From Reyranella aquatilis (GTDB lineage Bacteria; Pseudomonadota; Alphaproteobacteria; Reyranellales; Reyranellaceae): a stretch of DNA of 64,000 bases. A program made the translations under genes and the position numbers. Position 1 is the first letter of the stretch, and the number at the start of each line of letters is the position of its first letter. Below, one piece after another: positions 1 through 64,000 of this stretch. Under the pieces are notes generated by a model. That model ran no database searches and had not been told where the DNA came from. It saw only the letters and a list, made by a program, of their open reading frames with translations. The stretch spans positions 186,001 through 250,000 of the forward strand of contig NZ_JAJISD010000001.1 in assembly GCF_020880995.1 (NCBI RefSeq). The letters run 5' to 3'.

Positions 1-696
1 CGCCAGACGGATATCTATAACGTCCAGCCCTGGGCCTCGCCGCTCATCCAGCAGAGTTCGGGTACGCAGGTGGTTTCCGAGCTATCGGAAACGATTCTCT
101 GGGATACCCGCGACGTGCGCCTGAACACGACCAAGGGCTTCCTGGTGCGCAACACCATCGCGGTCGCCGGCGCAATCGGCACCGAGCAGTATCTGCGCAC
201 CACGGCCGACGCGGTCTATTACAAGTCGCTCTTCGAGGACTTCGTCTGGTCGATCGGCGGCTCGGCCGGCCTGGTGGCGCCCTACAACGGCTCCTACATC
301 CGCCTGAACAACCTGTTCTTCATCGGCGGCGACACGATGCGCGGCTTCTCGGTCGGCGGTATCGGCCCCCGCGATGCCAACACCACCGACTCGCTGGGCG
401 GCCAGTACTATTACACCGGCACCACCGAGCTGTCCTATCCGCTGCCTCTGGTTCCCAAGGAAGTCGGCCTCCTGGGCAAGGCGTTCGTCGACGTGGGGTC
501 GCTCTGGGGCGTCCAGGCGCAGAGTTATGCCGCCACGTCGGTGCTGACCTCCCAGTTGATGCGTATCTCGACCGGCGTCGGCGTCCAGTGGGTGTCGCCC
601 TTCGGCCCGATCCGAATCGATTACGCAGTGCCGCTCCAGTACGAGTCGTGGGACAAGCAGCAGGCGATCCGCTTCAGCTTCGGTACACGCTTCTAG
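1..696 (+). CDS. bamA: BamA outer-membrane assembly factor, C-terminal part (truncated by window start)
   Basis: The reading frame is open from the first base and ends at TAG 694-696, giving about 231 C-terminal residues. This is the beta-barrel of the Omp85 protein that folds and inserts outer-membrane proteins as core of the BAM complex. The diagnostic loop-6 motif MRGFSVGGIGPRD is present, as is a terminal barrel strand ending FSFGTRF with the C-terminal phenylalanine typical of outer-membrane proteins. The POTRA domains would lie upstream of the window. fabZ follows after 21 bases, so the two are probably cotranscribed. Usually lpxD lies between them; here it is missing. Confidence 0.95.
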   Translation, partial: RQTDIYNVQPWASPLIQQSSGTQVVSELSETILWDTRDVRLNTTKGFLVRNTIAVAGAIGTEQYLRTTADAVYYKSLFEDFVWSIGGSAGLVAPYNGSYIRLNNLFFIGGDTMRGFSVGGIGPRDANTTDSLGGQYYYTGTTELSYPLPLVPKEVGLLGKAFVDVGSLWGVQAQSYAATSVLTSQLMRISTGVGVQWVSPFGPIRIDYAVPLQYESWDKQQAIRFSFGTRF

Positions 697-717
697 GCGG
701 CACAAGAGGCCAAGGTC

Positions 718-1194
718 ATGAACGCCCACACCGAGAATGCCAGCAGCGTTACGGCGACATCCGTCGACATAAAGCGCATCCTGCAGATGATTCCGCATCG
801 CTACCCGATGCTGATGGTCGACAGGGTCGTCGACATGCAGCTCGACCAGAGCGCCGTGGGCATCAAGAACGTCAGCATCAACGAGCCATTCTTCCAGGGT
901 CACTTTCCCTCCGAGCCGGTGATGCCCGGGGTTCTGGTCGTCGAAGCGATGGCCCAGACGGCCTGCGTGCTCGTGGTCTCCACCTTCGGTTCCGATTCCG
1001 AGGGCAAGCTGGTCTACTTCATGTCGATCGACGGGGTGCGCTTCCGCCGGCCCGTCGTGCCGGGCGACAGGCTCGAACTGCACGTGCAGAAGATCCAGAG
1101 CCGCGCCAATGTCTGGAAGTTTTCCGGCAAAGCGATGGTCGACGGCAAGGTTGCCGCCGAGGCGACCTTCGCCGCGATGATCCGCGACCGCTAG
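718..1194 (+). CDS. fabZ: 3-hydroxyacyl-[acyl-carrier-protein] dehydratase FabZ
   Basis: This 158-residue cytoplasmic protein dehydrates (3R)-hydroxyacyl-ACP to trans-2-enoyl-ACP in type II fatty acid synthesis. The hot-dog fold signature is clear: [12 protein letters not shown] near residues 26-37, catalytic His62 in [11 protein letters not shown] and catalytic Glu76 in EAMAQ. Length is normal for FabZ. The ATG at 718 is 21 bases after the bamA stop. In most Gram-negative genomes fabZ is flanked by lpxD and lpxA; here the neighbours are bamA and a glyoxalase, so the lipid A context is lost while the bamA link is kept. Confidence 0.96.
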
Positions 1195-1217
1195 CCCGCT
1201 GACGACAAGGGAGAGGG

Positions 1218-1628
1218 ATGATGCCCGAGGCCGCCAACTATCGCATGCTGCACACGATGATCCGCGTTCGGGATCTCGACAAGTCACTGGCCTTCTATAC
1301 CGGTCCGATGGGCATGAAGCTGCTGCGCAAGCGCGATGTGCCGGACGGCAAGTACAGTCTCGCCTTCGTCGGCTACGGCGACGAGCCCGAGCACTGTGTC
1401 GTCGAGCTTACCTACAACTGGGACCAGGAAAAGCCCTACGAGCTGGGCACCGGCTTCGGCCATCTCGCGATCGGCGTGCCCGACGCCTACAAGCTGTGCG
1501 AGGAAGTCACCAAGGCCGGTGGCAAGGTCACGCGCCCGGCCGGTCCGGTGAAGTTCGGCACGACCGTGATCGCGTTCGTCGAGGATCCTGACGGCTACAA
1601 GATCGAGCTGATCGAACGGAAGGGCTGA
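1218..1628 (+). CDS. gloA: Lactoylglutathione lyase (glyoxalase I)
   Basis: This 136-residue protein converts the hemithioacetal of methylglyoxal and glutathione to S-lactoylglutathione. The two half-domains of the VOC fold each supply metal ligands: His12 and Glu63 in the first, His82 and Glu130 in the second, matching the GloA pattern. A GGGAGAGGG Shine-Dalgarno lies just before the start; ATG 1218 is followed by a second in-frame ATG at 1221, and either could be used. It occupies the position after fabZ where lpxA is normally found. Typical glyoxalase I length. Confidence 0.93.
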
Positions 1629-1736
1629 TCGGGCTGAGCTTCGCTCAGCCTGGGGAGCGGCAGGGCATTGCCCTCTGCAATGTCCGGAAGCGCCGACGGC
1701 AGAACGACCACCCGAGGCACGAGCCCCGCAACGAAA

Positions 1737-1758
1737 AAGGCCCGCGATCGCGGGCCTT
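1737..1758 (-). terminator. Rho-independent terminator of the minus-strand small gene
   Basis: A perfect 22-base palindrome of 11-bp arms (AAGGCCCGCGA and its complement). Read on the minus strand it is followed by a run of T (TTTTTCG), as expected for an intrinsic terminator of the gene ending at 1780. Read on the plus strand the following sequence CATTCGTTC is less T-rich, so termination of gloA transcripts here is possible but weaker. Confidence 0.8.
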
Positions 1759-1779
1759 CATTCGTTCAGGCCCTTCGGC

Positions 1780-1989
1780 CTAGAAGAACCGCCAGTTCGA
1801 GACGATCAGGCCCAGCAGCGCGCCGGTCGCCCCCGTAATGACGACGAACAGCCAGGTCCGCAGGCCCGTCGGGCGAAAGTTGTCGTTCGCCGCAGGACCA
1901 AGCCGCACGATCCGCTGCTTGGTCCTCGGTGTCTGGACGGCCGCCCAGGATGTTTCCCCCCGGTGCGGCCCAAAAGATGATTTCACCAT
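1780..1989 (-). CDS. Small hypothetical membrane protein downstream of citrate synthase
   Basis: A 69-residue protein I do not recognise. The N-terminal half is polar and basic with a Lys/Arg-rich stretch near residue 24. The C-terminal third (about residues 44-65) is one hydrophobic helix with a GATGALLG glycine pattern, suggesting a single-pass inner-membrane protein with the N-terminus in the cytoplasm. A GGGAGGGA ribosome-binding site precedes the ATG. It starts 24 bases after the gltA stop on the same strand and is followed by a strong terminator at 1737-1758, which supports a real gene at the end of the gltA transcript. Confidence 0.65.
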   Translation of the reverse strand: MVKSSFGPHRGETSWAAVQTPRTKQRIVRLGPAANDNFRPTGLRTWLFVVITGATGALLGLIVSNWRFF

Positions 1990-2013
1990 GTCGCTTCCCT
2001 CCCGGAGAGCGAA

Positions 2014-3312
2014 CTAGCCCCGCATGTGGAGCGGCTTGTAGGGACGCTCGGTCTGGCCGTTGTAGAGCTGACGCGGACGGCCGATCTTCTGATCGGGATC
2101 CTCGATCATCTCGTTCCACTGCGAAATCCAGCCGACCGTGCGCGCCACCGCGAAGAGAACGGTGAACATCGAGGTCGGGATGCCGATCGCGCGGAAAATA
2201 ATGCCCGAGTAGAAGTCGACGTTCGGATAGAGCTTCTTGGAGACGAAGTAGTCGTCCTTGAGAGCGATCTGCTCCATTTCCATGGCCAGCTCGAGCAGCG
2301 GGTCATGCGTGATGCCAAGCGAGGTAAGCACCTCGTGGCAGGTCTGGCGCATCACCTTGGCGCGCGGATCGTAGTTCTTGTAGACGCGATGGCCGAAGCC
2401 CATCAGGCGGGTGTGGTCGGCCTTGTCCTTTACGCGGGACAGGAAGCCCGGGATGTTCTGCTTGCCGCCGATCTCGTGCAGCATGTTGATGACGGCTTCG
2501 TTCGCGCCGCCATGGCTCGGGCCCCACAGCGAGGCGATGCCGGCGGCGATGCAGGCGAACGGGTTGGCGCCCGACGAGCCCGCGAGGCGGACCGTCGAGG
2601 TCGAGGCGTTCTGTTCGTGGTCGGCATGGAGCATGAGGATGCGGTCCATCGCCTTCTCGACGATCGGGTTCACCTCGTACTCCTCGGCCGGGACCGAGAA
2701 CATCATGCGCAGGAAGTTGGCGGCGTAGGACAGGTCGTTACGCGGATACACGAACGGCTGGCCGACCGAATACTTATAGGCCATCGCCGCGATCGTCGGC
2801 ATCTTGGCGACCAGACGGTACGACGCGACCATGCGCTGGTGCGGATCGTGGATGTCGAGCGAGTCGTGATAGAAGGCGGAGAGGGCGCCGACGACGCCGC
2901 AGCAGATCGCCATCGGATGGGCGTCGCGACGGAAGCCGCGATAGAACTGGCTGAGCTGCTCGTGGACCATCGTGTGGTTCGTGATGTCCTTCACGAACTT
3001 GTCCTTCTGGGCCTTGTTCGGCAGTTCGCCCTTCATCAGCAGATAGGCGACTTCCATGAAGTCGCTCTGCTCGGCCAGCTCCGAGATGTTGTAGCCGCGA
3101 TGGAGCAGGAGGCCTTCGTCGCCGTCGATGTAGGTTATCTTCGAACCGCACGATCCGGTCGAGGTGAAGCCCGGATCGTAGGTGAACATCCCGGAATCGC
3201 CATAGAACTTGCGGACATCGACCAGACGCGGCCCCATGGTGCCGTGGATGATCGGCATCTCATAGGTCTTGCCGGTTTCGTTGTCGGTAAGCGTCGCGGT
3301 CGATTTGGCCAT
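2014..3312 (-). CDS. gltA: Citrate synthase, type II
   Basis: A 432-residue enzyme condensing acetyl-CoA and oxaloacetate to citrate at entry to the TCA cycle. The catalytic triad is His267 ([10 protein letters not shown]), His308 ([13 protein letters not shown]) and Asp366 (YPNVDFYSG). Length and the N-terminal beta domain fit the hexameric, NADH-sensitive Gram-negative type. I chose ATG 3312 ([20 protein letters not shown]); the frame stays open upstream to 3417 but that extension is proline/arginine-rich and unlike the family. In alphaproteobacteria gltA commonly lies between the lpx cluster and gltX, as it nearly does here. Confidence 0.97.
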
Positions 3313-3433
3313 GGGATGAACTCTTTCGCAGGCTCGATTCGGGCAAGGCGCGTGCGCCCCGCGGGGCGCCGTTCGCCGGTTCGGCCGCACCCTAACAAGC
3401 CCCCAAAGAAGGCGCAATTGTGCAGCGGGGCCG

Positions 3434-4333
3434 CTATTTCGCGAGGCGTAGAAAGGGCGCCAAACGGCCGTCGAGAAGGGCGAGCGCGAGCCCGATCAGC
3501 ACCATGCCGGCAAACTGTTGCGGTTCCAGCCGTTCGCCCAGGACGAGGGCTCCGAGTCCGATGGCCGTCACAGGGATCAGGAACGTCACCAGCAGCAGGT
3601 TAGTCGGCCCGGCCACTGCAAGTATTCGGAAATACAGGACATATGCGAGCGCGGTCGATAGCAGCGCGAGGGCTGCCAGAGCCGCCCATGTCACGAGCGA
3701 AGGAGGCGCGGCCAATTCCCAGGGGCGGTCGACCACCAGCATGATCGGCAGAATCAACATGGCACTCGCCGTGACCTGGCCGGCAGCGGCTTCGAGCGGC
3801 GCCACGCCCATTCTTCCGAAGCGTCGTCCATAGACGCCGGCGAAGGCATAGGAGAGTGCAGCGCCCAGGCAGGCGACTTGGCCGACGACCCCCGGAGTGG
3901 CGATGGCAGCCCGAGCGCCCATGAGCACCGCGACGCCGACGATGCCGAGCAGCAGCGCTCCGAATTTGACGCCCCCGACCCGTTCATCCCGCGTAATGAA
4001 GTGCGCGACCAAGAGCGTGAACAGAGGTGTCGTCGCATTCAGGATCGAGGCGAGGCCGGAGGCGATCTGGGTCTGGCCCCAGAAGATCAGGCCGAAGGGT
4101 ACGAGGTTGTTCATCAGGCCCATCGCCGCGAAGCTGCGCCACGGCGTGCCGGCCCGGAACAGTTCCTTGCCCGCAATGGCGAGGACCACGTTGAGCGCGA
4201 CGGCTGCGAAGGCCACGCGGCAGAAAACGACCGACAGCGGCGGCAGCTCGGCCAATGCTACCTTGGCAAAGAAGAACGAGCCGCCCCACAGGACGGACAG
4301 TGACAACAACCAGATCCATATCCGCAGGCTCAT
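3434..4333 (-). CDS. EamA-family (DMT) transporter
   Basis: A 299-residue integral membrane protein with about ten hydrophobic helices in two repeated EamA halves (roughly residues 5-140 and 150-290). The first helix carries the [14 protein letters not shown] pattern and the second half ends with [20 protein letters not shown], both typical of drug/metabolite exporters such as RhaT and YdcZ relatives. The substrate cannot be read from the sequence. It lies between glnS and gltA on the same strand, 82 bases from the glnS stop, and is not part of the usual conserved block. Confidence 0.9.
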
Positions 4334-4415
4334 GACGGCAGCCTGCCGGTTGGAGGGCGGCCGATCTATCCGGCGGCCGCCGGCAATCGCGTCCTGTGTC
4401 GGGGGATTGCTACTC

Positions 4416-6113
4416 CTAGCCCTGGACCTGAACCTTTGCCCAAGTGTCCCGCAGCTCGATCGTGCGGTTGAATACCAGAGAATTCGGCCGGCTCGCGAGG
4501 TCGGCGCAGAAATAGCCGAGCCGCTCGAACTGCACGGCTTGCCCTGCAGCCGCCTCGGTCAATGAGGGCTCCACCAGCGCGCCCGACAGGACTTCGAGCG
4601 AGGCAGGATTGAGGTCGGCGTCGAGATCGCCACCGGCGCCCGGGTCGGGGCGGTTGAAGAGCGTGCTGTAGAGTCGGACTTCGGCGGGAAGTGCATCGCG
4701 GGCGGACACCCAGTGCAGGGTGGCCTTGACCTTTCGGCCGTCCGGCGCGTCGCCACCCCGGCTCGCCGGATCGTAGGTGCAGCGCAGTTCCACCACGTTG
4801 CCGTCGGCGTCCTTGATCACTTCGCGGCAGGTTACGAGATAGGCGTAGCGCAGCCTGACTTCCCGCCCGACCGCCAGCCGGAAGAACTTGTTCGAGGGAT
4901 TCTCCATGAAGTCGTCGCGCTCGACGAAGACTTCCCTGCGGAAGCGAAGGGTGCGCGTGCCGGCGCCCGGGTCTCCCGGGTGATTGACGGCCTCCAGCTC
5001 TTCGACGTGGCCTTCGGGAAAGTTCTCGATCACGAGCTTGAGCGGCCGCAGGACCGCCATGCGCCGCTGCGCTGCTCGATTGAGATGGTCGCGGATCGAG
5101 TGATCCAACATGGCGATATCGACGACGCTGTTGGCCTTGGACATGCCGATGCGCCGAACGAAGTCGCGGATCGCCTCCGGCGGAACGCCGCGACGGCGCA
5201 GGCCTGCCAGCGTCGGCATGCGCGGGTCGTCCCAGCCGCTCACGATGCCGCGCCGTACCAGATCCGTCAGGTGCCGCTTGGACAGGACGGTGTAGCCGAT
5301 ATTGAGGCGGGCGAATTCGGTCTGGCGCGGACGCGCCGGCACCGGCAGGTGGTCGAGGAACCAGTCGTAGAGCGGACGATGGTCCGCGAACTCCAGGGTG
5401 CAAAGGGAGTGGGTGACATGTTCCAGGGCGTCGGACTGGCCATGTGCGAAATCATAGGTCGGGTAGATGCACCACTCCGTCCCGGTGCGCGGGTGAGTCG
5501 CGTGCAGGATGCGATACAGGACGGGGTCACGCAGGTTCATGTTGCCGGACGCAAGGTCGATCTTTGCGCGCAGCACACAGGCGCCGTTGGGGAACTTGCC
5601 GGCGCGCATGTCGCGAAACAGGCCGAGATTGGTCTCGACCGAGCGGTCGCGATCCGGCGAGGCGCGGCCCGGTTCGGTCAGCGTGCCGCGCATGGCTCGC
5701 ATCTCGTCGGGCGGCGTGTCGTCGACATAGGCGAGGCCGGCGCGGATGAGATGCTCGGCCCAGTCGTACAAAGTCTGGAAATAGTCCGACGCATGGTACA
5801 GATGCTCGCCCCAGTCGAAGCCAAGCCAGCGTACGTCCCGCTTGATGGCGTCGATGTATTCCTGCTCCTCCTTCACCGGATTGGTGTCGTCGAAGCGAAG
5901 GTGGCAGCGGCCGCCATATTCCGTCGCCAGTCCGAAATTCAGGCAGATGGACTTTGCGTGGCCGAGATGCAGATAGCCGTTCGGTTCGGGTGGAAAGCGC
6001 GTGACGAGGCTCTCCACTTGTCCCCGGGCGAGATCGGCCTGAACCATGTCACGAATGAAATCCCGGGTCTCTTCGTTCCCAGTGGCCTCGAGCATCGGCT
6101 TCTTGTCATCCAT
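4416..6113 (-). CDS. glnS: Glutaminyl-tRNA synthetase
   Basis: A 565-residue class I synthetase charging tRNA-Gln directly. The HIGH element is HLGH at residues 49-52 in [16 protein letters not shown]; the KMSKS equivalent is VLSKR near residue 274. The C-terminal anticodon-binding barrels are complete, ending in the GlnRS-type KVQ region. Length matches E. coli GlnS (about 554). The ATG at 6113 is preceded by GGAGG at an 11-base spacing. It is immediately downstream of gltX. Most alphaproteobacteria lack GlnRS and use GatCAB, so this is probably an acquired gene. Confidence 0.95.
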
Positions 6114-6171
6114 CTCTCAGTCAACCTCCACGCAGGCGCGTGCACGAACAAGCCAAACGTAACATGGCCGG

Positions 6172-7578
6172 CTATGCAGCTGCCGCCAGCAATCGCACCT
6201 TGGTCTCGGCGGGCCCCAGCACCGCCAGCACTTCGAAGATGCCGGGCGAAGCGATCGAGCCGGTCAGCGCAACTCGGAGCGGCTGGGCGACCTGGCCGAG
6301 CTTCAGCCCGTTCGCTTCGGCGAACTTGCGCACGGCTTCTTCGATCGCCTTTTCGTTCCAGTCGCTCGCCACCGGCTCCAGTGCGGGCGCGAGCTTGGCC
6401 ATGACGGTACGGGCGTCGGGAGTCAGTATGCCGAGCGCCTTCTCATCGGAGATCGGCGGCGCGCCGGCGCGTGCGTAGAAAGCAAGATTGTCTGCGAGTT
6501 CGACCAACGTGCGTGCCCGCGGCTTCACGCCGTTCAGGCCGCGCGCGATGCGCTCGCGGCCCGCATCGTCGACCTTGCCGCCGATCTTTTCCTCGATGCG
6601 CGGCAGGACCAGCGGAAGGAGTTCAGCATCCGGTGTCTCGCGCAGGTAGTGCGCATTGAGGTTGGTAAGCTTCGCCATGTCGAAGCGCGAGGCCGACCGG
6701 CCGACGCCAGCCAGGTCGAACCATTCGATCGCCTGCTCGGTCGAGATGATCTCGTCATCGCCGTGGCCCCAGCCCAGCCGCAGCAGGTAGTTGCGCAGTG
6801 CCGCCGGCAGGAAGCCCATGTCGCGATAGGCATCGACGCCGAGCGCGCCGTGGCGCTTGGAAAGCTTGGCTCCATCCGGTCCGTGGATGAGCGGAATGTG
6901 GGCATAGACCGGCTCTGGCCAGCCCATAGCCTTGATGATCTGGAGCTGGCGGAACGCGTTGTTCAGGTGATCGTCGCCGCGAATGACGTGGGTGACGCCC
7001 ATGTCGTGATCGTCGACGACCACGGCCAGCATGTAGGTCGGCGTGCCGTCGGCGCGCAGCAGGATCATGTCGTCGAGCTGGGCGTTCTCGACCGTGACCT
7101 CGCCCTGCACCGCGTCCTTGATGACGGTCTGGCCGGTCTGGGGAGCCTTCAGGCGCACCACCGGCTTGACGTCGGCCGGGGCGTCCTTGGGATCGCGGTC
7201 GCGCCAGCGGCCGTCGTAGCGCATCGGCTTGCCGGCGGCCTTCTGGGCGGCCCGCATCTCGTCGAGCTCCTGCGGCGAGGCATAGCAATAATAGGCATGG
7301 CCCTTGGCCAGCATGTCGAGCGCGACCTCGGCGTGACGGGCGGCGCGCGAAAACTGGTAGGTGACCTCGTCGTCCCACGGCAGGCCGAGCCACGACAGGC
7401 CGTCCAGAATCGCGGCGATCGCGGGCTCCGTCGAGCGGGCGCGGTCGGTGTCCTCGATGCGCAACAGGTACTTGCCGCCGTGGTGTTTGGCGAACAGCCA
7501 GTTGAACAGGGCTGTGCGGGCGCCGCCGATGTGCAGGTAGCCGGTGGGCGAGGGGGCGAAGCGGGTTACGACGGTCAT
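6172..7578 (-). CDS. gltX: Glutamyl-tRNA synthetase
   Basis: A 468-residue class I synthetase for Glu-tRNA, used for translation and for 5-aminolevulinate synthesis. HIGH is HIGG at residues 16-19 in [14 protein letters not shown], and KMSKS is KLSKRHG near residue 237. The C-terminal helical anticodon domain is complete. I chose ATG 7578 ([10 protein letters not shown]); an upstream TTG/GTG-type extension would add 14 non-conserved residues. glnS follows 58 bases downstream. Whether this GluRS still misacylates tRNA-Gln cannot be judged by eye. Confidence 0.96.
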
Positions 7579-7663
7579 CGGCCTGGGAGCGTATGCGGGG
7601 TGAGTGCGATTTCGCCGCAATTCGGGCTAAAAAGCGCGCCGTAGGTAGGCGAGCCTCCCAAAG

Positions 7664-9790
7664 GTGTCAAACCCGCGCGTCTGGATCCTGGAGCAGCTGG
7701 ACGCCGAGCGCGGCCGGTGGATGCTGTGGCTGCCCGTCGCGCTGGGACTGGGCATCGCTGTCTATTTCGAACTGCCGAGCGAACCGGCGCTCTGGGTGGG
7801 CCCTGCGCTGGCTGCCCTGTCGGTGGGCCTTGCCGTGCTGTCGCCGGCGGGCAGCCTGGCGCGGGCGCTCGCCATCGGCGCGGTTGCCGCCTCGACGGGT
7901 TTCGGCCTCGTCGCCTGGCGCACCGCGAGCCTCGCTGCTCCCACGCTCGCCCGGCCGCTGTTCAGCCTCAACGTCGAGGGCAGGGTGAGCGACATCCAGC
8001 GCCTGCCGGACGGTGTGCGCGTCGTGCTCGAGGCCGTGCGCCTCAGGGGCAATGGCGTGCCGCCGCCGGAGATGATGCCTACGAAGGTGCGCGTGACGCT
8101 GAGCCGGGGCGCGCCGCCACTCACCATCGGCGATCGCCTGCTGGTGCTGGCCAACCTGTCGCCGCCGGCGGGGCCCGCATCGCCTGGCGCCTTCGATTTC
8201 CAGAGAGTCGCCTGGTACCAGCAACTGGGCGCCGTGGGCTATGCGCTGGCGCCCGCCACGGTGATCGAACGCGGCAAGCCCGATGGGTTCGTGCGCACGC
8301 TCGACGCGCTGCGCGCCGATGTAGCCGCGCGCATCCTCGAGGTGCTACCCGGGCCCGCCGGCGGCGTGGTCGCCTCGCTGCTGGTCGGCGAGCAGACAGC
8401 CGTCGACAAGAACGTGGCGCAGGCGATGCGCGATTCCGGATTGGCGCACATCCTGTCGATCTCGGGCCTTCACATCGTCTTCGTCGTGGGGCTGGTGATG
8501 GGCATCGTGCGCTACGGCATCGCGCTCGTGCCGGCCCTGGCGCTGCGCATCGACGCCAAGAAGGTGGCGGCCGTTCTCGCGCTGATGGCGGCGCTGTTCT
8601 ACACCGCGCTTGCCGGCGCGCCGGTCCCGGCCCAGCGCGCCTGTGCGATGGCCGCTTTCGCGTTGCTGGCCATCCTGCTCGACCGCACGGCGCTGTCGCT
8701 GCGGCTTGTCGCCTGGTCGGCGGTGATCGTCCTCGTGATCGCGCCGGAATCGCTCACCGGCGCGTCTTTCCAGATGTCGTTCGCCGCCGTCGTCGCGCTG
8801 ATTGCCGGCTGGGAATCGGCCGCTCCCTTGCGTCGCCGCCTGCACGAGCGGGCCGAATTCTCGGACCATCGCTGGGCATGGCGCATCGGCGCGGCGCTCG
8901 CCGCAAGCCTGGTCACGACTCTGATCGCCTCGGTCGCCACGGGCGCCTTCGCCGCCTACCACTTCAACCGCCTCTCGCTGCTCGGCGTCGTCGCCAACCT
9001 CCTGGGCGTGCCGCTCACCGGCTTCTGGATCATGCCATGGGGCCTACTGGCGATGCTGCTCATGCCCTTCGGTCTGGAATCCTTGGCGCTGGTGCCGATG
9101 GGCTGGGGCGTCGAGGCGCTGAACGCTATCGCCTTCCATGTCGCGGCCTGGCCCGAGTCGGCCGTCCTCGTACCCTCGCTGCCCGGGGCCAGCCTGTGGC
9201 TGCTGACCGCCGGCGGCCTCTGGCTCTGCCTGTGGCGCCGGCGCTGGCGCTATGCCGGACTGCCCGTGGTGGCGATCGGCCTGTTGCTCGGCCCGCCGCC
9301 AGCGCCCGACCTGTTGATGAGCGAGGACGGCCGCGTACTCGGCCTGCGCGACGAGAAGGGCGTCGTCCACGTGGCCTCGGCGCGGACCGACCGGTTCGTG
9401 AGCGAGTCATGGGCACGGCGGCAGGGGCAGGAGGGGGCGAAGCGCTGGACCGTGAGCGCCGACGAGCAAGCCGCCGGGCTCGGTTGCAACACCGGCCTCT
9501 GCCGATGGCGCAAGGGGCCATGGCGCATCGCCATGGTGAGCGACGAGAAGCGCCTGGCCGAGGCCTGCGGCTCGGCCGACATCGTGCTCTCGACCGTCGA
9601 CGCCCAGGCGCGCTGCCGCGGCCCGCGGCTCGTCATCGACCGGCGCGATGCCTGGAAGGACGGCGCGCATGCGCTGTGGCTCGACGATCTCACGGTGAGG
9701 CGCGAGACCGCTAACGGCCGGCGCGGCGACCGGCCCTGGGTGCCAAACAGCTCGATGCGCCAGGGGGCGGTCAAGGCACCGGGTGCCTGA
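7664..9790 (+). CDS. comEC: ComEC/Rec2-family competence protein
   Basis: A 708-residue inner-membrane protein. The order is N-terminal helices with a DUF4131 domain (about residues 20-210), the Competence domain with the hallmark SGLAHILSISGLHI near 255-270 and multiple helices to about 530, then a soluble tail. The tail corresponds to the metallo-beta-lactamase region but shows no HxHxDH motif, as in many alphaproteobacterial homologues. It would form the channel for DNA uptake. The start is GTG 7664, 85 bases from the divergent gltX. The lipoprotein gene overlaps its last codons. Confidence 0.93.
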   Translation: MSNPRVWILEQLDAERGRWMLWLPVALGLGIAVYFELPSEPALWVGPALAALSVGLAVLSPAGSLARALAIGAVAASTGFGLVAWRTASLAAPTLARPLFSLNVEGRVSDIQRLPDGVRVVLEAVRLRGNGVPPPEMMPTKVRVTLSRGAPPLTIGDRLLVLANLSPPAGPASPGAFDFQRVAWYQQLGAVGYALAPATVIERGKPDGFVRTLDALRADVAARILEVLPGPAGGVVASLLVGEQTAVDKNVAQAMRDSGLAHILSISGLHIVFVVGLVMGIVRYGIALVPALALRIDAKKVAAVLALMAALFYTALAGAPVPAQRACAMAAFALLAILLDRTALSLRLVAWSAVIVLVIAPESLTGASFQMSFAAVVALIAGWESAAPLRRRLHERAEFSDHRWAWRIGAALAASLVTTLIASVATGAFAAYHFNRLSLLGVVANLLGVPLTGFWIMPWGLLAMLLMPFGLESLALVPMGWGVEALNAIAFHVAAWPESAVLVPSLPGASLWLLTAGGLWLCLWRRRWRYAGLPVVAIGLLLGPPPAPDLLMSEDGRVLGLRDEKGVVHVASARTDRFVSESWARRQGQEGAKRWTVSADEQAAGLGCNTGLCRWRKGPWRIAMVSDEKRLAEACGSADIVLSTVDAQARCRGPRLVIDRRDAWKDGAHALWLDDLTVRRETANGRRGDRPWVPNSSMRQGAVKAPGA

Positions 9791-10295
9791 CGTCATTTGC
9801 GTGTATTGGCAATCCAAGCACCCATGCGAGTTGTATCGGCAACGAAGGGGGAGACGAACGAAGTGGATCGTGATCTCGTCGGTGCTGCTGCTGGCGGCCT
9901 GCAATCCGGCAGAGCGGATGAGCTATCAGGTCAAGGGGGTGGGGACGGGCTACGATACGATCAAGGAAGACAAGATCCCGGGCGGGTTCCGTGCGCAGGG
10001 CGTCCACGACCCGAATGAACCGAAAGTCAGCGCCGATGAAGTGAAGTGGCGGACGCTCTATAACGGCCTGCAGAGTGCGCAGAACGCCGGCTACGACCTG
10101 ACCGTCTTCGCCGGCCCTGCATCATCCACCCTCACCATCACCCGCTCGTACAGCTTCGTCGAGGGACAGTATCCCGGCTTCGTCTACATCGTGCGCGGCT
10201 ACAAGTCGGACGGCGAGCATCCGGCCAGCGCCCGGCCGATCGCCGCGCTGATGGACGAAGCCAACCGGCGGGCATTTGCCGCGAAGAAGCCCTGA
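9783..10295 (+). CDS. Putative lipoprotein, function unknown
   Basis: Up to 170 residues, unrecognised. The mature part follows a basic n-region (RRGRRTKW), a hydrophobic IVISSVLLL and a lipobox LAAC with Cys40 (numbered from GTG 9783), so it should be a lipidated envelope protein. The start is uncertain: GTG 9783 overlaps the comEC end, while TTG 9831 gives a signal peptide of normal length; a purine-rich AAGGGGGAGA at 9845 points to initiation nearby, but no in-frame ATG follows. The mature domain has GVGTGYDTIKEDK and a C-terminal YPGFVYIVRGY strand. Confidence 0.7.
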   Translation: MPDVICVYWQSKHPCELYRQRRGRRTKWIVISSVLLLAACNPAERMSYQVKGVGTGYDTIKEDKIPGGFRAQGVHDPNEPKVSADEVKWRTLYNGLQSAQNAGYDLTVFAGPASSTLTITRSYSFVEGQYPGFVYIVRGYKSDGEHPASARPIAALMDEANRRAFAAKKP

Positions 10296-10316
10296 CCGCG
10301 GCGGACCGTTCCGCGA

Positions 10317-11066
10317 TCAGTGGTAGCGGCGATAGAGGCCGGCGAGACGACCCTGGATCTTGACCCGGTCGGGCCCGAAGATGCGGGTCTCGTAGGCGGC
10401 GTTGGCGGGTTCGAGCGCGATCGACGCGCCCTTCTTGCGCAGCCGCTTCAGGGTCGCTTCGGTATCGTCGATCAGGGCCACGACGATCTCGCCGCTCTCG
10501 GCGGTGTCGGAACTCCGGATAATAGCGATGTCGCCGTTCTGGATGCCGGCCTCGACCATCGAATCGCCCTGGACCTCGAGGCAGTAGTGGGCGCCTGAGC
10601 CCAGCAGCGAGACGGGCACGTCGACGGTCGTGGAATTGTCGCGCAGCGCCTCGATCGGCGTACCGGCGGCGATCCGGCCATAGAGCGGCAGGCTGAGTGC
10701 CTGCGCCTCGTTGGCGGCCTGGATGGCGCCGGCCAGCGGCACGCGGTCGGCGCGCACGATCTGAGGCACGAAGCCTTCGCGGGTTTCGGAGAAGCCGGCG
10801 CGACGAGCGTCGGCCAGCAGGGGGGTGACGTTGGGAGCCGGCATTGCCGCGCTCTCCGGCAGCTTCACGACCTGCAGCGCGCGCGCCCGATGGGGCAGCC
10901 GGCGCAGGAAGCCGCGCTCCTCGAGCCCGGTGATCAGGCGGTGAATGCCCGACTTCGACTTGAGCCGCAGCGCTTCCTTCATCTCGTCGAAGGAGGGCGA
11001 CACACCGTCGTCGTTGAGCCGCTTGTTGATGAACAGGAGCAGTTCGTTTTGCTTGCGGGTTAGCAC
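10317..11066 (-). CDS. lexA: LexA SOS repressor/autoprotease
   Basis: A 249-residue repressor of the DNA-damage response. The N-terminal winged helix (residues 1-65, [12 protein letters not shown] onward) is followed by a long linker and an S24 peptidase domain with the cleavage bond Ala134-Gly135 in [10 protein letters not shown], nucleophile Ser169 in VQGDSM and general base Lys207 in EATLKRL. The start is GTG 11066, 6 bases after GGGGAGAA; the upstream ATG would add 19 residues unlike the family. Its promoter at 11124-11152 contains an SOS box, indicating autoregulation. Confidence 0.97.
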
Positions 11067-11098
11067 CGTCTTCTCCCCAGAACGCCTACCGGATTTAG

Positions 11099-11152
11099 GA
11101 ACAAATCCTGAAACCCGGCACATGTTCTAGTTTAGTTCCTGTTCTGGGTCAA
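11099..11152 (-). promoter_or_regulatory. lexA promoter with SOS boxes
   Basis: On the minus strand, -35 TTGACC (11152-11147), a 17-base spacer and -10 TAGAAC (11129-11124) form a good sigma-70 promoter. A perfect direct repeat GAAC-N7-GAAC (11138-11124; GTTC-N7-GTTC on the plus strand) overlaps the -10 element and spacer. This is the alphaproteobacterial LexA operator. A second, imperfect copy GAAC-N7-GAAA (11099-11113, plus-strand reading) lies just downstream, near the expected transcription start. LexA binding here would block its own transcription. Confidence 0.88.
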
Positions 11153-11193
11153 GTTTTCCCGGATTTGCGGTGCATCACACGGCGCCATCGTCG

Positions 11194-12366
11194 TCAGGGT
11201 GAGCCTCGAAGAACGGCCGGCAGGACGAACCCATTGAGGATTGCCGACGGGATGACCGCCTGCAGCGGGCTCCCACCCTGGCCGCTCCCGTAGTGGCCGG
11301 CGGTGATGGCGAGCACCAGGTCGAGCGCCGGCACGATGTAGAGGCGCTGCCCGCCCAAGCCGAACGCCGCGGTCCAGGTGAGTTCGTGTCCGCGGCTGAA
11401 GCTTCGGCCCAGCCACCATTGATAACCGTAGAAGTACAGACCTTCGCCATTGATCCGGGGCGTGGCCGACTCGGCCGCCCAGCCCGGCGGGAGCACGCGC
11501 CGGCCGTTCCACTGTCCGTCGGTCAGCATGATCTGGCCTAGCTTGAGCATGTCACGCGGCCGCAAACGCAGGCCTCCGGCCGCGCCCAGTTGGTGACTGA
11601 CGCCCATCTCGTCCCAGTCGAAGTCGAGAACCTGGAGCGGGACGAAGAGCTTCTCGCGTGCATAGTCGTTCAGCGACCGACCGGTGCCCTTGGCCAATGC
11701 CGCCGCCAGCAGCGCCGTGGCGCCGCCGTTGTATGCGTAGACAGTGCCCGGCGCCGCGGCCATCGGCTGGGACAGCAGGTAGCGGAAAGGGTCGGTCGCC
11801 TCGACCAGGCCGTACTCGTTGCTGAGCGGATCGGCGTATCCTCGGCTCTCGTCCCATTTCAGCCCGGCCGACATGGTGAGCAGGTCGCGGAAGGTGATGC
11901 GCCGCTTCTCCGGTGTCGCCAAGTCGCCGTATTGCGGGAAAGTGTCGAACACCGACGAGTCCAGCGTCGGGAACCTGCCCTCGGCCAATGCGATGCCGAT
12001 CAGCAGCGAGGTGACGCTCTTGGAGACCGAGCGCATGTCATGCTTCACATCGGCCGCGAATCGCACGATGCCCAGGGGGCGTGCCATGCGCTCGTCGACG
12101 CCGGCGTAATAGCGCTCCATCACCAGCTTGCCGTGGCGTGCGATCAGCACTGCGTGGACGTTCCGTCCGGGCCACTGCGAAATGAACGCGTCGAGGCCGC
12201 ACAAGGCCTTTGCGTCCATCGCGACGTCCGCCGGTGCGGCCACCGCCCAGCCGTCTGCGAGCGACGCCGGCGTGCCACATTCCCTTGGCTCCTGGGCGCT
12301 CGCCGGCGCCGCCATAGCGGCGAGCGCAAAGGCGGCCATGATGATCGTGCGCTGGATATACCTCAT
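11194..12366 (-). CDS. Serine hydrolase, beta-lactamase class C / DD-peptidase family
   Basis: A 390-residue exported protein: signal peptide to about residue 24 (AAMAAPASAQ), then a beta-lactamase fold with SxxK as Ser113-Val-Ser-Lys116 (RSVSKSVTSLLIG) and the YxN motif as YAYN near residue 208. The third motif is HELTW rather than KTG, so it is more likely an esterase or peptidase than an antibiotic-destroying enzyme. Its ATG overlaps the stop of the upstream hydroxylase by four bases (ATGA, 12363-12366), so the two are translationally coupled. It ends 128 bases before lexA. Confidence 0.88.
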   Translation of the reverse strand: MRYIQRTIIMAAFALAAMAAPASAQEPRECGTPASLADGWAVAAPADVAMDAKALCGLDAFISQWPGRNVHAVLIARHGKLVMERYYAGVDERMARPLGIVRFAADVKHDMRSVSKSVTSLLIGIALAEGRFPTLDSSVFDTFPQYGDLATPEKRRITFRDLLTMSAGLKWDESRGYADPLSNEYGLVEATDPFRYLLSQPMAAAPGTVYAYNGGATALLAAALAKGTGRSLNDYAREKLFVPLQVLDFDWDEMGVSHQLGAAGGLRLRPRDMLKLGQIMLTDGQWNGRRVLPPGWAAESATPRINGEGLYFYGYQWWLGRSFSRGHELTWTAAFGLGGQRLYIVPALDLVLAITAGHYGSGQGGSPLQAVIPSAILNGFVLPAVLRGSP

Positions 12367-13244
12367 AAAACACCGGGGGCGCTGCGCGTCGGAACGATCG
12401 TCGCGGATTCCCGGGGCCGCCAGCCCGGGGGACCGAACAGATAGCCCAAACCCTCGCGCCAGGAGCGGGCGGCGCGCAGATCGCTCACGAGGTTGATCCA
12501 CTCGTGGAACGCGATCCGGATCGGATTGTGGGAGATCAGCGGCTTCACGAGCCCGTAGCGGCAGGGCAGGTCGGCGCGTTCGCCAACGAAGGTGCCGAAC
12601 AGTCGGTCGAAGACGATCAGCGCGCCGCCGTAGTTGGCGTCGATATAGTCGTAATTGGAGGCGTGGTGGACGCGGTGGTGGGAGGGTGTGTTGAGCACGT
12701 ATTCCAGCCACCCCAGCTTGGGCACCCATTCGGTGTGCAGCCAGAACTGATAGAGCAGGTTGAGGGCCAGGGCGGCGAAGACGGCCTTTGGGGCGAAGCC
12801 CAGCCAGATCATGGGCACGAAGAAGACGGCGTTGCCGGCAATCCTGCCGGTCCAGCCGAAGCGATAGGCAATGCCAAGATTGAAATCTTTCGGAGAGTGA
12901 TGCACGGCATGCGTCGCCCAGAACCAGCGCACCCGATGAGCGGCGCGATGATACCAGTAGTAACAGAACTCCTGTCCCAGGAAGAGCAAGGCGAAGCTGG
13001 CCACACCGTTCAGAGGGACTGTCGTCAGCCGATGCTGCCAGGCGAACTCGATGAAGGGCGCGGCGAGGCTGATGCCCACAAATGTATAGACGAGATACTC
13101 CCGAACCAGCACGTCGGTGAGCGACGCTGCGAAGGACAGCCAGTCGTAGCGACGCCGGGCGACGAAGGTCAGGATCAGGCCTTCGAGGCTGGCCAGGGCG
13201 ATGACCGCGGGCAGGGACCAGGTGAGAAGGGTGGACAGCGTCAT
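12363..13244 (-). CDS. Sterol desaturase / fatty-acid hydroxylase family membrane protein
   Basis: A 293-residue integral membrane di-iron oxygenase. The eight-histidine pattern is complete: HRAAH at 99-103, HAVHH at 112-116 and HHRVHH after a further hydrophobic pair. Four or so transmembrane helices flank the motifs. Family members hydroxylate or desaturate lipids, sterols or carotenoids; the substrate here is unknown. ATG 13244 was chosen because the first helix starts directly after it. It is coupled to the downstream serine hydrolase and lies 52 bases behind a membrane AraC regulator, which suggests one regulated lipid-modifying unit. Confidence 0.9.
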   Translation of the reverse strand: MTLSTLLTWSLPAVIALASLEGLILTFVARRRYDWLSFAASLTDVLVREYLVYTFVGISLAAPFIEFAWQHRLTTVPLNGVASFALLFLGQEFCYYWYHRAAHRVRWFWATHAVHHSPKDFNLGIAYRFGWTGRIAGNAVFFVPMIWLGFAPKAVFAALALNLLYQFWLHTEWVPKLGWLEYVLNTPSHHRVHHASNYDYIDANYGGALIVFDRLFGTFVGERADLPCRYGLVKPLISHNPIRIAFHEWINLVSDLRAARSWREGLGYLFGPPGWRPRESATIVPTRSAPGVL

Positions 13245-13296
13245 GGACGGGCCTTTGCGGAGGGTGATGCGGGGGCAGATTGCGTCCCGTCCTCCG

Positions 13297-14388
13297 TCAG
13301 GTCTCGCCGGTTTCAGCACTCCGTTGGCCGTTTCCTTGAATCGGCCAGTCATTTCGCGATTCGGCCTGCTTGCGATAGGCCGTCGGCGTCATGCCGGTAT
13401 GCGCCTTGAAGGCGCGGTTGAAGGGACCGATCGACTGGAATCCCGAATCGAGCGCGATGGTCAGGATCGGGACGCCCGCCTGCCCGGTATCGGCCAGGGC
13501 CGCCATGGCCTCGGCCAGACGGTAGCCGTTTACGAAGCTGCTGAAGTTGCGATGGCCGAGTCGTTGATTGATCAACCGGCGCAGCCGGTACTCGGGCACA
13601 TCCAGCGCGGCGACCAGCAGGTTTAGTCCAAACCCTTCCTGACGATAGATCTTCTCGTCCTCCATCAGCTGGCGCAGGCGGCCCAGGAGGACGTCCTCCT
13701 GGGTGTCGACGGCAGCGCCGGAGGACGGCGCATCGTCGGGCGCCGGCGGGCGGGTCTCGATCGGCGAGGGCTCGAATATGGAGCGGGCGGCCCGCAGGCC
13801 GACCATGGCAAAGGCAACGGCGAGAGCGGCCAGGATCGACGCCTCGACTGTCCGGCTGGTCGGGTCGAGGGGCTGGCCGCGGCCCAGCATGTTCATGAGC
13901 AGGACACCGCCTGCGTAAAGAACCGCCAGACCCACCAGCACGGGGCGTAGGCGGCGGCGGCGCTCCACGAGATCGTCGCGCAGGCCGGCCAGTACGCGCC
14001 AGGCGGTGAGGAGCACGAACGACAGTCCGATCAGGTCTTCCGCCGTGGCCATCCAGGGGCGCCACTGAAAGATGCCCACAATGCCGACGATCGGCAGAAG
14101 CGCCCACGCCGCCGCGTCCCGCCAGGAGGGACGGAAATCATCGACGAACTGAGCGCCCGCCCAGATCCACAGCAGCGCTGGCGTGCCCATCGCCACTAGC
14201 ATGACCGGCCACAGCCAGGGTGAACGGGCGCCAGTGACCGACAGAACAGCGGTGGCTGCCACGCTGAGCGCGAGCAGACCGCCGAAAGGTCCCGTCGTCA
14301 TGTGCCGCCGGTCGCGCAGCAGCAACAGGCCCGTCACGAGCAGGATTGCCGCGGTTCCGCTCTTGAGAACGAGTTCGACGGGCGGCAT
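13297..14388 (-). CDS. AraC-family regulator with N-terminal membrane domain
   Basis: A 363-residue protein. Residues 1 to about 205 hold six or seven hydrophobic helices; a short proline-rich linker follows (PSPIETRPPAPDD). The C-terminal 100 residues form the double helix-turn-helix with the signature ALDSGFQSIGPFNRAFKAHTG. It is therefore a membrane-anchored one-component sensor. It precedes the hydroxylase and serine hydrolase genes on the same strand (gap 52 bases) and probably controls them. The signal is unknown; a lipid or membrane state is plausible given the target genes. Confidence 0.9.
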   Translation of the reverse strand: MPPVELVLKSGTAAILLVTGLLLLRDRRHMTTGPFGGLLALSVAATAVLSVTGARSPWLWPVMLVAMGTPALLWIWAGAQFVDDFRPSWRDAAAWALLPIVGIVGIFQWRPWMATAEDLIGLSFVLLTAWRVLAGLRDDLVERRRRLRPVLVGLAVLYAGGVLLMNMLGRGQPLDPTSRTVEASILAALAVAFAMVGLRAARSIFEPSPIETRPPAPDDAPSSGAAVDTQEDVLLGRLRQLMEDEKIYRQEGFGLNLLVAALDVPEYRLRRLINQRLGHRNFSSFVNGYRLAEAMAALADTGQAGVPILTIALDSGFQSIGPFNRAFKAHTGMTPTAYRKQAESRNDWPIQGNGQRSAETGET

Positions 14389-14417
14389 CGCTCGATTCGC
14401 TTTTCGAGCCGCCTGGC

Positions 14418-15632
14418 TCAGTACCCGCCCGGCAGGCCGTGGAGATCGACCACCTGTACCGTGTCGCCCGCCTCGCGCGCGGGGTCATGGGGCGGGCGGA
14501 TCATTAGCCCGTCGCAAGCCGCCAGCACGGAAAGCATCGAACTGTCCTGCACCGGGTGGGGATCGACGGTGAGGGTGCCGTCGGCGTCGCGGCCGAGGCG
14601 CGAGCGGACATAGTCCTCGCGCTGGTCGTTCTGCTTCACGTCGACGGCGAGGCGGGCGGGGACGGTGCGCACAAGGTCGCCCGGTTGGCCGAGCATCCGC
14701 TCCATCGCGGGCTTCAGGAACAGGAGCGCGCACACCATCGTGGAGACGGGATTGCCCGGCAGGCCGAGTACGCGGGCGCGGTCGCGCGCGGCAAACATCA
14801 GCGGCTTGCCGGGGCGCATGGCGATCTTCCAGAAGTCCATGTCGAAGCGCTGCGCCTTGAGCGCGGCCTGGACGAGATCATGGTCGCCCACCGAGGCGCC
14901 GCCCAGGGTGATCAGCAGCTCGTGCTGCGCGCCGGCTTCGATCCTGCTTTCGATCAGCTTCGCGTCATCTCGCGCGATGTCGAAGACAGTGGGCTCGCCG
15001 CCCCAGCCGCGCACCAGCGCCGCGACGGCGATGCCAGAGGACGAGACGATCTGGTTCCGGCCGACCGGCTCTCCCGGCATGACGAGTTCGTCGCCCGTGG
15101 AGAGGATCGCGACACGCGGTTTGCGGTAGACCGAGAGCCAGGGGTGGTTCATGGCCGCCGCCAGCGCCACGTCGCGCGTAGTCAGCGTGCGACCCGCCGC
15201 CAGCGGCGTATCGCCCGCGCTGAAGTCGAGGCCCGCCTTGCGGATGTGACGCCCCACGCGCGGTGCCTCGAGGATGGTGATTCTCGGCCCGTCTGCCTTG
15301 GTGTCTTCCTGGATCACGATCGAATCGGCGCCCATCGGCAGCGGGCCGCCGGTGAAGATACGCACGGTCTCGCCCGGCTGCAGCGCCCTGTCGTAGGACC
15401 CGCCGGCCGGCGCCTGGCCCACCAGCGTGAGGGTCGTCGGGGCGGCCGGCACATCGGCGGCGCGCACGGCATAGCCATCCATGGCCGAAAGATCGGCCGG
15501 CGGCTGCGTCAGGCGGGCTTGCGGCGACGCGGCCAGGACACGCCCGGCCGCATCGGCGACCGACACCATTTCGGACGGCAGGGCCTCGAAGGCGGCGATC
15601 ACGCGGGCGTGGGCGTCACGAACGGAGAGCAT
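14418..15632 (-). CDS. moeA: Molybdopterin molybdenumtransferase MoeA
   Basis: A 404-residue cytoplasmic enzyme that inserts molybdate into adenylylated molybdopterin. Family motifs are present in order: LSAMDGYAVR near residues 48-57, the MoaB/Mog-like domain with ILSTGDELV and GGASVGDHD, and LPGNPVSTM. The C-terminal domain IV is intact. In alphaproteobacteria it normally follows moaC in the trpCD-moaC-moeA-lexA block, as here; a palindromic repeat of about 75 bases (15645-15717) fills the gap to moaC. Confidence 0.96.
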   Translation of the reverse strand: MLSVRDAHARVIAAFEALPSEMVSVADAAGRVLAASPQARLTQPPADLSAMDGYAVRAADVPAAPTTLTLVGQAPAGGSYDRALQPGETVRIFTGGPLPMGADSIVIQEDTKADGPRITILEAPRVGRHIRKAGLDFSAGDTPLAAGRTLTTRDVALAAAMNHPWLSVYRKPRVAILSTGDELVMPGEPVGRNQIVSSSGIAVAALVRGWGGEPTVFDIARDDAKLIESRIEAGAQHELLITLGGASVGDHDLVQAALKAQRFDMDFWKIAMRPGKPLMFAARDRARVLGLPGNPVSTMVCALLFLKPAMERMLGQPGDLVRTVPARLAVDVKQNDQREDYVRSRLGRDADGTLTVDPHPVQDSSMLSVLAACDGLMIRPPHDPAREAGDTVQVVDLHGLPGGY

Positions 15633-15644
15633 GGCGTTGCCTCA

Positions 15645-15720
15645 TCGGAGCGCGCCACTCCAGTGGCGCTCAGTGGAGCGTCGAATGGCGAAGATATGAG
15701 CGCAACTGGAGTTGCGCGCG
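15645..15720. repeat. Palindromic repeat element between moaC and moeA
   Basis: Two hairpins: 15653-15668 has arms CGCCACT/AGTGGCG around CC, and 15700-15717 has perfect 8-base arms (GCGCAACT/AGTTGCGC) around GG. The first, with its leading TCGGAGCGCG, recurs nearly exactly at 61431-61455 beside an unrelated gene, so it is a dispersed REP-like element rather than a gene-specific site. In the moaC-moeA transcript it could form stable stems. Confidence 0.7.
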
Positions 15721-15730
15721 CCCAAGAGCC

Positions 15731-16234
15731 TCACGCGTCCCACGTCCCCGATTTGCCGCCGGACTTGTGGAGGAGCTTCACCTCGGAGATCACCATGCCA
15801 CGGTCGACCGCCTTGCACATGTCATAGACGGTGAGCGCGGCGACGGCGGCCGCCGTCAGCGCTTCCATCTCGACGCCGGTGCGGCCCTTCAGTTTGCAGG
15901 TCGCCTCGATGTCGACGGCCTTGCGCCGGGGGGCGAGCGACAGCTTCACGTCGACCGACGACAGCGACAGCGGATGGCAGAGGGGGATCAGGTCGGGCGT
16001 CTTCTTCGCTGCCATGATGCCCGCGAGCTGGGCCACCGCCAGCACGTCGCCCTTCTTGGCCTTCTTGTCCCGGATCAGTTTGAGCGTCGCGGCCTGCATG
16101 GTGACGGTGGCGCGCGCCACGGCGATGCGTTCGGTGATCTCCTTGTCACCGACATCGACCATGCGGGCGTTGCCGCCCTCGTCGAAATGGGTGAGCGCCG
16201 CGCCGTTCTTCGGCCTTGTGCCGTCTCGCTTCAT
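15731..16234 (-). CDS. moaC: Cyclic pyranopterin monophosphate synthase MoaC
   Basis: A 167-residue enzyme of the first step of molybdenum cofactor synthesis, converting the MoaA product to cyclic pyranopterin monophosphate. Recognised from [19 protein letters not shown] at the N-terminus, IPLCHPL (active-site His), GVEMEALTA and [11 protein letters not shown] (catalytic Asp), and the C-terminal KSGGKSG. Its ATG overlaps the trpC stop (ATGA at 16231-16234), so it is translationally coupled to the trp genes. Length is typical. Confidence 0.96.
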
Positions 16235-17031
16235 GCAGCCTCGCGCACCAGGATCTCGCGCACCGCCGCTTCGACGTCGGGCTTGCGCATGAAGCTCTCG
16301 CCGATCAGGAACGCCGAGGCGCCGACCTTGGCCATGCGTGCGAGATCGGCGGGCGAGCCGAGGCCGCTTTCGGCCACCAGCACGCGGTCCTTCGGCACCA
16401 ACGGCGCCAGCTTTTCGGTGGTCGCGAGATCGACCGCGAGGGTCTTGAGATTGCGGTTGTTCACGCCGATCAGGTCGGCATCGACCTTGAGCGCGCGCTC
16501 CAGTTCCTCGCCGTCATGCACCTCGACCAGCACGTCCATGCCCCACTTGTGCGCAAGCTTCGCCAGTTCGGCGGCAAGCGCGTCGTCGAGGCAGGCCATG
16601 ATCAGCAGGATGCAGTCGGCGCCGAGCGCACGCGCCTCCGGCACCTGGTAGGGATCGATCATGAAATCCTTGCGCAGCACCGGCAGCTTCACCGCCGCGC
16701 GCGCCTGCGTCAGGAACTCGTCCTTGCCCTGGAAGTAGGGCTCGTCGGTCAGGATCGAGAGGCAGGTCGCGCCACCACGCTCGTAGGAGCGGGCGAGGGA
16801 GGGTGGATCGAAGTCGGGCCGGATCAGACCTTTGCTGGGTGAGGCCTTCTTGATCTCGGCGATCAGGCCATAGCGGCCTTCGGCGATCGTGGACTTGAGC
16901 GCCCTGGCGAAGCCGCGCGGCGAATCGGTATCGCGGGCCAGGTTCTCGATGACCCTGAGCGGGCGCTGCGAGATGCGCCCGGCCACATGGCGCTTCTTGT
17001 CGGCAACGATCTTGTCGAGCGTGTCGCTCAT
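16231..17031 (-). CDS. trpC: Indole-3-glycerol-phosphate synthase
   Basis: A 266-residue TIM-barrel enzyme closing the indole ring in tryptophan synthesis. Motifs: [14 protein letters not shown] (catalytic Lys), the [12 protein letters not shown] strand, [13 protein letters not shown] and [12 protein letters not shown] (phosphate binding). ATG 17031 was chosen because it overlaps the trpD stop in an ATGA; a TTG two codons upstream is also in frame but less likely. The trpD-trpC-moaC chain is joined by two four-base overlaps. Confidence 0.96.
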
Positions 17032-18053
17032 GCGCAAATCCTCTTCAATGTCGCCAGCGCTTCGCGAGCCTTGCCGCTGTCGATCGACTGGGCGGCCATG
17101 GCGGCGCCCTCCTTGAGATCCCGTGCCTTGCCCGCGACCATGATCGCGGCAGCGCTGTTCAGGAGAACGATGTCGCGGAAGGCGTTCTTCTCCCCGCCCA
17201 GCAGGGCGTGGATCGCCTGGGCGTTGTGCGCGGCATCGCCACCCTTCAGCTGGTCGAGCGTGGCGCGCTTCACGCCGATTTCTTCCGGGGCGATCTCGAT
17301 CTCGGTCACCTTGCCGTTTTCCAGCGAAGCAGCCCAGCTCGCGGTCGTCGTGGTGAGTTCGTCCATGCCGTCCTGGCCGTTCACGACCAGCGCGCGTTGG
17401 AGGCCCAGCTGGCCCAGCGCCTCGGCGACGGGCCTGAGCCAGCGGCGATCGAACACACCCACGAGCTGGCGCGTGACCAGGGCAGGGTTCGACATCGGGC
17501 CCAGCAGATTGAAGATCGTGCGCGAGGGCGCCAGCTCGACCCGGGGGCCGGCGACGTTGCGCATGGCGCTGTGGTGGCGCGGCGCCATCAGGAAGCAGAC
17601 CTTGGCCTCGACCAGCGCCTTCTCGAGCGCCTCGATCGGCACTTCGAGGCCGATGCCGAGTGCCGACAGCACGTCGGCCGCGCCGGACTTGGACGTGAAG
17701 GCCCGGTTGCCGTGCTTGGCGACCGGGATGCCGGCGCCGGCCACGACGAAGGCCGAGCAGGAGGAGACGTTGTAGGTGCCGTGGTGGTCGCCGCCGGTGC
17801 CCACGATGTCGATGGTGCCCTCGGGCGCCCTGACCCTCAGGACCTTGGCCCGGAGCGCCCGCGACCCGCCGGCTAGTTCCGCGGCCGTCTCGCCGCGCAC
17901 CTTCAGGCCCATCAGGAAGGCCCCCATCTGGGCCGGGGTCGCGTCGCCCGAGGTCATGATGTCGAAGGCGCGCTCCGCCTCGTCGATGCCGAGGGTCTCG
18001 CCGTTGCCCACCTTGGCCAGAAGGCCGCGAAAATCGTTGATGTCGCCGCTCAC
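17028..18053 (-). CDS. trpD: Anthranilate phosphoribosyltransferase
   Basis: A 341-residue enzyme transferring phosphoribose to anthranilate. The PRPP-binding DIVGTGGDHHGTYNVSS region, KHGNRAFTSKSGAADVL, and the anthranilate-site APRHHSAMRNV are all recognisable. The second glycine-loop position is His-His where many homologues have Gly-Ser or Gly-Ala. It is coupled to trpC by an ATGA overlap. Upstream, trpG is not adjacent: a metallochaperone on the other strand and a Bug receptor intervene, so its promoter is probably separate from that of trpG. Confidence 0.95.
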   Translation of the reverse strand: MSGDINDFRGLLAKVGNGETLGIDEAERAFDIMTSGDATPAQMGAFLMGLKVRGETAAELAGGSRALRAKVLRVRAPEGTIDIVGTGGDHHGTYNVSSCSAFVVAGAGIPVAKHGNRAFTSKSGAADVLSALGIGLEVPIEALEKALVEAKVCFLMAPRHHSAMRNVAGPRVELAPSRTIFNLLGPMSNPALVTRQLVGVFDRRWLRPVAEALGQLGLQRALVVNGQDGMDELTTTTASWAASLENGKVTEIEIAPEEIGVKRATLDQLKGGDAAHNAQAIHALLGGEKNAFRDIVLLNSAAAIMVAGKARDLKEGAAMAAQSIDSGKAREALATLKRICA

Positions 18054-18111
18054 CAGAACCCCGTACTTTTGCCTCTTGCCGGTTCGGCCGGCGGGCGCGA
18101 AGCTATATCAC

Positions 18112-18312
18112 ATGGCACAAGAACTCATCCTCAAGGTCACTGGCATGGATTGCGACGGCTGCGTAAAGGCCGTCACCCGGGCCGCCACCGGCGCGGGCAC
18201 CGCGCCTCTCTCGGTCGATCTCAAGAGCGGGGAGATGCGTCTTCCGGAGGGCGCCGACGTCCCGGCGATCACCAAGGCGATCCAGCGGGCCGGTTTCGGC
18301 ATAGCCCCCTGA
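18112..18312 (+). CDS. Small heavy-metal-associated (HMA) domain protein, putative copper chaperone
   Basis: A 66-residue stand-alone HMA domain with the metal-binding MxCxxC as GMDCDGCVKAV at residues 10-20. Family members carry Cu(I) or related soft metals to ATPases or enzymes. The ATG at 18112 follows TATATCAC with no clear Shine-Dalgarno. It is divergent from trpD (58-base gap), on the opposite strand to the surrounding trp genes, with no copper ATPase nearby in the window. The fold is clear; the metal and partner are not. Confidence 0.82.
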   Translation: MAQELILKVTGMDCDGCVKAVTRAATGAGTAPLSVDLKSGEMRLPEGADVPAITKAIQRAGFGIAP

Positions 18313-18421
18313 ACGGCGGGTCCGCGGATCCAGCCGCCCGAACTGTGGCCGGATTTAGGTAAGAAATCAGCCATAATAGGCTGATATTAAAAGAAGAATT
18401 TGGTCATCGAGTCGCCGGCGG

Positions 18422-19402
18422 CTACTCGATCTTGATGCCTGCGTCCTGAATGATCTTGCGCCACTTCATGTTCTCTATGGCGATATAGGCCTCGAATTCC
18501 TGCCGGGATTCCTTGGCCGGGACAAAGGACAGGCTCTTCATCTTCTCCAGCACCTCGGGATCGGTGAGGATGCGCATGACCTCGGCACTGAGCTTGTCGA
18601 GGATGGGCTCAGGAGTCTTCGCGGGCGCCGAGAGGCCGATCCAGCCCACGGCGACGACGCCCTGGAGGCCCTGCTCAGCGACGGTCGGCACGTCGGGCAG
18701 GAAGGGCGAGCGGCGCTGGTCGGCGATGCCGATGGCCTTCACCTTGCCGGACCTCACCGGCCCGACCGCGCCCGGCACCGCATCGGACAGGAGCTGGATG
18801 TCGCCGCTCTGCAGCGCGAGCTGGGCCTCGGCATTGCCCTTGAACGGCACGTGCGTGAGCTTGATGCCGGCCGCGCTCTTCAGCATTTCGACCGCGAGAT
18901 GGCTGGCCGAGCCGTTGCCCGAGGAACCGTAGTTGAGGTCCGCGCCGGACTTGGCCTTGGCCACCAGATCGGCCACCGAATCGATCCCGCTCTTCAGGCT
19001 GGTCATCAGCACCTGCGGCGTCAGGCCGATGTTGGCGATCGGCGCGAAGTCCTTCTGCGGATCGTACGGCAGCTTCGGGTAGAGCGCGGGACTGATCCCG
19101 TGGGTGGAGATCGTCACCATAAGCAGCGTGTAGCCGTCGGGCGTCGCCTTGGCTGCGACATCGGCCCCGATCTGGCCGCCCGCGCCGGGCCGGTTCTCCG
19201 CAATCACCTGCTGTCCCAGCGCCTTGGTGAGCTGGTCCGCCATCATGCGCGCCAGGATGTCGGTCGCCTGGCCGGCCGGGAAGGGGACGATGATGCGGAT
19301 CGGCTTGGCCGGCCACGCGGTTTGCGCGAAGCCCGTGGACGGTGTGAGCGAAGACGCGGCGGTCGCCGCCAGCGAGAGGAAAAGCGTGCGGCGATCGATC
19401 AT
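18422..19402 (-). CDS. Bug/TctC-family tripartite tricarboxylate-type solute receptor (first of three)
   Basis: A 326-residue periplasmic binding protein. Signal peptide to about residue 26 (STGFAQ), then WPAKPIRIIVPFPAGQATDILARMM, the pyrophosphate-like loop of the family, and the standard GYTLLMVT and YGSSGNGSASHL motifs. Ligands of relatives are carboxylates such as citrate, terephthalate or nicotinate; none can be assigned here. No TctA/TctB membrane subunits are nearby. It sits between trpG and trpD, only 20 bases after the trpG start region's end gene order would allow (trpG stop 19423 is just upstream), interrupting the usual trpG-trpD pair. Confidence 0.92.
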   Translation of the reverse strand: MIDRRTLFLSLAATAASSLTPSTGFAQTAWPAKPIRIIVPFPAGQATDILARMMADQLTKALGQQVIAENRPGAGGQIGADVAAKATPDGYTLLMVTISTHGISPALYPKLPYDPQKDFAPIANIGLTPQVLMTSLKSGIDSVADLVAKAKSGADLNYGSSGNGSASHLAVEMLKSAAGIKLTHVPFKGNAEAQLALQSGDIQLLSDAVPGAVGPVRSGKVKAIGIADQRRSPFLPDVPTVAEQGLQGVVAVGWIGLSAPAKTPEPILDKLSAEVMRILTDPEVLEKMKSLSFVPAKESRQEFEAYIAIENMKWRKIIQDAGIKIE

Positions 19403-19422
19403 GGCGTTTCCTTTTGGGCGGC

Positions 19423-20028
19423 TCAGGCCGCCTTTTTCTTGTTCTGCTGGCTCGGATGGTCGCCCGCGATCTTCAGGAAGTTCTCAAGGATCTTGTGGCC
19501 GTATTCAGAGGCGATGCTCTCGGGATGGAACTGCACGCCGTGGATCGGCAGCGTCTTGTGCCGCAGGCCCATGATGATGTCGCCGGTCTCGGCCGTGACC
19601 TCGAGATCCTTGGGGAAATCCTTCCGGTCGACGATCAGCGAATGGTAGCGGGTCGCTTGGAAGGGCGAGGGCACGTCCTCGAACACACTCTGGTTCTTGT
19701 GGGACACGCCCGACAGCTTGCCATGCATCGGCGCGGGCGCGCGCACGACATGGCCGCCGAACACCTGGCCGATCGCCTGGTGGCCGAGGCAGACGCCGAA
19801 CAGCGGTACCTGTTCCTTCGCCGCCGCGCGGATCAGGTCCATGCAGATGCCCGCCTCGTTGGGCGTGCAGGGGCCGGGCGAGAGCACGATGCCGGCGGGC
19901 TTCAGCGCCAGCGCCTCATCGACCGTGATCTGGTCGTTGCGATGCACGACGCAGCGCGCGCCGAGATCGCCCAGGAAGTGGACGAGGTTGTAGGTGAAGC
20001 TGTCGTAGTTATCGATCAGAAGGAGCAT
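19423..20028 (-). CDS. trpG: Anthranilate synthase glutamine amidotransferase component
   Basis: A 201-residue class I glutamine amidotransferase supplying ammonia to TrpE (and possibly to PabB). The catalytic triad is Cys80 in FGVCLGHQ, His168 and Glu170 in VQFHPES; the oxyanion loop LSPGPCTP is present. Normally it directly follows trpE; here trpE is about 33 kb away at 53,008-54,540. A Bug receptor gene starts 20 bases after its stop and may be cotranscribed. No obvious Shine-Dalgarno is seen before ATG 20028. Confidence 0.94.
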
Positions 20029-20126
20029 GGCGGCAGTTTATCCGGTCCGTGCCGCCTCTCATAGGATTTCTCCTCATGGCCCTCTCCGCCCGCGAAGCGG
20101 GGAAAGGACGCTTTGAGCGCGTCGCC

Positions 20127-21830
20127 TTACTTCGCCAATTCCGGAAAATCCTCTTCCCGGAATTCGCCGGCGCCGCGCTGGTTCTCGGCGGCCCGCTTTT
20201 CCTCGTCGCGGCGCAGTTCGACGCGGCGGATCTTGCCGGAGATCGTCTTGGGCAGCTCGGCGAACTCCAGCCGGCGGATGCGCTTGAAGGGGGCAAGGCG
20301 CCCGCGCAGGTGCTGGAAGATCGAGAGCGCGGTGGCGCGGTCCGGCTTGCCGCTGGCGGTCAGCGTTATGTAGGCCTTCGGGACGGCCAGGCGCATCGCG
20401 TCGGGCGCCGGCACCACGGCCGCTTCGGCGACGGCCGGATGTTCGATCAGGATGCTTTCCAGCTCGAACGGGCTGATCCGGTAGTCCGACGCCTTGAACA
20501 CGTCGTCCGCTCGGCCGACATAGGTGAGGTAGCCTTCGGAATCGCGCGAGGCGACGTCGCCGGTGCGATAGACGGCGCCGGTGAGCGGCGCGATCGAGCC
20601 GTCTTCCTGCTGGTAGCCCTGCATCAGTGCCGCGGGGCGGTGCGCGAGGTCGATGCAGATCTCGCCTTCCTCGGCGTCCTTGTCGTCGGCATCGAGCAGG
20701 CGAATCCGGTAGCCGGGCAGGGGGCGCCCCATCGATCCGGGCTTGATCGGCTGGCCGGGCGGATTGCCGACCTGGGTGGTGGTTTCGGTCTGGCCGTAGA
20801 AATCGCGGATGGTGAGCCCCCAGGCCTTCTCGACCTGCTCGATCACCTCGGGATTCAGCGGCTCGCCGGCCGCCAGCACCTCGCGCAGCGACGTCCTGCA
20901 CGACTTCAGGTCTTCCTGGATCAGCATCCGCCACACGGTCGGCGGTGCGCACAACGTGGTCACCTGGTTCTCGACGACGACGTCGAGCAGGTAGCGCGCA
21001 TTGAAGCGCGGCTGGTTGGCGATGAAGATCGTGGCGCCGGCGATCCACGGCGCGAAGAAGCAGCTCCACGCGTGCTTGGCCCAGCCCGGCGAGGAGATGT
21101 TGAGATGCACGTCGCCCGGGCGCAGCCCGAGCACGAAGACGGTGGTGAGATGGCCCACCGGATAGCTGCGATGCGAATGCAGCACCAGCTTCGGCTTCGC
21201 CGTGGTGCCGGACGTGAAATAGAGCAGCATCGGATCGTCGGCCCCGGTCGGACCGTCCGGCGCGAATTCGGGCGGGTGATCGAGCAGGCTGGCATAGGCG
21301 TGCCAGCCGGCCGGTGCGTCGCCGACGGCGATGCGCGTCAGGCTCTTGTCGAAGCCTTCGAACTTCGCAGCCTCGGCGGCAGCGGCGACCACGTGGCGCG
21401 CGCGTCCGCGCTCGAACCGGTCGGCGAGATCGACCGGCGTGAGCAGGGTGGTGGCGGGAATGACAACGGCGCCCAGCTTCATGGCCGCCAGCATCACCTC
21501 CCAGAGCGGCGCCACGTTGCCCAGCATCAGCAGCATCCGGTCGCCGCGCTTCACGCCCAGCGCGCGCAATCCGTTGGCGACCCGGTTGGAGCGTTCGGAC
21601 AGTTCGGCGAAGGTGAGGCTGGCGGCGCCGTCGCCCACGATCTTCAGGGCGGGCTTGTGGGCCAGCGGCCCACGCGCCAGCTCGGCGTCGAACCAGTCGA
21701 GCGCCCAGTTGAAGTGATCCATCTGCGGCCACCGGAAGTCGCGATAGGCCGTCGCGTAGTCGCCGCGCTGCGCCAGCAGGAATTCGCGCGCTGCCTTGTA
21801 CGCCTCGATCGTATCAGCCCCGCCCGTCAT
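20127..21830 (-). CDS. AMP-forming acyl-CoA synthetase (medium-chain/benzoate-CoA ligase type)
   Basis: A 567-residue ANL-superfamily enzyme activating a carboxylic acid with ATP to the acyl-CoA. Motifs: YFTSGTTAKPKLVLHSHRS (P-loop), the SPGWAKHAWSCFFAPW segment typical of the ACSM and benzoate-type branch, YGQTETT, YRTGDVA, and the C-terminal PKTISGKIRR with the catalytic lysine. That last motif is the kind of site acetylated by Pat enzymes, and a Pat-like gene lies nearby at 22,803. ATG 21830 was preferred over an upstream start at 21866. Divergent from the EamA gene. Confidence 0.92.
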   Translation of the reverse strand: MTGGADTIEAYKAAREFLLAQRGDYATAYRDFRWPQMDHFNWALDWFDAELARGPLAHKPALKIVGDGAASLTFAELSERSNRVANGLRALGVKRGDRMLLMLGNVAPLWEVMLAAMKLGAVVIPATTLLTPVDLADRFERGRARHVVAAAAEAAKFEGFDKSLTRIAVGDAPAGWHAYASLLDHPPEFAPDGPTGADDPMLLYFTSGTTAKPKLVLHSHRSYPVGHLTTVFVLGLRPGDVHLNISSPGWAKHAWSCFFAPWIAGATIFIANQPRFNARYLLDVVVENQVTTLCAPPTVWRMLIQEDLKSCRTSLREVLAAGEPLNPEVIEQVEKAWGLTIRDFYGQTETTTQVGNPPGQPIKPGSMGRPLPGYRIRLLDADDKDAEEGEICIDLAHRPAALMQGYQQEDGSIAPLTGAVYRTGDVASRDSEGYLTYVGRADDVFKASDYRISPFELESILIEHPAVAEAAVVPAPDAMRLAVPKAYITLTASGKPDRATALSIFQHLRGRLAPFKRIRRLEFAELPKTISGKIRRVELRRDEEKRAAENQRGAGEFREEDFPELAK

Positions 21831-21913
21831 CGCATGCCTCGCATCTTGTTTCCGCCCTTGTTGCAATCTTGGACACGGGCGTAGGGTGAGAGCAACAAGA
21901 AGAAAGTGCCCCC

Positions 21914-22798
21914 TTGGTCGTCGAGCCCCTGATCATCGCGCTGCTGCTCGCCGCAGCGCTGATGCACGCCACCTGGAACGCGATCCTGAAGTCCGACCAG
22001 TCGGACCGTCTGGCAACATTCGGTCTGATCATGACGACCGGCACGATCATGGGGCTCTGCATCGTGCCATTCGTGCCGATGATCGAGGGCGCGGCGTGGA
22101 AGTACCTGATTCTCTCGGTCGCCATTCACGTCGCCTATTACTTCTTCCTGCTGAAGGCCTATTCCTACGGTGATCTCAGCCACACCTACCCGATCGCGCG
22201 CGGTCTTGGCCCGCTGCTGGTCGCTCTCGTGTCGGGCCGCTTCATCGGAGAGCATCTGCGTTCGCAGGACATCGTTGGTGTGCTGCTGCTGAGCTTCGGC
22301 CTGGTGGCCCTGGCCATGCCGTTGAAGAACGTGGTACCGCGTCCGGGCAGCCGGCACGGGCTCGCGACGCTGTTCGCGGTCCTTACCGGCATCACCATCG
22401 CCGGCTACATCATCTCCGACGGACTGGGCGTCCGCGCGGCGGGCGAGTCCACGCAGCACCGCATTTCCTACATCGCCTGGCTCGCGGTGCTGGAAGGGCC
22501 CTGGCTGCTGGTTCTCGCCTTCTGGAAGCGCCCGACGACGGTCTGGGCGCACATGAAGAAGACCTGGTACCGCGGCGTCGGCGGGGGCCTGATCGCCAAT
22601 ACCGGCTACGGCATCGCGATTTATGCGCTGGCGCTGGGACCGATGGCCCATGTCGCGGCCCTGCGCGAGACCTCGGTGCTGTTCGGCGCGCTGATCGGGA
22701 CACTCCTGCTTGGCGAGCCGTTCGGCGGCCGGCGGGTGGCTGCGTCGTTCGTGATCGTTTCAGGGCTTGTGCTGATGAACGGTCCGGCGCTCTTCTAG
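21914..22798 (+). CDS. EamA-family (DMT) transporter
   Basis: A 294-residue membrane protein with about ten helices in two EamA halves; HATWNAILKSD in helix 1 and SHTYPIARGLGPLLVALV in helix 3-4 are typical of the branch. It begins at TTG 21914 behind an AAGAAGAAAG purine tract, because the first ATG in frame lies inside helix 1. It is followed after four bases by the Pat-like gene, suggesting one transcript, and is divergent from the acyl-CoA synthetase. The substrate is unknown. Confidence 0.87.
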   Translation: MVVEPLIIALLLAAALMHATWNAILKSDQSDRLATFGLIMTTGTIMGLCIVPFVPMIEGAAWKYLILSVAIHVAYYFFLLKAYSYGDLSHTYPIARGLGPLLVALVSGRFIGEHLRSQDIVGVLLLSFGLVALAMPLKNVVPRPGSRHGLATLFAVLTGITIAGYIISDGLGVRAAGESTQHRISYIAWLAVLEGPWLLVLAFWKRPTTVWAHMKKTWYRGVGGGLIANTGYGIAIYALALGPMAHVAALRETSVLFGALIGTLLLGEPFGGRRVAASFVIVSGLVLMNGPALF

Positions 22799-22802
22799 CG
22801 TC

Positions 22803-25484
22803 ATGTCCACTCGAAACCTCGATACCCTGATGGCACCGCGCTCGGTCGTCGCCATCGGCGCCAGCGAACGACCCGGCTCCGTCGGCGCGGCAGTCACCCA
22901 CAATCTCCTGGCAGGCGGCTTCCAGGGCGAAATCTACATGGTCAACCGGAAGGGCGGGACGATCGCCGGCCGAACGGCCTTCAAGCGCGTCTCGGACCTG
23001 CCGGAACCGGCCGATCTGGCCGTCATCATGACGCCGGCCGAGACCATTCCGTCGCTGATCGTCGCCCTGGGCGAGGCGGGGACGCGGACGGCAGTGGTGA
23101 TCAGCGCCGGTCCGGGCAGCGGGCCCGACGCGGGGGTGGTCAATGCTCGCTGGCGCCAGCGCCTCCTCAATGCCGCGAAACCCTACCTGCTGCGTATCGT
23201 CGGACCCAACTGCATCGGCTACGCCGCGCCGCGGCTCGGCCTCAACGCGAGTTTCGGGCCGACGCGCCTGAAGGGTGGGCGCATCGCCGCCATCGCGCAG
23301 TCCGGCGCCGTACTGGCCGGGCTCGCCGACTGGGGCGTGGCGCAGGGCATCGGCTTCTCGCACCTGATCTCGATGGGCGACATGGCCGACGTCGATTTCG
23401 GCGACGTGCTCGACATGCTGGCACGCGACTACGAGACGCGCGCCGTCCTGATGTACGTCGAAGGCATCACGAACGCCCGCAAGTTCATGTCGGCGGCGCG
23501 CGGCGTGGCCCGCGTCAAACCCGTCATCGTCCTGAAGGGCGGTCGCCACGCCGCCGCGGCACAGGCGACCGCCTCGCACACCGGCTCGATGGCGGGCTCG
23601 GCTGCCGTCTACGACGCGGCCTTCGCGCGGGCGGGCTTGGTTCGCGTGCTCGGCCTCGGCGAACTTTTCGACGCGGCCGAGACGCTGGGCTACGGCATCG
23701 CGTTACGTAACGAGCGTCTCGCGATCCTGACCAATGGCGGCGGCGCGGGCATCATCGCGACGGACCTGCTGATGGACGAGGGTGGTGAATTGGCGACCCT
23801 GCTGCCGCGGTCGATCGGCAATCTCGACAAGCAGATGCCGCGCGGCTGGTCGCGCGCCAATCCCGTCGACATCGTGGGCGACGCCGACGGCGCCCGTTAC
23901 GCCGCCGCCCTGAACGGACTGGCTGACGATCGCGGCGTCGGCGCCGTGCTCGCCATGAATGTGCCAACGGCGCTCACCTCTTCGGTCGAGGCCGCCCGTG
24001 CAATCGTCAGCGCGGCGGGCACGAAGGTGGTTCCGGTAATTGGCTGCTGGATCGGCGGTCCCGAGGCACAAGCCGGGCGCCACGTTCTGCACGAAGCAGG
24101 GATCCCGGCCTACGACACGCCGCTGCGCGCCGTGCGCGGTTTCATGCATCTGGTGGAGTATCGCCGCGGACAGCGGGCCCTGCAGCGCACGCCACCCTCC
24201 GTGCCGGAAGTCCGCTCGGATACAGACCTGGTCCGCTCGATCGTGCAGGCCGCGCTCGCCCAGAAGCGCTCCGTGCTCACCGAACCAGAAGCCAAGCGCG
24301 TGCTGGCGGCCTACGGCGTTCCGGTCGTGCCGACGGAGGTTGCGCGTGACGCCGCCGGCGCGGCGGCAGCGGCGGTACGCATCGGCTTTCCCGTCGCGGT
24401 CAAGATTCTCTCGCGCGACATCACGCATAAGACGGACGTGGGCGGCGTGGCACTGGACCTGATGTCCGAGCAGGCGGTGCTGGATGCGGTTCGCGAAATG
24501 ACCGGCAAGATCCTGGTCATGGCGAACAAGGCCCGGATCGATGGTTTCGTGGTCCAACCCATGATCCGCCGCCCACATGCCGTCGAACTCATCCTGGGCG
24601 CCGCGGAGGATGCGGTGTTTGGCCCGATCATTCTCGTCGGCCACGGCGGCGTGGCGGCCGAGGTGATCGACGACAAGGCGCTGGCGCTGCCGCCGCTCGA
24701 TCCTGTGCTGGCCGAGGACGCGTTGAGCCGCACGCGCGTCGACCGCCTGCTGCGTGGCTATCGCGACCGCGCGCCGGCCGACCGGAGCGCGGTGGGCGAA
24801 GTGATGATCCGCCTGTCGCAACTCATCGCCGATGTCGGCGAGATCGCCGAGCTCGACATCAATCCACTGCTGGCCGACGCCGATGGCGTGATCGCACTCG
24901 ATGCGCGCATCGTCGTGCGCCGGCCGCAGAAGGGGCCGGAGCGGGCGGCGCGCTTCGCCATCCGACCCTATCCGGTCGAACTGGAGACCGAGATCGAACA
25001 TCGCGGTGAGAAGCTGCGTCTGAGGCCCATCCGTCCCGACGACGAGCCCATGCTGCAGGCCTTCACACGGCGCATGACGCCCGAGGACGTGCGCATGCGC
25101 TTCTTCGGTCCCCTGCGGGAGATGAGCCATGAACTGGCGGCCCGGCTGACTCAGATCGACTACGACCGGGAGATGGCTTTCCTGCTCCTGGAAGGAGGCG
25201 GGGAGCTCGTCGGCGTCGGACGCCTGGTCGCGGACCCCGATTTCCAGCAGGGTGAGTTCGCCTTGACGGTGGCGTCGGATCGGCAGGGCCGCGGCTACGG
25301 CGAACTGCTGCTGCGTCACGTGCTGCAGTATGGAAAGTCGCGAGGTATGAAGCGCGTGGTCGGCCATGTGCTTCGCGAGAACAGCCGGATGCTGGAACTG
25401 GCCAAGCATCTCGGTTTCCGCCGCGAAGGCGGCCGGTCGGGCGAACCGGACATACGGCTGATCAAGTCGTTGGCCAGCGTCTAG
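22803..25484 (+). CDS. Pat-like protein: NDP-forming acyl-CoA synthetase fused to GNAT acetyltransferase
   Basis: An 893-residue multidomain protein: CoA-binding Rossmann domain (about 1-130), succinyl-CoA-ligase-like domains (about 150-460, with SHTGSMAGSAAVYDAAF containing the loop histidine), an ATP-grasp domain (about 490-710, GFPVAVKILSRDITHKTDVGG), and a C-terminal GNAT domain (about 735-890, acetyl-CoA loop DRQGRGYGELLL). Length and order match the lysine acetyltransferase Pat of Salmonella and Rhodopseudomonas, which inactivates AMP-forming acyl-CoA synthetases. Such a synthetase lies 1 kb away. A metabolic acetate-CoA ligase role is the alternative. Confidence 0.9.
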   Translation: MSTRNLDTLMAPRSVVAIGASERPGSVGAAVTHNLLAGGFQGEIYMVNRKGGTIAGRTAFKRVSDLPEPADLAVIMTPAETIPSLIVALGEAGTRTAVVISAGPGSGPDAGVVNARWRQRLLNAAKPYLLRIVGPNCIGYAAPRLGLNASFGPTRLKGGRIAAIAQSGAVLAGLADWGVAQGIGFSHLISMGDMADVDFGDVLDMLARDYETRAVLMYVEGITNARKFMSAARGVARVKPVIVLKGGRHAAAAQATASHTGSMAGSAAVYDAAFARAGLVRVLGLGELFDAAETLGYGIALRNERLAILTNGGGAGIIATDLLMDEGGELATLLPRSIGNLDKQMPRGWSRANPVDIVGDADGARYAAALNGLADDRGVGAVLAMNVPTALTSSVEAARAIVSAAGTKVVPVIGCWIGGPEAQAGRHVLHEAGIPAYDTPLRAVRGFMHLVEYRRGQRALQRTPPSVPEVRSDTDLVRSIVQAALAQKRSVLTEPEAKRVLAAYGVPVVPTEVARDAAGAAAAAVRIGFPVAVKILSRDITHKTDVGGVALDLMSEQAVLDAVREMTGKILVMANKARIDGFVVQPMIRRPHAVELILGAAEDAVFGPIILVGHGGVAAEVIDDKALALPPLDPVLAEDALSRTRVDRLLRGYRDRAPADRSAVGEVMIRLSQLIADVGEIAELDINPLLADADGVIALDARIVVRRPQKGPERAARFAIRPYPVELETEIEHRGEKLRLRPIRPDDEPMLQAFTRRMTPEDVRMRFFGPLREMSHELAARLTQIDYDREMAFLLLEGGGELVGVGRLVADPDFQQGEFALTVASDRQGRGYGELLLRHVLQYGKSRGMKRVVGHVLRENSRMLELAKHLGFRREGGRSGEPDIRLIKSLASV

Positions 25485-25559
25485 CAGGCGGACCAACCCG
25501 CGCCGCCTGATTGCGGCAAAATAGTGGCCTTGACCAAGAGGTTAGGGCATAACCCTCAT

Positions 25560-26693
25560 ATGGCGTCTAGGAAGAACAGAAGCGGGAAGACGAACAGAAG
25601 GAGTCCGCGGCGCGGACCCGGCTTCGTCGACCGGCTGCTGTTCCGTTACGACGCGCTGATCGCGTGGATCTCCGGCCATCGCTGGCATTCGATCGTCATC
25701 GCGGTGATCGCGCTGTTCGTCGGCAGTCTCATCGGCGGCTACTGGATCGCCGAGCGACTCGATCTGCGCGGCAGTGATCGTGTGGCGCGCGACACGCTCG
25801 AGGACATGAAGCGCACCGCCGCTTCGCAGCCTGCTCCGCCGGAAACCAAATACGCGCGCATCGAGGACCTGCCCAGCTTTCCGAAGTATTCCGAGGCCGA
25901 GCCGGGCAAGCCGTTGCCGACGCTCGAGGAGAAGCCGCGCGTCCGGCAGGTCGCGGCGGCGCTCTCGCCCGAGCAGACATGGCGCCGCAATGCGGTGCCG
26001 TTCCGCGACCTCAACAGCCGGCCGCTGGTGGCGATCGTGATCGACGATGTCGGCCTCGACCGCGCGCGTTCGAAGCGCGCCTGGGAGTTGCCGGGTCCCA
26101 TGACCATGTCGTTCCTGCCGTACGCCAAGGACCTGCCCGAGCAGGCGCGCGCGGCGCGGGCGCGCGGGCATGAGCTGATGCTGCACATGCCGATGGAGCC
26201 CAACGGCCGCAACGATCCCGGGCCGGGCGCCCTGATGGTATCGATGTCGGACGCCGAACTGCGGCAGCGCCTGCTGATCGCGCTGGAGAGTTTCAGCGGC
26301 TATGTCGGGATCAACAACCACATGGGCAGCCGCTTCACGGCGACCCGTCCGGGCATGGACGTGGTGATGCGTCAGCTCAAGCCGCGCGGGCTGATGTTCC
26401 TCGATTCGCGCACCACACCGCAGTCGGTGGGCGACCAGACGGCCCAGGAATTCGGCGTGCCGTCGATCGTGCGCCATGTCTTTCTCGACGACGAGGAGAC
26501 GCTGGAATCGGTCCGGCGCAAGCTCGCCGAGACCGAGGCCGTGGCCCGGCGGCAGGGATTCGTCGTGGCGATCGGCCATCCGCACGACGCCACGCTGCAG
26601 GCGCTGGCGGAGTGGCTGCCCACGGTGCAGGGCAAAGGGCTCGCGCTGGCGCCGTCGACCGCGATATTGCGCAAGCGCAACGGTTGGGATTGA
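25560..26693 (+). CDS. Divergent polysaccharide deacetylase family protein
   Basis: About 377 residues: a very basic N-terminus, one transmembrane helix (roughly residues 43-64) and a periplasmic domain of the divergent polysaccharide deacetylase family (PF04748). Motifs are AIVIDDVGLD, LMLHMPMEP, NNHMGSRFT and FLDSRTTPQ, which supply the Asp/His metal site. It would act on cell-wall or exopolysaccharide sugars. ATG 25560 was preferred; GTG 25524 in the same frame adds 12 residues and has no Shine-Dalgarno. It lies 75 bases after the Pat-like gene on the same strand. Confidence 0.87.
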   Translation: MASRKNRSGKTNRRSPRRGPGFVDRLLFRYDALIAWISGHRWHSIVIAVIALFVGSLIGGYWIAERLDLRGSDRVARDTLEDMKRTAASQPAPPETKYARIEDLPSFPKYSEAEPGKPLPTLEEKPRVRQVAAALSPEQTWRRNAVPFRDLNSRPLVAIVIDDVGLDRARSKRAWELPGPMTMSFLPYAKDLPEQARAARARGHELMLHMPMEPNGRNDPGPGALMVSMSDAELRQRLLIALESFSGYVGINNHMGSRFTATRPGMDVVMRQLKPRGLMFLDSRTTPQSVGDQTAQEFGVPSIVRHVFLDDEETLESVRRKLAETEAVARRQGFVVAIGHPHDATLQALAEWLPTVQGKGLALAPSTAILRKRNGWD

Positions 26694-26698
26694 GTGGT

Positions 26699-26716
26699 CT
26701 CCAACGAGTGTTGGAG
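26699..26716 (+). promoter_or_regulatory. Hairpin overlapping the ribosome-binding site of the gamma-glutamyltransferase
   Basis: Perfect 7-base arms CTCCAAC/GTTGGAG around GAGT. The 3' arm contains the GGAG of the Shine-Dalgarno GGAGGAAG (26713-26720) for GTG 26725. The stem could hide the ribosome-binding site, or be unfolded by ribosomes finishing the upstream gene, whose stop is at 26693. Confidence 0.5.
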
Positions 26717-26724
26717 GAAGCGAC

Positions 26725-28341
26725 GTGCGATACAAGAAGCAGGCGATGATCGTGGCTCCCCAGCCCGAGCCGACGGAGGCGGGGGCCGACGTTCTGCGCG
26801 AAGGCGGAAACGCCGTCGACGCCGGCATCGCCTGCGCTCTGGTGCAGGGCGTGGTCGATCCGCAGATGTGCGGCATCGCCGGTTTCGGCTCCTGCGGCAT
26901 CTACATGCCGGGCAAGAAATTCCACGGCTACATCGACGCCCATGCGCCGGCGCCGCTCGCGGCGCGGCCCGACATGTGGGCCAACCTGATCGAGAGCGAG
27001 GCGCGCGACGGCTACGGCTTCATCCTGAAGGGAAGGGTGAACGACATCGGCTACAAGTCGATCTGCGCGCCGGCCAATCTCAAGATGTACTACGACGCGC
27101 ACAAGGAGCACGGCAGCCTGCCCTGGTCGCGCATCGTCGAGCCGGCGATCCATTGGGCCGAGAACGGCTGGACCGTGCGGCCGCACGTCCACTTCTGGTG
27201 GGCCGACGACGGCGCGTTCGGCCGGGCTCCGAACTTCGAGCGTACCGGCTTCACACCGGCGGCGCGCGCGCTCTACTGCCGGCCCGATGGCGTGCCCAAG
27301 CGGGTGGGCGACCGGGTCGTGAACCGCGACTATGGCCAGACGCTGCGCGCCATCGCGAAGGGCGGCGCCGACGTCTTCTATTCCGGCGAGATCGCCCACG
27401 CGATCGCCGAGGACATGAAGAAGAACGATGCGCTGCTGTCGATCGACGACCTCAAGGCCTGGAAGACGGTGCGCAACGAGCCGCTGTGGGGTGACTATCG
27501 CGGCTACAGGGTCTCGACCAACCAGCCGCCGGGCGGCGGCGTAATGCTGATCGAGATGCTGAACATCCTGGAGAATTTCGATATCGGCGCGCTGGAACAT
27601 GGCGGGACGGAGCATGTGCGCATCGTGGCCGAGGCGATGAAGCGCGCGACCATCGACAAGGACGCCAAGGTCGGCGATCCGAAGTTCGTCACCGTGCCGG
27701 TCGGTGAACTGACCTCGAAGGCCTATGCGAAGTCGATGGCGGCGGAGATTGCGCGCGGCGAGAAGGCGAGCGTCACGCGTTTCAACTCGGGTGCAGTCTC
27801 CAAGGACACGACGCACATCTCCGTGCTCGACAAGGACGGCAACTGTTTCACCATGACCCATTCGCTGGGCATGCCCTCGGGCGTCGTCACGCCGGGCCTA
27901 GGCTTCATGTACAACGGCTGCATGGGCGTATTCGATCCGCGCCCCGGCCGTGCCGGCTCGATCGCGCCGGGCAAGGCGCGCTTCAGCTCGGTGGTGCCCT
28001 CGATCCTGTTCAAGGACGGCAAGCCGCACCTGATCATCGGTGCGCCCGGCGCCACGCAGATCGCCATGGGCGTGCTGCACGTCATCCTGAACGCGCTCGA
28101 CTTCGACATGACCATGGTCGAGGCGGTGAGCGCGCCGCGCTTCTCCGCGACGTCCGACGCGATCGACATCTCCAACCGCATCCAGGGCCGCGTCGAGCGC
28201 GAGCTGCAGGCGCAGGGCTATCCGGTCGTCCGCAGCCCCTACGGCTTCGGCTTTGCCGCGGTGCACGGCATCCGCATCCACGAGGACGGTCTCGATGGCG
28301 GCGCCGATCCCGGCCACGACGGCGTGGTGATCGCGGTCTAG
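26725..28341 (+). CDS. Gamma-glutamyltransferase family protein
   Basis: A 538-residue Ntn-hydrolase proenzyme. The autoprocessing nucleophile is Thr362 in SKDTTHISVLDKDGN, and the small-subunit motifs NSLGMPSG-like HSLGMPSGVVTPG and GAPGATQI follow. The N-terminal EAGADVLREGGNAVDAG is the family signature. No signal peptide is visible, unlike E. coli GGT, so a cytoplasmic location is likely. Start GTG 26725 lies 4 bases after GGAGGAAG. It would hydrolyse or transfer gamma-glutamyl groups. Its stop abuts that of the convergent amidase (TAG/CTA at 28339-28344). Confidence 0.92.
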   Translation: MRYKKQAMIVAPQPEPTEAGADVLREGGNAVDAGIACALVQGVVDPQMCGIAGFGSCGIYMPGKKFHGYIDAHAPAPLAARPDMWANLIESEARDGYGFILKGRVNDIGYKSICAPANLKMYYDAHKEHGSLPWSRIVEPAIHWAENGWTVRPHVHFWWADDGAFGRAPNFERTGFTPAARALYCRPDGVPKRVGDRVVNRDYGQTLRAIAKGGADVFYSGEIAHAIAEDMKKNDALLSIDDLKAWKTVRNEPLWGDYRGYRVSTNQPPGGGVMLIEMLNILENFDIGALEHGGTEHVRIVAEAMKRATIDKDAKVGDPKFVTVPVGELTSKAYAKSMAAEIARGEKASVTRFNSGAVSKDTTHISVLDKDGNCFTMTHSLGMPSGVVTPGLGFMYNGCMGVFDPRPGRAGSIAPGKARFSSVVPSILFKDGKPHLIIGAPGATQIAMGVLHVILNALDFDMTMVEAVSAPRFSATSDAIDISNRIQGRVERELQAQGYPVVRSPYGFGFAAVHGIRIHEDGLDGGADPGHDGVVIAV

Positions 28342-30045
28342 CTACAGCGCAGGCAGATCCGGCGGCGGGCGGCGCGCGAGGGTTGCCTGCTCGTAGGCAT
28401 AGGCGAAGCGGAGCAGCGTGGCCTCGCTCCAGGCGCGGCCGGCGAAGGTGAGGCCGAGCGGATAGTCCGGCGTGTCGGTCTTGCCGACGCCGGAGATGAA
28501 GCCGGCCGGCACCTGCACGCTGGGATAGCCTGGCTTGGCAGCGATGCCGGAGCCGCTGGCGCCGGGGAAGACCACGGCGTCGAGCTGGTGTTGGTTCATA
28601 TAGGCATCCATGCCGCGATCCTTCGCGGCCATCAGGTCCATCGCCCGGGCCGACCTGTATTCGAGCTCCGAGAGATCGCCGCGGGTCTGCTCGGCCGCGA
28701 GGAACAGGTCCTGGCCATAGCGTAGCGCCTTGTCGGCGTTCTCCGTGTTGAAGGCGATGACATCGGCCATCGTCTTCATCTGTGTCCGCGTCGCCCAGTC
28801 GCGCAGGTAGAGGTTGAGGTCGCGCTTCAGCTCATAGAGGAAGACCACGGAGGCGGGCCCTGCCGTGCCCTTGGCGGGGCTGAACGGATTGCGATTGAGC
28901 ACCGGCATGGTCGTGCCCGGACCGCCGATCCAGCCGATCGCCGGGATGGCCGCCCGCACGATCGTGGCGCCGAGGTCCTCGAGCACCTGGATGGCCCGGG
29001 TCATGACTTCCTTCGCGCGGGGCGACAGCGGTCCATAGAAGGGGTCGTTGAGCGGATCGTCGGGATCGCTGGGCACGCCAATCCGCGCGCCCTTCAGGCC
29101 ATCCTTGTCGAGGCCCGCGGCGTAGTCCTCCGGCCGCTGCAGCAGGTGCGTTGCGGGATCGTCGGGATCGCGCGCGGCCAGCACGTTCAGCAGGATCGCC
29201 GAATCGCGAACGGTGCGGGTCATGGGGCCGGCCGTGTCCTGGCTGTGCGAGATCGGGATGATGCCGCTGCGGCTGATCAGGCCGACCGTCGGCTTCACCG
29301 TCACCAGCCCGTTCTGCGTGGCCGGGCTCAGCAGCGAACCCGAGGTCTCGGTGCCGATCGCTGCCGCGCAGAGGCCGGCGGCAACCGTGACGGCGGAGCC
29401 GGCACTCGAGCCGCCGGGCAGCACGACCGGCGCATGGTGGTCCATCAGTGTGGGCGAGTAGGGGTTTCGGACCTGTCCGGCGATCGAGCTGTAGCCCGAA
29501 GGCATGCCCACGGCGAGAATGTTGGCGAACTCGGTGAGGTTGGCCTTGCCCAATATCACCGCACCGGCCTCGCGCAGCTTCTTGACCACCGGCGCATCGT
29601 CGCGGGCATGGGCGCCTTCGAGGGCCAGCGAGCCTGCGGTCGTCGGCTGCCTGTCGCCGGTGGCGATATTGTCCTTCACCAGGATCGGCAGCCCCGCGAG
29701 CGGCCGTTGGGCCGATGGCTTCACCCCGTCGAGACCGGCGGCGATCGACAGGGCATCCGGATTGGTCACGCGTACTGAATTCAGCACCGGCCCGTTCCGG
29801 TCATAGGCCTCGATGCGGGCGAGATAGGCGCGCGTCAGGGCACTCGACGAGACGCGTCCCTCGGCCAATGCCTGCTGCAGGTCCGACAGGGAGGCGTCCT
29901 CGACGGCGAAGGCGGGCTGCGCCGAAGCCGTCGTGGAGGCCACGGCGCCCAGCGCCACGGGAACCATCGCGAGCTCGCGGCGGCTTATTCCATTGCCGTT
30001 ACCCGGCGCCTCAGTACCCTTGGTCGGTTTCGTCACGGCAATCAC
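28342..30045 (-). CDS. Amidase-signature hydrolase with Tat-type leader
   Basis: A 567-residue serine amidase. The Ser-cisSer-Lys triad is Lys124 (ILVKDNIAT), Ser213 (GGSSAGSA) and Ser237 (GTETSGSLLSPA). The N-terminus carries SRRELAMVPVALGAVAS, a twin-arginine motif followed by a hydrophobic stretch, so folded export to the periplasm is expected. Relatives hydrolyse amides such as peptide amides or aryl amides; the substrate here is unknown. It is convergent with the gamma-glutamyltransferase, with directly abutting stop codons. Confidence 0.92.
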   Translation of the reverse strand: MIAVTKPTKGTEAPGNGNGISRRELAMVPVALGAVASTTASAQPAFAVEDASLSDLQQALAEGRVSSSALTRAYLARIEAYDRNGPVLNSVRVTNPDALSIAAGLDGVKPSAQRPLAGLPILVKDNIATGDRQPTTAGSLALEGAHARDDAPVVKKLREAGAVILGKANLTEFANILAVGMPSGYSSIAGQVRNPYSPTLMDHHAPVVLPGGSSAGSAVTVAAGLCAAAIGTETSGSLLSPATQNGLVTVKPTVGLISRSGIIPISHSQDTAGPMTRTVRDSAILLNVLAARDPDDPATHLLQRPEDYAAGLDKDGLKGARIGVPSDPDDPLNDPFYGPLSPRAKEVMTRAIQVLEDLGATIVRAAIPAIGWIGGPGTTMPVLNRNPFSPAKGTAGPASVVFLYELKRDLNLYLRDWATRTQMKTMADVIAFNTENADKALRYGQDLFLAAEQTRGDLSELEYRSARAMDLMAAKDRGMDAYMNQHQLDAVVFPGASGSGIAAKPGYPSVQVPAGFISGVGKTDTPDYPLGLTFAGRAWSEATLLRFAYAYEQATLARRPPPDLPAL

Positions 30046-30203
30046 CTCGGGTTTACGTCGCCAAGATTTACGGCGCGCCCATCTTTACACGATGTGGATG
30101 TCTCACGGTGCGGCTCCCGGCCCCCGATTGCGGTTCCCCTGAAGCGGCAACGCCATACAATGGAGGTCGCCAATCAATGAAACGATAGAATGGGAGGAAA
30201 CAG

Positions 30204-31193
30204 ATGGCCACCGTACCGGGGCGCCGTGCCGCTCTCACCGGGCTCGCCGCTGCCTGCGCCACGTCGCTCGTCGCGCTACCGGCGACGGCGCAGACGGTCT
30301 ATCCCGACAAGCCCGTCCGCATGATCATCGCCTTTGCCGCCGGCGGTCCGACCGACGTGGTCGGCCGACTGCTGGCGCCGCGGGTTTCGGAGATCCTGGG
30401 CCAGCAGGTCATCGTCGAGAACAAACCCGGTGCTACGGGAAACATCGGCACCGCCATGGTCGCCGACGCCAAGCCAGACGGCTACACGATCCTGTTCAGC
30501 GCCTCCACCATGGCGATGGCGCCCGCGCTCTATGGCAAGGCGCTGGGCTACGATCCGGTGAACGGACTGGCGGCGATCGCCTATGTCGCCAGCGCGCCGC
30601 TGATCCTGCTGGCGCCGATGGACGGCGCGAAGAGCACTCCGGAACTGGTCGGCATGCTGCGCAAGGATCCGGGCAAGTATTCCTACGCCTCGTCGGGCAA
30701 TGGCGGGATGATCCATCTCGCCAGCTACCTGTTCGCGACCCGGGCTGGCGGCGATGCCCTGCATGTGCCGTATCGCGGCTCGGCGCCGGGCATGGTCGAC
30801 ATGATCGCCGGCCGTCACGGTTTCCAGATCGATACGCTGCAGTCGAGCAAGGGCTTCATCGACGGCGGCAAGGTGCGGGTGCTGGGCGTCGCCTCCGACA
30901 AGCGACTGCCGCAGCTTCCCGACGTGCCCACGATCAAGGAAGCCGCCGGCTTCGACTACGCCATCAACACCTGGTACGCCGTCTATGCGCCGGCCAAGAC
31001 GCCGCGACCGATCATCGACAAGCTGAACGCGGCCTTCAACCAGGCGCTCAAGCAGCCGGACATGGTGAAGAAGGCGAACGAGCTGGCGCTGGAGCTCGTC
31101 GATTCCACCCCGGAGCAGGCCAAGAAGTTCTATGATGACCAGATGGCCTTCTGGGATCCCATCATCAAGCAGTCCGGCGCCAAGCCGGAATAG
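30204..31193 (+). CDS. Bug/TctC-family solute receptor (second of three)
   Basis: A 329-residue periplasmic binding protein with a signal peptide ending near ATAQT (residue 31), YPDKPVRMIIAFAAGGPTDVVGRLL and YASSGNGGMIHLASYL, the family motifs. A strong GGGAGGAAACAG ribosome-binding site precedes ATG 30204. No TctAB permease genes accompany it. It lies between the divergent amidase and a glutathione S-transferase gene (38 bases downstream), with which it may be cotranscribed. The N-terminal RR in GRRAALTGL is weakly Tat-like. Confidence 0.93.
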   Translation: MATVPGRRAALTGLAAACATSLVALPATAQTVYPDKPVRMIIAFAAGGPTDVVGRLLAPRVSEILGQQVIVENKPGATGNIGTAMVADAKPDGYTILFSASTMAMAPALYGKALGYDPVNGLAAIAYVASAPLILLAPMDGAKSTPELVGMLRKDPGKYSYASSGNGGMIHLASYLFATRAGGDALHVPYRGSAPGMVDMIAGRHGFQIDTLQSSKGFIDGGKVRVLGVASDKRLPQLPDVPTIKEAAGFDYAINTWYAVYAPAKTPRPIIDKLNAAFNQALKQPDMVKKANELALELVDSTPEQAKKFYDDQMAFWDPIIKQSGAKPE

Positions 31194-31231
31194 CGATCGA
31201 CAGCTGAGCGTAGAGAGTGACGGAGAGAGCG

Positions 31232-31906
31232 ATGATCAAGTTCTATTACAACATGGCGCCGAACCCGATGAAGGTGGCGCTTTGCCTTGAAGAGATGGGG
31301 CTGCCGTACGAGCCCGTGCCGGTCGATACCCGCAAGGGCGAGCAGCACTCGCCGGAATTCCTGGCGATCAATCCCAATGCCAAGGTGCCGGTCATCATCG
31401 ACGACGGCGAGACTATCTTCGACAGCAACGCGATCCTGCTGTACCTCGGCGAGAAGACCGGAAAGTTCCTGTCGAAGAAGCGCGGGGAAATGCTGTCGTG
31501 GCTGATGTTCGTGGCCTCGGGCATCGGCCCGTACTCCGGTCAGGCCGTCCACTTCCGCAACTTCGCGCCCGAACCCAAGGAATACGCCGTCAACCGCTAC
31601 ACGTTCGAGGCGCAGCGTCACTGGGGCATTCTCGAAGCGCGCCTGGGCAAGCAGCAGTTCATGTGCGGCGACAGCTACAGCATCGTCGACATGGCACTGT
31701 GGGGCTGGTCGCGGCTGATCCCCTTCGTGCTGGGGCCCGAAGCGCCGAAACAGTTCCCCAACCTGCAGCGCCACCTGGCCGAGGTCAGCGCCCGCCCGGC
31801 GGCCGTCCGCGCGCTCGCCCTCAAGGACAAGCACGCCTTCAAGGCCGAGATGGACGAGGCGGCGAAGCTCGCGATGTTCCCGCACCTCGGCAAGAAGGTC
31901 GCGTAA
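31232..31906 (+). CDS. Glutathione S-transferase family protein
   Basis: A 224-residue protein with an N-terminal thioredoxin-like domain (residues 1-80: NPNAKVPVIIDDG with the cis-proline, then DSNAILLYLGEKTG binding the gamma-glutamyl group) and an all-helical C-terminal domain containing SIVDMALWGW. Overall it looks like the YghU/Ure2p-like branch. ATG 31232 follows GGAGAGAG; the frame stays open five codons upstream. The reaction is not predictable, but glutathione-dependent reduction or conjugation is likely. Confidence 0.9.
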   Translation: MIKFYYNMAPNPMKVALCLEEMGLPYEPVPVDTRKGEQHSPEFLAINPNAKVPVIIDDGETIFDSNAILLYLGEKTGKFLSKKRGEMLSWLMFVASGIGPYSGQAVHFRNFAPEPKEYAVNRYTFEAQRHWGILEARLGKQQFMCGDSYSIVDMALWGWSRLIPFVLGPEAPKQFPNLQRHLAEVSARPAAVRALALKDKHAFKAEMDEAAKLAMFPHLGKKVA

Positions 31907-31925
31907 GGGACAACGGCAACCCGGG

Positions 31926-33254
31926 CTACATCATCCCGGGCTCGCCGAGATCCGTGCCGTCGATCATTCGGCTGTAGCGGAACGGCGTGGGATCGACGAT
32001 CGGCGGGTCGCCGGCAATGAGGTCGGCGGCCAGCCGGCCCGCGCCCGGACCGATGCCGAAGCCGTGACCCGTATAGCCGGTCGAAAGGAAGAGGCCGGGC
32101 AGGGGATCGACGGCGGAGATCACCGGGATGCCGTCCGGTGTCGAATCGATCAGGCCGCCCCAGGCGTGCGCCACCTTCAGCCCCTTCAGCGCGGGATAGT
32201 GATCACCCCGGCGCGTCAGGCCGCGCTGGACCAGGACCGGATCGGCGGCGGGATCGAGCGTGCGCTGGCGTTCGAAGGGCGATTCGAGGTCGAACGACCA
32301 GTTGGCGAAGGATTCCGGCCCTTCGAGGAAGGAGCCGCCGATGCCGAAGGTCAGCCCGGCGCGCCGCTTCTTGAAAGTCGGCCAGAACTGGCGGGCGTAG
32401 AGCAGGCCCTGCGGCGACAGTTCGACGAGACCGCGCCCGCCCAGCCCGACCGTATAGCCACCGTCGAGGCGGCGCCGGATCGTGACGTCAGGCATGGAAA
32501 GGCCGCCATCCGTCACTTCCGGCGCCGCGGTCGTGGCGAAGGAGGTAGAGCGCACGCTGGCCTGCGCGAGCCGCAGATCGTGCCGGCGACAGAAGAGGGA
32601 ACTCCAGGCACCGCCCGCCAGCAGCACGGTCTGTGTGGCGATCACGCCATGCTCCGTGATGACGCCGGAAACCTTGCCGTTGGTGATGTCGAGGCCGCGC
32701 GCCGCACAGTTCTGGTGGAGCGTGGCCCCCAGCCTGCGCGCCGCTTCCGCGATCGCGGGACCGGCCAGCGACGGCTCGGCGCGTCCGTCGGTGGGCGAGT
32801 GGACGCCGCCGATCCAGTCGCCGGTACTGCCGGGCGTCAGCTCCCGGGCCTCGGCGCCGCTCAGGACGCGGCTGTGCATCTGGTATTCGCGGGCCTTGAG
32901 GGTCCAGGCCTCCCATTGCGCGAAATCGTCGGGGCGGGTGGTTACATAGAGGAGCCCGGTGCGCCGGAAGCCGGTCTCGGCGCCCAGCTCGCGGGAGAGG
33001 TCGCCCCAGATCTCCAGGCTTTTCATGGCCAGCGGCAATTCGCGAAGGTCGCGGTGCTGCTGGCGGCACCAGCCCCAGTTCCGGCTGGTCTGCTCGCCGC
33101 CGATCACGCCCTTGTCGAGCAACGCGACCTTGTGACCCTTTTTCGCCAGCCAGTACGCCGCCGTCGAGCCGGCGATGCCGGCGCCGATCACCACGATCTC
33201 GGCCGAAGTGGGGAGTTTCTCGTCGCTGACAACGATCTGGAGCGGTGGAGACAT
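31926..33254 (-). CDS. FAD-dependent oxidoreductase, DadA/DAO family
   Basis: A 442-residue flavoprotein. The dinucleotide-binding motif VVIGAGIAGSTAAYWLA starts at residue 21, and the C-terminal TGYTGHGFGIGPGAGRLAADLI is the FAD-contacting segment of the D-amino-acid oxidase/sarcosine oxidase family. Substrates of relatives are secondary or D-amino acids; none can be assigned. ATG 33254 was chosen, since the upstream in-frame extension is unrelated. It is divergent from the acyl-CoA dehydrogenase pair (98-base gap) and its stop lies 20 bases from the GST stop. Confidence 0.9.
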   Translation of the reverse strand: MSPPLQIVVSDEKLPTSAEIVVIGAGIAGSTAAYWLAKKGHKVALLDKGVIGGEQTSRNWGWCRQQHRDLRELPLAMKSLEIWGDLSRELGAETGFRRTGLLYVTTRPDDFAQWEAWTLKAREYQMHSRVLSGAEARELTPGSTGDWIGGVHSPTDGRAEPSLAGPAIAEAARRLGATLHQNCAARGLDITNGKVSGVITEHGVIATQTVLLAGGAWSSLFCRRHDLRLAQASVRSTSFATTAAPEVTDGGLSMPDVTIRRRLDGGYTVGLGGRGLVELSPQGLLYARQFWPTFKKRRAGLTFGIGGSFLEGPESFANWSFDLESPFERQRTLDPAADPVLVQRGLTRRGDHYPALKGLKVAHAWGGLIDSTPDGIPVISAVDPLPGLFLSTGYTGHGFGIGPGAGRLAADLIAGDPPIVDPTPFRYSRMIDGTDLGEPGMM

Positions 33255-33352
33255 CGTACTTCCTGGGCTGAACGCGTGGCGGAACAGTGTATCGCACGCT
33301 TTACGCACCGGAACCCGGCGCGGTACCTTCCGCCCCCTAAAAGGAGCCCCCA

Positions 33353-34564
<1,212 letters not shown>

Positions 34565-34571
34565 GCCGGGC

Positions 34572-34689
34572 ATCACCCCGAGCGTAGCGAAGCGAAGCCG
34601 AGGGATCTCGTCTCCCTCGGCGCCGTCCTTCGGAATGAAAAGAAGTCTCCCCGCTGCGCGCCTTCGGCGCTTCGGTCGAGACGACGGGA
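34572..34689. repeat. Dispersed intergenic repeat (copy A)
   Basis: The gap between the two acyl-CoA dehydrogenases contains CGAGCGTAGCGAAG-type sequence, a short CCCTCGG inverted motif, then a 33-base stretch (34657-34689) with CGCCTTCGGCGCTTCGG that is identical to 61390-61422. It is not coding. Related degenerate copies lie at 48929-48963 and 52957-53006. Confidence 0.75.
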
Positions 34690-34696
34690 GTGTGCG

Positions 34697-35911
34697 ATGC
34701 GTCTGGCCTTCAGCGAACAGGAACTGGCCTTCCAGCAGGAAGTGCGCGAGTGGATTGCAGCCAACATGCCTCCTGAAGTGGCGGAGGAAAGCCGCCGCAG
34801 CCGCAGCAGCCACGTCTCCAAGGAGCGTCTGCTGCAGTGGCAGAAGAAGCTGGCGGGCAAGGGCTGGCTCTGCCCGAACTGGCCCAAGGAATATGGCGGG
34901 CCGGGCTGGAGCTCGACGCAGAAGTTCATCTTCGAGATGGAAATGGCGCGCGCCGACTCGCCCTACCTCTCGTCGTTCAGCATCAAGATGGTGGCGCCGG
35001 TCCTGATGAAGTTCGGCAGCGAGGCGCAGAAGAAGCGCTTCCTGCCCAAGATCGCCGCCGCCGAGGAACTCTGGTGCCAGGGCTATTCCGAGCCGGGCTC
35101 CGGCTCCGACCTCGCGTCCTTGCGCACCAAGGCCGAGCGGGTGGGCGACCATTACATCGTGAACGGTCAGAAGATCTGGACCACGAACGCGCACTTTGCC
35201 GATTGGATCTTCTGCCTCGTGCGCACCTCCAACGAAGGCAAGCGCCAGGAGGGCATCTCCTTCCTGCTGATCGACATGAAATCGCCGGGCATCACACTCG
35301 ACCCGATCTACCTGGTCGACGGCACGCGCACCCCGATGCGCCACGAGGTCAACCAGGTCTTCTTCACCGACGTGAAGGTGCCGGTCGAGAACCTGGTCGG
35401 CGAGGAGAACAAGGGCTGGACCTACGCCAAGTACCTGCTCGAATTCGAGCGGGGAGGCCAGGCCTTCGGCCCGCGCCTGCGCAAGGCATTCCGCCATCTG
35501 CAGACGCTGTCGAAGACGCAGATGAACGAGGGCCAGTCGCTCTCGGCCGATCCGCAATGGCGCGAGAAGATGGCCGCCGTCGAGATGGAGATCGACGCGA
35601 TCGAGATGAACGAGCTGATGTTCTACTCGAGCCTCAAGACCGGCGACGCGCCGGGCAACATGGGCTCGGTCGTGAAGATGCGCGGCACCGAGGTCGGGCA
35701 GAAGGTGACCGAGCTCGCCGTCGAGGCGGTCGGCTGGTACGGCACGCCGTTCACCGAGCTGCGCAACTATGACAGCAATATCGTCCCCGTGGGGGGCGAG
35801 TATGTCGACGACGTTTCGCCGCGCTACTTCAACACGCGCAAGACGACGATTTACGGTGGCTCGTCGGAAGTGCAGCGCAACGTGCTCGCCAAGGCGATGC
35901 TCGGCCTCTGA
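34697..35911 (+). CDS. Acyl-CoA dehydrogenase, large-subunit (PimC-like) type, copy 2
   Basis: A 404-residue paralogue of the preceding enzyme, sharing long identical blocks such as WCQGYSEPGSGSDLASL and the WTYAKYLLEFERGG segment, and differing mainly in residues 30-50, 200-225 and 265-300. The C-terminus again reads IYGGSSEVQR. It probably arose by tandem duplication and may accept a different acyl chain, or pair with the first copy. The SGNH-like gene begins 12 bases after its stop. Confidence 0.93.
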   Translation: MRLAFSEQELAFQQEVREWIAANMPPEVAEESRRSRSSHVSKERLLQWQKKLAGKGWLCPNWPKEYGGPGWSSTQKFIFEMEMARADSPYLSSFSIKMVAPVLMKFGSEAQKKRFLPKIAAAEELWCQGYSEPGSGSDLASLRTKAERVGDHYIVNGQKIWTTNAHFADWIFCLVRTSNEGKRQEGISFLLIDMKSPGITLDPIYLVDGTRTPMRHEVNQVFFTDVKVPVENLVGEENKGWTYAKYLLEFERGGQAFGPRLRKAFRHLQTLSKTQMNEGQSLSADPQWREKMAAVEMEIDAIEMNELMFYSSLKTGDAPGNMGSVVKMRGTEVGQKVTELAVEAVGWYGTPFTELRNYDSNIVPVGGEYVDDVSPRYFNTRKTTIYGGSSEVQRNVLAKAMLGL

Positions 35912-35923
35912 GGCGGGCAGCGC

Positions 35924-37012
35924 GTGAGCGTCGCGAAGAGGGCGGTCTTCTATACGATCCTGGCGTTGATCGTCGGGGTTGCCCTGGAGATCGGCTCTTC
36001 GGCGTTTCTTTATGCCGTCCACAAGGACAGGATCGCGAGCCTGCCCGGGTCCCCGTCCGATCCGGCCATCCTGCTCGCGGCCAGGACGGGACTGAGCTGG
36101 CTGCTGCCCGGTTCGTTTCCCGATCCGGCGACCTATCGGCGCATGACACGGCAGCCGGCAGGCTTCTTCGCGGAGGATCGGGAGCAGGGGTATCGCGCCA
36201 ATCCGGGGCGGTACGTCTTCCGCTACAGCGGGCTGAAGCAGGGCAAGCCCGAGCATCTCGACGCGATCGTGACGATCAACCCAAACGGCACGCGGTTCAG
36301 CGGCTCGGCGCCGGTCGAACCCAGCCGGCGGATTTTCGTGCTGGGCGATTCCTACGTATTCGGCGATGGCGTGAACGACGAGCAGACCTTCGCCTTCCTG
36401 CTGCAGGCAGCTTTTCCCGACTCGGCGGTGGAGCTGCACGCGCTGGCCGGATACTCTTGGGCCAACGCGCTGGTCACGATGGATCGTATCAGGGACCGTG
36501 TCCGTCCCGGTGATGCGGTCGTGCTGGGCTATGCAGCCTACTACAAGGAGCGTCACGTCGCGGCGCCGTCGCGGCTGCGCAGCATTCGGGACTGGATGGC
36601 CTCGACCTTTCCCGAGGTCGAGCTCGACCCGAAGGACAGGCTTATCCGCGCCCGGCTCGACGACGCGAACCGGCTGGCCCTCGATACCATCCCGATGCAT
36701 TGCAAGTTCGATACGGCCTATTGCAACGGGCTCGCGCCGGACGGCGCCTATGTCGACCGGGTGTCACGCGAACTCCTGCGGGCCATCGCGTCGAAGACGG
36801 TCGGGAATATCCATCTCCTGCACATGTTCGGCCCAAAGGACGATCCTGTGCTGCGCGACCTACCCGCGAACGTTCGGCTGGTTGCGGCCACGCCGCAGGA
36901 CTTCAGCTACGTGATGCAGGACAACATCATGGGCCTCGACGATCACGGCGGACCATATTGGCACTACGCGATGTACTCGAAGCTGAAGCCGGTCATCGCC
37001 GCACGGCAATGA
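35924..37012 (+). CDS. Putative membrane-anchored SGNH/GDSL-type hydrolase
   Basis: A 362-residue protein starting at GTG 35924. Residues 8-32 form one hydrophobic helix, so the rest is likely periplasmic. An SGNH block I is seen as FVLGDSYVFGDGV with candidate nucleophile Ser143, and a candidate Asp340/His341 (or His347) in LDDHGGPYWH near the C-terminus. Similar proteins deacylate or acetylate surface polysaccharides, but no substrate can be given. It follows the second dehydrogenase by 12 bases, and its end overlaps the convergent MerR gene by 20 bases. Confidence 0.7.
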   Translation: MSVAKRAVFYTILALIVGVALEIGSSAFLYAVHKDRIASLPGSPSDPAILLAARTGLSWLLPGSFPDPATYRRMTRQPAGFFAEDREQGYRANPGRYVFRYSGLKQGKPEHLDAIVTINPNGTRFSGSAPVEPSRRIFVLGDSYVFGDGVNDEQTFAFLLQAAFPDSAVELHALAGYSWANALVTMDRIRDRVRPGDAVVLGYAAYYKERHVAAPSRLRSIRDWMASTFPEVELDPKDRLIRARLDDANRLALDTIPMHCKFDTAYCNGLAPDGAYVDRVSRELLRAIASKTVGNIHLLHMFGPKDDPVLRDLPANVRLVAATPQDFSYVMQDNIMGLDDHGGPYWHYAMYSKLKPVIAARQ

Positions 37013-37979
37013 CCCCCTCGCTGCGCGCCCGCACCTCGGGCGTGGCAAGACACGAAGCCAGCGCTTCATAGCCCGGCGTGCCCGGATAGGGCGCGACGCG
37101 GAACGGCTGCGCGTGGTTGGCCGGGCAGAAGAGCACCGTCTCGTAGGGACCCAGCGCATCGAGATCGAGGATCGACGAGGAACGGGTCATCACGAACAGC
37201 GGCGGCGCCGCGGGACCTCGGCGGCGCAAGTCGGCGATCAGCGCCTCCTGCGTGGGTTTATCCAGCCCTTGCTCGATCAGGTCGACGACGATGGGTACGG
37301 GCTCCGTGGTTTCGAGGCTGGCCAGCAGATCGACGAGCGCGGCCGAGTCCGTGGCGCCGTCCTCGACGAGCCGATCGACGGCCGGTCGAACTTTCGCCGC
37401 CCCCGCCGGGTCGGCACGGCGATCGAGCCCGACGAAGATGCCGCCCGACGCCTCGGCGATCCGCATGGCCAGCCGCGTCTTGCCGCTGCCCAGCGGTCCC
37501 GTGATGTAGGTGAGGGGGCGAATGTCGCGCAGTTCGAACCGCTCGCCGCCCCAGGGCCAGGGAAGATAGAACGCGATTCGCCGTTCCGGCGCGGCTGCCA
37601 GAAAACCCGCCAGTTCGCCGGCGCTGGGCGTCGCCCCGCGGGCAACGTCGCTGCGCAGGCGACGGACCCGGTCGATTGCGTCCACCAGTACGGGCAGCCG
37701 TGCTTCGAGTGTTCTCTGATGGGCTGTGAGCACCGGCCCAAGTCCGCGCGGATCGCCGGCCAGCACGCGAGCGACCTGAGCGAGGCTGAAGCCAAGGGCC
37801 CGCAAGGCGAGGATCTCCGATGCCCGCTCCAGGTCGTGGGGACCGTAGGCGCGCCAACCCGCCTCTGTGCGGATTGGCGTGAGCAGGCCGCGCTGCTCGT
37901 AGAGCCGTAGCGCCTTCGCGGAGATGCCGAGACGTCGCGCCGCCTCAGATGCGTTCAGGAATTCGCCGGAAGGGTTCAC
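36993..37979 (-). CDS. MerR-type regulator fused to a P-loop NTPase domain
   Basis: A 328-residue protein. Residues 8-75 form a MerR winged helix (LNASEAARRLGISAKALRLYEQRGLL) with a helical dimerisation segment to about 115. From residue 150 there is an ATPase-like domain with Walker A GPLGSGKT at 161-168 and a hydrophobic VPIVVDLIEQG strand at 228-238 as candidate Walker B. Normal MerR proteins have a small ligand domain instead. It has no adjacent target on the same strand; the region upstream is the long non-coding gap at 37,980-38,536. Confidence 0.82.
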   Translation of the reverse strand: MNPSGEFLNASEAARRLGISAKALRLYEQRGLLTPIRTEAGWRAYGPHDLERASEILALRALGFSLAQVARVLAGDPRGLGPVLTAHQRTLEARLPVLVDAIDRVRRLRSDVARGATPSAGELAGFLAAAPERRIAFYLPWPWGGERFELRDIRPLTYITGPLGSGKTRLAMRIAEASGGIFVGLDRRADPAGAAKVRPAVDRLVEDGATDSAALVDLLASLETTEPVPIVVDLIEQGLDKPTQEALIADLRRRGPAAPPLFVMTRSSSILDLDALGPYETVLFCPANHAQPFRVAPYPGTPGYEALASCLATPEVRARSEGVIAVRR

Positions 37980-38536
37980 GATCCACCTCGCTCAGTCGAT
38001 CGAAGCCTTATCAGGGCAGCCCCAAGGGCCGGGTCAACCGGCTTTTCCGTCCACAGCCACTTCGACTTGAGCGGATTGGTTTCTGCGCTGACGCGAAGTG
38101 CTGTGGAGAGGCTTTCTCTCCACGACCTGAACCTAAGGCATTGAAGCAACGTTACATTCAGTTAAGCCGCTGAACGGGCAGGTGCCGATTCCGTTCAAGC
38201 AAACTGCTGGGAAAACCTGCATCTGCCGATCCAGCATGCGCTCAGCCCGGCGGAATGACAGCCTTTTCTTCACGGGTTAATCTCGGGAGTATCAGCTCCG
38301 CTAACGAACCGGCACTTCAATCGCATACGCCACCATTGGTGGCATGATCGAGACCAAGCTCAATTCTCTAGACACGCGTGCGCAGGCGGGTGCAGATTTT
38401 GACTCTTAGCTGGCTCTGGAAAATGCTGCGTTACCGCCAGCCACAGATGAGTGATCGCGAGTTTTTGCCGATTGACCCCTCTCGCAGATGGCTAAAGAGG
38501 CGATGACACTGCTAGCGATCGGAAGGGGGAAGACAA
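37980..38536. other. Long non-coding gap before the 1208-residue gene
   Basis: This 557-base stretch has no convincing gene. It begins the region of visibly lower GC. It contains a perfect hairpin at 38103-38123 (arms GTGGAGAG/CTCTCCAC, loop GCTTT). Near its end are TTGACC at 38472 and TAAAGA at 38493 (15-base spacing, so a weak promoter candidate), and a strong ribosome-binding site GAAGGGGGAA before ATG 38537. It probably holds the promoters of the MerR fusion and of the 1208-residue gene. Confidence 0.6.
38103..38123. repeat. Perfect inverted repeat upstream of the MerR fusion gene
   Basis: Arms of 8 bases, GTGGAGAG and CTCTCCAC, separated by GCTTT. No T-run follows on either strand, so it is not a standard terminator. 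It lies 124 bases upstream of the MerR start and could be an operator, or a degenerate dispersed repeat resembling the GGAGAGATCTTCTCTC part at 61333-61348. Confidence 0.5.
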
Positions 38537-41500
38537 ATGAAACGATCGATATGCGTGGTGTCCGCGATGGCCTCGATGTTTGCTCTGGTCTGTGGCGCGA
38601 ATGCTGGTGCACAGGCCATTCCAGATTATCTCGACCTGATCAACCATTGCCCAACGACCGGCTCGCTGCAGCCACTCAAGGCAGCAGGACCCGGCCACCA
38701 CATTCAGAAGATCGACTCTGCGCTTAGCGACACCCTAATGCTGGACGAGTACGTGATCTATATCGAGGTGCTCCCCAAGGATGCAGCCGGGAAGACTACA
38801 ACACCCCAACAACTTCTGTCGCAAATTCGGGGAAAGTTTGATGAGTTCGCGCAGTCGCCAGAAACTTCGGTCTCTGCGTATCCATCGAAAGAAGAGCAGC
38901 TCTGGAACTCGCGTTCGCCAATCGGCGCGCTGCTGAAATTCGCCGTATCGCAAAACCTAGTTGGAGCAAGCGTCAAAGTTGAGGAGTTCATTGTCGTTCT
39001 AACCGAGCTTCAGGCGCGCCGCTTTCGTCTGTCCACCGCGTATTCCCCGCAGCCGCTTGTAGGAGGTCACCCCGTGAGCGGCGTACGTGAGTTTGGCATC
39101 CGCCCTAAAGGGAGGGGCTGGGAACTCTACACGCGCGCGGCCGATCGACCGACCGGAATCATCGATACGGCGCTTCAGGCTATCGTCTTTAAGGGCGCTG
39201 ATAACACCTGGCGGGCCTTCCAGTCTCGTATTGCCAGCCATGTTCAGACCAACGGCGGGCAGGCAACCGTAGTTGAACCGCGCCGGCAGTCCTTCAGCTG
39301 GAAGCGCGACGTCTTGGACAAGAATCTTTTGCGAGGCGTCTGCGCCGAACTTCGTAGTGCTTCCGGCACCAGCCTCGGCAGGGAGGGTTTAGAAACAGCC
39401 CTCATGCTTGTTGCCGAACGCGATGCCAGCCGGGTTACGGCGGCCCTTGTGGAGGTCGGTGCCTCGATGCTGAAGACAGCCTCTTCTCCCGCCGAAAGAG
39501 AGCGCGTGCTGGCGGATATTCGCACCGCGCATGCCGAAGCGGAGACAGCCGCGACTCCGGCCAAACTACTGGAAGTGATCGAGGCAAAATCAGGCCAATT
39601 TTTAAGTCTCAGCTATCGAACGTCGCAATGGGATGCAACGGTCCAGAGGTTCGCTGCAACCCGCAAGCTGTCCAATGTGGAAGCGTCGGGGATCAGTGCA
39701 CGCGCGCTCATTGCCTCGCTCCGGGACGCAGCCCTATCACCTCGGGATTTAAACCAACTCCTGAATGCCGCGACCGGCACTGCCGGAACACCGACGGCCG
39801 AGACGATCGCGTCCTTTATTGCCGATGGTGGCACCAGAGACGCCGTTGTGAAGCTCTTAAAGATGGAGCATCCTGACCGCGCGACGCTTGCTTCGCTAGG
39901 GAGTGCGCTGGTTGGCGAAACTACGGCTCGTAATCGCAATCTGGTGGACTTGATTCGGGCGGGCAGGACGCCTGGCGCGTATTCGCCTCTGACCATCGAC
40001 TTTCGCGAACTACGATCCCGGCAGGCGACCGCTGATTCGATAGTGTCGCGGGCTCGAACTTTAGCTGCTATGGCGAGCCTCCTCGGTGAACCAGCTGGGC
40101 GGGACGCGGCAAAGGTCGCGACTGCTGTCGAAAGCGGCATGGCGATCTACAACGCAGCTTCCCTCTTCGCTGCCGGCTCGACGAGCGGCGGGGTGATAAC
40201 GGCGATGGCCATTATGGGCGCCGCTGGTGGCCTATCTTCAGGAGACAACGGATCCGCTGCGCTCATGCAGGCCATTGCGGAACTCACCAGTCTCGTCCGA
40301 CAGGAATTTAAGCGCCTCAACCAGAGGCTAGACAGGATCGACGACGCGCTAGAAAGAATTGAAAAGGAACTGGCCGATCAGCGGAGATTGAGCAGCGAAA
40401 CATTACGGATTGCAGAAGAGACTAACGCTAGGGTCCTGCAATTGAGCGCGCGCGTCGATCGTCTTGAAGCCAACGTGATCGCAACGATAAGTAAATTCGC
40501 AACAGCTGAGTGTCTCAACTTCGTTTCCCTGCCGAGAAAGCCGAGTCAAGATCAATTTGAGAACTGCGCTCGGCTGTTCCAGATGTATGCCACTCAGACG
40601 CTGGAGGCGGTTGCGGTAGAGGACGGTCCGCTTCTTGATCAGCGCCTCGGAGTGAGTTTTCCGTTCGGCACTTGGCAGAGCAGCGACGCACTATGGCAAG
40701 GCGCAGGACTGATTGCGTCAAAGGCCGCTCGCTTGCTGGATCTGCACTCGGCAGCAAAGTATGCAGAGCGTAGTCGGCGAAACGAACTCGCAGCTCAACA
40801 TCTCCTTGTCCAGGGCACGAATCTCCTCCTGCTGCTAGCGCAGCGCCACGGTAGCGAGTGGTTCATGCGTTACCACGATCAATACGTCACGAGCTTCGAT
40901 TTGAGAGACGACTTACTCACTCGCTTGGAAGCGGTCGAGAGCTTTCAGAAATCGCTTCTGCCCGAGCGAGGCAAGAGACTGGATACAACGCTGAAAGTAG
41001 TAGACGCCCTGCAAGCTGCCGGGGGTTATGAGCAACTCACAAGACTTATCAAGGCGCAATCAGAAGAAGCAGTACGAAGGTACCTCCTACCCGAACTGGT
41101 TGGCGCGCTTGAATGGAAGGAGGACGATAAGCATCGCTTGATCGTCAACGGCTGTGAGAATCGTGACTCAACCTATCCCATCCTGACTTTTGCGAACGTT
41201 CTGACGACCCGACTTCCGCTGGAAGTAGCAATTCTCGGTTTCGTGTCAAGAGATGAACTCCTGCAGCCGTACATCAAGGGCACCCAAACCGTACCGACAA
41301 CCATTCCGAAAGGAGGGTTGCGAATTTGCGCTAAGGATGTGGTTGAGAACACGTCTTTGGGCTGGACCCCACCTATCAGACATTTGGTGAGCGGCAAATT
41401 GCAAGTGCATCAGCATGGCGTCCAACTGCTGCAGTCGAATGGGAAAGGAGAAATTCCCTATGGCAGTTCGGATTATGTCTCGTTTGAATCACGGGGATCG

Positions 41501-42163
41501 AGTGTAGTTCATCACCGACTTGTCACCGGGATTCTCGAGGATTTCTTCAAGCGTGACAAAGCCGCTGACCGAGCATACCAAGCTGTTGTCGACGCTTTCG
41601 TTCAATCTCGCGATTTGGGCGTTAGGCTCGCCGTTGCACATGCTCATCGTACGCTCCTGAGCAACGATGATTTTGCCCGACGCCAACTACACACGGCATT
41701 CGACATGATCCACGCTCTGCATGGTTTTCTACGAGGCTATCTGCCCCTTGCCTATCCTGCACTCTATGCGGCGCACGACGAGCTACGCGGATTTCTGGAG
41801 TCTGGTCCTGACGTCCGACTGCTCGATGCCGCTAGCTACTCGGAAGCACTTCGGTGCGCCGACGCTGTCTACTTGGACGTCTTCCCGAAGGGTATCAGCG
41901 AAGACGATATGAAGAGAGCCGCCGAGAACATCTTTAGGCACAACGAATGTCGCATCTTCTCGAATTTTCTCCAGGATTTCAGTTTGGGAGATTTGGCCGC
42001 CTATCTGGCGCCATCGCTTGAGCGTTTCCGTGAAGTATTGCGGAATGCCGACCTCGACAGCGCTGGGGATACGACCATCTCGAATACCGCCTGGCCGGCC
42101 GCTCGGTTGCGCGCCTTGATTCGCAACGGCGGCGACCCTACCTTTTGGAAAGAAATGCAGTAA
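38537..42163 (+). CDS. Large secreted protein of unknown function (1208 residues)
   Basis: I do not recognise this protein. A signal peptide (residues 1-26, cleavage after AGAQA) sends it to the periplasm or beyond. Residues 27-500 look largely helical with no known motif. A Gly/Ala-rich hydrophobic stretch at about 532-570 (SGGVITAMAIMGAAGG) is followed directly by a heptad-patterned coiled coil at about 585-655 (FKRLNQRLDRIDDALERIE). The C-terminal 550 residues are mixed helical, with few cysteines. Codon use is more AT-rich than in the neighbours and the gene stands alone between long non-coding gaps, which suggests transfer. A helix-rich pore-forming or scaffold protein is conceivable, unproven. 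Confidence 0.85.
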   Translation: MKRSICVVSAMASMFALVCGANAGAQAIPDYLDLINHCPTTGSLQPLKAAGPGHHIQKIDSALSDTLMLDEYVIYIEVLPKDAAGKTTTPQQLLSQIRGKFDEFAQSPETSVSAYPSKEEQLWNSRSPIGALLKFAVSQNLVGASVKVEEFIVVLTELQARRFRLSTAYSPQPLVGGHPVSGVREFGIRPKGRGWELYTRAADRPTGIIDTALQAIVFKGADNTWRAFQSRIASHVQTNGGQATVVEPRRQSFSWKRDVLDKNLLRGVCAELRSASGTSLGREGLETALMLVAERDASRVTAALVEVGASMLKTASSPAERERVLADIRTAHAEAETAATPAKLLEVIEAKSGQFLSLSYRTSQWDATVQRFAATRKLSNVEASGISARALIASLRDAALSPRDLNQLLNAATGTAGTPTAETIASFIADGGTRDAVVKLLKMEHPDRATLASLGSALVGETTARNRNLVDLIRAGRTPGAYSPLTIDFRELRSRQATADSIVSRARTLAAMASLLGEPAGRDAAKVATAVESGMAIYNAASLFAAGSTSGGVITAMAIMGAAGGLSSGDNGSAALMQAIAELTSLVRQEFKRLNQRLDRIDDALERIEKELADQRRLSSETLRIAEETNARVLQLSARVDRLEANVIATISKFATAECLNFVSLPRKPSQDQFENCARLFQMYATQTLEAVAVEDGPLLDQRLGVSFPFGTWQSSDALWQGAGLIASKAARLLDLHSAAKYAERSRRNELAAQHLLVQGTNLLLLLAQRHGSEWFMRYHDQYVTSFDLRDDLLTRLEAVESFQKSLLPERGKRLDTTLKVVDALQAAGGYEQLTRLIKAQSEEAVRRYLLPELVGALEWKEDDKHRLIVNGCENRDSTYPILTFANVLTTRLPLEVAILGFVSRDELLQPYIKGTQTVPTTIPKGGLRICAKDVVENTSLGWTPPIRHLVSGKLQVHQHGVQLLQSNGKGEIPYGSSDYVSFESRGSSVVHHRLVTGILEDFFKRDKAADRAYQAVVDAFVQSRDLGVRLAVAHAHRTLLSNDDFARRQLHTAFDMIHALHGFLRGYLPLAYPALYAAHDELRGFLESGPDVRLLDAASYSEALRCADAVYLDVFPKGISEDDMKRAAENIFRHNECRIFSNFLQDFSLGDLAAYLAPSLERFREVLRNADLDSAGDTTISNTAWPAARLRALIRNGGDPTFWKEMQ

Positions 42164-43025
42164 GAGATCGGCCTTTCGTGTGTGGCTTGCCTTGGACTGG
42201 AAAAGTTATCACTGCAGGTGCAACCGTTTGAAGGGGACGGAAACGGTACGGCCTTGATCAGTGTCAACAAAGATGGAGGTGTACCTCCTCAAGACGACAC
42301 AGAAAGGTTTCGAATGGCCAAACCAGTGATACGACTGGAGCACTATCACGTACTCACGATGAGTATAACGAAGAAGGTATCCGCTCAGTTGCTTATGGCT
42401 TGTCGTCACCCCCGCGCGGCCGCGCTCCGTATTTCGAGGGAACACCGGGATGGTGCTCCTCTTGAACTGATTCATTCCAGTTGGTGGTCGCTGAAGTGAC
42501 GCTCGTACCGCGTACGCAATCAGGGTGCGCCGCAGCCACTAAGCGCGAGCAATTTGACCCGACCTAACGCCGTAATCGTTCCGAACGATCGCGTGAAGCT
42601 TGACTCTTCGTCGTGGAGAATACGACGACCATTTCGGAGATGCGTGCAAGTTCGCGTACTAAGATATCTAAATCTTTCACGTCCGATTTGGATGAGCGAC
42701 TACCCCGGTGATAGTCACCCAGCGACTCTCCGGATTGCAACAGAACGCCACTAGGAAATCTCCGGCCACGCCGCGTCAGCACACTGATTGTGAGGAAATA
42801 GATATCAAATGATGATTGCAGGCGCGATATTGCGCCCTTAGGAGCTGGGTGCGTGCGCAATGTTGATTCCCAACGGGAATCCCATCAAGCAGGCGTGAGC
42901 AAGGGTTCGGTATAGCGCTCAAGTCCGGTGGGGTTGTCGCTGTGGTCAATGAGAGTGCTGACGCTAGCATGTTGAAATTGGGTCTCGACGCTCTTTGGAA
43001 TGACGGCTCGGTGGGAGAAAGGTTA
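42164..43025. other. Long non-coding, lower-GC gap after the 1208-residue gene
   Basis: These 862 bases contain no gene I can support. Short open frames exist at 42182-42499 (+), 42209-42475 (-) and 42564-42860 (-), none with a recognisable domain, good ribosome-binding site or neighbour support. No tRNA, transposase remnant or clear terminal repeat was seen. The base composition matches the preceding gene rather than the genome, so it is probably the decayed end of an acquired segment. GAGAAAGG just before 43026 serves the next gene. Confidence 0.55.
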
Positions 43026-44048
43026 ATGGACTACCGCAACCTCGGCCGTGCCGGCCTGAAAGTCTCCGAGATCTGCCTGGGCACGATGACCTTCGGCAAT
43101 GGCGCCGACCAGGAAGGTGCGACGAAGATGGTGAACGCCGCGCTAGATGCGGGCGTGAACTTCTTCGACACGGCCAATTCCTATGTCGGCGGCACCTCGG
43201 AAACGATGCTGGGTGTCGCGTTGAAGGGTAAGCGCGAGGACGCCATCATCGCCTCCAAGTTCTTCAATCCGATGGGCGGGCGGCCCAACGATTCCGGTAT
43301 GTCGCGACTGCACATCAAGCAGCAGATCGAGGGCTCGCTGAAGCGGCTGCAGACCGATTACATCGACATTTACTACATCCATCACGTCGACCATCAGACG
43401 CCGCTCGAGGAGATGCTGCGGGCGCTCGACGATCTCGTTCGCGACGGCAAGATCCTCTACACGGCCTGCTCGAACTTCGAGGCGTGGCGCCTGATGGAGG
43501 CGCTGTGGATCAGCGACACCAGGGGCTGGGAGCGCTTCGCGGCCTACCAACCGCAGTACAGCCTCGTGGTCCGCGACATCGACGAAGAGATCGTGCCTGC
43601 GCTGCAGCTCAAGGGGCTGGGCTGTGTGGCCTGGTCGCCGCTCGGCAGCGGCTATCTCGCGGGCAAGTACACGCCGGGCAATCTCACGGTGCAGGGGAGC
43701 CGCTCGGCCGAGGGGTGGGGCTTCCAGAGCAAGTTCTTCGCGCGCAACCACGGCGAAATCTTGCAGACCCTGCTCGACACGGCGAAGGAGCTGGGCAAGC
43801 CCCCGGCCGAGGTCGCGCTGCGCTGGGTGATGGACCAGCCCTTCATGACCAGCGCCATCGTCGGTGCGCGCAATGCCGAGCAGCTCAGCGAGACGCTGAA
43901 GGCGGGTGGCTGGCGCCTGCCCACGGATGCACTCGCGAAGCTGAACGCCGTCTCCGCCCAAGCGCACAAATACCCGCGCGCCTTCGAGGATCCCATGCCC
44001 CAGCGCCGCGCGAGTGCGCTCAAGATGCCCGGGATGCCGAAGGCCTAG
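43026..44048 (+). CDS. Aldo/keto reductase
   Basis: A 340-residue NADPH-dependent oxidoreductase with the TIM-barrel tetrad Asp48 and Tyr53 (FFDTANSY), Lys78 (ASKFFN) and His119 or His120 (YYIHHVDH). The C-terminal cofactor segment SAIVGARNAEQLSETL is present. It resembles the YajO/Tas and perakine-reductase-like branch that reduces aldehydes and ketones. ATG 43026 (MDYRNLGRAGLKVSE) is the conserved family start, after GAGAAAGG. Its composition returns to the genome's high GC. Its stop overlaps that of the convergent secreted protein gene. Confidence 0.93.
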   Translation: MDYRNLGRAGLKVSEICLGTMTFGNGADQEGATKMVNAALDAGVNFFDTANSYVGGTSETMLGVALKGKREDAIIASKFFNPMGGRPNDSGMSRLHIKQQIEGSLKRLQTDYIDIYYIHHVDHQTPLEEMLRALDDLVRDGKILYTACSNFEAWRLMEALWISDTRGWERFAAYQPQYSLVVRDIDEEIVPALQLKGLGCVAWSPLGSGYLAGKYTPGNLTVQGSRSAEGWGFQSKFFARNHGEILQTLLDTAKELGKPPAEVALRWVMDQPFMTSAIVGARNAEQLSETLKAGGWRLPTDALAKLNAVSAQAHKYPRAFEDPMPQRRASALKMPGMPKA

Positions 44049-45343
44049 TTCGCCCGGACCATCCGGTTGCCGGACAGGCGGCAGCGGCCCTGCTTGTCGG
44101 CATCCTGCCGATCCTGCAGGTCCAGGATCTGCGGAACGTAGAGCGGCCGGTTGTTGACGATGCCCGTGGTCGAGACCATCCGGGCCTGACGGCCGGCCTC
44201 GGCCTGCGAGTAGACGATGGCGACGCCGCCCAGAAGCGCGAAATCGTCGGGCCACTTCGCTTCCAGCAGGGTGACAGGCCGGCCCGCTTCGTCCTTGGCC
44301 TGCCAGCGCCGGACCTTGGGAAGCACGCCCGCCCGGCCGACGCCGCGATAGACCTTGCCCTCGAGGTCGATGCCGACCTGCAGCAGTTCGGTGAGCGGCA
44401 GGTGCGTGTAGGTGTATTGCTCAGCGTTGTGCCCGACCCAGATCTCGACATGGGGGAGATTCACCCAGGAACCGCCCGCGAGGGCCGGCTGGTCGGCCGC
44501 GAGAGGATCGTGGACCTGGATCAGCAACGTGTTCAGACCGGAGGGGAGTACCTTGATCTCAGCCGATTGCGCGCGGGACGCGGCGGTGCCGAACACGACG
44601 AATCCGTCGTCACCGGCCGTCGTCATGCTCGGGACGCAGTCTCCGATCGTGCCGCCCATCGGGACGTCCGGCTTTTCGCCGCGGGTCGGGCTCACCAGGG
44701 TATAGGCGCCGTAGACTCCCTTGGCAGGCTCGGCCGAGAAGCTCTTGCCGGGGCCGCTGGGCCACTCCGGGCATCCCACGTCCAGATCCTTGAGGCGGCT
44801 GTCCTTGGCGACCGATCTGGCCAAGAGCGTGTTGAAGTCGATGTAGGTCCTGACCCCGGTCTGCTCGGCCGCATCGTGATAGGAGCAGGAGAGTTCAGCC
44901 AAAGCCTTCAGCGGGACCAGCGAGGAGATCACGGTCGCGGTCCAGCGCCAGGCGGACCCGCCGGCCTGCCAGTGGGTGAAGCGGTTGGGACGGACCTGCA
45001 CTTCGTCCTCGCCAACACCGGCCGAGCCGTAGCCGTCGTTGCAGAGCTGCAGGATCTGCTTCGGGGGGGCCGCACCGTCGAGCAGCCAGTATTCGACACC
45101 GCCATCGCGCTCATTGCCGGCGATGCAGCCTTGTTCCTGGTCCTTCGGCTTGTCGGCAAGGCCCAGCCGGACTTCGGCGACCGAAAGCGGCGTCCCGTTC
45201 GGCGATTTACCGGCATCGAAGGTCTTGGCGATCTTGCAACTGGCACGCTTGCCACACATCGCGGCGGTCTGGGCGGGATCGGGGGCGGCCGACGCGATCG
45301 CGGGAAGGGCAACAAGAAGCAACGAAACGAAGGGAAGGCGCAT
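44045..45343 (-). CDS. Secreted hypothetical protein
   Basis: A 432-residue protein with a clear signal peptide (MRLPFVSLLLVALPAIASAA). The mature part contains several cysteines (for example SCKIAK, GCIAG, LCNDGYG, GCPEW, GDCVP) that could form disulfides, and a C-terminal half rich in beta-strand patterns (VEIWVGHNAEQYTYTHLPL). I do not recognise the family. It starts four bases after the TauD-type gene stop, so it is the last gene of a six-gene minus-strand operon. Confidence 0.78.
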   Translation of the reverse strand: MRLPFVSLLLVALPAIASAAPDPAQTAAMCGKRASCKIAKTFDAGKSPNGTPLSVAEVRLGLADKPKDQEQGCIAGNERDGGVEYWLLDGAAPPKQILQLCNDGYGSAGVGEDEVQVRPNRFTHWQAGGSAWRWTATVISSLVPLKALAELSCSYHDAAEQTGVRTYIDFNTLLARSVAKDSRLKDLDVGCPEWPSGPGKSFSAEPAKGVYGAYTLVSPTRGEKPDVPMGGTIGDCVPSMTTAGDDGFVVFGTAASRAQSAEIKVLPSGLNTLLIQVHDPLAADQPALAGGSWVNLPHVEIWVGHNAEQYTYTHLPLTELLQVGIDLEGKVYRGVGRAGVLPKVRRWQAKDEAGRPVTLLEAKWPDDFALLGGVAIVYSQAEAGRQARMVSTTGIVNNRPLYVPQILDLQDRQDADKQGRCRLSGNRMVRAN

Positions 45344-45346
45344 GGT

Positions 45347-46225
45347 TCAACCTGCGAGGACGGGTTCACCGACGATCTGCGTCCGATGCATCAGCCGACG
45401 CAGCTTCTCGTCGAACGCGTCCCGGCGGTGCATGACGCAGCGATTGTCCCACATGACCAGGTCGCCGGCGCGCCACTTCTGGTACCAGGCAAAGCGCTCC
45501 TGCGTGGCGTGCGCCCAGATCGCATCGAGAAGGGCTTCGCTCTCTTCGACGGGAAGGCCGTGGATATAGGCGCCGGGGCGACGGCCGAGGAACAGCGCCT
45601 TGCGCCCGGTGACGGGATGCAGGCGCACGAGAGGGTGCACGGCACCAGGGGTCTGCCGCACGTCGAGGGTGCGCTGGAAACCCTTGCGGAGTTCTCCGGC
45701 TGAATTCCGGCTGGAATCGTGAATGCAGGTCTTGCCCTCGATCGCGCGCTTGAGCTCGGGCGACAGGGTCTCGTAGGCGGCATACATGTTGAGGAAGCCG
45801 GTGTTGCCGCCGTCGGCCGGCACCTCGAGCGCATAGAGCAGCGAGGCGCGCGGCGGTAGCGGGTTGTAGGACATGTCGGTGTGCCAGACGAGTTCGTAGG
45901 AGCCGAGCCCGCCCATCTCCTTGCCGTCCTTCTTGGCATTGGCGATCACCGCGACCCAATCCACCGCCTCGGGTACGACGCCCGAATTGGCGCGGTCGAG
46001 ATTGGCCGAGGCGATCGGCACGCGGTCGAGTTCGCCGAAGCGGGCACTGAACTTCATCAGCGTCGGGTCGTCCAGCCTCTGGCCCGAGAAGCGCAGCACC
46101 AGATGCTCTCCCCAGGCCTCGACGATGCGCTGGAAGACGGCGTCGTCGATCGGCCGTGAGAGATCGACACCATGCACGTCGGCGCCCAGCGCGGCGCCGG
46201 TGGGCTGGATCCAGAGTTCGCTCAT
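45347..46225 (-). CDS. TauD/TfdA-family Fe(II)/2-oxoglutarate dioxygenase
   Basis: A 292-residue non-haem iron enzyme. The facial triad is His115-x-Asp117 in VWHTDMSY and a distal histidine in CVMHRRDAF; the arginine in MHRTQIVGE binds 2-oxoglutarate. Relatives hydroxylate taurine, aryloxyalkanoates or other small acids, releasing succinate and CO2. The substrate is not deducible. ATG 46225 was chosen because MSELWIQPTG is the conserved N-terminus; the frame extends 23 codons upstream. It lies 13 bases after the ATP-grasp ligase gene in the same operon. Confidence 0.92.
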   Translation of the reverse strand: MSELWIQPTGAALGADVHGVDLSRPIDDAVFQRIVEAWGEHLVLRFSGQRLDDPTLMKFSARFGELDRVPIASANLDRANSGVVPEAVDWVAVIANAKKDGKEMGGLGSYELVWHTDMSYNPLPPRASLLYALEVPADGGNTGFLNMYAAYETLSPELKRAIEGKTCIHDSSRNSAGELRKGFQRTLDVRQTPGAVHPLVRLHPVTGRKALFLGRRPGAYIHGLPVEESEALLDAIWAHATQERFAWYQKWRAGDLVMWDNRCVMHRRDAFDEKLRRLMHRTQIVGEPVLAG

Positions 46226-46238
46226 CGGGACTCTCCTT

Positions 46239-47369
46239 CTACTCGAAATAGTGGGGAACGAAGCGGCTGGTATTGTGGGTGATGCGCCGTTCATCCTCGC
46301 GCATGCCGATGCCCGCCGACTTGCCGCCGATCACCCAGGATCCTACTAGCGCGTGATTGCCGTCGAATACCGGCAGGGGCTCGTAAGCCTGCCAGACATA
46401 GCCCTCGGCGCCGTACGCGCCGGGCGCGGTATCGAACACACCCGGGCCGACGACGGTCACGTTATGGCCTTCGCGGCCGAATACAGGCTTCTTGACGAAA
46501 GCGCGGCCGAGGTCGGGATGTTCGCTGTCGAAGCTCGGCAGCAGATGGGGGTGACCGGGAAAGCCTTCCCACAGCAGGGGCAGGATCATCTTGTTGGACA
46601 GGATCAGCTTCCAGACCGGCTCGATGAAGGCGGTACCGTCCTTGGGCACGAAGGCCCCGAATGCCTCGCGCATCATCCATTCCCACGGGTAGAGCTTGGA
46701 TAGGACCTGGATCGGTACCTCGTCCGGATCGGTGAAGCGCTGCCCGTTCCAGCCGATCTCGGCCACCGTCAGCGTCTTGGTTTTCAGGCCCGCCTGGATC
46801 GCCGTATCGCGAAGATACTCCGAGGTGGCGAGATCCTCCGGGTGGTTTTCGAAGCGTGCGAAATGCACGACCGATTGCGGCGAGAGGCGGGAGCCGACCT
46901 CCTTCCATGCATCGATCAGCTTTTCGTGGATCGAATTGAACTGGTCGGCGGCCGGCTTCACATCCTTCAGCCAGTACCATTGCACGACCGCAGCCTCGTA
47001 GAGGGATGTCGGCGTATCGGCGTTGTATTCGAGCATCTTCGGCGGATTGCGGCCGTCATAGACCAGGTCGAAGCGGCCGCTGATGGTCGGATCGGAACGC
47101 CGCCAGACCTCGGTGATGTAGTCGCCCCACGACGGCGGGATCTTCATCCACTCCCAGAGCCTGTTGGCCACGACATGCTCCACAGCCTGGAGGCAGAGAG
47201 CATGGAGTTGCTCGGTCGCGGCTTCCAGTTCGTCGATCTGGCCGGCGGTGAAGGCGTAGCAGGCCTGCTCGGTCCAGTAGGCCTTGCCGTCGAGCGTGTA
47301 GAAATCGAAGCCGAGCGCCTCGACCTTGCTCTGCCATCCCGGACGCGGCGTGATCGTCTCGCGGCGCAT
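46239..47369 (-). CDS. Glutathionylspermidine synthase-like ATP-grasp ligase (YgiC/YjfC type)
   Basis: A 376-residue protein corresponding to the C-terminal synthetase domain of Gsp without the amidase domain. Recognised from RFDLVYDGRNPPKMLEYNADTPTSLYEAA, PLLWEGFPGHPHLLPSF, FVKKPVFGREGHNV and the C-terminal GIGMREDE and ITHNTSRFVPHY. It would ligate an amine to a carboxylate using ATP; E. coli YgiC and YjfC relatives do not make glutathionylspermidine, and their product is unclear. Its start overlaps the DUF1190-like gene stop (TGATG). Confidence 0.92.
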   Translation of the reverse strand: MRRETITPRPGWQSKVEALGFDFYTLDGKAYWTEQACYAFTAGQIDELEAATEQLHALCLQAVEHVVANRLWEWMKIPPSWGDYITEVWRRSDPTISGRFDLVYDGRNPPKMLEYNADTPTSLYEAAVVQWYWLKDVKPAADQFNSIHEKLIDAWKEVGSRLSPQSVVHFARFENHPEDLATSEYLRDTAIQAGLKTKTLTVAEIGWNGQRFTDPDEVPIQVLSKLYPWEWMMREAFGAFVPKDGTAFIEPVWKLILSNKMILPLLWEGFPGHPHLLPSFDSEHPDLGRAFVKKPVFGREGHNVTVVGPGVFDTAPGAYGAEGYVWQAYEPLPVFDGNHALVGSWVIGGKSAGIGMREDERRITHNTSRFVPHYFE

Positions 47370-47740
47370 CAGCTGGATCCGGTCGAGCCCGAGCTACCGA
47401 AGCCGCCGCGCTGGCTGCCCGTCGCAGCCGGCGTATTGGCCGTGCCCGTGGAGCTGCTGCCGCTCCGGATGCCACTGCCGCCGGAGCCGCTTCCCGATCC
47501 CGTGGCCTGCTGCTGGCAATTCGGCGCCCCCGGAGGGCACGTCGTCGTCACCTGCTGACGATTGAAGGGATTTCCAAGGAACCACAGGAACGGCAGGGCG
47601 CCGACGCCGCCGGTGGCCGACGCACAGGAATAGAGGACGGCCGCCGCACCGGCACCCATGAGGGCGAGTTTCACCGTGCGCGACATGCGCGACGGACCGC
47701 GTTCGGGCGGGCGGTGCGGGGAAGGATCGGGCAGGGACAT
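47369..47740 (-). CDS. Small DUF1190/YgiB-like putative lipoprotein
   Basis: A 123-residue protein. A hydrophobic stretch near residues 22-36 ends in VLYSC, an imperfect lipobox, and the tail is Gly/Ser-rich with SQRGGFGSSG, like the C-terminal RGGFG of E. coli YgiB (DUF1190). The neighbours support this: it lies between a DUF350 gene and a YgiC/YjfC-type ligase, the same trio as E. coli yjfL-yjfM-yjfC. It is about half the length of YgiB. The family assignment is by context and short motif only. Confidence 0.6.
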   Translation of the reverse strand: MSLPDPSPHRPPERGPSRMSRTVKLALMGAGAAAVLYSCASATGGVGALPFLWFLGNPFNRQQVTTTCPPGAPNCQQQATGSGSGSGGSGIRSGSSSTGTANTPAATGSQRGGFGSSGSTGSS

Positions 47741-47742
47741 AG

Positions 47743-48153
47743 TCAATAGGTCAGGCAGGCGGCGTTGATCAGGCCAAAGCAGGCCGCGAAGCCACCCGCC
47801 GTGACGCCTGAAGCCATCCGGTCCGCCTCGATCGACTGCATCAGGTTCGGCAGCAGGAAACGCAGGCCGACATGGACCAGCGCCTGGACGACCAGAGCGA
47901 CACCGGCCCACAGGACGAGATCGGTGAGGCTGGCCGAATGCGCGATGGTATTGGCCAGCGGCAGGCAGAAGCCGAGCAGGGCACCGACGAGCGCGACCGC
48001 CGCGGCGGTGTTGCCTTGGCGGATCAGCGCGAATTCCCGCCAGGGGGTCAGAAGAGTGTAAACCCAGATGAAAACGAAGAGCAGCGCGAAGCTCACCACG
48101 ATGTAGCGGGCGAAATTCGGAATGGCGGCGAGCAGCCATTGCAGCTCGGGCAT
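47743..48153 (-). CDS. DUF350 membrane protein (YjfL-like)
   Basis: A 136-residue protein with four hydrophobic helices. The motif GNTAAAVALVGALLGFCLPLANTIAHS in the second helix pair is typical of DUF350 (given here in part as GFCLPLANTIAHS). Function is unknown in all organisms known to me. It starts 12 bases after the SDR stop and ends two bases before the DUF1190-like gene, inside the operon. Confidence 0.9.
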   Translation of the reverse strand: MPELQWLLAAIPNFARYIVVSFALLFVFIWVYTLLTPWREFALIRQGNTAAAVALVGALLGFCLPLANTIAHSASLTDLVLWAGVALVVQALVHVGLRFLLPNLMQSIEADRMASGVTAGGFAACFGLINAACLTY

Positions 48154-48165
48154 CGATTGCCTCCA

Positions 48166-48918
48166 TCAGCCGTGCATCGTCAGGCCACCGGAGACGCTGA
48201 GGGTCTGGCCGGTGATGAAGCCCGCATCGTCGCTCGCCAGGAAGCAGACCGCACCCGGAATATCCTCGGGCTGGCCGACACGCTTCATCGGGATGGCGCC
48301 GACCAGGGCCGCACGGACCTTCTGTCCGCGCTCGTCGTCGCCGGCGACGGCGGCCAGAAGGGGGGTGTCCGTCGGGCCGGGGCAGACCGCGTTCAGCGTG
48401 ATACCCTTCCGGGCGACCTCGCGCGCCACGGTCTTGGTGAAGGCGATGATGCCGCCTTTACAGGCCGAATAGACGGCCTCCTGCGAGGATCCGACGCGGC
48501 CCGCGTCCGATGCGATGTTGACGATGCGCCCGCTGCCGCGCGCGACCATGCCCTTCAGCACGACGTGGCTCATGTTGAGCGGTCCGCGCAGGTTGATGGC
48601 GATAAGCTGGTCCCACAGGTCGGGCGTGGTATCGACGAAGTTGACGAAGCGGTCCCAGCCCGCGTTGTTCACCAGGATGTCGGTCGGACCGACCGTCACC
48701 TCGAACGCGGCGATGGCTCTTCCGACGGCCGCGTAGTCGGCGATATCGACGCCCGAGGCGTAGCCGCCGATTTCGCCGGCGATCTTCTTTGCCCCGTCGA
48801 GGTTCTTGTCGAAGACCCCGACCCGCGCGCCGTAGCCTGCGAAGCGCCGGCAGATGGCGCTCCCGATGGCGCCCGCGCCGCCGGTCACGATGACGTTCTT
48901 ACCTTCGAGACCACGCAT
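48166..48918 (-). CDS. SDR-family dehydrogenase, BadH-like
   Basis: A 250-residue NAD(P)-dependent short-chain dehydrogenase: cofactor motif TGGAGAIGSAICRRF at residues 12-26, NNAGWD, catalytic Ser/Tyr/Lys around NIASDAGR and YSACKGG, and C-terminal FITGQTLSVSGGLTMHG. The NNAGWD, IASDAGRVGSS and VSGGLTM features closely recall BadH, the 2-hydroxycyclohexanecarboxyl-CoA dehydrogenase of Rhodopseudomonas. That fits the acyl-CoA theme of the block, but no other alicyclic-acid pathway gene is certain nearby. It heads the tight six-gene run to 44,045. Confidence 0.9.
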   Translation of the reverse strand: MRGLEGKNVIVTGGAGAIGSAICRRFAGYGARVGVFDKNLDGAKKIAGEIGGYASGVDIADYAAVGRAIAAFEVTVGPTDILVNNAGWDRFVNFVDTTPDLWDQLIAINLRGPLNMSHVVLKGMVARGSGRIVNIASDAGRVGSSQEAVYSACKGGIIAFTKTVAREVARKGITLNAVCPGPTDTPLLAAVAGDDERGQKVRAALVGAIPMKRVGQPEDIPGAVCFLASDDAGFITGQTLSVSGGLTMHG

Positions 48919-48928
48919 GCTTGCCTCT

Positions 48929-48963
48929 CGTCATCCTGAGCGCCGCGAAGGATCCCTCATCCG
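48929..48963. repeat. Dispersed intergenic repeat (copy B, short)
   Basis: The sequence TCGTCATCCTGAGCGCCGCG, followed by AAGGATCCCTCATCCG, resembles the opening of copy A at 34572. It lies between the SDR and the enoyl-CoA hydratase. Such CGTCATCCTGAGCG elements are common in GC-rich proteobacterial intergenic DNA. Confidence 0.6.
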
Positions 48964-49029
48964 GCCGTGCTCGGTGCTGTCAGTGCCTGATTGTCCGTAA
49001 GGTGCTTCGTCGGCACTCAGGACGGGCGA

Positions 49030-49842
49030 TCAGAGCGGTGAATACGGATCGAACTTCGGCTTGCGCTTCTCCAGGTGCGAGGCGAGGCCTTCCTTCACGT
49101 CGGGGCCGACGAAGCCCAGCATCTCGAGGCCGAGCGAGGTGTCGAAGGTCGGGCCCATCATGCGCAGCCAGTTGTTCAGCGCGTACTTGGTGAAGCGGAT
49201 CGAGCTCTGCGCGCCCTCGGCGAGCTTCGTCGCGACCTCCAGACCCTTGGCCTCGAGCTGGTCGTCCTCGACGCAGAGGGAGACCAGGCCGATGCGCTCG
49301 GCTTCCTCGCCGTCGACCGCCTCGCACAGCAGCAGGTAGTACTTGGCCTTGGCCATGCCGCAGAGCAGGGGCCAGACGATGCAGGCATGGTCGCCGGCGG
49401 CGACGCCGAGGCGGGTATGGCCGTCGATGATCTTGGCCTTCTTCGAGGCGATCGAGACGTCGGCCAGGATGCCGGCGACGAGGCCCGCGCCAACGGCGGG
49501 GCCGCGGATGGTGCTGACGATCGGCTTGGAGCAGTTGATGACGTTGTAGACGATGTCACGCGCTTCCTTCCAGGTCCGCAGCAGCGCGTTGTGGTCCTTG
49601 ATGTTGTTCTCGATGATGTCGAAGTCGCCGCCGGCCGAGAAGACCTTGCCTCCGGCGCCCTGGATGATGACGCAGTTGACGGTGTCGTCACCGTCGATGT
49701 CCCGCCATACGTCGACCAGTTCGCGGTGCATGATCGCGTCCGTCGCATTGTATTTCTCGGGCCGGTTCATCGTGACCCGCAGCACCCTGGGGTGCGGGCG
49801 ATCGAACAGCAGGCGCTGGTAGCGATTTTGCCAGTCGGACAT
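49030..49842 (-). CDS. Enoyl-CoA hydratase/isomerase family protein
   Basis: A 270-residue crotonase-fold protein. The oxyanion-hole segments are recognisable: [13 protein letters not shown] (first) and the [22 protein letters not shown] block (second). At the usual catalytic glutamate positions it has [17 protein letters not shown], where Asp-His replace Glu in many hydratases, so the exact reaction is uncertain. GGAGGAAAAG precedes ATG 49842. The SDR gene lies 111 bases downstream, separated by a repeat, so the two may share a transcript. Confidence 0.9.
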
Positions 49843-49951
49843 GGTCTTTTCCTCCGTTGCCGGACGTTAGCACCCCTTGTTCGCGCCGGGGAATGGCATG
49901 GCGATTGCGTTCGCTCTGCAGGGTGAACCGGACAACGGACAGGGGGCGGTC

Positions 49952-51520
49952 ATGCGGGCGATCAGCTGGGCAATCGGCGCGGTGGCGACCGCGCTTCTGT
50001 CTCTCCCGGCATCGGGACAGGCGCAGACCATCCGCGCGGTCATGCATGCCGACATCAAGATCATCGATCCGATCTGGACCTCCGCCTACAACGTCCGGAA
50101 CTACGGCTACATGGTCTACGACACCCTGCTGGCGATGGACGAGAACCTCGTCGTGCGACCGCAGATGCTCGAAGGCTGGAAGATCAGCGACGACAATCTC
50201 ACCTACACCTTCACCCTGCGCGACGGCCTGAAGTTCCATGACGGCGCGCCCGTCACCTCGGCAGACTGCATCGCCTCCCTGCAGCGCTGGGCGCCCAAGG
50301 ATGCGATGGGCCAGAAGCTCTTCTCGCTGGTGAAGGAGCTGAAGCCGGTCGACGACAAGAGCTTCGTCATGGTCCTGACTGAGCCGTACGGGCTGGTGCT
50401 GCAATCGCTGGGCAAGCCCAGCTCCACCGTGCCGTTCATCATGCCCAAGCGGGTGGCCGACACGCCCAACAACGTGCAGATCAGCGATCCAACCGGCTCG
50501 GGCCCCTTCGTCTTCCGCAAGGACCTGTGGCGGCCGGGCGAGAAGACGGTCTACGACAAGTTCAAGGACTACAAGCCGCGCAGTGAGCCGGCCTCCGGGC
50601 TCGCGGGCGGCAAGGTGGTGAACGTCGACCGTGTCGAATGGCTCAACATCACCGATGCCCAGACCGCGGTGAACGCGCTGCTGAACGGCGAGATCGACTA
50701 TATCGACCAGCCGGAGATCGAACTTCTGCCGCTGCTCGCCAAGGACAAGAATGTCGTTCTCGGCACCTACAATAAACTCGGAGGCCAGATGAACCTCCGC
50801 TTCAACACACTGCACAAGCCGTTCGACAATGCGAAGATCCGCCAGGCTGCGCTCTACGCCCTGAATCAGAAGGACTTCCTGATCGCGGGGTTCGGCGACG
50901 AGAAGTACTACAAGGAGTGCAAGGCGCTGTTCATCTGCGGCACTCCTTACGCAACCGACAGGGGCTTCGAGGACAAGTTGAATTCCGACTTCGCGAAATC
51001 GAAGGAGATTCTGAAGCAGGAGGGTTATGACGGCACGCCGGTCGTGCTGCTGTTCGCCACCGACACACAGACCGGGCGGTTGACGCCGATCGTCAAGTCG
51101 CTCCTCGAGCGCGGCGGGTTCGTGGTCGACATGCAGCCGATGGATTGGCAGACCGTGCTGTCGCGGCGCGCCCGCAAGGAGCCGCCGGACAAGGGCGGGT
51201 GGCATGCCTTCATCACCACCTGGGTATCGGCCGACCTGCTCGACCCAATCATGATGTCTTATCTCGCCGCGACCTGCGAAAAGGCCAACGTGGGCTGGCC
51301 GTGCGACCCGCAGATCGAGAAACTGCGCGATGCCTTTTCGCGCGCTGCGACCGACGCCGAACGGAAGGAACTCGCGATCGCCATCCAGGTGCGGGCGTCG
51401 GAGTATCCGATGTATGCCAATCTCGGCCAGTACATCATGCCGGTGGCGATGCGGAATACGATCACCGACCAGCTCAGCGGACCGGTGCCGATGTTCTGGA
51501 ACATGAAGAAGAAGCAGTAG
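49952..51520 (+). CDS. ABC-transporter substrate-binding protein, family 5
   Basis: A 522-residue periplasmic binding protein for peptides or similar solutes. Signal peptide to about residue 25 (LPASGQAQ), then YMVYDTLLAMDENLVVRPQ, DGLKFHDGAPVTSADC and TGSGPFVFRKD, which define the SBP_bac_5 family. ATG 49952 was chosen for its AGGGGGCGG ribosome-binding site and signal peptide; the frame opens earlier at 49877. No permease or ATPase genes accompany it. A TTG-started amidohydrolase gene follows after 35 bases, suggesting joint uptake and hydrolysis of a nitrogen compound. Confidence 0.93.
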   Translation: MRAISWAIGAVATALLSLPASGQAQTIRAVMHADIKIIDPIWTSAYNVRNYGYMVYDTLLAMDENLVVRPQMLEGWKISDDNLTYTFTLRDGLKFHDGAPVTSADCIASLQRWAPKDAMGQKLFSLVKELKPVDDKSFVMVLTEPYGLVLQSLGKPSSTVPFIMPKRVADTPNNVQISDPTGSGPFVFRKDLWRPGEKTVYDKFKDYKPRSEPASGLAGGKVVNVDRVEWLNITDAQTAVNALLNGEIDYIDQPEIELLPLLAKDKNVVLGTYNKLGGQMNLRFNTLHKPFDNAKIRQAALYALNQKDFLIAGFGDEKYYKECKALFICGTPYATDRGFEDKLNSDFAKSKEILKQEGYDGTPVVLLFATDTQTGRLTPIVKSLLERGGFVVDMQPMDWQTVLSRRARKEPPDKGGWHAFITTWVSADLLDPIMMSYLAATCEKANVGWPCDPQIEKLRDAFSRAATDAERKELAIAIQVRASEYPMYANLGQYIMPVAMRNTITDQLSGPVPMFWNMKKKQ

Positions 51521-51555
51521 GCGAGGCTGCCGCAAAGCCGCCGGAGGAGGGACCC

Positions 51556-52941
51556 TTGACCATCGTGATCCACGACGCCGCCATCGTGACTGTCGACGAT
51601 GCCGACACCGTCCACTACAACGCCGCCATCGCCATCGAGGGCGACCGGATTGCGGCCATCGGCCCCAGCCCCGAGGTTCTGGCGAGCTATCCTGACGCCG
51701 AAAAGATCGACGGGCGCGGCAAGCTCGTCATGCCGGGCTTCGCCAACATCCACACGCACTTCACCATGACCCTGGCGCGCGGCGTGTTCGAGGATCTCTC
51801 GCCGTCGCACAACCCGCCCTTCACCGGCGGCCTGTCGCCGATCCCGTTGCCCGACATGGCGCCTGACGAACGTCGCGCCTTCGCGCTGCTGGGCGCGCTG
51901 GAGGCGCTGCGCAGCGGCACCACGCACATCCTCGAGGACTCCAACGACGTCGATCACTATGCCGGCGCGCTGGCCGATACCGGCCTGCGCTTCCTGCTGG
52001 CCGAGCGCGCCTACGACCGCATCGGCACCTCGATCGGCGATCCGGCGCCCTATCAACTCGACCGGGCGCTGGGCCAGACGCACATCCGGAACATCGAGCG
52101 CAATCATCGCGACTGGAACGGCAAGGCGGACGGCCGCCTGCGCATCGCGATCTCCGCCTGGGCGCCCGACATGTGCTCGCCGGAGCTGCTGCAGGACCTG
52201 AGCGCGCTGCAGACGCAGCTCGACACGAGAATCACCATCCATCTCAACCAGATCTGGGGCGAGGTGGCCGCCGTGCGCGCCCATCGCAACCGCCTGCCGA
52301 CCGAATACTTGGCCGATCTCGGCTTTCTCAACGACCGCATCATCTGCGCCCATTGCCGCTGCATGGAGCCGTCGGAGGAAAAGCTCCTGGGCGAGGCCAG
52401 GGTGAACGTGTCGTTCAACTCCGCCATCGCCGCACGCCGCGGCCTCAGCCCGCGCATCGCCGATCTTGAAAGGTACGGCTGCAACGTCGGCATGGGCTCC
52501 GACAACATGGCCGAGGACATGGTCGAGGTGATGCGCACCGGCCTGTTCATGGAACGGGTGCGCCGCGAGGATGGTCGCGAGCCGACGCCGGAGCAGGCTC
52601 TGCGCTGGGCGACACGCAATGGCTACCGGGCGCTGGGGGTGCCCGACGGCGGCTGGCTGGCGCCGGGCAACAAGGCCGATCTGGTCGTGATCGACCTGCA
52701 GCGCGCCCATCTGATCCCTGTCCTGAGGGTCGTCTCCGACTTCGTCCACAACGGCCAGGCGCGCGACGTCCAGTCGGTGATGGTCGACGGCAAGTGGGTG
52801 ATGAAGGACGGGGCCGTGTTGACGATGGACGAGGAGAAGATCCTGCACGACGCACAGCGCATCGCCAACGAAGCCTGGTCACGAACATTCAGGACGCGCT
52901 TCAAGCCGCCCGCGGGCTTCTCGCCGGACGCTTTGCCTTAG
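51556..52941 (+). CDS. Amidohydrolase (TrzA/SsnA/cytosine-deaminase-like)
   Basis: A 461-residue metal-dependent hydrolase. Metal ligands: His66 and His68 (FANIHTHFT), a histidine in ITIHLNQIW, a histidine in ICAHCRC and Asp in GMGSDNMAED. The C-terminal PGNKADLVVIDLQ is the usual end of the composite beta domain. It starts at TTG 51556, with GGAGGAGGG eight bases ahead; no in-frame ATG gives a complete N-terminus. Relatives deaminate or dechlorinate N-heterocycles. It follows the binding protein gene. Confidence 0.9.
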   Translation: MTIVIHDAAIVTVDDADTVHYNAAIAIEGDRIAAIGPSPEVLASYPDAEKIDGRGKLVMPGFANIHTHFTMTLARGVFEDLSPSHNPPFTGGLSPIPLPDMAPDERRAFALLGALEALRSGTTHILEDSNDVDHYAGALADTGLRFLLAERAYDRIGTSIGDPAPYQLDRALGQTHIRNIERNHRDWNGKADGRLRIAISAWAPDMCSPELLQDLSALQTQLDTRITIHLNQIWGEVAAVRAHRNRLPTEYLADLGFLNDRIICAHCRCMEPSEEKLLGEARVNVSFNSAIAARRGLSPRIADLERYGCNVGMGSDNMAEDMVEVMRTGLFMERVRREDGREPTPEQALRWATRNGYRALGVPDGGWLAPGNKADLVVIDLQRAHLIPVLRVVSDFVHNGQARDVQSVMVDGKWVMKDGAVLTMDEEKILHDAQRIANEAWSRTFRTRFKPPAGFSPDALP

Positions 52942-52956
52942 CGCGAGAAAACAGGC

Positions 52957-53006
52957 CGTCGTCCCGAGCGCAGCTCCGAAGGCGCGCAGTCGAAGGAAGA
53001 CGAGGA
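52957..53006. repeat. Dispersed intergenic repeat (copy C) at the right edge of the accessory block
   Basis: Contains GTCGTCCCGAGCGCAGCTCC and GAAGGCGCGCAGTCGAAGGA, a degenerate relative, partly inverted, of copies A and D. It lies between the amidohydrolase and the trpE stop, exactly where the conserved core resumes. Confidence 0.55.
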
Positions 53007-53007
53007 A

Positions 53008-54540
53008 TTAACGCCGCTTGTTGCCGGCGCTCCACTGGCCGGCGCTGGCGAAGCGGACGGCCTCCTCGGCGGCGCGGACCAGGGCCTTGGCCTTGGCGAC
53101 GCTCTCCTGGTACTCGGCTTCGAGATCGGAATCGGCCACCACGCCGACGCCGGCCTGGACGTACATCGTGCCGTCCTTCACCAGGCCCGTGCGAAGCAGG
53201 ATACACGTGTCCATGGTGCCGTTTGCCGCGAAGTAGCCGGCGCAGCCGGCATACATGCCGCGGCGGACCGGCTCGACCTCGTCGATGATCTGCATCGCGC
53301 GCACCTTGGGGGCGCCCGAGAGCGTGCCCGCCGGGAAGCCCGCTTTCAGCACGTCGATCGCATCGAGCCCGTCCTCGATCTTGCCTTCGACGTGGCTGCT
53401 GATGTGCTGGACGTGGCTGTACTTCTCGATGGTGAACTGCTCGACGACGCGCACCGAGCCGATCTTGGAGACGCGACCGACATCGTTGCGCGCCAGGTCG
53501 ACCAGCATCAGGTGCTCGGCGCGCTCTTTGGGGTCGGCCAGCAACTTTTCGGCGAGCTGCCTGTCTTCCTCGGGCGTGACGCCGCGGCGGATCGTGCCGG
53601 CAAGCGGACGGATGGTGACGGTGTCGTCGCGCAGCCGGACCAGGATCTCCGGGCTTGAGCCCACGATGGTGAAGTCGCCGTAGTCGAAGAAGATCAGGAA
53701 CGGCGAGGGATTGATGCGGCGCAGCGCGCGGTAGAGCGACAGCGGCGGCAGCTTGAAGGGCAGGGAGAAGCGCTGCGACGGTACGATCTGGAAGGCGTCG
53801 CCCGCGCGGATGTACTCCTTGCAGGTCTCGACCATCGCCTTGAAGTCTTCCTTCGACATGTTGGCCTGCGGCTCGGGCAGGGCGTCGAGGTCGTCGGCGC
53901 TGTCGCGGCGGAAGGGCAGCGTGCGCTCGAAATCGGAGACCGCGTCGGCCAGCCGCTCCTGCGCGGCCTCGTAGGCGGCGTGGGCGCTGATGTCCTTCTG
54001 TGGCCAGACCGGGGTGACCAGGGTCACGTTGTCCTCGAGCCGGTCGAAGATGCAGATCAGGGTCGGCCGCACCATGATCGCGTCGGGCAGGCCGATCGGA
54101 TCGGGATTGGTGTCGGGCAGCCGCTCCATGTCGCGGACCATGTCGTAGCCCAGGAAGCCGAACAGGCCCGACGCCATCGGCGGCAGGTCGGCCGGCAGCT
54201 CCATCTGGCATTCCTTGATGAGCGCGCGCAGCGTCTCCAGCGGCCGGCCTTCGAGATTGTCGAAGGCCTGGGAATCCTTGTCGGCCCGGCGGTTGATCTC
54301 CGCCTGGCCCTTGCGGCAGCGCCACACGACGTCGGGCTTGAAGCCGATGATCGAGTAGCGGCCGCGCACCGAGCCGCCCTCGACCGATTCCAGCAGGAAC
54401 GAGTTGGGGCGGCCGTCGGCCAGCTTGAGATAGGCCGAGACCGGGGTCTCGAGATCGGCGACGAGCTTGGTCGAAACGACCTGCGGCGTGCCGGAATCGT
54501 AACGCGCCGCGAAGGCGTCGAAGTCGGGTGAGATCGACAT
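53008..54540 (-). CDS. trpE: Anthranilate synthase component I
   Basis: A 510-residue chorismate-utilising enzyme producing anthranilate. The tryptophan feedback site LLES is at residues 49-52; the catalytic half shows YIRAGDAFQIVPSQR, RPLAGTIRRG, HLMLVDLARNDVGRV, FPAGTLSGAPKVRA and QAGVGVVADSD. It starts 10 bases after the PpiD-type gene stop, so it is probably cotranscribed with it. Its partner trpG is about 33 kb away at 19,423, separated by accessory genes; in related genomes the two are adjacent. Confidence 0.97.
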   Translation of the reverse strand: MSISPDFDAFAARYDSGTPQVVSTKLVADLETPVSAYLKLADGRPNSFLLESVEGGSVRGRYSIIGFKPDVVWRCRKGQAEINRRADKDSQAFDNLEGRPLETLRALIKECQMELPADLPPMASGLFGFLGYDMVRDMERLPDTNPDPIGLPDAIMVRPTLICIFDRLEDNVTLVTPVWPQKDISAHAAYEAAQERLADAVSDFERTLPFRRDSADDLDALPEPQANMSKEDFKAMVETCKEYIRAGDAFQIVPSQRFSLPFKLPPLSLYRALRRINPSPFLIFFDYGDFTIVGSSPEILVRLRDDTVTIRPLAGTIRRGVTPEEDRQLAEKLLADPKERAEHLMLVDLARNDVGRVSKIGSVRVVEQFTIEKYSHVQHISSHVEGKIEDGLDAIDVLKAGFPAGTLSGAPKVRAMQIIDEVEPVRRGMYAGCAGYFAANGTMDTCILLRTGLVKDGTMYVQAGVGVVADSDLEAEYQESVAKAKALVRAAEEAVRFASAGQWSAGNKRR

Positions 54541-54550
54541 AGCGGGTCTT

Positions 54551-56479
54551 CTACTGCTGGGGCGCGAAGGTCGCCTGGAAGGCTGCTTCGTCGACGGTCA
54601 CGCCGTACTTGGCGCGGAGCGCTGCGATGAGCTGGAGGATCAGGTCGTTGGCGACCATCGTGTCGAGCTGCTTGCCGAAGCGGTCGAGCTGGTCCTTGTC
54701 CTTGGACAGGTCGGGCGCCTCGATCGACTTCACGCGGACCAGCACGCTGCCCTCGGCCGTGCGCACGGAGGCGGTCTTGTCGGGGGCGAGCTTGAACAGC
54801 TCGACGACGACGGGCTGGCTGAGATAGTTGCCGGCGTCGGCCTCGAAGCGGGTGACCGGCTTGGCCATCCGCGCCTCCAGGCCCAGATCCTTGGCCAGCG
54901 TGGCGAAGTCGGTGCCGGCATTCGCCTTCTCCAGCGCGTCCTTCACCTTGGCATCGGCCAGCTTGCGGCGCTCCTCATTCTGCCAGGCCGCGACCACGCG
55001 GTCCTCGACCTCGGCCAGCGTCGGCGCGCGCGCCGGTGTGATGCGGTCGGTGCGGACGATGAAGTACTCCCCGCGTGGCGTCTCGAGCAGGTCGCTCTCC
55101 GCGCTCTCACGCGTGGCGAACGCGGCCTGTACGAGTTCGGCGGACGCCGGCCCGATCACGACCTGCTTGCCGGAGGCGTCCTGGCCGCGCGCATCGACGT
55201 TCTCGTAGGTCCTGACCTTGAGTCCGAGGTCCTCGGCGGCGCCCTTCATCGACTGGGTCTTGCTCAACGTGCGCTCGAAGTCGGTGACCAGCTTGATCAG
55301 CAGGTCCGGCGCCTGCTGCGCCTTGAGGTCCTTCTCGAGCTTCTCCTTGACCTCGTCGAAGGGCACGGCCTTGCCGGCCTCGATCTTGTTGATGCGCACG
55401 ATGTGCCAGCCAAGCGGCGACTGGATGGGCGCGGGGGCGATGCCCTCCGGCAGCCCGAAAATGCCATCGGCCAGCGGGCCCGGCGGCAGGTCCTTCTTGG
55501 TCACCAGGCCGAGCTTGATGACGCCGTCGGCATTGCCGGTCACTTCCTTGGCGGCGTCTTCCAGCGACTTGCCACCCTGGGCGGCCGCGATGATCGCCTT
55601 GGCCTTGTCCTCGGTGTCGGTCATCGCCTGGTCGACGTCGCGCTTCTCGGGCGTGCCGAATTCGGCGGCACGCGCCTCGTATTCCTGGCGCACGGCGTCG
55701 GAGGTGACGGCCACCTGGCTCTGCACGTCGTCGACGGTGATCATGACGTAGGAGAACGCCCGGAATTCGGGGATCTGGAACTTGGCCTTGTTGGCCTCGA
55801 AATAGCTGTTGAGCTGTTCCGGCGTCGGCTTCGGGACGTCGACGACGATCGCGTCGGGGATGTAGATCGTCTCGGCGGTGCGCTTCTCGCTCTCCAGCTT
55901 GAAGATCTGGTCGCGGAGCGACACCGGCGCGAGGCCGTCGGCGCGCACCGCACCGAACAGCTGGCTGGCGGCGATCTCGCGGCGCATGTCGAGCACGAAC
56001 TGCGGCTCGCTGATGCGGGCCTGCTGCAGGCGGTTGCGGTAGAGCAGGGGATCGAACGAGCCGCCGGTTCCCTGGAACGCCGGATTGCGGGCGATGGCTG
56101 CGCGCACTTCCTCGTCGCTGACGATCAGTCCGAACTCGCGGATCGCATAGTCGAGCACGGTGCGCTGGATCACTTCCTCGAGTGCCCGCACATGCAGACC
56201 GTAGCGCAACGCCTGTTCCTGCTCCGGGCGCTGGCCGGTCTGGCGCTGGATTGCCTCGAGCTGGCGGTTGAACTGCTCGCGCACCTCGGTCGCATAGACC
56301 GGCGCGCCGCCGACCCAGCCATAAAGCGGAATCTTGGTGCCGCCGACGTGCGCCACTTCGGAGCTGCGTCCGACCACCTTCAGCATGTCGCCCACGCCCC
56401 ACAGGCCGAAGCTGACGATCAGCATGCCGAAGAGGATGAACAGAATGACGTAACGGGCGTACTTGCGGAACTGATTCAC
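54551..56479 (-). CDS. ppiD: PpiD-like periplasmic foldase (peptidylprolyl isomerase, SurA_N/parvulin)
   Basis: A 642-residue inner-membrane-anchored chaperone. An N-terminal helix (about residues 8-27, YVILFILFGMLIVSFGL) precedes a SurA_N-type region (about 60-200), a parvulin domain (about 295-375; LGLVTKKDLPPGPLADGIF and SPLGWHIVRI) and a C-terminal helical domain. It assists folding of outer-membrane and periplasmic proteins leaving SecYEG. The start is GTG 56479; an ATG upstream is out of frame and no clear Shine-Dalgarno is visible. It is divergent from tpiA. Confidence 0.9.
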   Translation of the reverse strand: MNQFRKYARYVILFILFGMLIVSFGLWGVGDMLKVVGRSSEVAHVGGTKIPLYGWVGGAPVYATEVREQFNRQLEAIQRQTGQRPEQEQALRYGLHVRALEEVIQRTVLDYAIREFGLIVSDEEVRAAIARNPAFQGTGGSFDPLLYRNRLQQARISEPQFVLDMRREIAASQLFGAVRADGLAPVSLRDQIFKLESEKRTAETIYIPDAIVVDVPKPTPEQLNSYFEANKAKFQIPEFRAFSYVMITVDDVQSQVAVTSDAVRQEYEARAAEFGTPEKRDVDQAMTDTEDKAKAIIAAAQGGKSLEDAAKEVTGNADGVIKLGLVTKKDLPPGPLADGIFGLPEGIAPAPIQSPLGWHIVRINKIEAGKAVPFDEVKEKLEKDLKAQQAPDLLIKLVTDFERTLSKTQSMKGAAEDLGLKVRTYENVDARGQDASGKQVVIGPASAELVQAAFATRESAESDLLETPRGEYFIVRTDRITPARAPTLAEVEDRVVAAWQNEERRKLADAKVKDALEKANAGTDFATLAKDLGLEARMAKPVTRFEADAGNYLSQPVVVELFKLAPDKTASVRTAEGSVLVRVKSIEAPDLSKDKDQLDRFGKQLDTMVANDLILQLIAALRAKYGVTVDEAAFQATFAPQQ

Positions 56480-56551
56480 GGGCCGAACGGGGGTTCTTGA
56501 CGGGGCGCCATGCCTACCACCCGCCCCATGGACAGGCAACCAAGCGGGGCT

Positions 56552-56580
56552 TTGACCGCAAACGCCACCACCTTTAGATA
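56552..56580 (+). promoter_or_regulatory. Sigma-70-type promoter of tpiA
   Basis: -35 TTGACC at 56552-56557 and -10 TAGATA at 56575-56580 with a 17-base spacer. The predicted start near 56588 leaves about 19 bases before ATG 56607, with GGGGA at 56596-56600 as ribosome-binding site. This probably drives tpiA, secG and perhaps pyrG. Confidence 0.7.
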
Positions 56581-56606
56581 CGCCCCGAACAGAACGGGGA
56601 ATTGAA

Positions 56607-57362
56607 ATGGCGCGTACGCGGCGGCCGCTGATCGCGGGCAACTGGAAAATGAACGGCCTCGAGGCCGATGCGCTGACGCTCGCCCGGGCCGTTGCGGCCG
56701 GCGTGAAGGAAGCCGGCTGGAACGACCGCGAACTGCTGGTCTGCCCGCCGGCGACCCTGGTGGCCGCCGTCGCCCACGCCGTGAAGGGCAGCGGCCTGCT
56801 GGTCGGCGGCCAGAACTGCCACGCCAAGGCGAGCGGCGCTCATACCGGGGACGTTTCTGCCGAGATGCTGAAGGATGCCGGCGCCAGCCACGTCATCGTC
56901 GGCCATTCCGAGCGCCGCGCCGATTGCGGCGAGACCGACGCCATTGTGCGCGCCAAGGCGGAGGCGGCCTGGCGCGCGGGTCTGCTGCCGATCGTCTGCA
57001 TCGGCGAGACCCTGACCCAGCGCGAGGCCGGCGAGACCCTCGAGGTGCTCGAGACGCAGTTGAAGGGCAGCGTTCCGGCAGGCGCCACCGCAGCCAATCT
57101 CGTCGTCGCCTACGAGCCGGTCTGGGCCATCGGTACGGGCAAGACCCCGACCGTCGGCGAGGTCGCCGCAGCGCACGCGCACATTCGCAAGGTGCTGGGC
57201 GGTCTGACTAGCGAGGCGGCGGCCGTCCGCCTGCTCTACGGCGGCTCGGTGAAGGGCAGCAATGCCGCCGAACTCCTGGCGGCCGGGGATGTCGACGGCG
57301 CGCTGGTCGGGGGCGCCAGCCTCGTCGCCGCGGAATTTTTGGCTATCGCCAAGGCCGCCTAA
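56607..57362 (+). CDS. tpiA: Triosephosphate isomerase
   Basis: A 251-residue TIM barrel interconverting dihydroxyacetone phosphate and glyceraldehyde 3-phosphate. Catalytic residues: Asn12 and Lys14 (GNWKMNG), His100 (VGHSERR) and Glu170 ([11 protein letters not shown]); the phosphate-binding LLYGGSVK is present. GGGGA precedes the ATG at the proper distance, and a good promoter lies at 56552-56580. tpiA followed by secG and pyrG is the conserved alphaproteobacterial order. Confidence 0.97.
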
Positions 57363-57414
57363 AGCGGCTAGAAGCGCCCGCTTGGCGCAGATGCCCTCTT
57401 AAGCCTGGACGAAA

Positions 57415-57795
57415 ATGGACGCCGTAAGACACTTCCTCCACGAATGGCGCCTCGTGCTGCTCGTCATCCACGTCGGTGTGACGGCCGCGATGATCGTCGT
57501 GATCCTCCTGCAGCGCAGCGAAGGCGGTGGCCTGGGCATGGGCGGCCGTTCGGATGCGCTCTTCTCGGTGCGCGGCCAGGCCAACATCCTGTCCCGGATG
57601 ACCGCGATCTTCGCGACGATCTTCTTTGTCCTGAGCCTGATCATGGCCTGGAGCATGACCGACCCGGTCCGTGCCACTCGCTCGATCATGGATCGCGCGC
57701 CGGTCGGGCAGGGCGCGCCGGCCGCTCCCGGTGGCATGGCGCCGGCGCCGACGGCACCCGCCGCGCCGGCTCAACCCGCCGCTCCCACGCGCTAG
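57415..57795 (+). CDS. secG: Protein translocase subunit SecG
   Basis: A 126-residue inner-membrane protein with two helices (about residues 12-33 and 60-80) around the conserved cytoplasmic loop LLQRSEGGGLGMGGRSDALFS (given in part: GGGLGMGG). The C-terminal 40 residues are Pro/Ala-rich, typical of alphaproteobacterial SecG. It assists SecYE-mediated export. It lies 52 bases after tpiA and 99 bases before pyrG; the gap to pyrG holds a small CCGCCG/CGGCGG hairpin. Confidence 0.95.
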   Translation: MDAVRHFLHEWRLVLLVIHVGVTAAMIVVILLQRSEGGGLGMGGRSDALFSVRGQANILSRMTAIFATIFFVLSLIMAWSMTDPVRATRSIMDRAPVGQGAPAAPGGMAPAPTAPAAPAQPAAPTR

Positions 57796-57807
57796 GGTTC
57801 CCGATGA

Positions 57808-59526
<1,719 letters not shown>

Positions 59527-59586
59527 GCAAGGACGAGGCCGCGGCCGGGTCGCATTTCGGTCATGTTTTTCGGGTGAATTGACGGC

Positions 59587-60351
59587 ATGGTCCGTATTGC
59601 CGCCCTCGTCACGCTCGCCGTCCTCACGCTCGGCTCGACCGCCTGGGCGCAGGCCGCCTCCCAGTCGCCCTACGGCAAAGCCGAGCGGCGCGACCCTATC
59701 TTCCTGCGGTTCAGCGAGATGGCGAACCGCTATTGGGTGAATACCGAGACCAACTCGGCCAGCCACAAGGTCGTGGCGATCCCGATGCCCAAGCAGTGCG
59801 CCTTCCTCTACGCCGACGCCTACACACGCGGGCAACAGAGCGAGAGCGAGGTGCAGCAGACGGCGCTGTCCAATTGTAATCGGCGCCTCCAGGAACTCGG
59901 CCCCCTCGGCGAGAACTACGGCGTGGACTGCCGTTGCCAGGTCGTCATCAGCGACGAGACCTATGTCGTGCCGAAGGCGAGCATGCCCGACGACGCCTAC
60001 GGCCCGGCCTCGATCTTCTATCGAGACGAGCGCGGCAACGTCGCGCGCCTGAACGGCCTCGTGCGCTACGGCGCGCTGATCGGCCGGGACCGCTCGGTGA
60101 CCTTCACTGTCGACAATCCGCGCGGCGAGCAGGTCTGCAACGGCACCATGACTAACGAGAATCCCGGCAGCGGCCAGTTCTCCCTGTCCTGCTTCGGCGG
60201 CAAGTTCGCCGGCCGCGGCAGCTTCGAGAGCAAGACCGGCGCCCCTAACGACCACATCGTCGCGCGCGGCCAGACGGGGCGCGGCCAGCCGGTCACCATG
60301 GTGATCGGCCTGCCGGCGCAGCTCGCCGCCAACACCTACGGCGGCATCTGA
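59587..60351 (+). CDS. Secreted hypothetical protein downstream of pyrG
   Basis: A 254-residue exported protein of unknown family. Signal peptide ends near AWAQA (residue 22). The mature part contains four to six cysteines (for example KQCAF, SNCNRR, VDCRCQV, QVCNG, LSCFGG) likely to form disulfides, and a C-terminal domain rich in glycine and beta-strand patterns. Its stop is one base before the ATG of the next secreted protein, so the two are translationally coupled and may work together in the cell envelope. Confidence 0.8.
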   Translation: MVRIAALVTLAVLTLGSTAWAQAASQSPYGKAERRDPIFLRFSEMANRYWVNTETNSASHKVVAIPMPKQCAFLYADAYTRGQQSESEVQQTALSNCNRRLQELGPLGENYGVDCRCQVVISDETYVVPKASMPDDAYGPASIFYRDERGNVARLNGLVRYGALIGRDRSVTFTVDNPRGEQVCNGTMTNENPGSGQFSLSCFGGKFAGRGSFESKTGAPNDHIVARGQTGRGQPVTMVIGLPAQLAANTYGGI

Positions 60352-60352
60352 T

Positions 60353-61264
60353 ATGCGCCTCGCCATTCCGTTCCTGGGCCTCGCACTTCTCGCGCCCGCC
60401 GTCGCCGTCGCTCAGAGTGCGGGCGAGGTGGAACGGTGCTTCCAGAATCCGGCCGCCTGCGCGGGCGGCGGGGCCGCGCCGCCGGCCCAGGCGCCTGCGC
60501 CGCCACCGGCGCCTCTGGCTGCCCGGCCCGCGCCGGCACCCGACTACACGACCGTGCTGAACAGTTCCGAGCCCGACCGCCGGAAGATCCAGGAATCCCT
60601 GCGTACGCTCGACAAGTATAACGGACCGATTGACGGCAACCTGCAGTCCGAGGCCACCATGAAGGCCATCAGCGACTGGCAGAAGGCACGCAATACGCCG
60701 GCGGTCGGCAAGCTGACGCCGCAGGAAGCGGCGCAGTTGAATGCCGAGGCCAGTCGCGCGCCGATCCGCCGCCTCGAATCGCCGCCGCCCCAGACCGCCC
60801 AGCCGGTCCCGCTGTCGCCGCCAAAGCCCTCGAACGCCGATGCGCTAAAGGCCTTGCAGGACCGACTCGCCGAGCGTCGCAAGGCCGCCGAGCCCAAGGC
60901 CAACGCCGCGGCCCAGGCGCTGGTGCGCGACCTCAAGGCCTACGTCGCCGCCGACGGCAAGGGCGTGGCAGGCGAGCAGTTCGCCGACTTCGCCAAGTGG
61001 TACGCCGACAACAAGTCGGCCGGTCGCACCGTCGGCGAGATCGCACCGGCGATCGACGATTACGGCGATGCCAAGGCCGGCGCCGCGACCACGACCGAGA
61101 TCAGGTTCGAGACGAAGCAGGGCGATAGGACCTACGCACAGTGCCTGGTTTTCGCCTGGATCGAAGGCACGCCGCGCAGGAACCCGCAGGCCTTCGGCTG
61201 CAACGACGTCGCCGCGGTCGAGAAGTGGAAGACCGACCAGGCACTCAAGAGCGCCTGGCGGTAG
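60353..61264 (+). CDS. Secreted protein with peptidoglycan-binding domain
   Basis: A 303-residue exported protein. Signal peptide ends near VAVAQS (residue 21); a Pro/Ala-rich linker (about 38-62) leads to a peptidoglycan-binding type 1 repeat (about 73-125, RKIQESLRTLDKYNGPIDG and AISDWQKARN). A charged, coiled-coil-like helix (about 160-195) and a C-terminal domain with ETKQGDRTYAQCLVFAW follow. It probably sits on the cell wall. It is coupled to the preceding secreted protein by one base. Confidence 0.83.
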   Translation: MRLAIPFLGLALLAPAVAVAQSAGEVERCFQNPAACAGGGAAPPAQAPAPPPAPLAARPAPAPDYTTVLNSSEPDRRKIQESLRTLDKYNGPIDGNLQSEATMKAISDWQKARNTPAVGKLTPQEAAQLNAEASRAPIRRLESPPPQTAQPVPLSPPKPSNADALKALQDRLAERRKAAEPKANAAAQALVRDLKAYVAADGKGVAGEQFADFAKWYADNKSAGRTVGEIAPAIDDYGDAKAGAATTTEIRFETKQGDRTYAQCLVFAWIEGTPRRNPQAFGCNDVAAVEKWKTDQALKSAWR

Positions 61265-61295
61265 GCCTCTCGTCGCTTTGGAGAAAGAGGCGCCG

Positions 61296-61422
61296 TCATC
61301 TCGACCGAAGCCTCGCGCAGCTAGGCGTAGCGGAGAGATCTTCTCTCGACGATTAGCCGGCTATTTGCAGAGCGAAGGTTTCTCCGCTTCGCGCCTTCGG
61401 CGCTTCGGTCGAGACGACGGGA
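61296..61422. repeat. Dispersed intergenic repeat (copy D)
   Basis: Contains GCGGAGAGATCTTCTCTCG and ends in a 33-base block (61390-61422) identical to 34657-34689. It fills most of the gap between convergent genes ending at 61264 and 61476. Confidence 0.75.
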
Positions 61423-61432
61423 TTTCTCAATC

Positions 61433-61460
61433 GGAGCGCGTCACTCCAGTGGCGCGCTCC
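61433..61460. repeat. REP-like palindrome (second copy of the moaC-moeA element)
   Basis: GGAGCGCG and CGCGCTCC form the outer arms, CACT and AGTG the inner, with one T-G wobble and a CC loop: about 13 base pairs. The left 25 bases match 15645-15669 with one mismatch. It may also help terminate transcripts of the two convergent genes beside it. Confidence 0.72.
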
Positions 61461-61475
61461 GCTTCTTCTGCTTCG

Positions 61476-62552
61476 TTAAGCGTTCGCCCCGTGGATCGCC
61501 TCGATCACGGCCTTGGTGACATCCGCGGTGCGCGCCGTGCCGCCGAGGTCGGGCGTGTGGAAGCGCTTGTCGGCCGTGACGCGCTCGATCGCCTTCATCA
61601 ACCGGCCGGCGGCGGCGGGCTCGCCGAGATGTTCCAGCATCATCACCGCCGACCAGAAGGTGCCCACCGGGTTGGCCACGCCCTTGCCCATGATGTCGAA
61701 GGCCGAGCCGTGGATTGGCTCGAACATTGAGGGGAAGGTGCGCTCCGGGTTGAGATTGGCGGTCGGCGCGATGCCCAGCGACCCCGCCAGGGCGGCGGCG
61801 AGGTCCGAGAGAATGTCGGCGTGCAGGTTGGTCGCCACCACCGTGTCGATACTGCCGGGCTTCATCACCATGCGCATGGTCATGGCGTCGACCAGCATCT
61901 TGTCCCAGGCCACGTCCTTGAAGTCGGCGGCGACCTCGTGGGCGATCTCGTCCCACATCACCATGGCGTGGCGCTGGGCGTTGGACTTGGTGACGACGGT
62001 GAGGAGCTTGCGCGGCCGCGACTGCGCCAGCTTGAAGGCGAAGCGCAGGATGCGCTCGACGCCGGCGCGCGTGAACATCGCCACGTCGGTCGCCGCCTCG
62101 ATCGGCGAGCCCTGGTGGACGCGGCCGCCGACGCCGGAATACTCGCCCTCGGAATTCTCGCGCACGATCACCCAGTCGAGTTCGTTGCCGTTCACATGGC
62201 GGAGCGGCGAGGTGATGCCCGGCAGCACGCGCGTCGGCCTCACGTTGGCGTACTGGTCGAAGGGCTGGCAGATCGCGAGACGCAGGCCCCACAGGGTGAT
62301 GTGATCGGGGATGTCGGGATGGCCGGCCGAGCCGAAGAGGATCGCATCGTGCTTCGCGATCTGGTCGCGCCCGTCCACGGGCATCATGCGGCCGTGCTTC
62401 TTGTAGTAGTCGCCGCCCCAGTCGAAATGGTCGATCTGGAAGGCGAAGCCGCCCTCGCGCTTGGCGATGGCTTCGAGAACCTCGACGCCGGCCGAGACGA
62501 CTTCGGTGCCGATGCCGTCGCCGGGAATGGCGGCGATCTTGTAGGTCTTCAT
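61476..62552 (-). CDS. Tartrate/D-malate-type dehydrogenase (isopropylmalate dehydrogenase family)
   Basis: A 358-residue NAD-dependent beta-decarboxylating dehydrogenase. AAIPGDGIG at the N-terminus, VRENSEGEYSGVGGR, the catalytic lysine/tyrosine regions around TKSNAQRHAMVMW and the metal-binding DILSDLAAALAGSLG are present. The WGLRLAICQPFDQYANVRP segment is characteristic of the TtuC/DmlA branch rather than LeuB. It would oxidise tartrate, D-malate or a related hydroxyacid. ATG 62552 is used, three bases after an in-frame GTG. A Bug receptor gene lies 13 bases upstream, suggesting uptake of its substrate. Confidence 0.92.
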   Translation of the reverse strand: MKTYKIAAIPGDGIGTEVVSAGVEVLEAIAKREGGFAFQIDHFDWGGDYYKKHGRMMPVDGRDQIAKHDAILFGSAGHPDIPDHITLWGLRLAICQPFDQYANVRPTRVLPGITSPLRHVNGNELDWVIVRENSEGEYSGVGGRVHQGSPIEAATDVAMFTRAGVERILRFAFKLAQSRPRKLLTVVTKSNAQRHAMVMWDEIAHEVAADFKDVAWDKMLVDAMTMRMVMKPGSIDTVVATNLHADILSDLAAALAGSLGIAPTANLNPERTFPSMFEPIHGSAFDIMGKGVANPVGTFWSAVMMLEHLGEPAAAGRLMKAIERVTADKRFHTPDLGGTARTADVTKAVIEAIHGANA

Positions 62553-62565
62553 CACGCTCTCCGGA

Positions 62566-63570
62566 TCAATTGCTGGCCTTCACGCCGGCCGCCTTGATCA
62601 CGGCGTCCCAGCGCTTCACTTCCGCCTCAAGATAGGTCTTGAGGGCCTGCGGGCTCACCTGGGCCTCCGCGACGGGCTCGGTGCCGAGGCCCGCGAAGCG
62701 CTCGACCACCTTCGGGTCCTTCAACGCCACCTTGAGCGCCGCCACGAGCTTGTCGGTCACGTCCTTGGGCAATCCCTTGGGCGCCCACAACGCGTGCCAG
62801 GCCGAGACCTCGAAGCCGGGCAGGGCGCCGCCGTCCAGGGTCGGCAGATCGGGCACCGACGAGACCTTGGCCTTGGTGGTGACGGCATAGCCCTTGATGC
62901 GGCCGTCCTTGATGTGGCCGGTCGTGTTGGTCGTCTGGTCGCACATCACGTCGAAGGTGCCGCTGATCAGGTCGTTCATCGCCGGCCCGGTGCCGCGATA
63001 GCCGACGCCTTCCATCTTGATGCCGAGTTCCTTCATCAGGATCAGCATGCAGAGATGCGAGGCCGAGCCGATGCCCGCATGACCGTAGGTCGCCTTGCCC
63101 TGATTGGCCTTCATCCAGGCGACGATCTCGGCGATGTCCTTGGGCGGCAGTCCCGCCTTCGAGACCAGCGTCATCGGCACGTCGGTGATGCGGCCGAGAT
63201 GGTCGAAGTCGCCGACGACGTCGTACTTCAGGCCGTCATAGAGGGCGGGGGCAGTGGCCTGCGCGATATGCCAGACCGCGATCGTGTAGCCGTCGGGCGC
63301 GGCACGGGCGACCTTGGCCATGCCGATCGTGCCGCCGGCACCGCCGACATTCTCGACCACGACGGTCTGGCCCAGGGTCTTGGTCATCGATTCGGCGATC
63401 AGGCGCGCCACCGTGTCGGTCGGACCGCCGGCCGCCGCCGGAACGACGAGGGTGATCGGCTTGCTGGGGTAGGCGGCCTGCGCCTGGAGGGAGGCGACCG
63501 GCAGGGCCGACGCCAGGGCTGCTGACACGATCAGGGTGCCGGTCAGCAGGGCACGACGGAAAAGGCTCAT
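62566..63570 (-). CDS. Bug/TctC-family solute receptor (third of three)
   Basis: A 334-residue periplasmic binding protein: signal peptide to about residue 32 (SLQAQA), YPSKPITLVVPAAAGGPTDTVARLI, YGHAGIGSASHLCML and a C-terminal helical end. It lies in one operon with the tartrate/D-malate-type dehydrogenase (gap 13 bases), so its ligand may be a hydroxydicarboxylate. It is divergent from a LysR regulator, with a shared inverted repeat in between, and no TctAB genes are present within the window. Confidence 0.93.
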   Translation of the reverse strand: MSLFRRALLTGTLIVSAALASALPVASLQAQAAYPSKPITLVVPAAAGGPTDTVARLIAESMTKTLGQTVVVENVGGAGGTIGMAKVARAAPDGYTIAVWHIAQATAPALYDGLKYDVVGDFDHLGRITDVPMTLVSKAGLPPKDIAEIVAWMKANQGKATYGHAGIGSASHLCMLILMKELGIKMEGVGYRGTGPAMNDLISGTFDVMCDQTTNTTGHIKDGRIKGYAVTTKAKVSSVPDLPTLDGGALPGFEVSAWHALWAPKGLPKDVTDKLVAALKVALKDPKVVERFAGLGTEPVAEAQVSPQALKTYLEAEVKRWDAVIKAAGVKASN

Positions 63571-63638
63571 GATTTCGCTCCCTTGGATTCTTCTTTGGAC
63601 TCTCCATACGGGGACCGGCGGCGACCCGCAATCGGCGC

Positions 63639-63667
63639 GGGATTATACAAATTTCTGATATAATCCC
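63639..63667. promoter_or_regulatory. LysR-type operator and divergent promoters
   Basis: Perfect inverted repeat GGGATTATA-N11-TATAATCCC. The T-N11-A geometry is that of LysR-family operators. TATAAT occurs on both strands (63659-63664 plus; 63647-63642 minus), so each arm supplies a -10 element for opposite transcripts. The plus-strand -10 would start RNA near the GTG at 63672, giving lysR an almost leaderless mRNA; the minus one leaves about 65 bases before the Bug receptor. Confidence 0.75.
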
Positions 63668-63671
63668 CACC

Positions 63672-64000
63672 GTGGACCTGCATCAGCTTCGCTGTTTCGT
63701 CGCGGTCGCCGAGGAGCTTCACTTCGGCCGGGCGGCGCGCCGGCTCGACATGCTGCCCTCGGCGCTCAGCCGCGAGATCCGCCTGCTCGAGACTTCGCTC
63801 GGCGTGCCCCTGCTGCTGCGCACCACGCGCAACGTGATGCTGTCGCAGGACGGGGCGGCCTTCGTCGACGACGCCCGGGGATTGCTGGCGCGGGCCGATG
63901 CGCTCGCCGCCGAAGTCCGCGAACGCGGCCGCCGCCGGTCGCGCAGCCTCATCCGGGTGGGCGCGATCGACACCGCCGCGGCCGGGCTGGTGCCGGCGCT
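63672..64000 (+). CDS. LysR-family transcriptional regulator (truncated by window end)
   Basis: The first 109 residues of a LysR protein. The winged helix-turn-helix is complete: LHQLRCFVAVAEELHFGRAARRLDMLPSALSREI across residues 3-37 (motif quoted in part: AARRLDMLPSALS), then LLRTTRNVMLSQDG and the linker helix; the effector domain begins IRVGAIDTAAAG. GTG 63672 is the start, directly after the shared operator. It probably controls the divergent Bug receptor and dehydrogenase in response to a small acid. Confidence 0.92.
   Translation, partial: MDLHQLRCFVAVAEELHFGRAARRLDMLPSALSREIRLLETSLGVPLLLRTTRNVMLSQDGAAFVDDARGLLARADALAAEVRERGRRRSRSLIRVGAIDTAAAGLVPA

What the first reader, a model, noticed from the sequence alone, without database searches (positions are those of the whole stretch)
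38000..43025. Lower-GC islet with an unrecognised 1208-residue secreted protein
The sequence shows one large gene with signal peptide, no known motif, a Gly/Ala-rich hydrophobic stretch (about 532-570) followed at once by a long coiled coil (about 585-655), AT-richer codons than all neighbours, and non-coding gaps of 557 and 862 bases on either side. A hydrophobic hairpin next to a coiled coil is an arrangement found in helical pore-forming and membrane-remodelling proteins, but that is inference.
Basis: partly seen in the sequence, partly recalled or inferred. Interest (0 to 1): 0.78.

Follow-up and report, generated by a model that had tools for sequence, protein, structure and literature searches.

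The report
Imported gene with exported START-like domain
A single large gene has been inserted cleanly between two ordinary genes of an alphaproteobacterium; it encodes a probably exported protein that begins with a rare, previously uncatalogued ligand-pocket domain shared by very distant bacteria and archaea, while the rest of the protein has no known relative.

Summary
A 1208-codon ORF (38537-42163, +), with a signal peptide and a strong Shine-Dalgarno site, lies in a low-GC islet (about 0.55 against 0.66). Nine congeneric genomes show the empty site: the flanking MerR-type regulator and aldo/keto reductase genes are contiguous there. The islet is a local insertion, 38058-43025 (4968 bp), that replaced a spacer of roughly 50-65 bp. 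No relative was found in 64 other genomes of the genus. I saw no terminal repeats, tRNA, integrase or transposase. New finding: residues about 27-256 form a family absent from Pfam, NCBIfam and PHROGs. Its other members found come from Azospirillum, Nisaea, Streptomyces, another alphaproteobacterium, and Bacteroidetes, archaeal and unnamed bacterial MAGs. The held-out test for the window domain gives E 4.5e-37. The domain is predicted to have the helix-grip (START/Bet v 1-like) fold, whose known members bind hydrophobic ligands. Three members lie beside mobility or type VI secretion genes. Residues 257-1208 are an orphan: Ala-rich stretch, borderline hydrophobic segment 541-561, coiled coil about 576-650, mostly helical C-terminus. 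The pore-forming idea is neither supported nor excluded. Best reading: a horizontally acquired, exported ligand-binding multidomain protein.

The parts
38058..43025 (.). Inserted islet (4968 bp) that replaces the short intergenic spacer (roughly 50-65 bp) seen in relatives
   Evidence: Collinearity with 9 congeneric genomes stops near 38057 and resumes at 43026; no match listed inside the islet in 64 congeners
38537..42163 (+). 1208-aa ORF, single copy in the genome
38521..38529 (+). Shine-Dalgarno-like GGAAGGGGG, 7 bases before the ATG
   Evidence: sequence
38537..38614 (+). Predicted Sec signal peptide (residues 1-26, AQA/IPD)
   Evidence: Reading of the sequence plus hydropathy peak 1.89 at residues 5-23; no dedicated predictor available
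38615..39304 (+). START/Bet v 1-like (helix-grip) domain, residues 27-256; new family
   Evidence: 8-member family, held-out E 4.5e-37 for the window member; AF2 pLDDT 77.9, pTM 0.80; Foldseek and VIA matches
39062..39148 (+). Family signature GGHPVSGVREFGI...YTRAADR (residues 176-204)
   Evidence: G176, H178, P179, G182, R184, F186, G187, T199, R204 invariant in 8 sequences
39305..40129 (+). Residues 257-531: Ala-rich stretch, probably helical, no relatives
   Evidence: Pfam: no match to residues 254-535 better than E 7; helical nature inferred from composition
40157..40219 (+). Borderline hydrophobic Gly/Ala segment, residues 541-561
   Evidence: max 19-residue mean hydropathy 1.38
40253..40504 (+). 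Coiled coil / long helix, residues 573-656
   Evidence: heptad test; one helix about 570-663 in a low-confidence model; weak coiled-coil hits in the libraries
40505..42160 (+). Residues 657-1208: orphan, mostly helical C-terminal region
   Evidence: No convincing relative in 240 class genomes, plasmids or viral contigs; full-length protein has no match in phages
36993..37979 (-). Left flank: MerR-type regulator
   Evidence: PF13411 E 9.9e-17
43026..44048 (+). Right flank: aldo/keto reductase; its ATG abuts the right end of the insertion
   Evidence: PF00248 E 2.3e-75; alignment

Best explanation
A single-gene DNA islet acquired from outside the genus inserted between a regulator and an aldo/keto reductase gene. 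It encodes a Sec-exported multidomain protein. The N-terminal domain (residues 27-256) has a START/Bet v 1-like pocket and most likely binds a lipid or another large hydrophobic molecule in the periplasm or outside the cell. The coiled coil (about 576-650) most likely makes the protein oligomerise, and the weakly hydrophobic segment before it may lean on a membrane. Together they would form an envelope-associated ligand-handling or sensing protein. Shown: the insertion, the ORF, the domain family. Predicted: fold, export, coiled coil. Inferred: ligand binding, oligomerisation, membrane contact, biological role.
For: Empty sites in 9 relatives; flanks mostly 82-95% identical per kb (lowest 77% next to the islet) to two close relatives over about 15-20 kb each side, so the change is local; foreign composition; absence in 64 congeners by a full-length and a profile search. 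Domain family across very distant taxa, held-out tests E 1e-23 to 2e-39 for all eight members. Fold: AF2 pTM 0.80; Foldseek against PDB, E 8e-5 to 1e-3, the top 50 rows being Bet v 1/PR-10, PYR/PYL, START, aromatase/cyclase and similar proteins; VIA Z 11.0, rmsd 3.4, 159 residues aligned to PYR1. Known members of this fold bind large hydrophobic compounds (PMC2577659). Mobility genes near two family members: relaxase and T4SS coupling protein, phage integrase.
Against: A shared fold shows no function. The fold rests on the best of five models (mean pLDDT 77.9, the others 68 to 48) from six sequences. TM-scores normalised by the query are low (about 0.4). Some relatives appear to lack a signal peptide, so export is not a constant of the family. 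About 950 residues of the protein are unexplained. No mobile-element machinery is left in the islet.
Confidence: 0.45

Rival explanations
1. Helical pore-forming or membrane-remodelling protein: the Gly/Ala hydrophobic segment inserts in a membrane and the adjacent coiled coil assembles the pore.
For: The arrangement hydrophobic segment then coiled coil is present; probably exported; sporadic foreign gene.
Against: The segment is only borderline hydrophobic (1.38); no Pfam pore-former model matches; no usable model of the region.
Confidence: 0.12
2. Secretion-system cargo or accessory factor for interbacterial competition: the START-like domain travels with secretion systems, and the window gene is an exported relative of such a factor.
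For: The Azospirillum relative is annotated directly after hcp inside a type VI secretion cluster.
Against: No Hcp gene found in this genome; the protein has a Sec signal; no type VI genes were recognised beside the other members (by reading and partial Pfam scans).
Confidence: 0.12
3. Structural or scaffolding envelope protein in which the START-like domain is only a docking module.
For: Long coiled coil and large, mostly helical C-terminus.
Against: The strongly conserved HPxxGxRxFG...YTRxxxR signature suggests more than a passive shell.
Confidence: 0.2
4. Non-functional foreign DNA recently captured and not yet decayed.
For: Foreign composition and long non-coding flanks; single-species presence.
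Against: Full-length ORF without interruption, good ribosome site, signal peptide, and family signature residues intact.
Confidence: 0.11

Closest known systems
START / SRPBCC / Bet v 1-like (helix-grip) superfamily
   Same: Predicted order strand, two helices, antiparallel strands, long C-terminal helix; Foldseek and VIA matches to PYR1, Bet v 1 and bacterial members
   Different: No Pfam family of the superfamily matches by sequence; this family has its own HPxxGxRxFG...YTR signature, an extra N-terminal helical part and an extra C-terminal strand; the window protein carries a signal peptide and about 950 further residues
Hypothetical protein WP_144243666.1, Azospirillum argentinense plasmid AbAZ39_p3
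   Same: Same domain family, held-out E 1.3e-38
   Different: 216 aa stand-alone, no signal peptide apparent, sits between hcp and tssG in a type VI cluster
Nisaea nitritireducens 248-aa protein (NZ_JACZFS010000001.1)
   Same: Signal-peptide-like start plus this domain, alignable end to end with the window N-terminus (25% identity, E 1e-16)
   Different: Stand-alone; on a contig with relaxase and T4SS coupling protein genes; no coiled coil
Alpha-helical pore-forming proteins
   Same: Hydrophobic segment beside a coiled coil
   Different: No sequence match; weak hydrophobicity; N-terminal START-like domain

Membership tests
New HPxxGxRxFG domain family | Profile match with the window member held out | tested here: met
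   E 4.5e-37, 130 bits
New HPxxGxRxFG domain family | Invariant G, H, P, G, R, F, G, T, R, W positions | tested here: met
START/Bet v 1-like superfamily | Helix-grip fold | tested here: met
   Predicted model only:
START/Bet v 1-like superfamily | Sequence match to a curated family of the superfamily (helpful, not required: the superfamily is defined by fold) | tested here: not met
   No Pfam match of the superfamily for any of 8 members at E up to 5
START/Bet v 1-like superfamily | Hydrophobic-ligand binding | not testable with these tools
   needs biochemistry
Alpha pore-forming proteins | Sequence match to a known pore-former family | tested here: not met
   Pfam and PDB sequences
Alpha pore-forming proteins | Membrane-inserting hydrophobic hairpin | tested here: inconclusive
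   borderline segment 541-561, no reliable model
Type VI secretion cargo | Type VI genes in the genome or locus | tested here: not met
   No Hcp (PF05638) found in the genome; other Tss proteins not searched
Transposon / integrase island at a tRNA | Terminal repeats, recombinase, tRNA | tested here: not met

The most novel reading that the evidence does not exclude
A mobile, exported device in which a START-like pocket senses or loads a lipid and thereby drives membrane insertion or lipid movement by the attached hydrophobic segment and coiled coil: a ligand-gated membrane-active protein of a kind not described.
Probability: 0.1. Interest if true: 0.82.

Novelty: new variant of a known kind. 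Interest (0 to 1): 0.52.

Why it matters
It defines an uncatalogued START/Bet v 1-like domain family, found so far in 8 loci spread over Alphaproteobacteria, Streptomyces, Bacteroidetes and an archaeal MAG, several beside mobility or secretion genes. It also shows one member built into a large, probably exported protein and inserted as a single gene at a precisely mappable empty site. If the pocket binds a lipid outside the cytoplasm, it would be a mobile envelope lipid-handling module.

Tried and rejected
Full-length searches of 398 phylum and 385 class genomes gave one clear relative, the N-domain only; plasmids, phages and viral contigs gave none for the full length or the C-terminus. Weak hits were checked in part: two were valyl-tRNA synthetase coiled-coil tails and others coiled-coil or unrelated proteins, rejected; one (G388) proved to be a true family member. 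The one search hit in a congener (E 0.008) lies in a methyltransferase-like frame, rejected. Weak SesA, PigL_N, JetA, occludin and SMC-like hits at 573-681 are coiled-coil matches, below the curated cut-off where one exists, rejected. Two large secreted neighbours in Nisaea do not resemble the window protein. A single-sequence model of 505-1208 is unusable, so no fold search was done with it. A recombination boundary in the flanks was considered: the drop in identity is confined to about 2 kb next to the islet and is also seen between the two relatives themselves, so it was not pursued. No RNA family, tRNA, terminal repeat or promoter above chance was found. No neighbour gene common to the 8 loci was found apart from the domain itself (a few housekeeping-type pairs only). 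The BFVD search gave one weak match. Literature searches gave nothing on this family.

Full report
Observation. The ORF at 38537-42163 (+) exists as described: 1208 codons, ATG, a good Shine-Dalgarno sequence and a signal-peptide-like start. A frame of this length has a chance probability of about 1e-20 at its base composition. GC falls to 0.53-0.61 over 38-43 kb against 0.61-0.72 in the rest of the window. GC3 is 0.60 against about 0.8-0.9 in most neighbours, and codon use is the least adapted of the genes compared. The gaps of 557 and 862 bp are correct.

Islet. The gene is single copy in a 6.0 Mb, 99.8% complete genome. Full-length and profile searches found no relative in 64 other genomes of the genus (the one weak hit, E 0.008, was rejected). 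In nine congeners the flanks are contiguous: similarity runs to about window 38057 on the left and resumes at 43026 on the right, with roughly 50-65 bp between where the left match reaches that far. The insertion therefore spans about 38058-43025 and replaced the original spacer. Its right end abuts the reductase ATG and carries a ribosome-site-like GGGAGAAAGG. Identity of the flanks to the two closest relatives is mostly 82-95% per kb over about 15-20 kb each side, with a dip to 77-82% in the last kb or two before the islet, so the event is local. No terminal inverted or direct repeat, tRNA, integrase, transposase or RNA family was found. How it entered is unknown. The class is Alphaproteobacteria, inferred because genome G171, listed as same class, has the same 22,325-base contig as Nisaea nitritireducens. 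The genus is not named by the tools.

N-terminal domain. A 248-aa secreted stand-alone protein of Nisaea aligns with residues 8-253 (E 1e-16). Profile and pattern searches then added a 239-aa protein in another alphaproteobacterium, an Azospirillum plasmid protein, and loci of Streptomyces, a Bacteroidetes MAG, a Thaumarchaeota MAG and an unnamed bacterial MAG. MAG taxonomy is as given in the record titles. Eight sequences share G, H, P, G, R, F, G, T, R and W at fixed positions. Leave-one-out profiles recover every member at E 1e-23 to 2e-39, with no shuffled decoy reported beside it. None matches Pfam, NCBIfam or PHROGs convincingly. A model from window plus five relatives has pLDDT 77.9 and pTM 0.80, with strand, two helices, antiparallel strands, a 28-residue helix and a last strand. 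Foldseek against the PDB returns Bet v 1, PR-10, PYR/PYL, aromatase/cyclase and START proteins (E 8e-5 and up); VIA gives Z 11.0, rmsd 3.4 over 159 residues with PYR1. Proteins of this fold typically bind large hydrophobic ligands (PMC2577659). That the window domain does so is inference.

Context of the family. The Nisaea member lies on a contig with a relaxase and a T4SS coupling protein. One MAG member is next to a phage integrase. The Azospirillum member is between hcp and tssG. The Streptomyces member follows a PG_binding_1-like stretch in another frame; whether that is a real fusion is not settled. No neighbour common to the loci was found other than the domain itself. No Hcp was found in this genome, so a type VI role is unlikely here.

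Rest of the protein. Residues 257-1208 have no convincing relatives in the collections searched. The hydrophobic stretch is borderline. The coiled coil is best supported at 576-620, and a low-confidence model draws one helix over about 570-663. The pore-forming idea stays open but unsupported.

Verdict. A real foreign single-gene islet, and a new START/Bet v 1-like domain family with a large, probably exported member. The mechanism (ligand binding by the N-domain, coiled-coil assembly, possible membrane contact) is the most likely reading but mostly inferred.

Noticed in passing
window about 46230-48240: This stretch also finds no match in two close relatives whose flanking DNA aligns on both sides; it holds a glutathionylspermidine synthase-like gene (PF03738, 46239-47369 -) and a frame of low GC3 (47369-48166 -).
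   Followed up: partly
window 43000-43026: The insertion replaced the whole spacer before the aldo/keto reductase, so that gene may now be expressed from islet DNA.
   Followed up: no
L031:2712-10501: Two adjacent giant secreted ORFs (1355 and 1241 aa) near the Nisaea homolog, without Pfam matches above cut-off, close to conjugation genes.
   Followed up: partly
L046:7264-8402: Streptomyces homolog preceded by a PG_binding_1-like stretch in a different frame (frameshift or sequencing error).
   Followed up: partly
L045:8028-8678: A stand-alone member of the domain family without an apparent signal peptide sits between hcp and tssG in an Azospirillum type VI cluster.
   Followed up: partly
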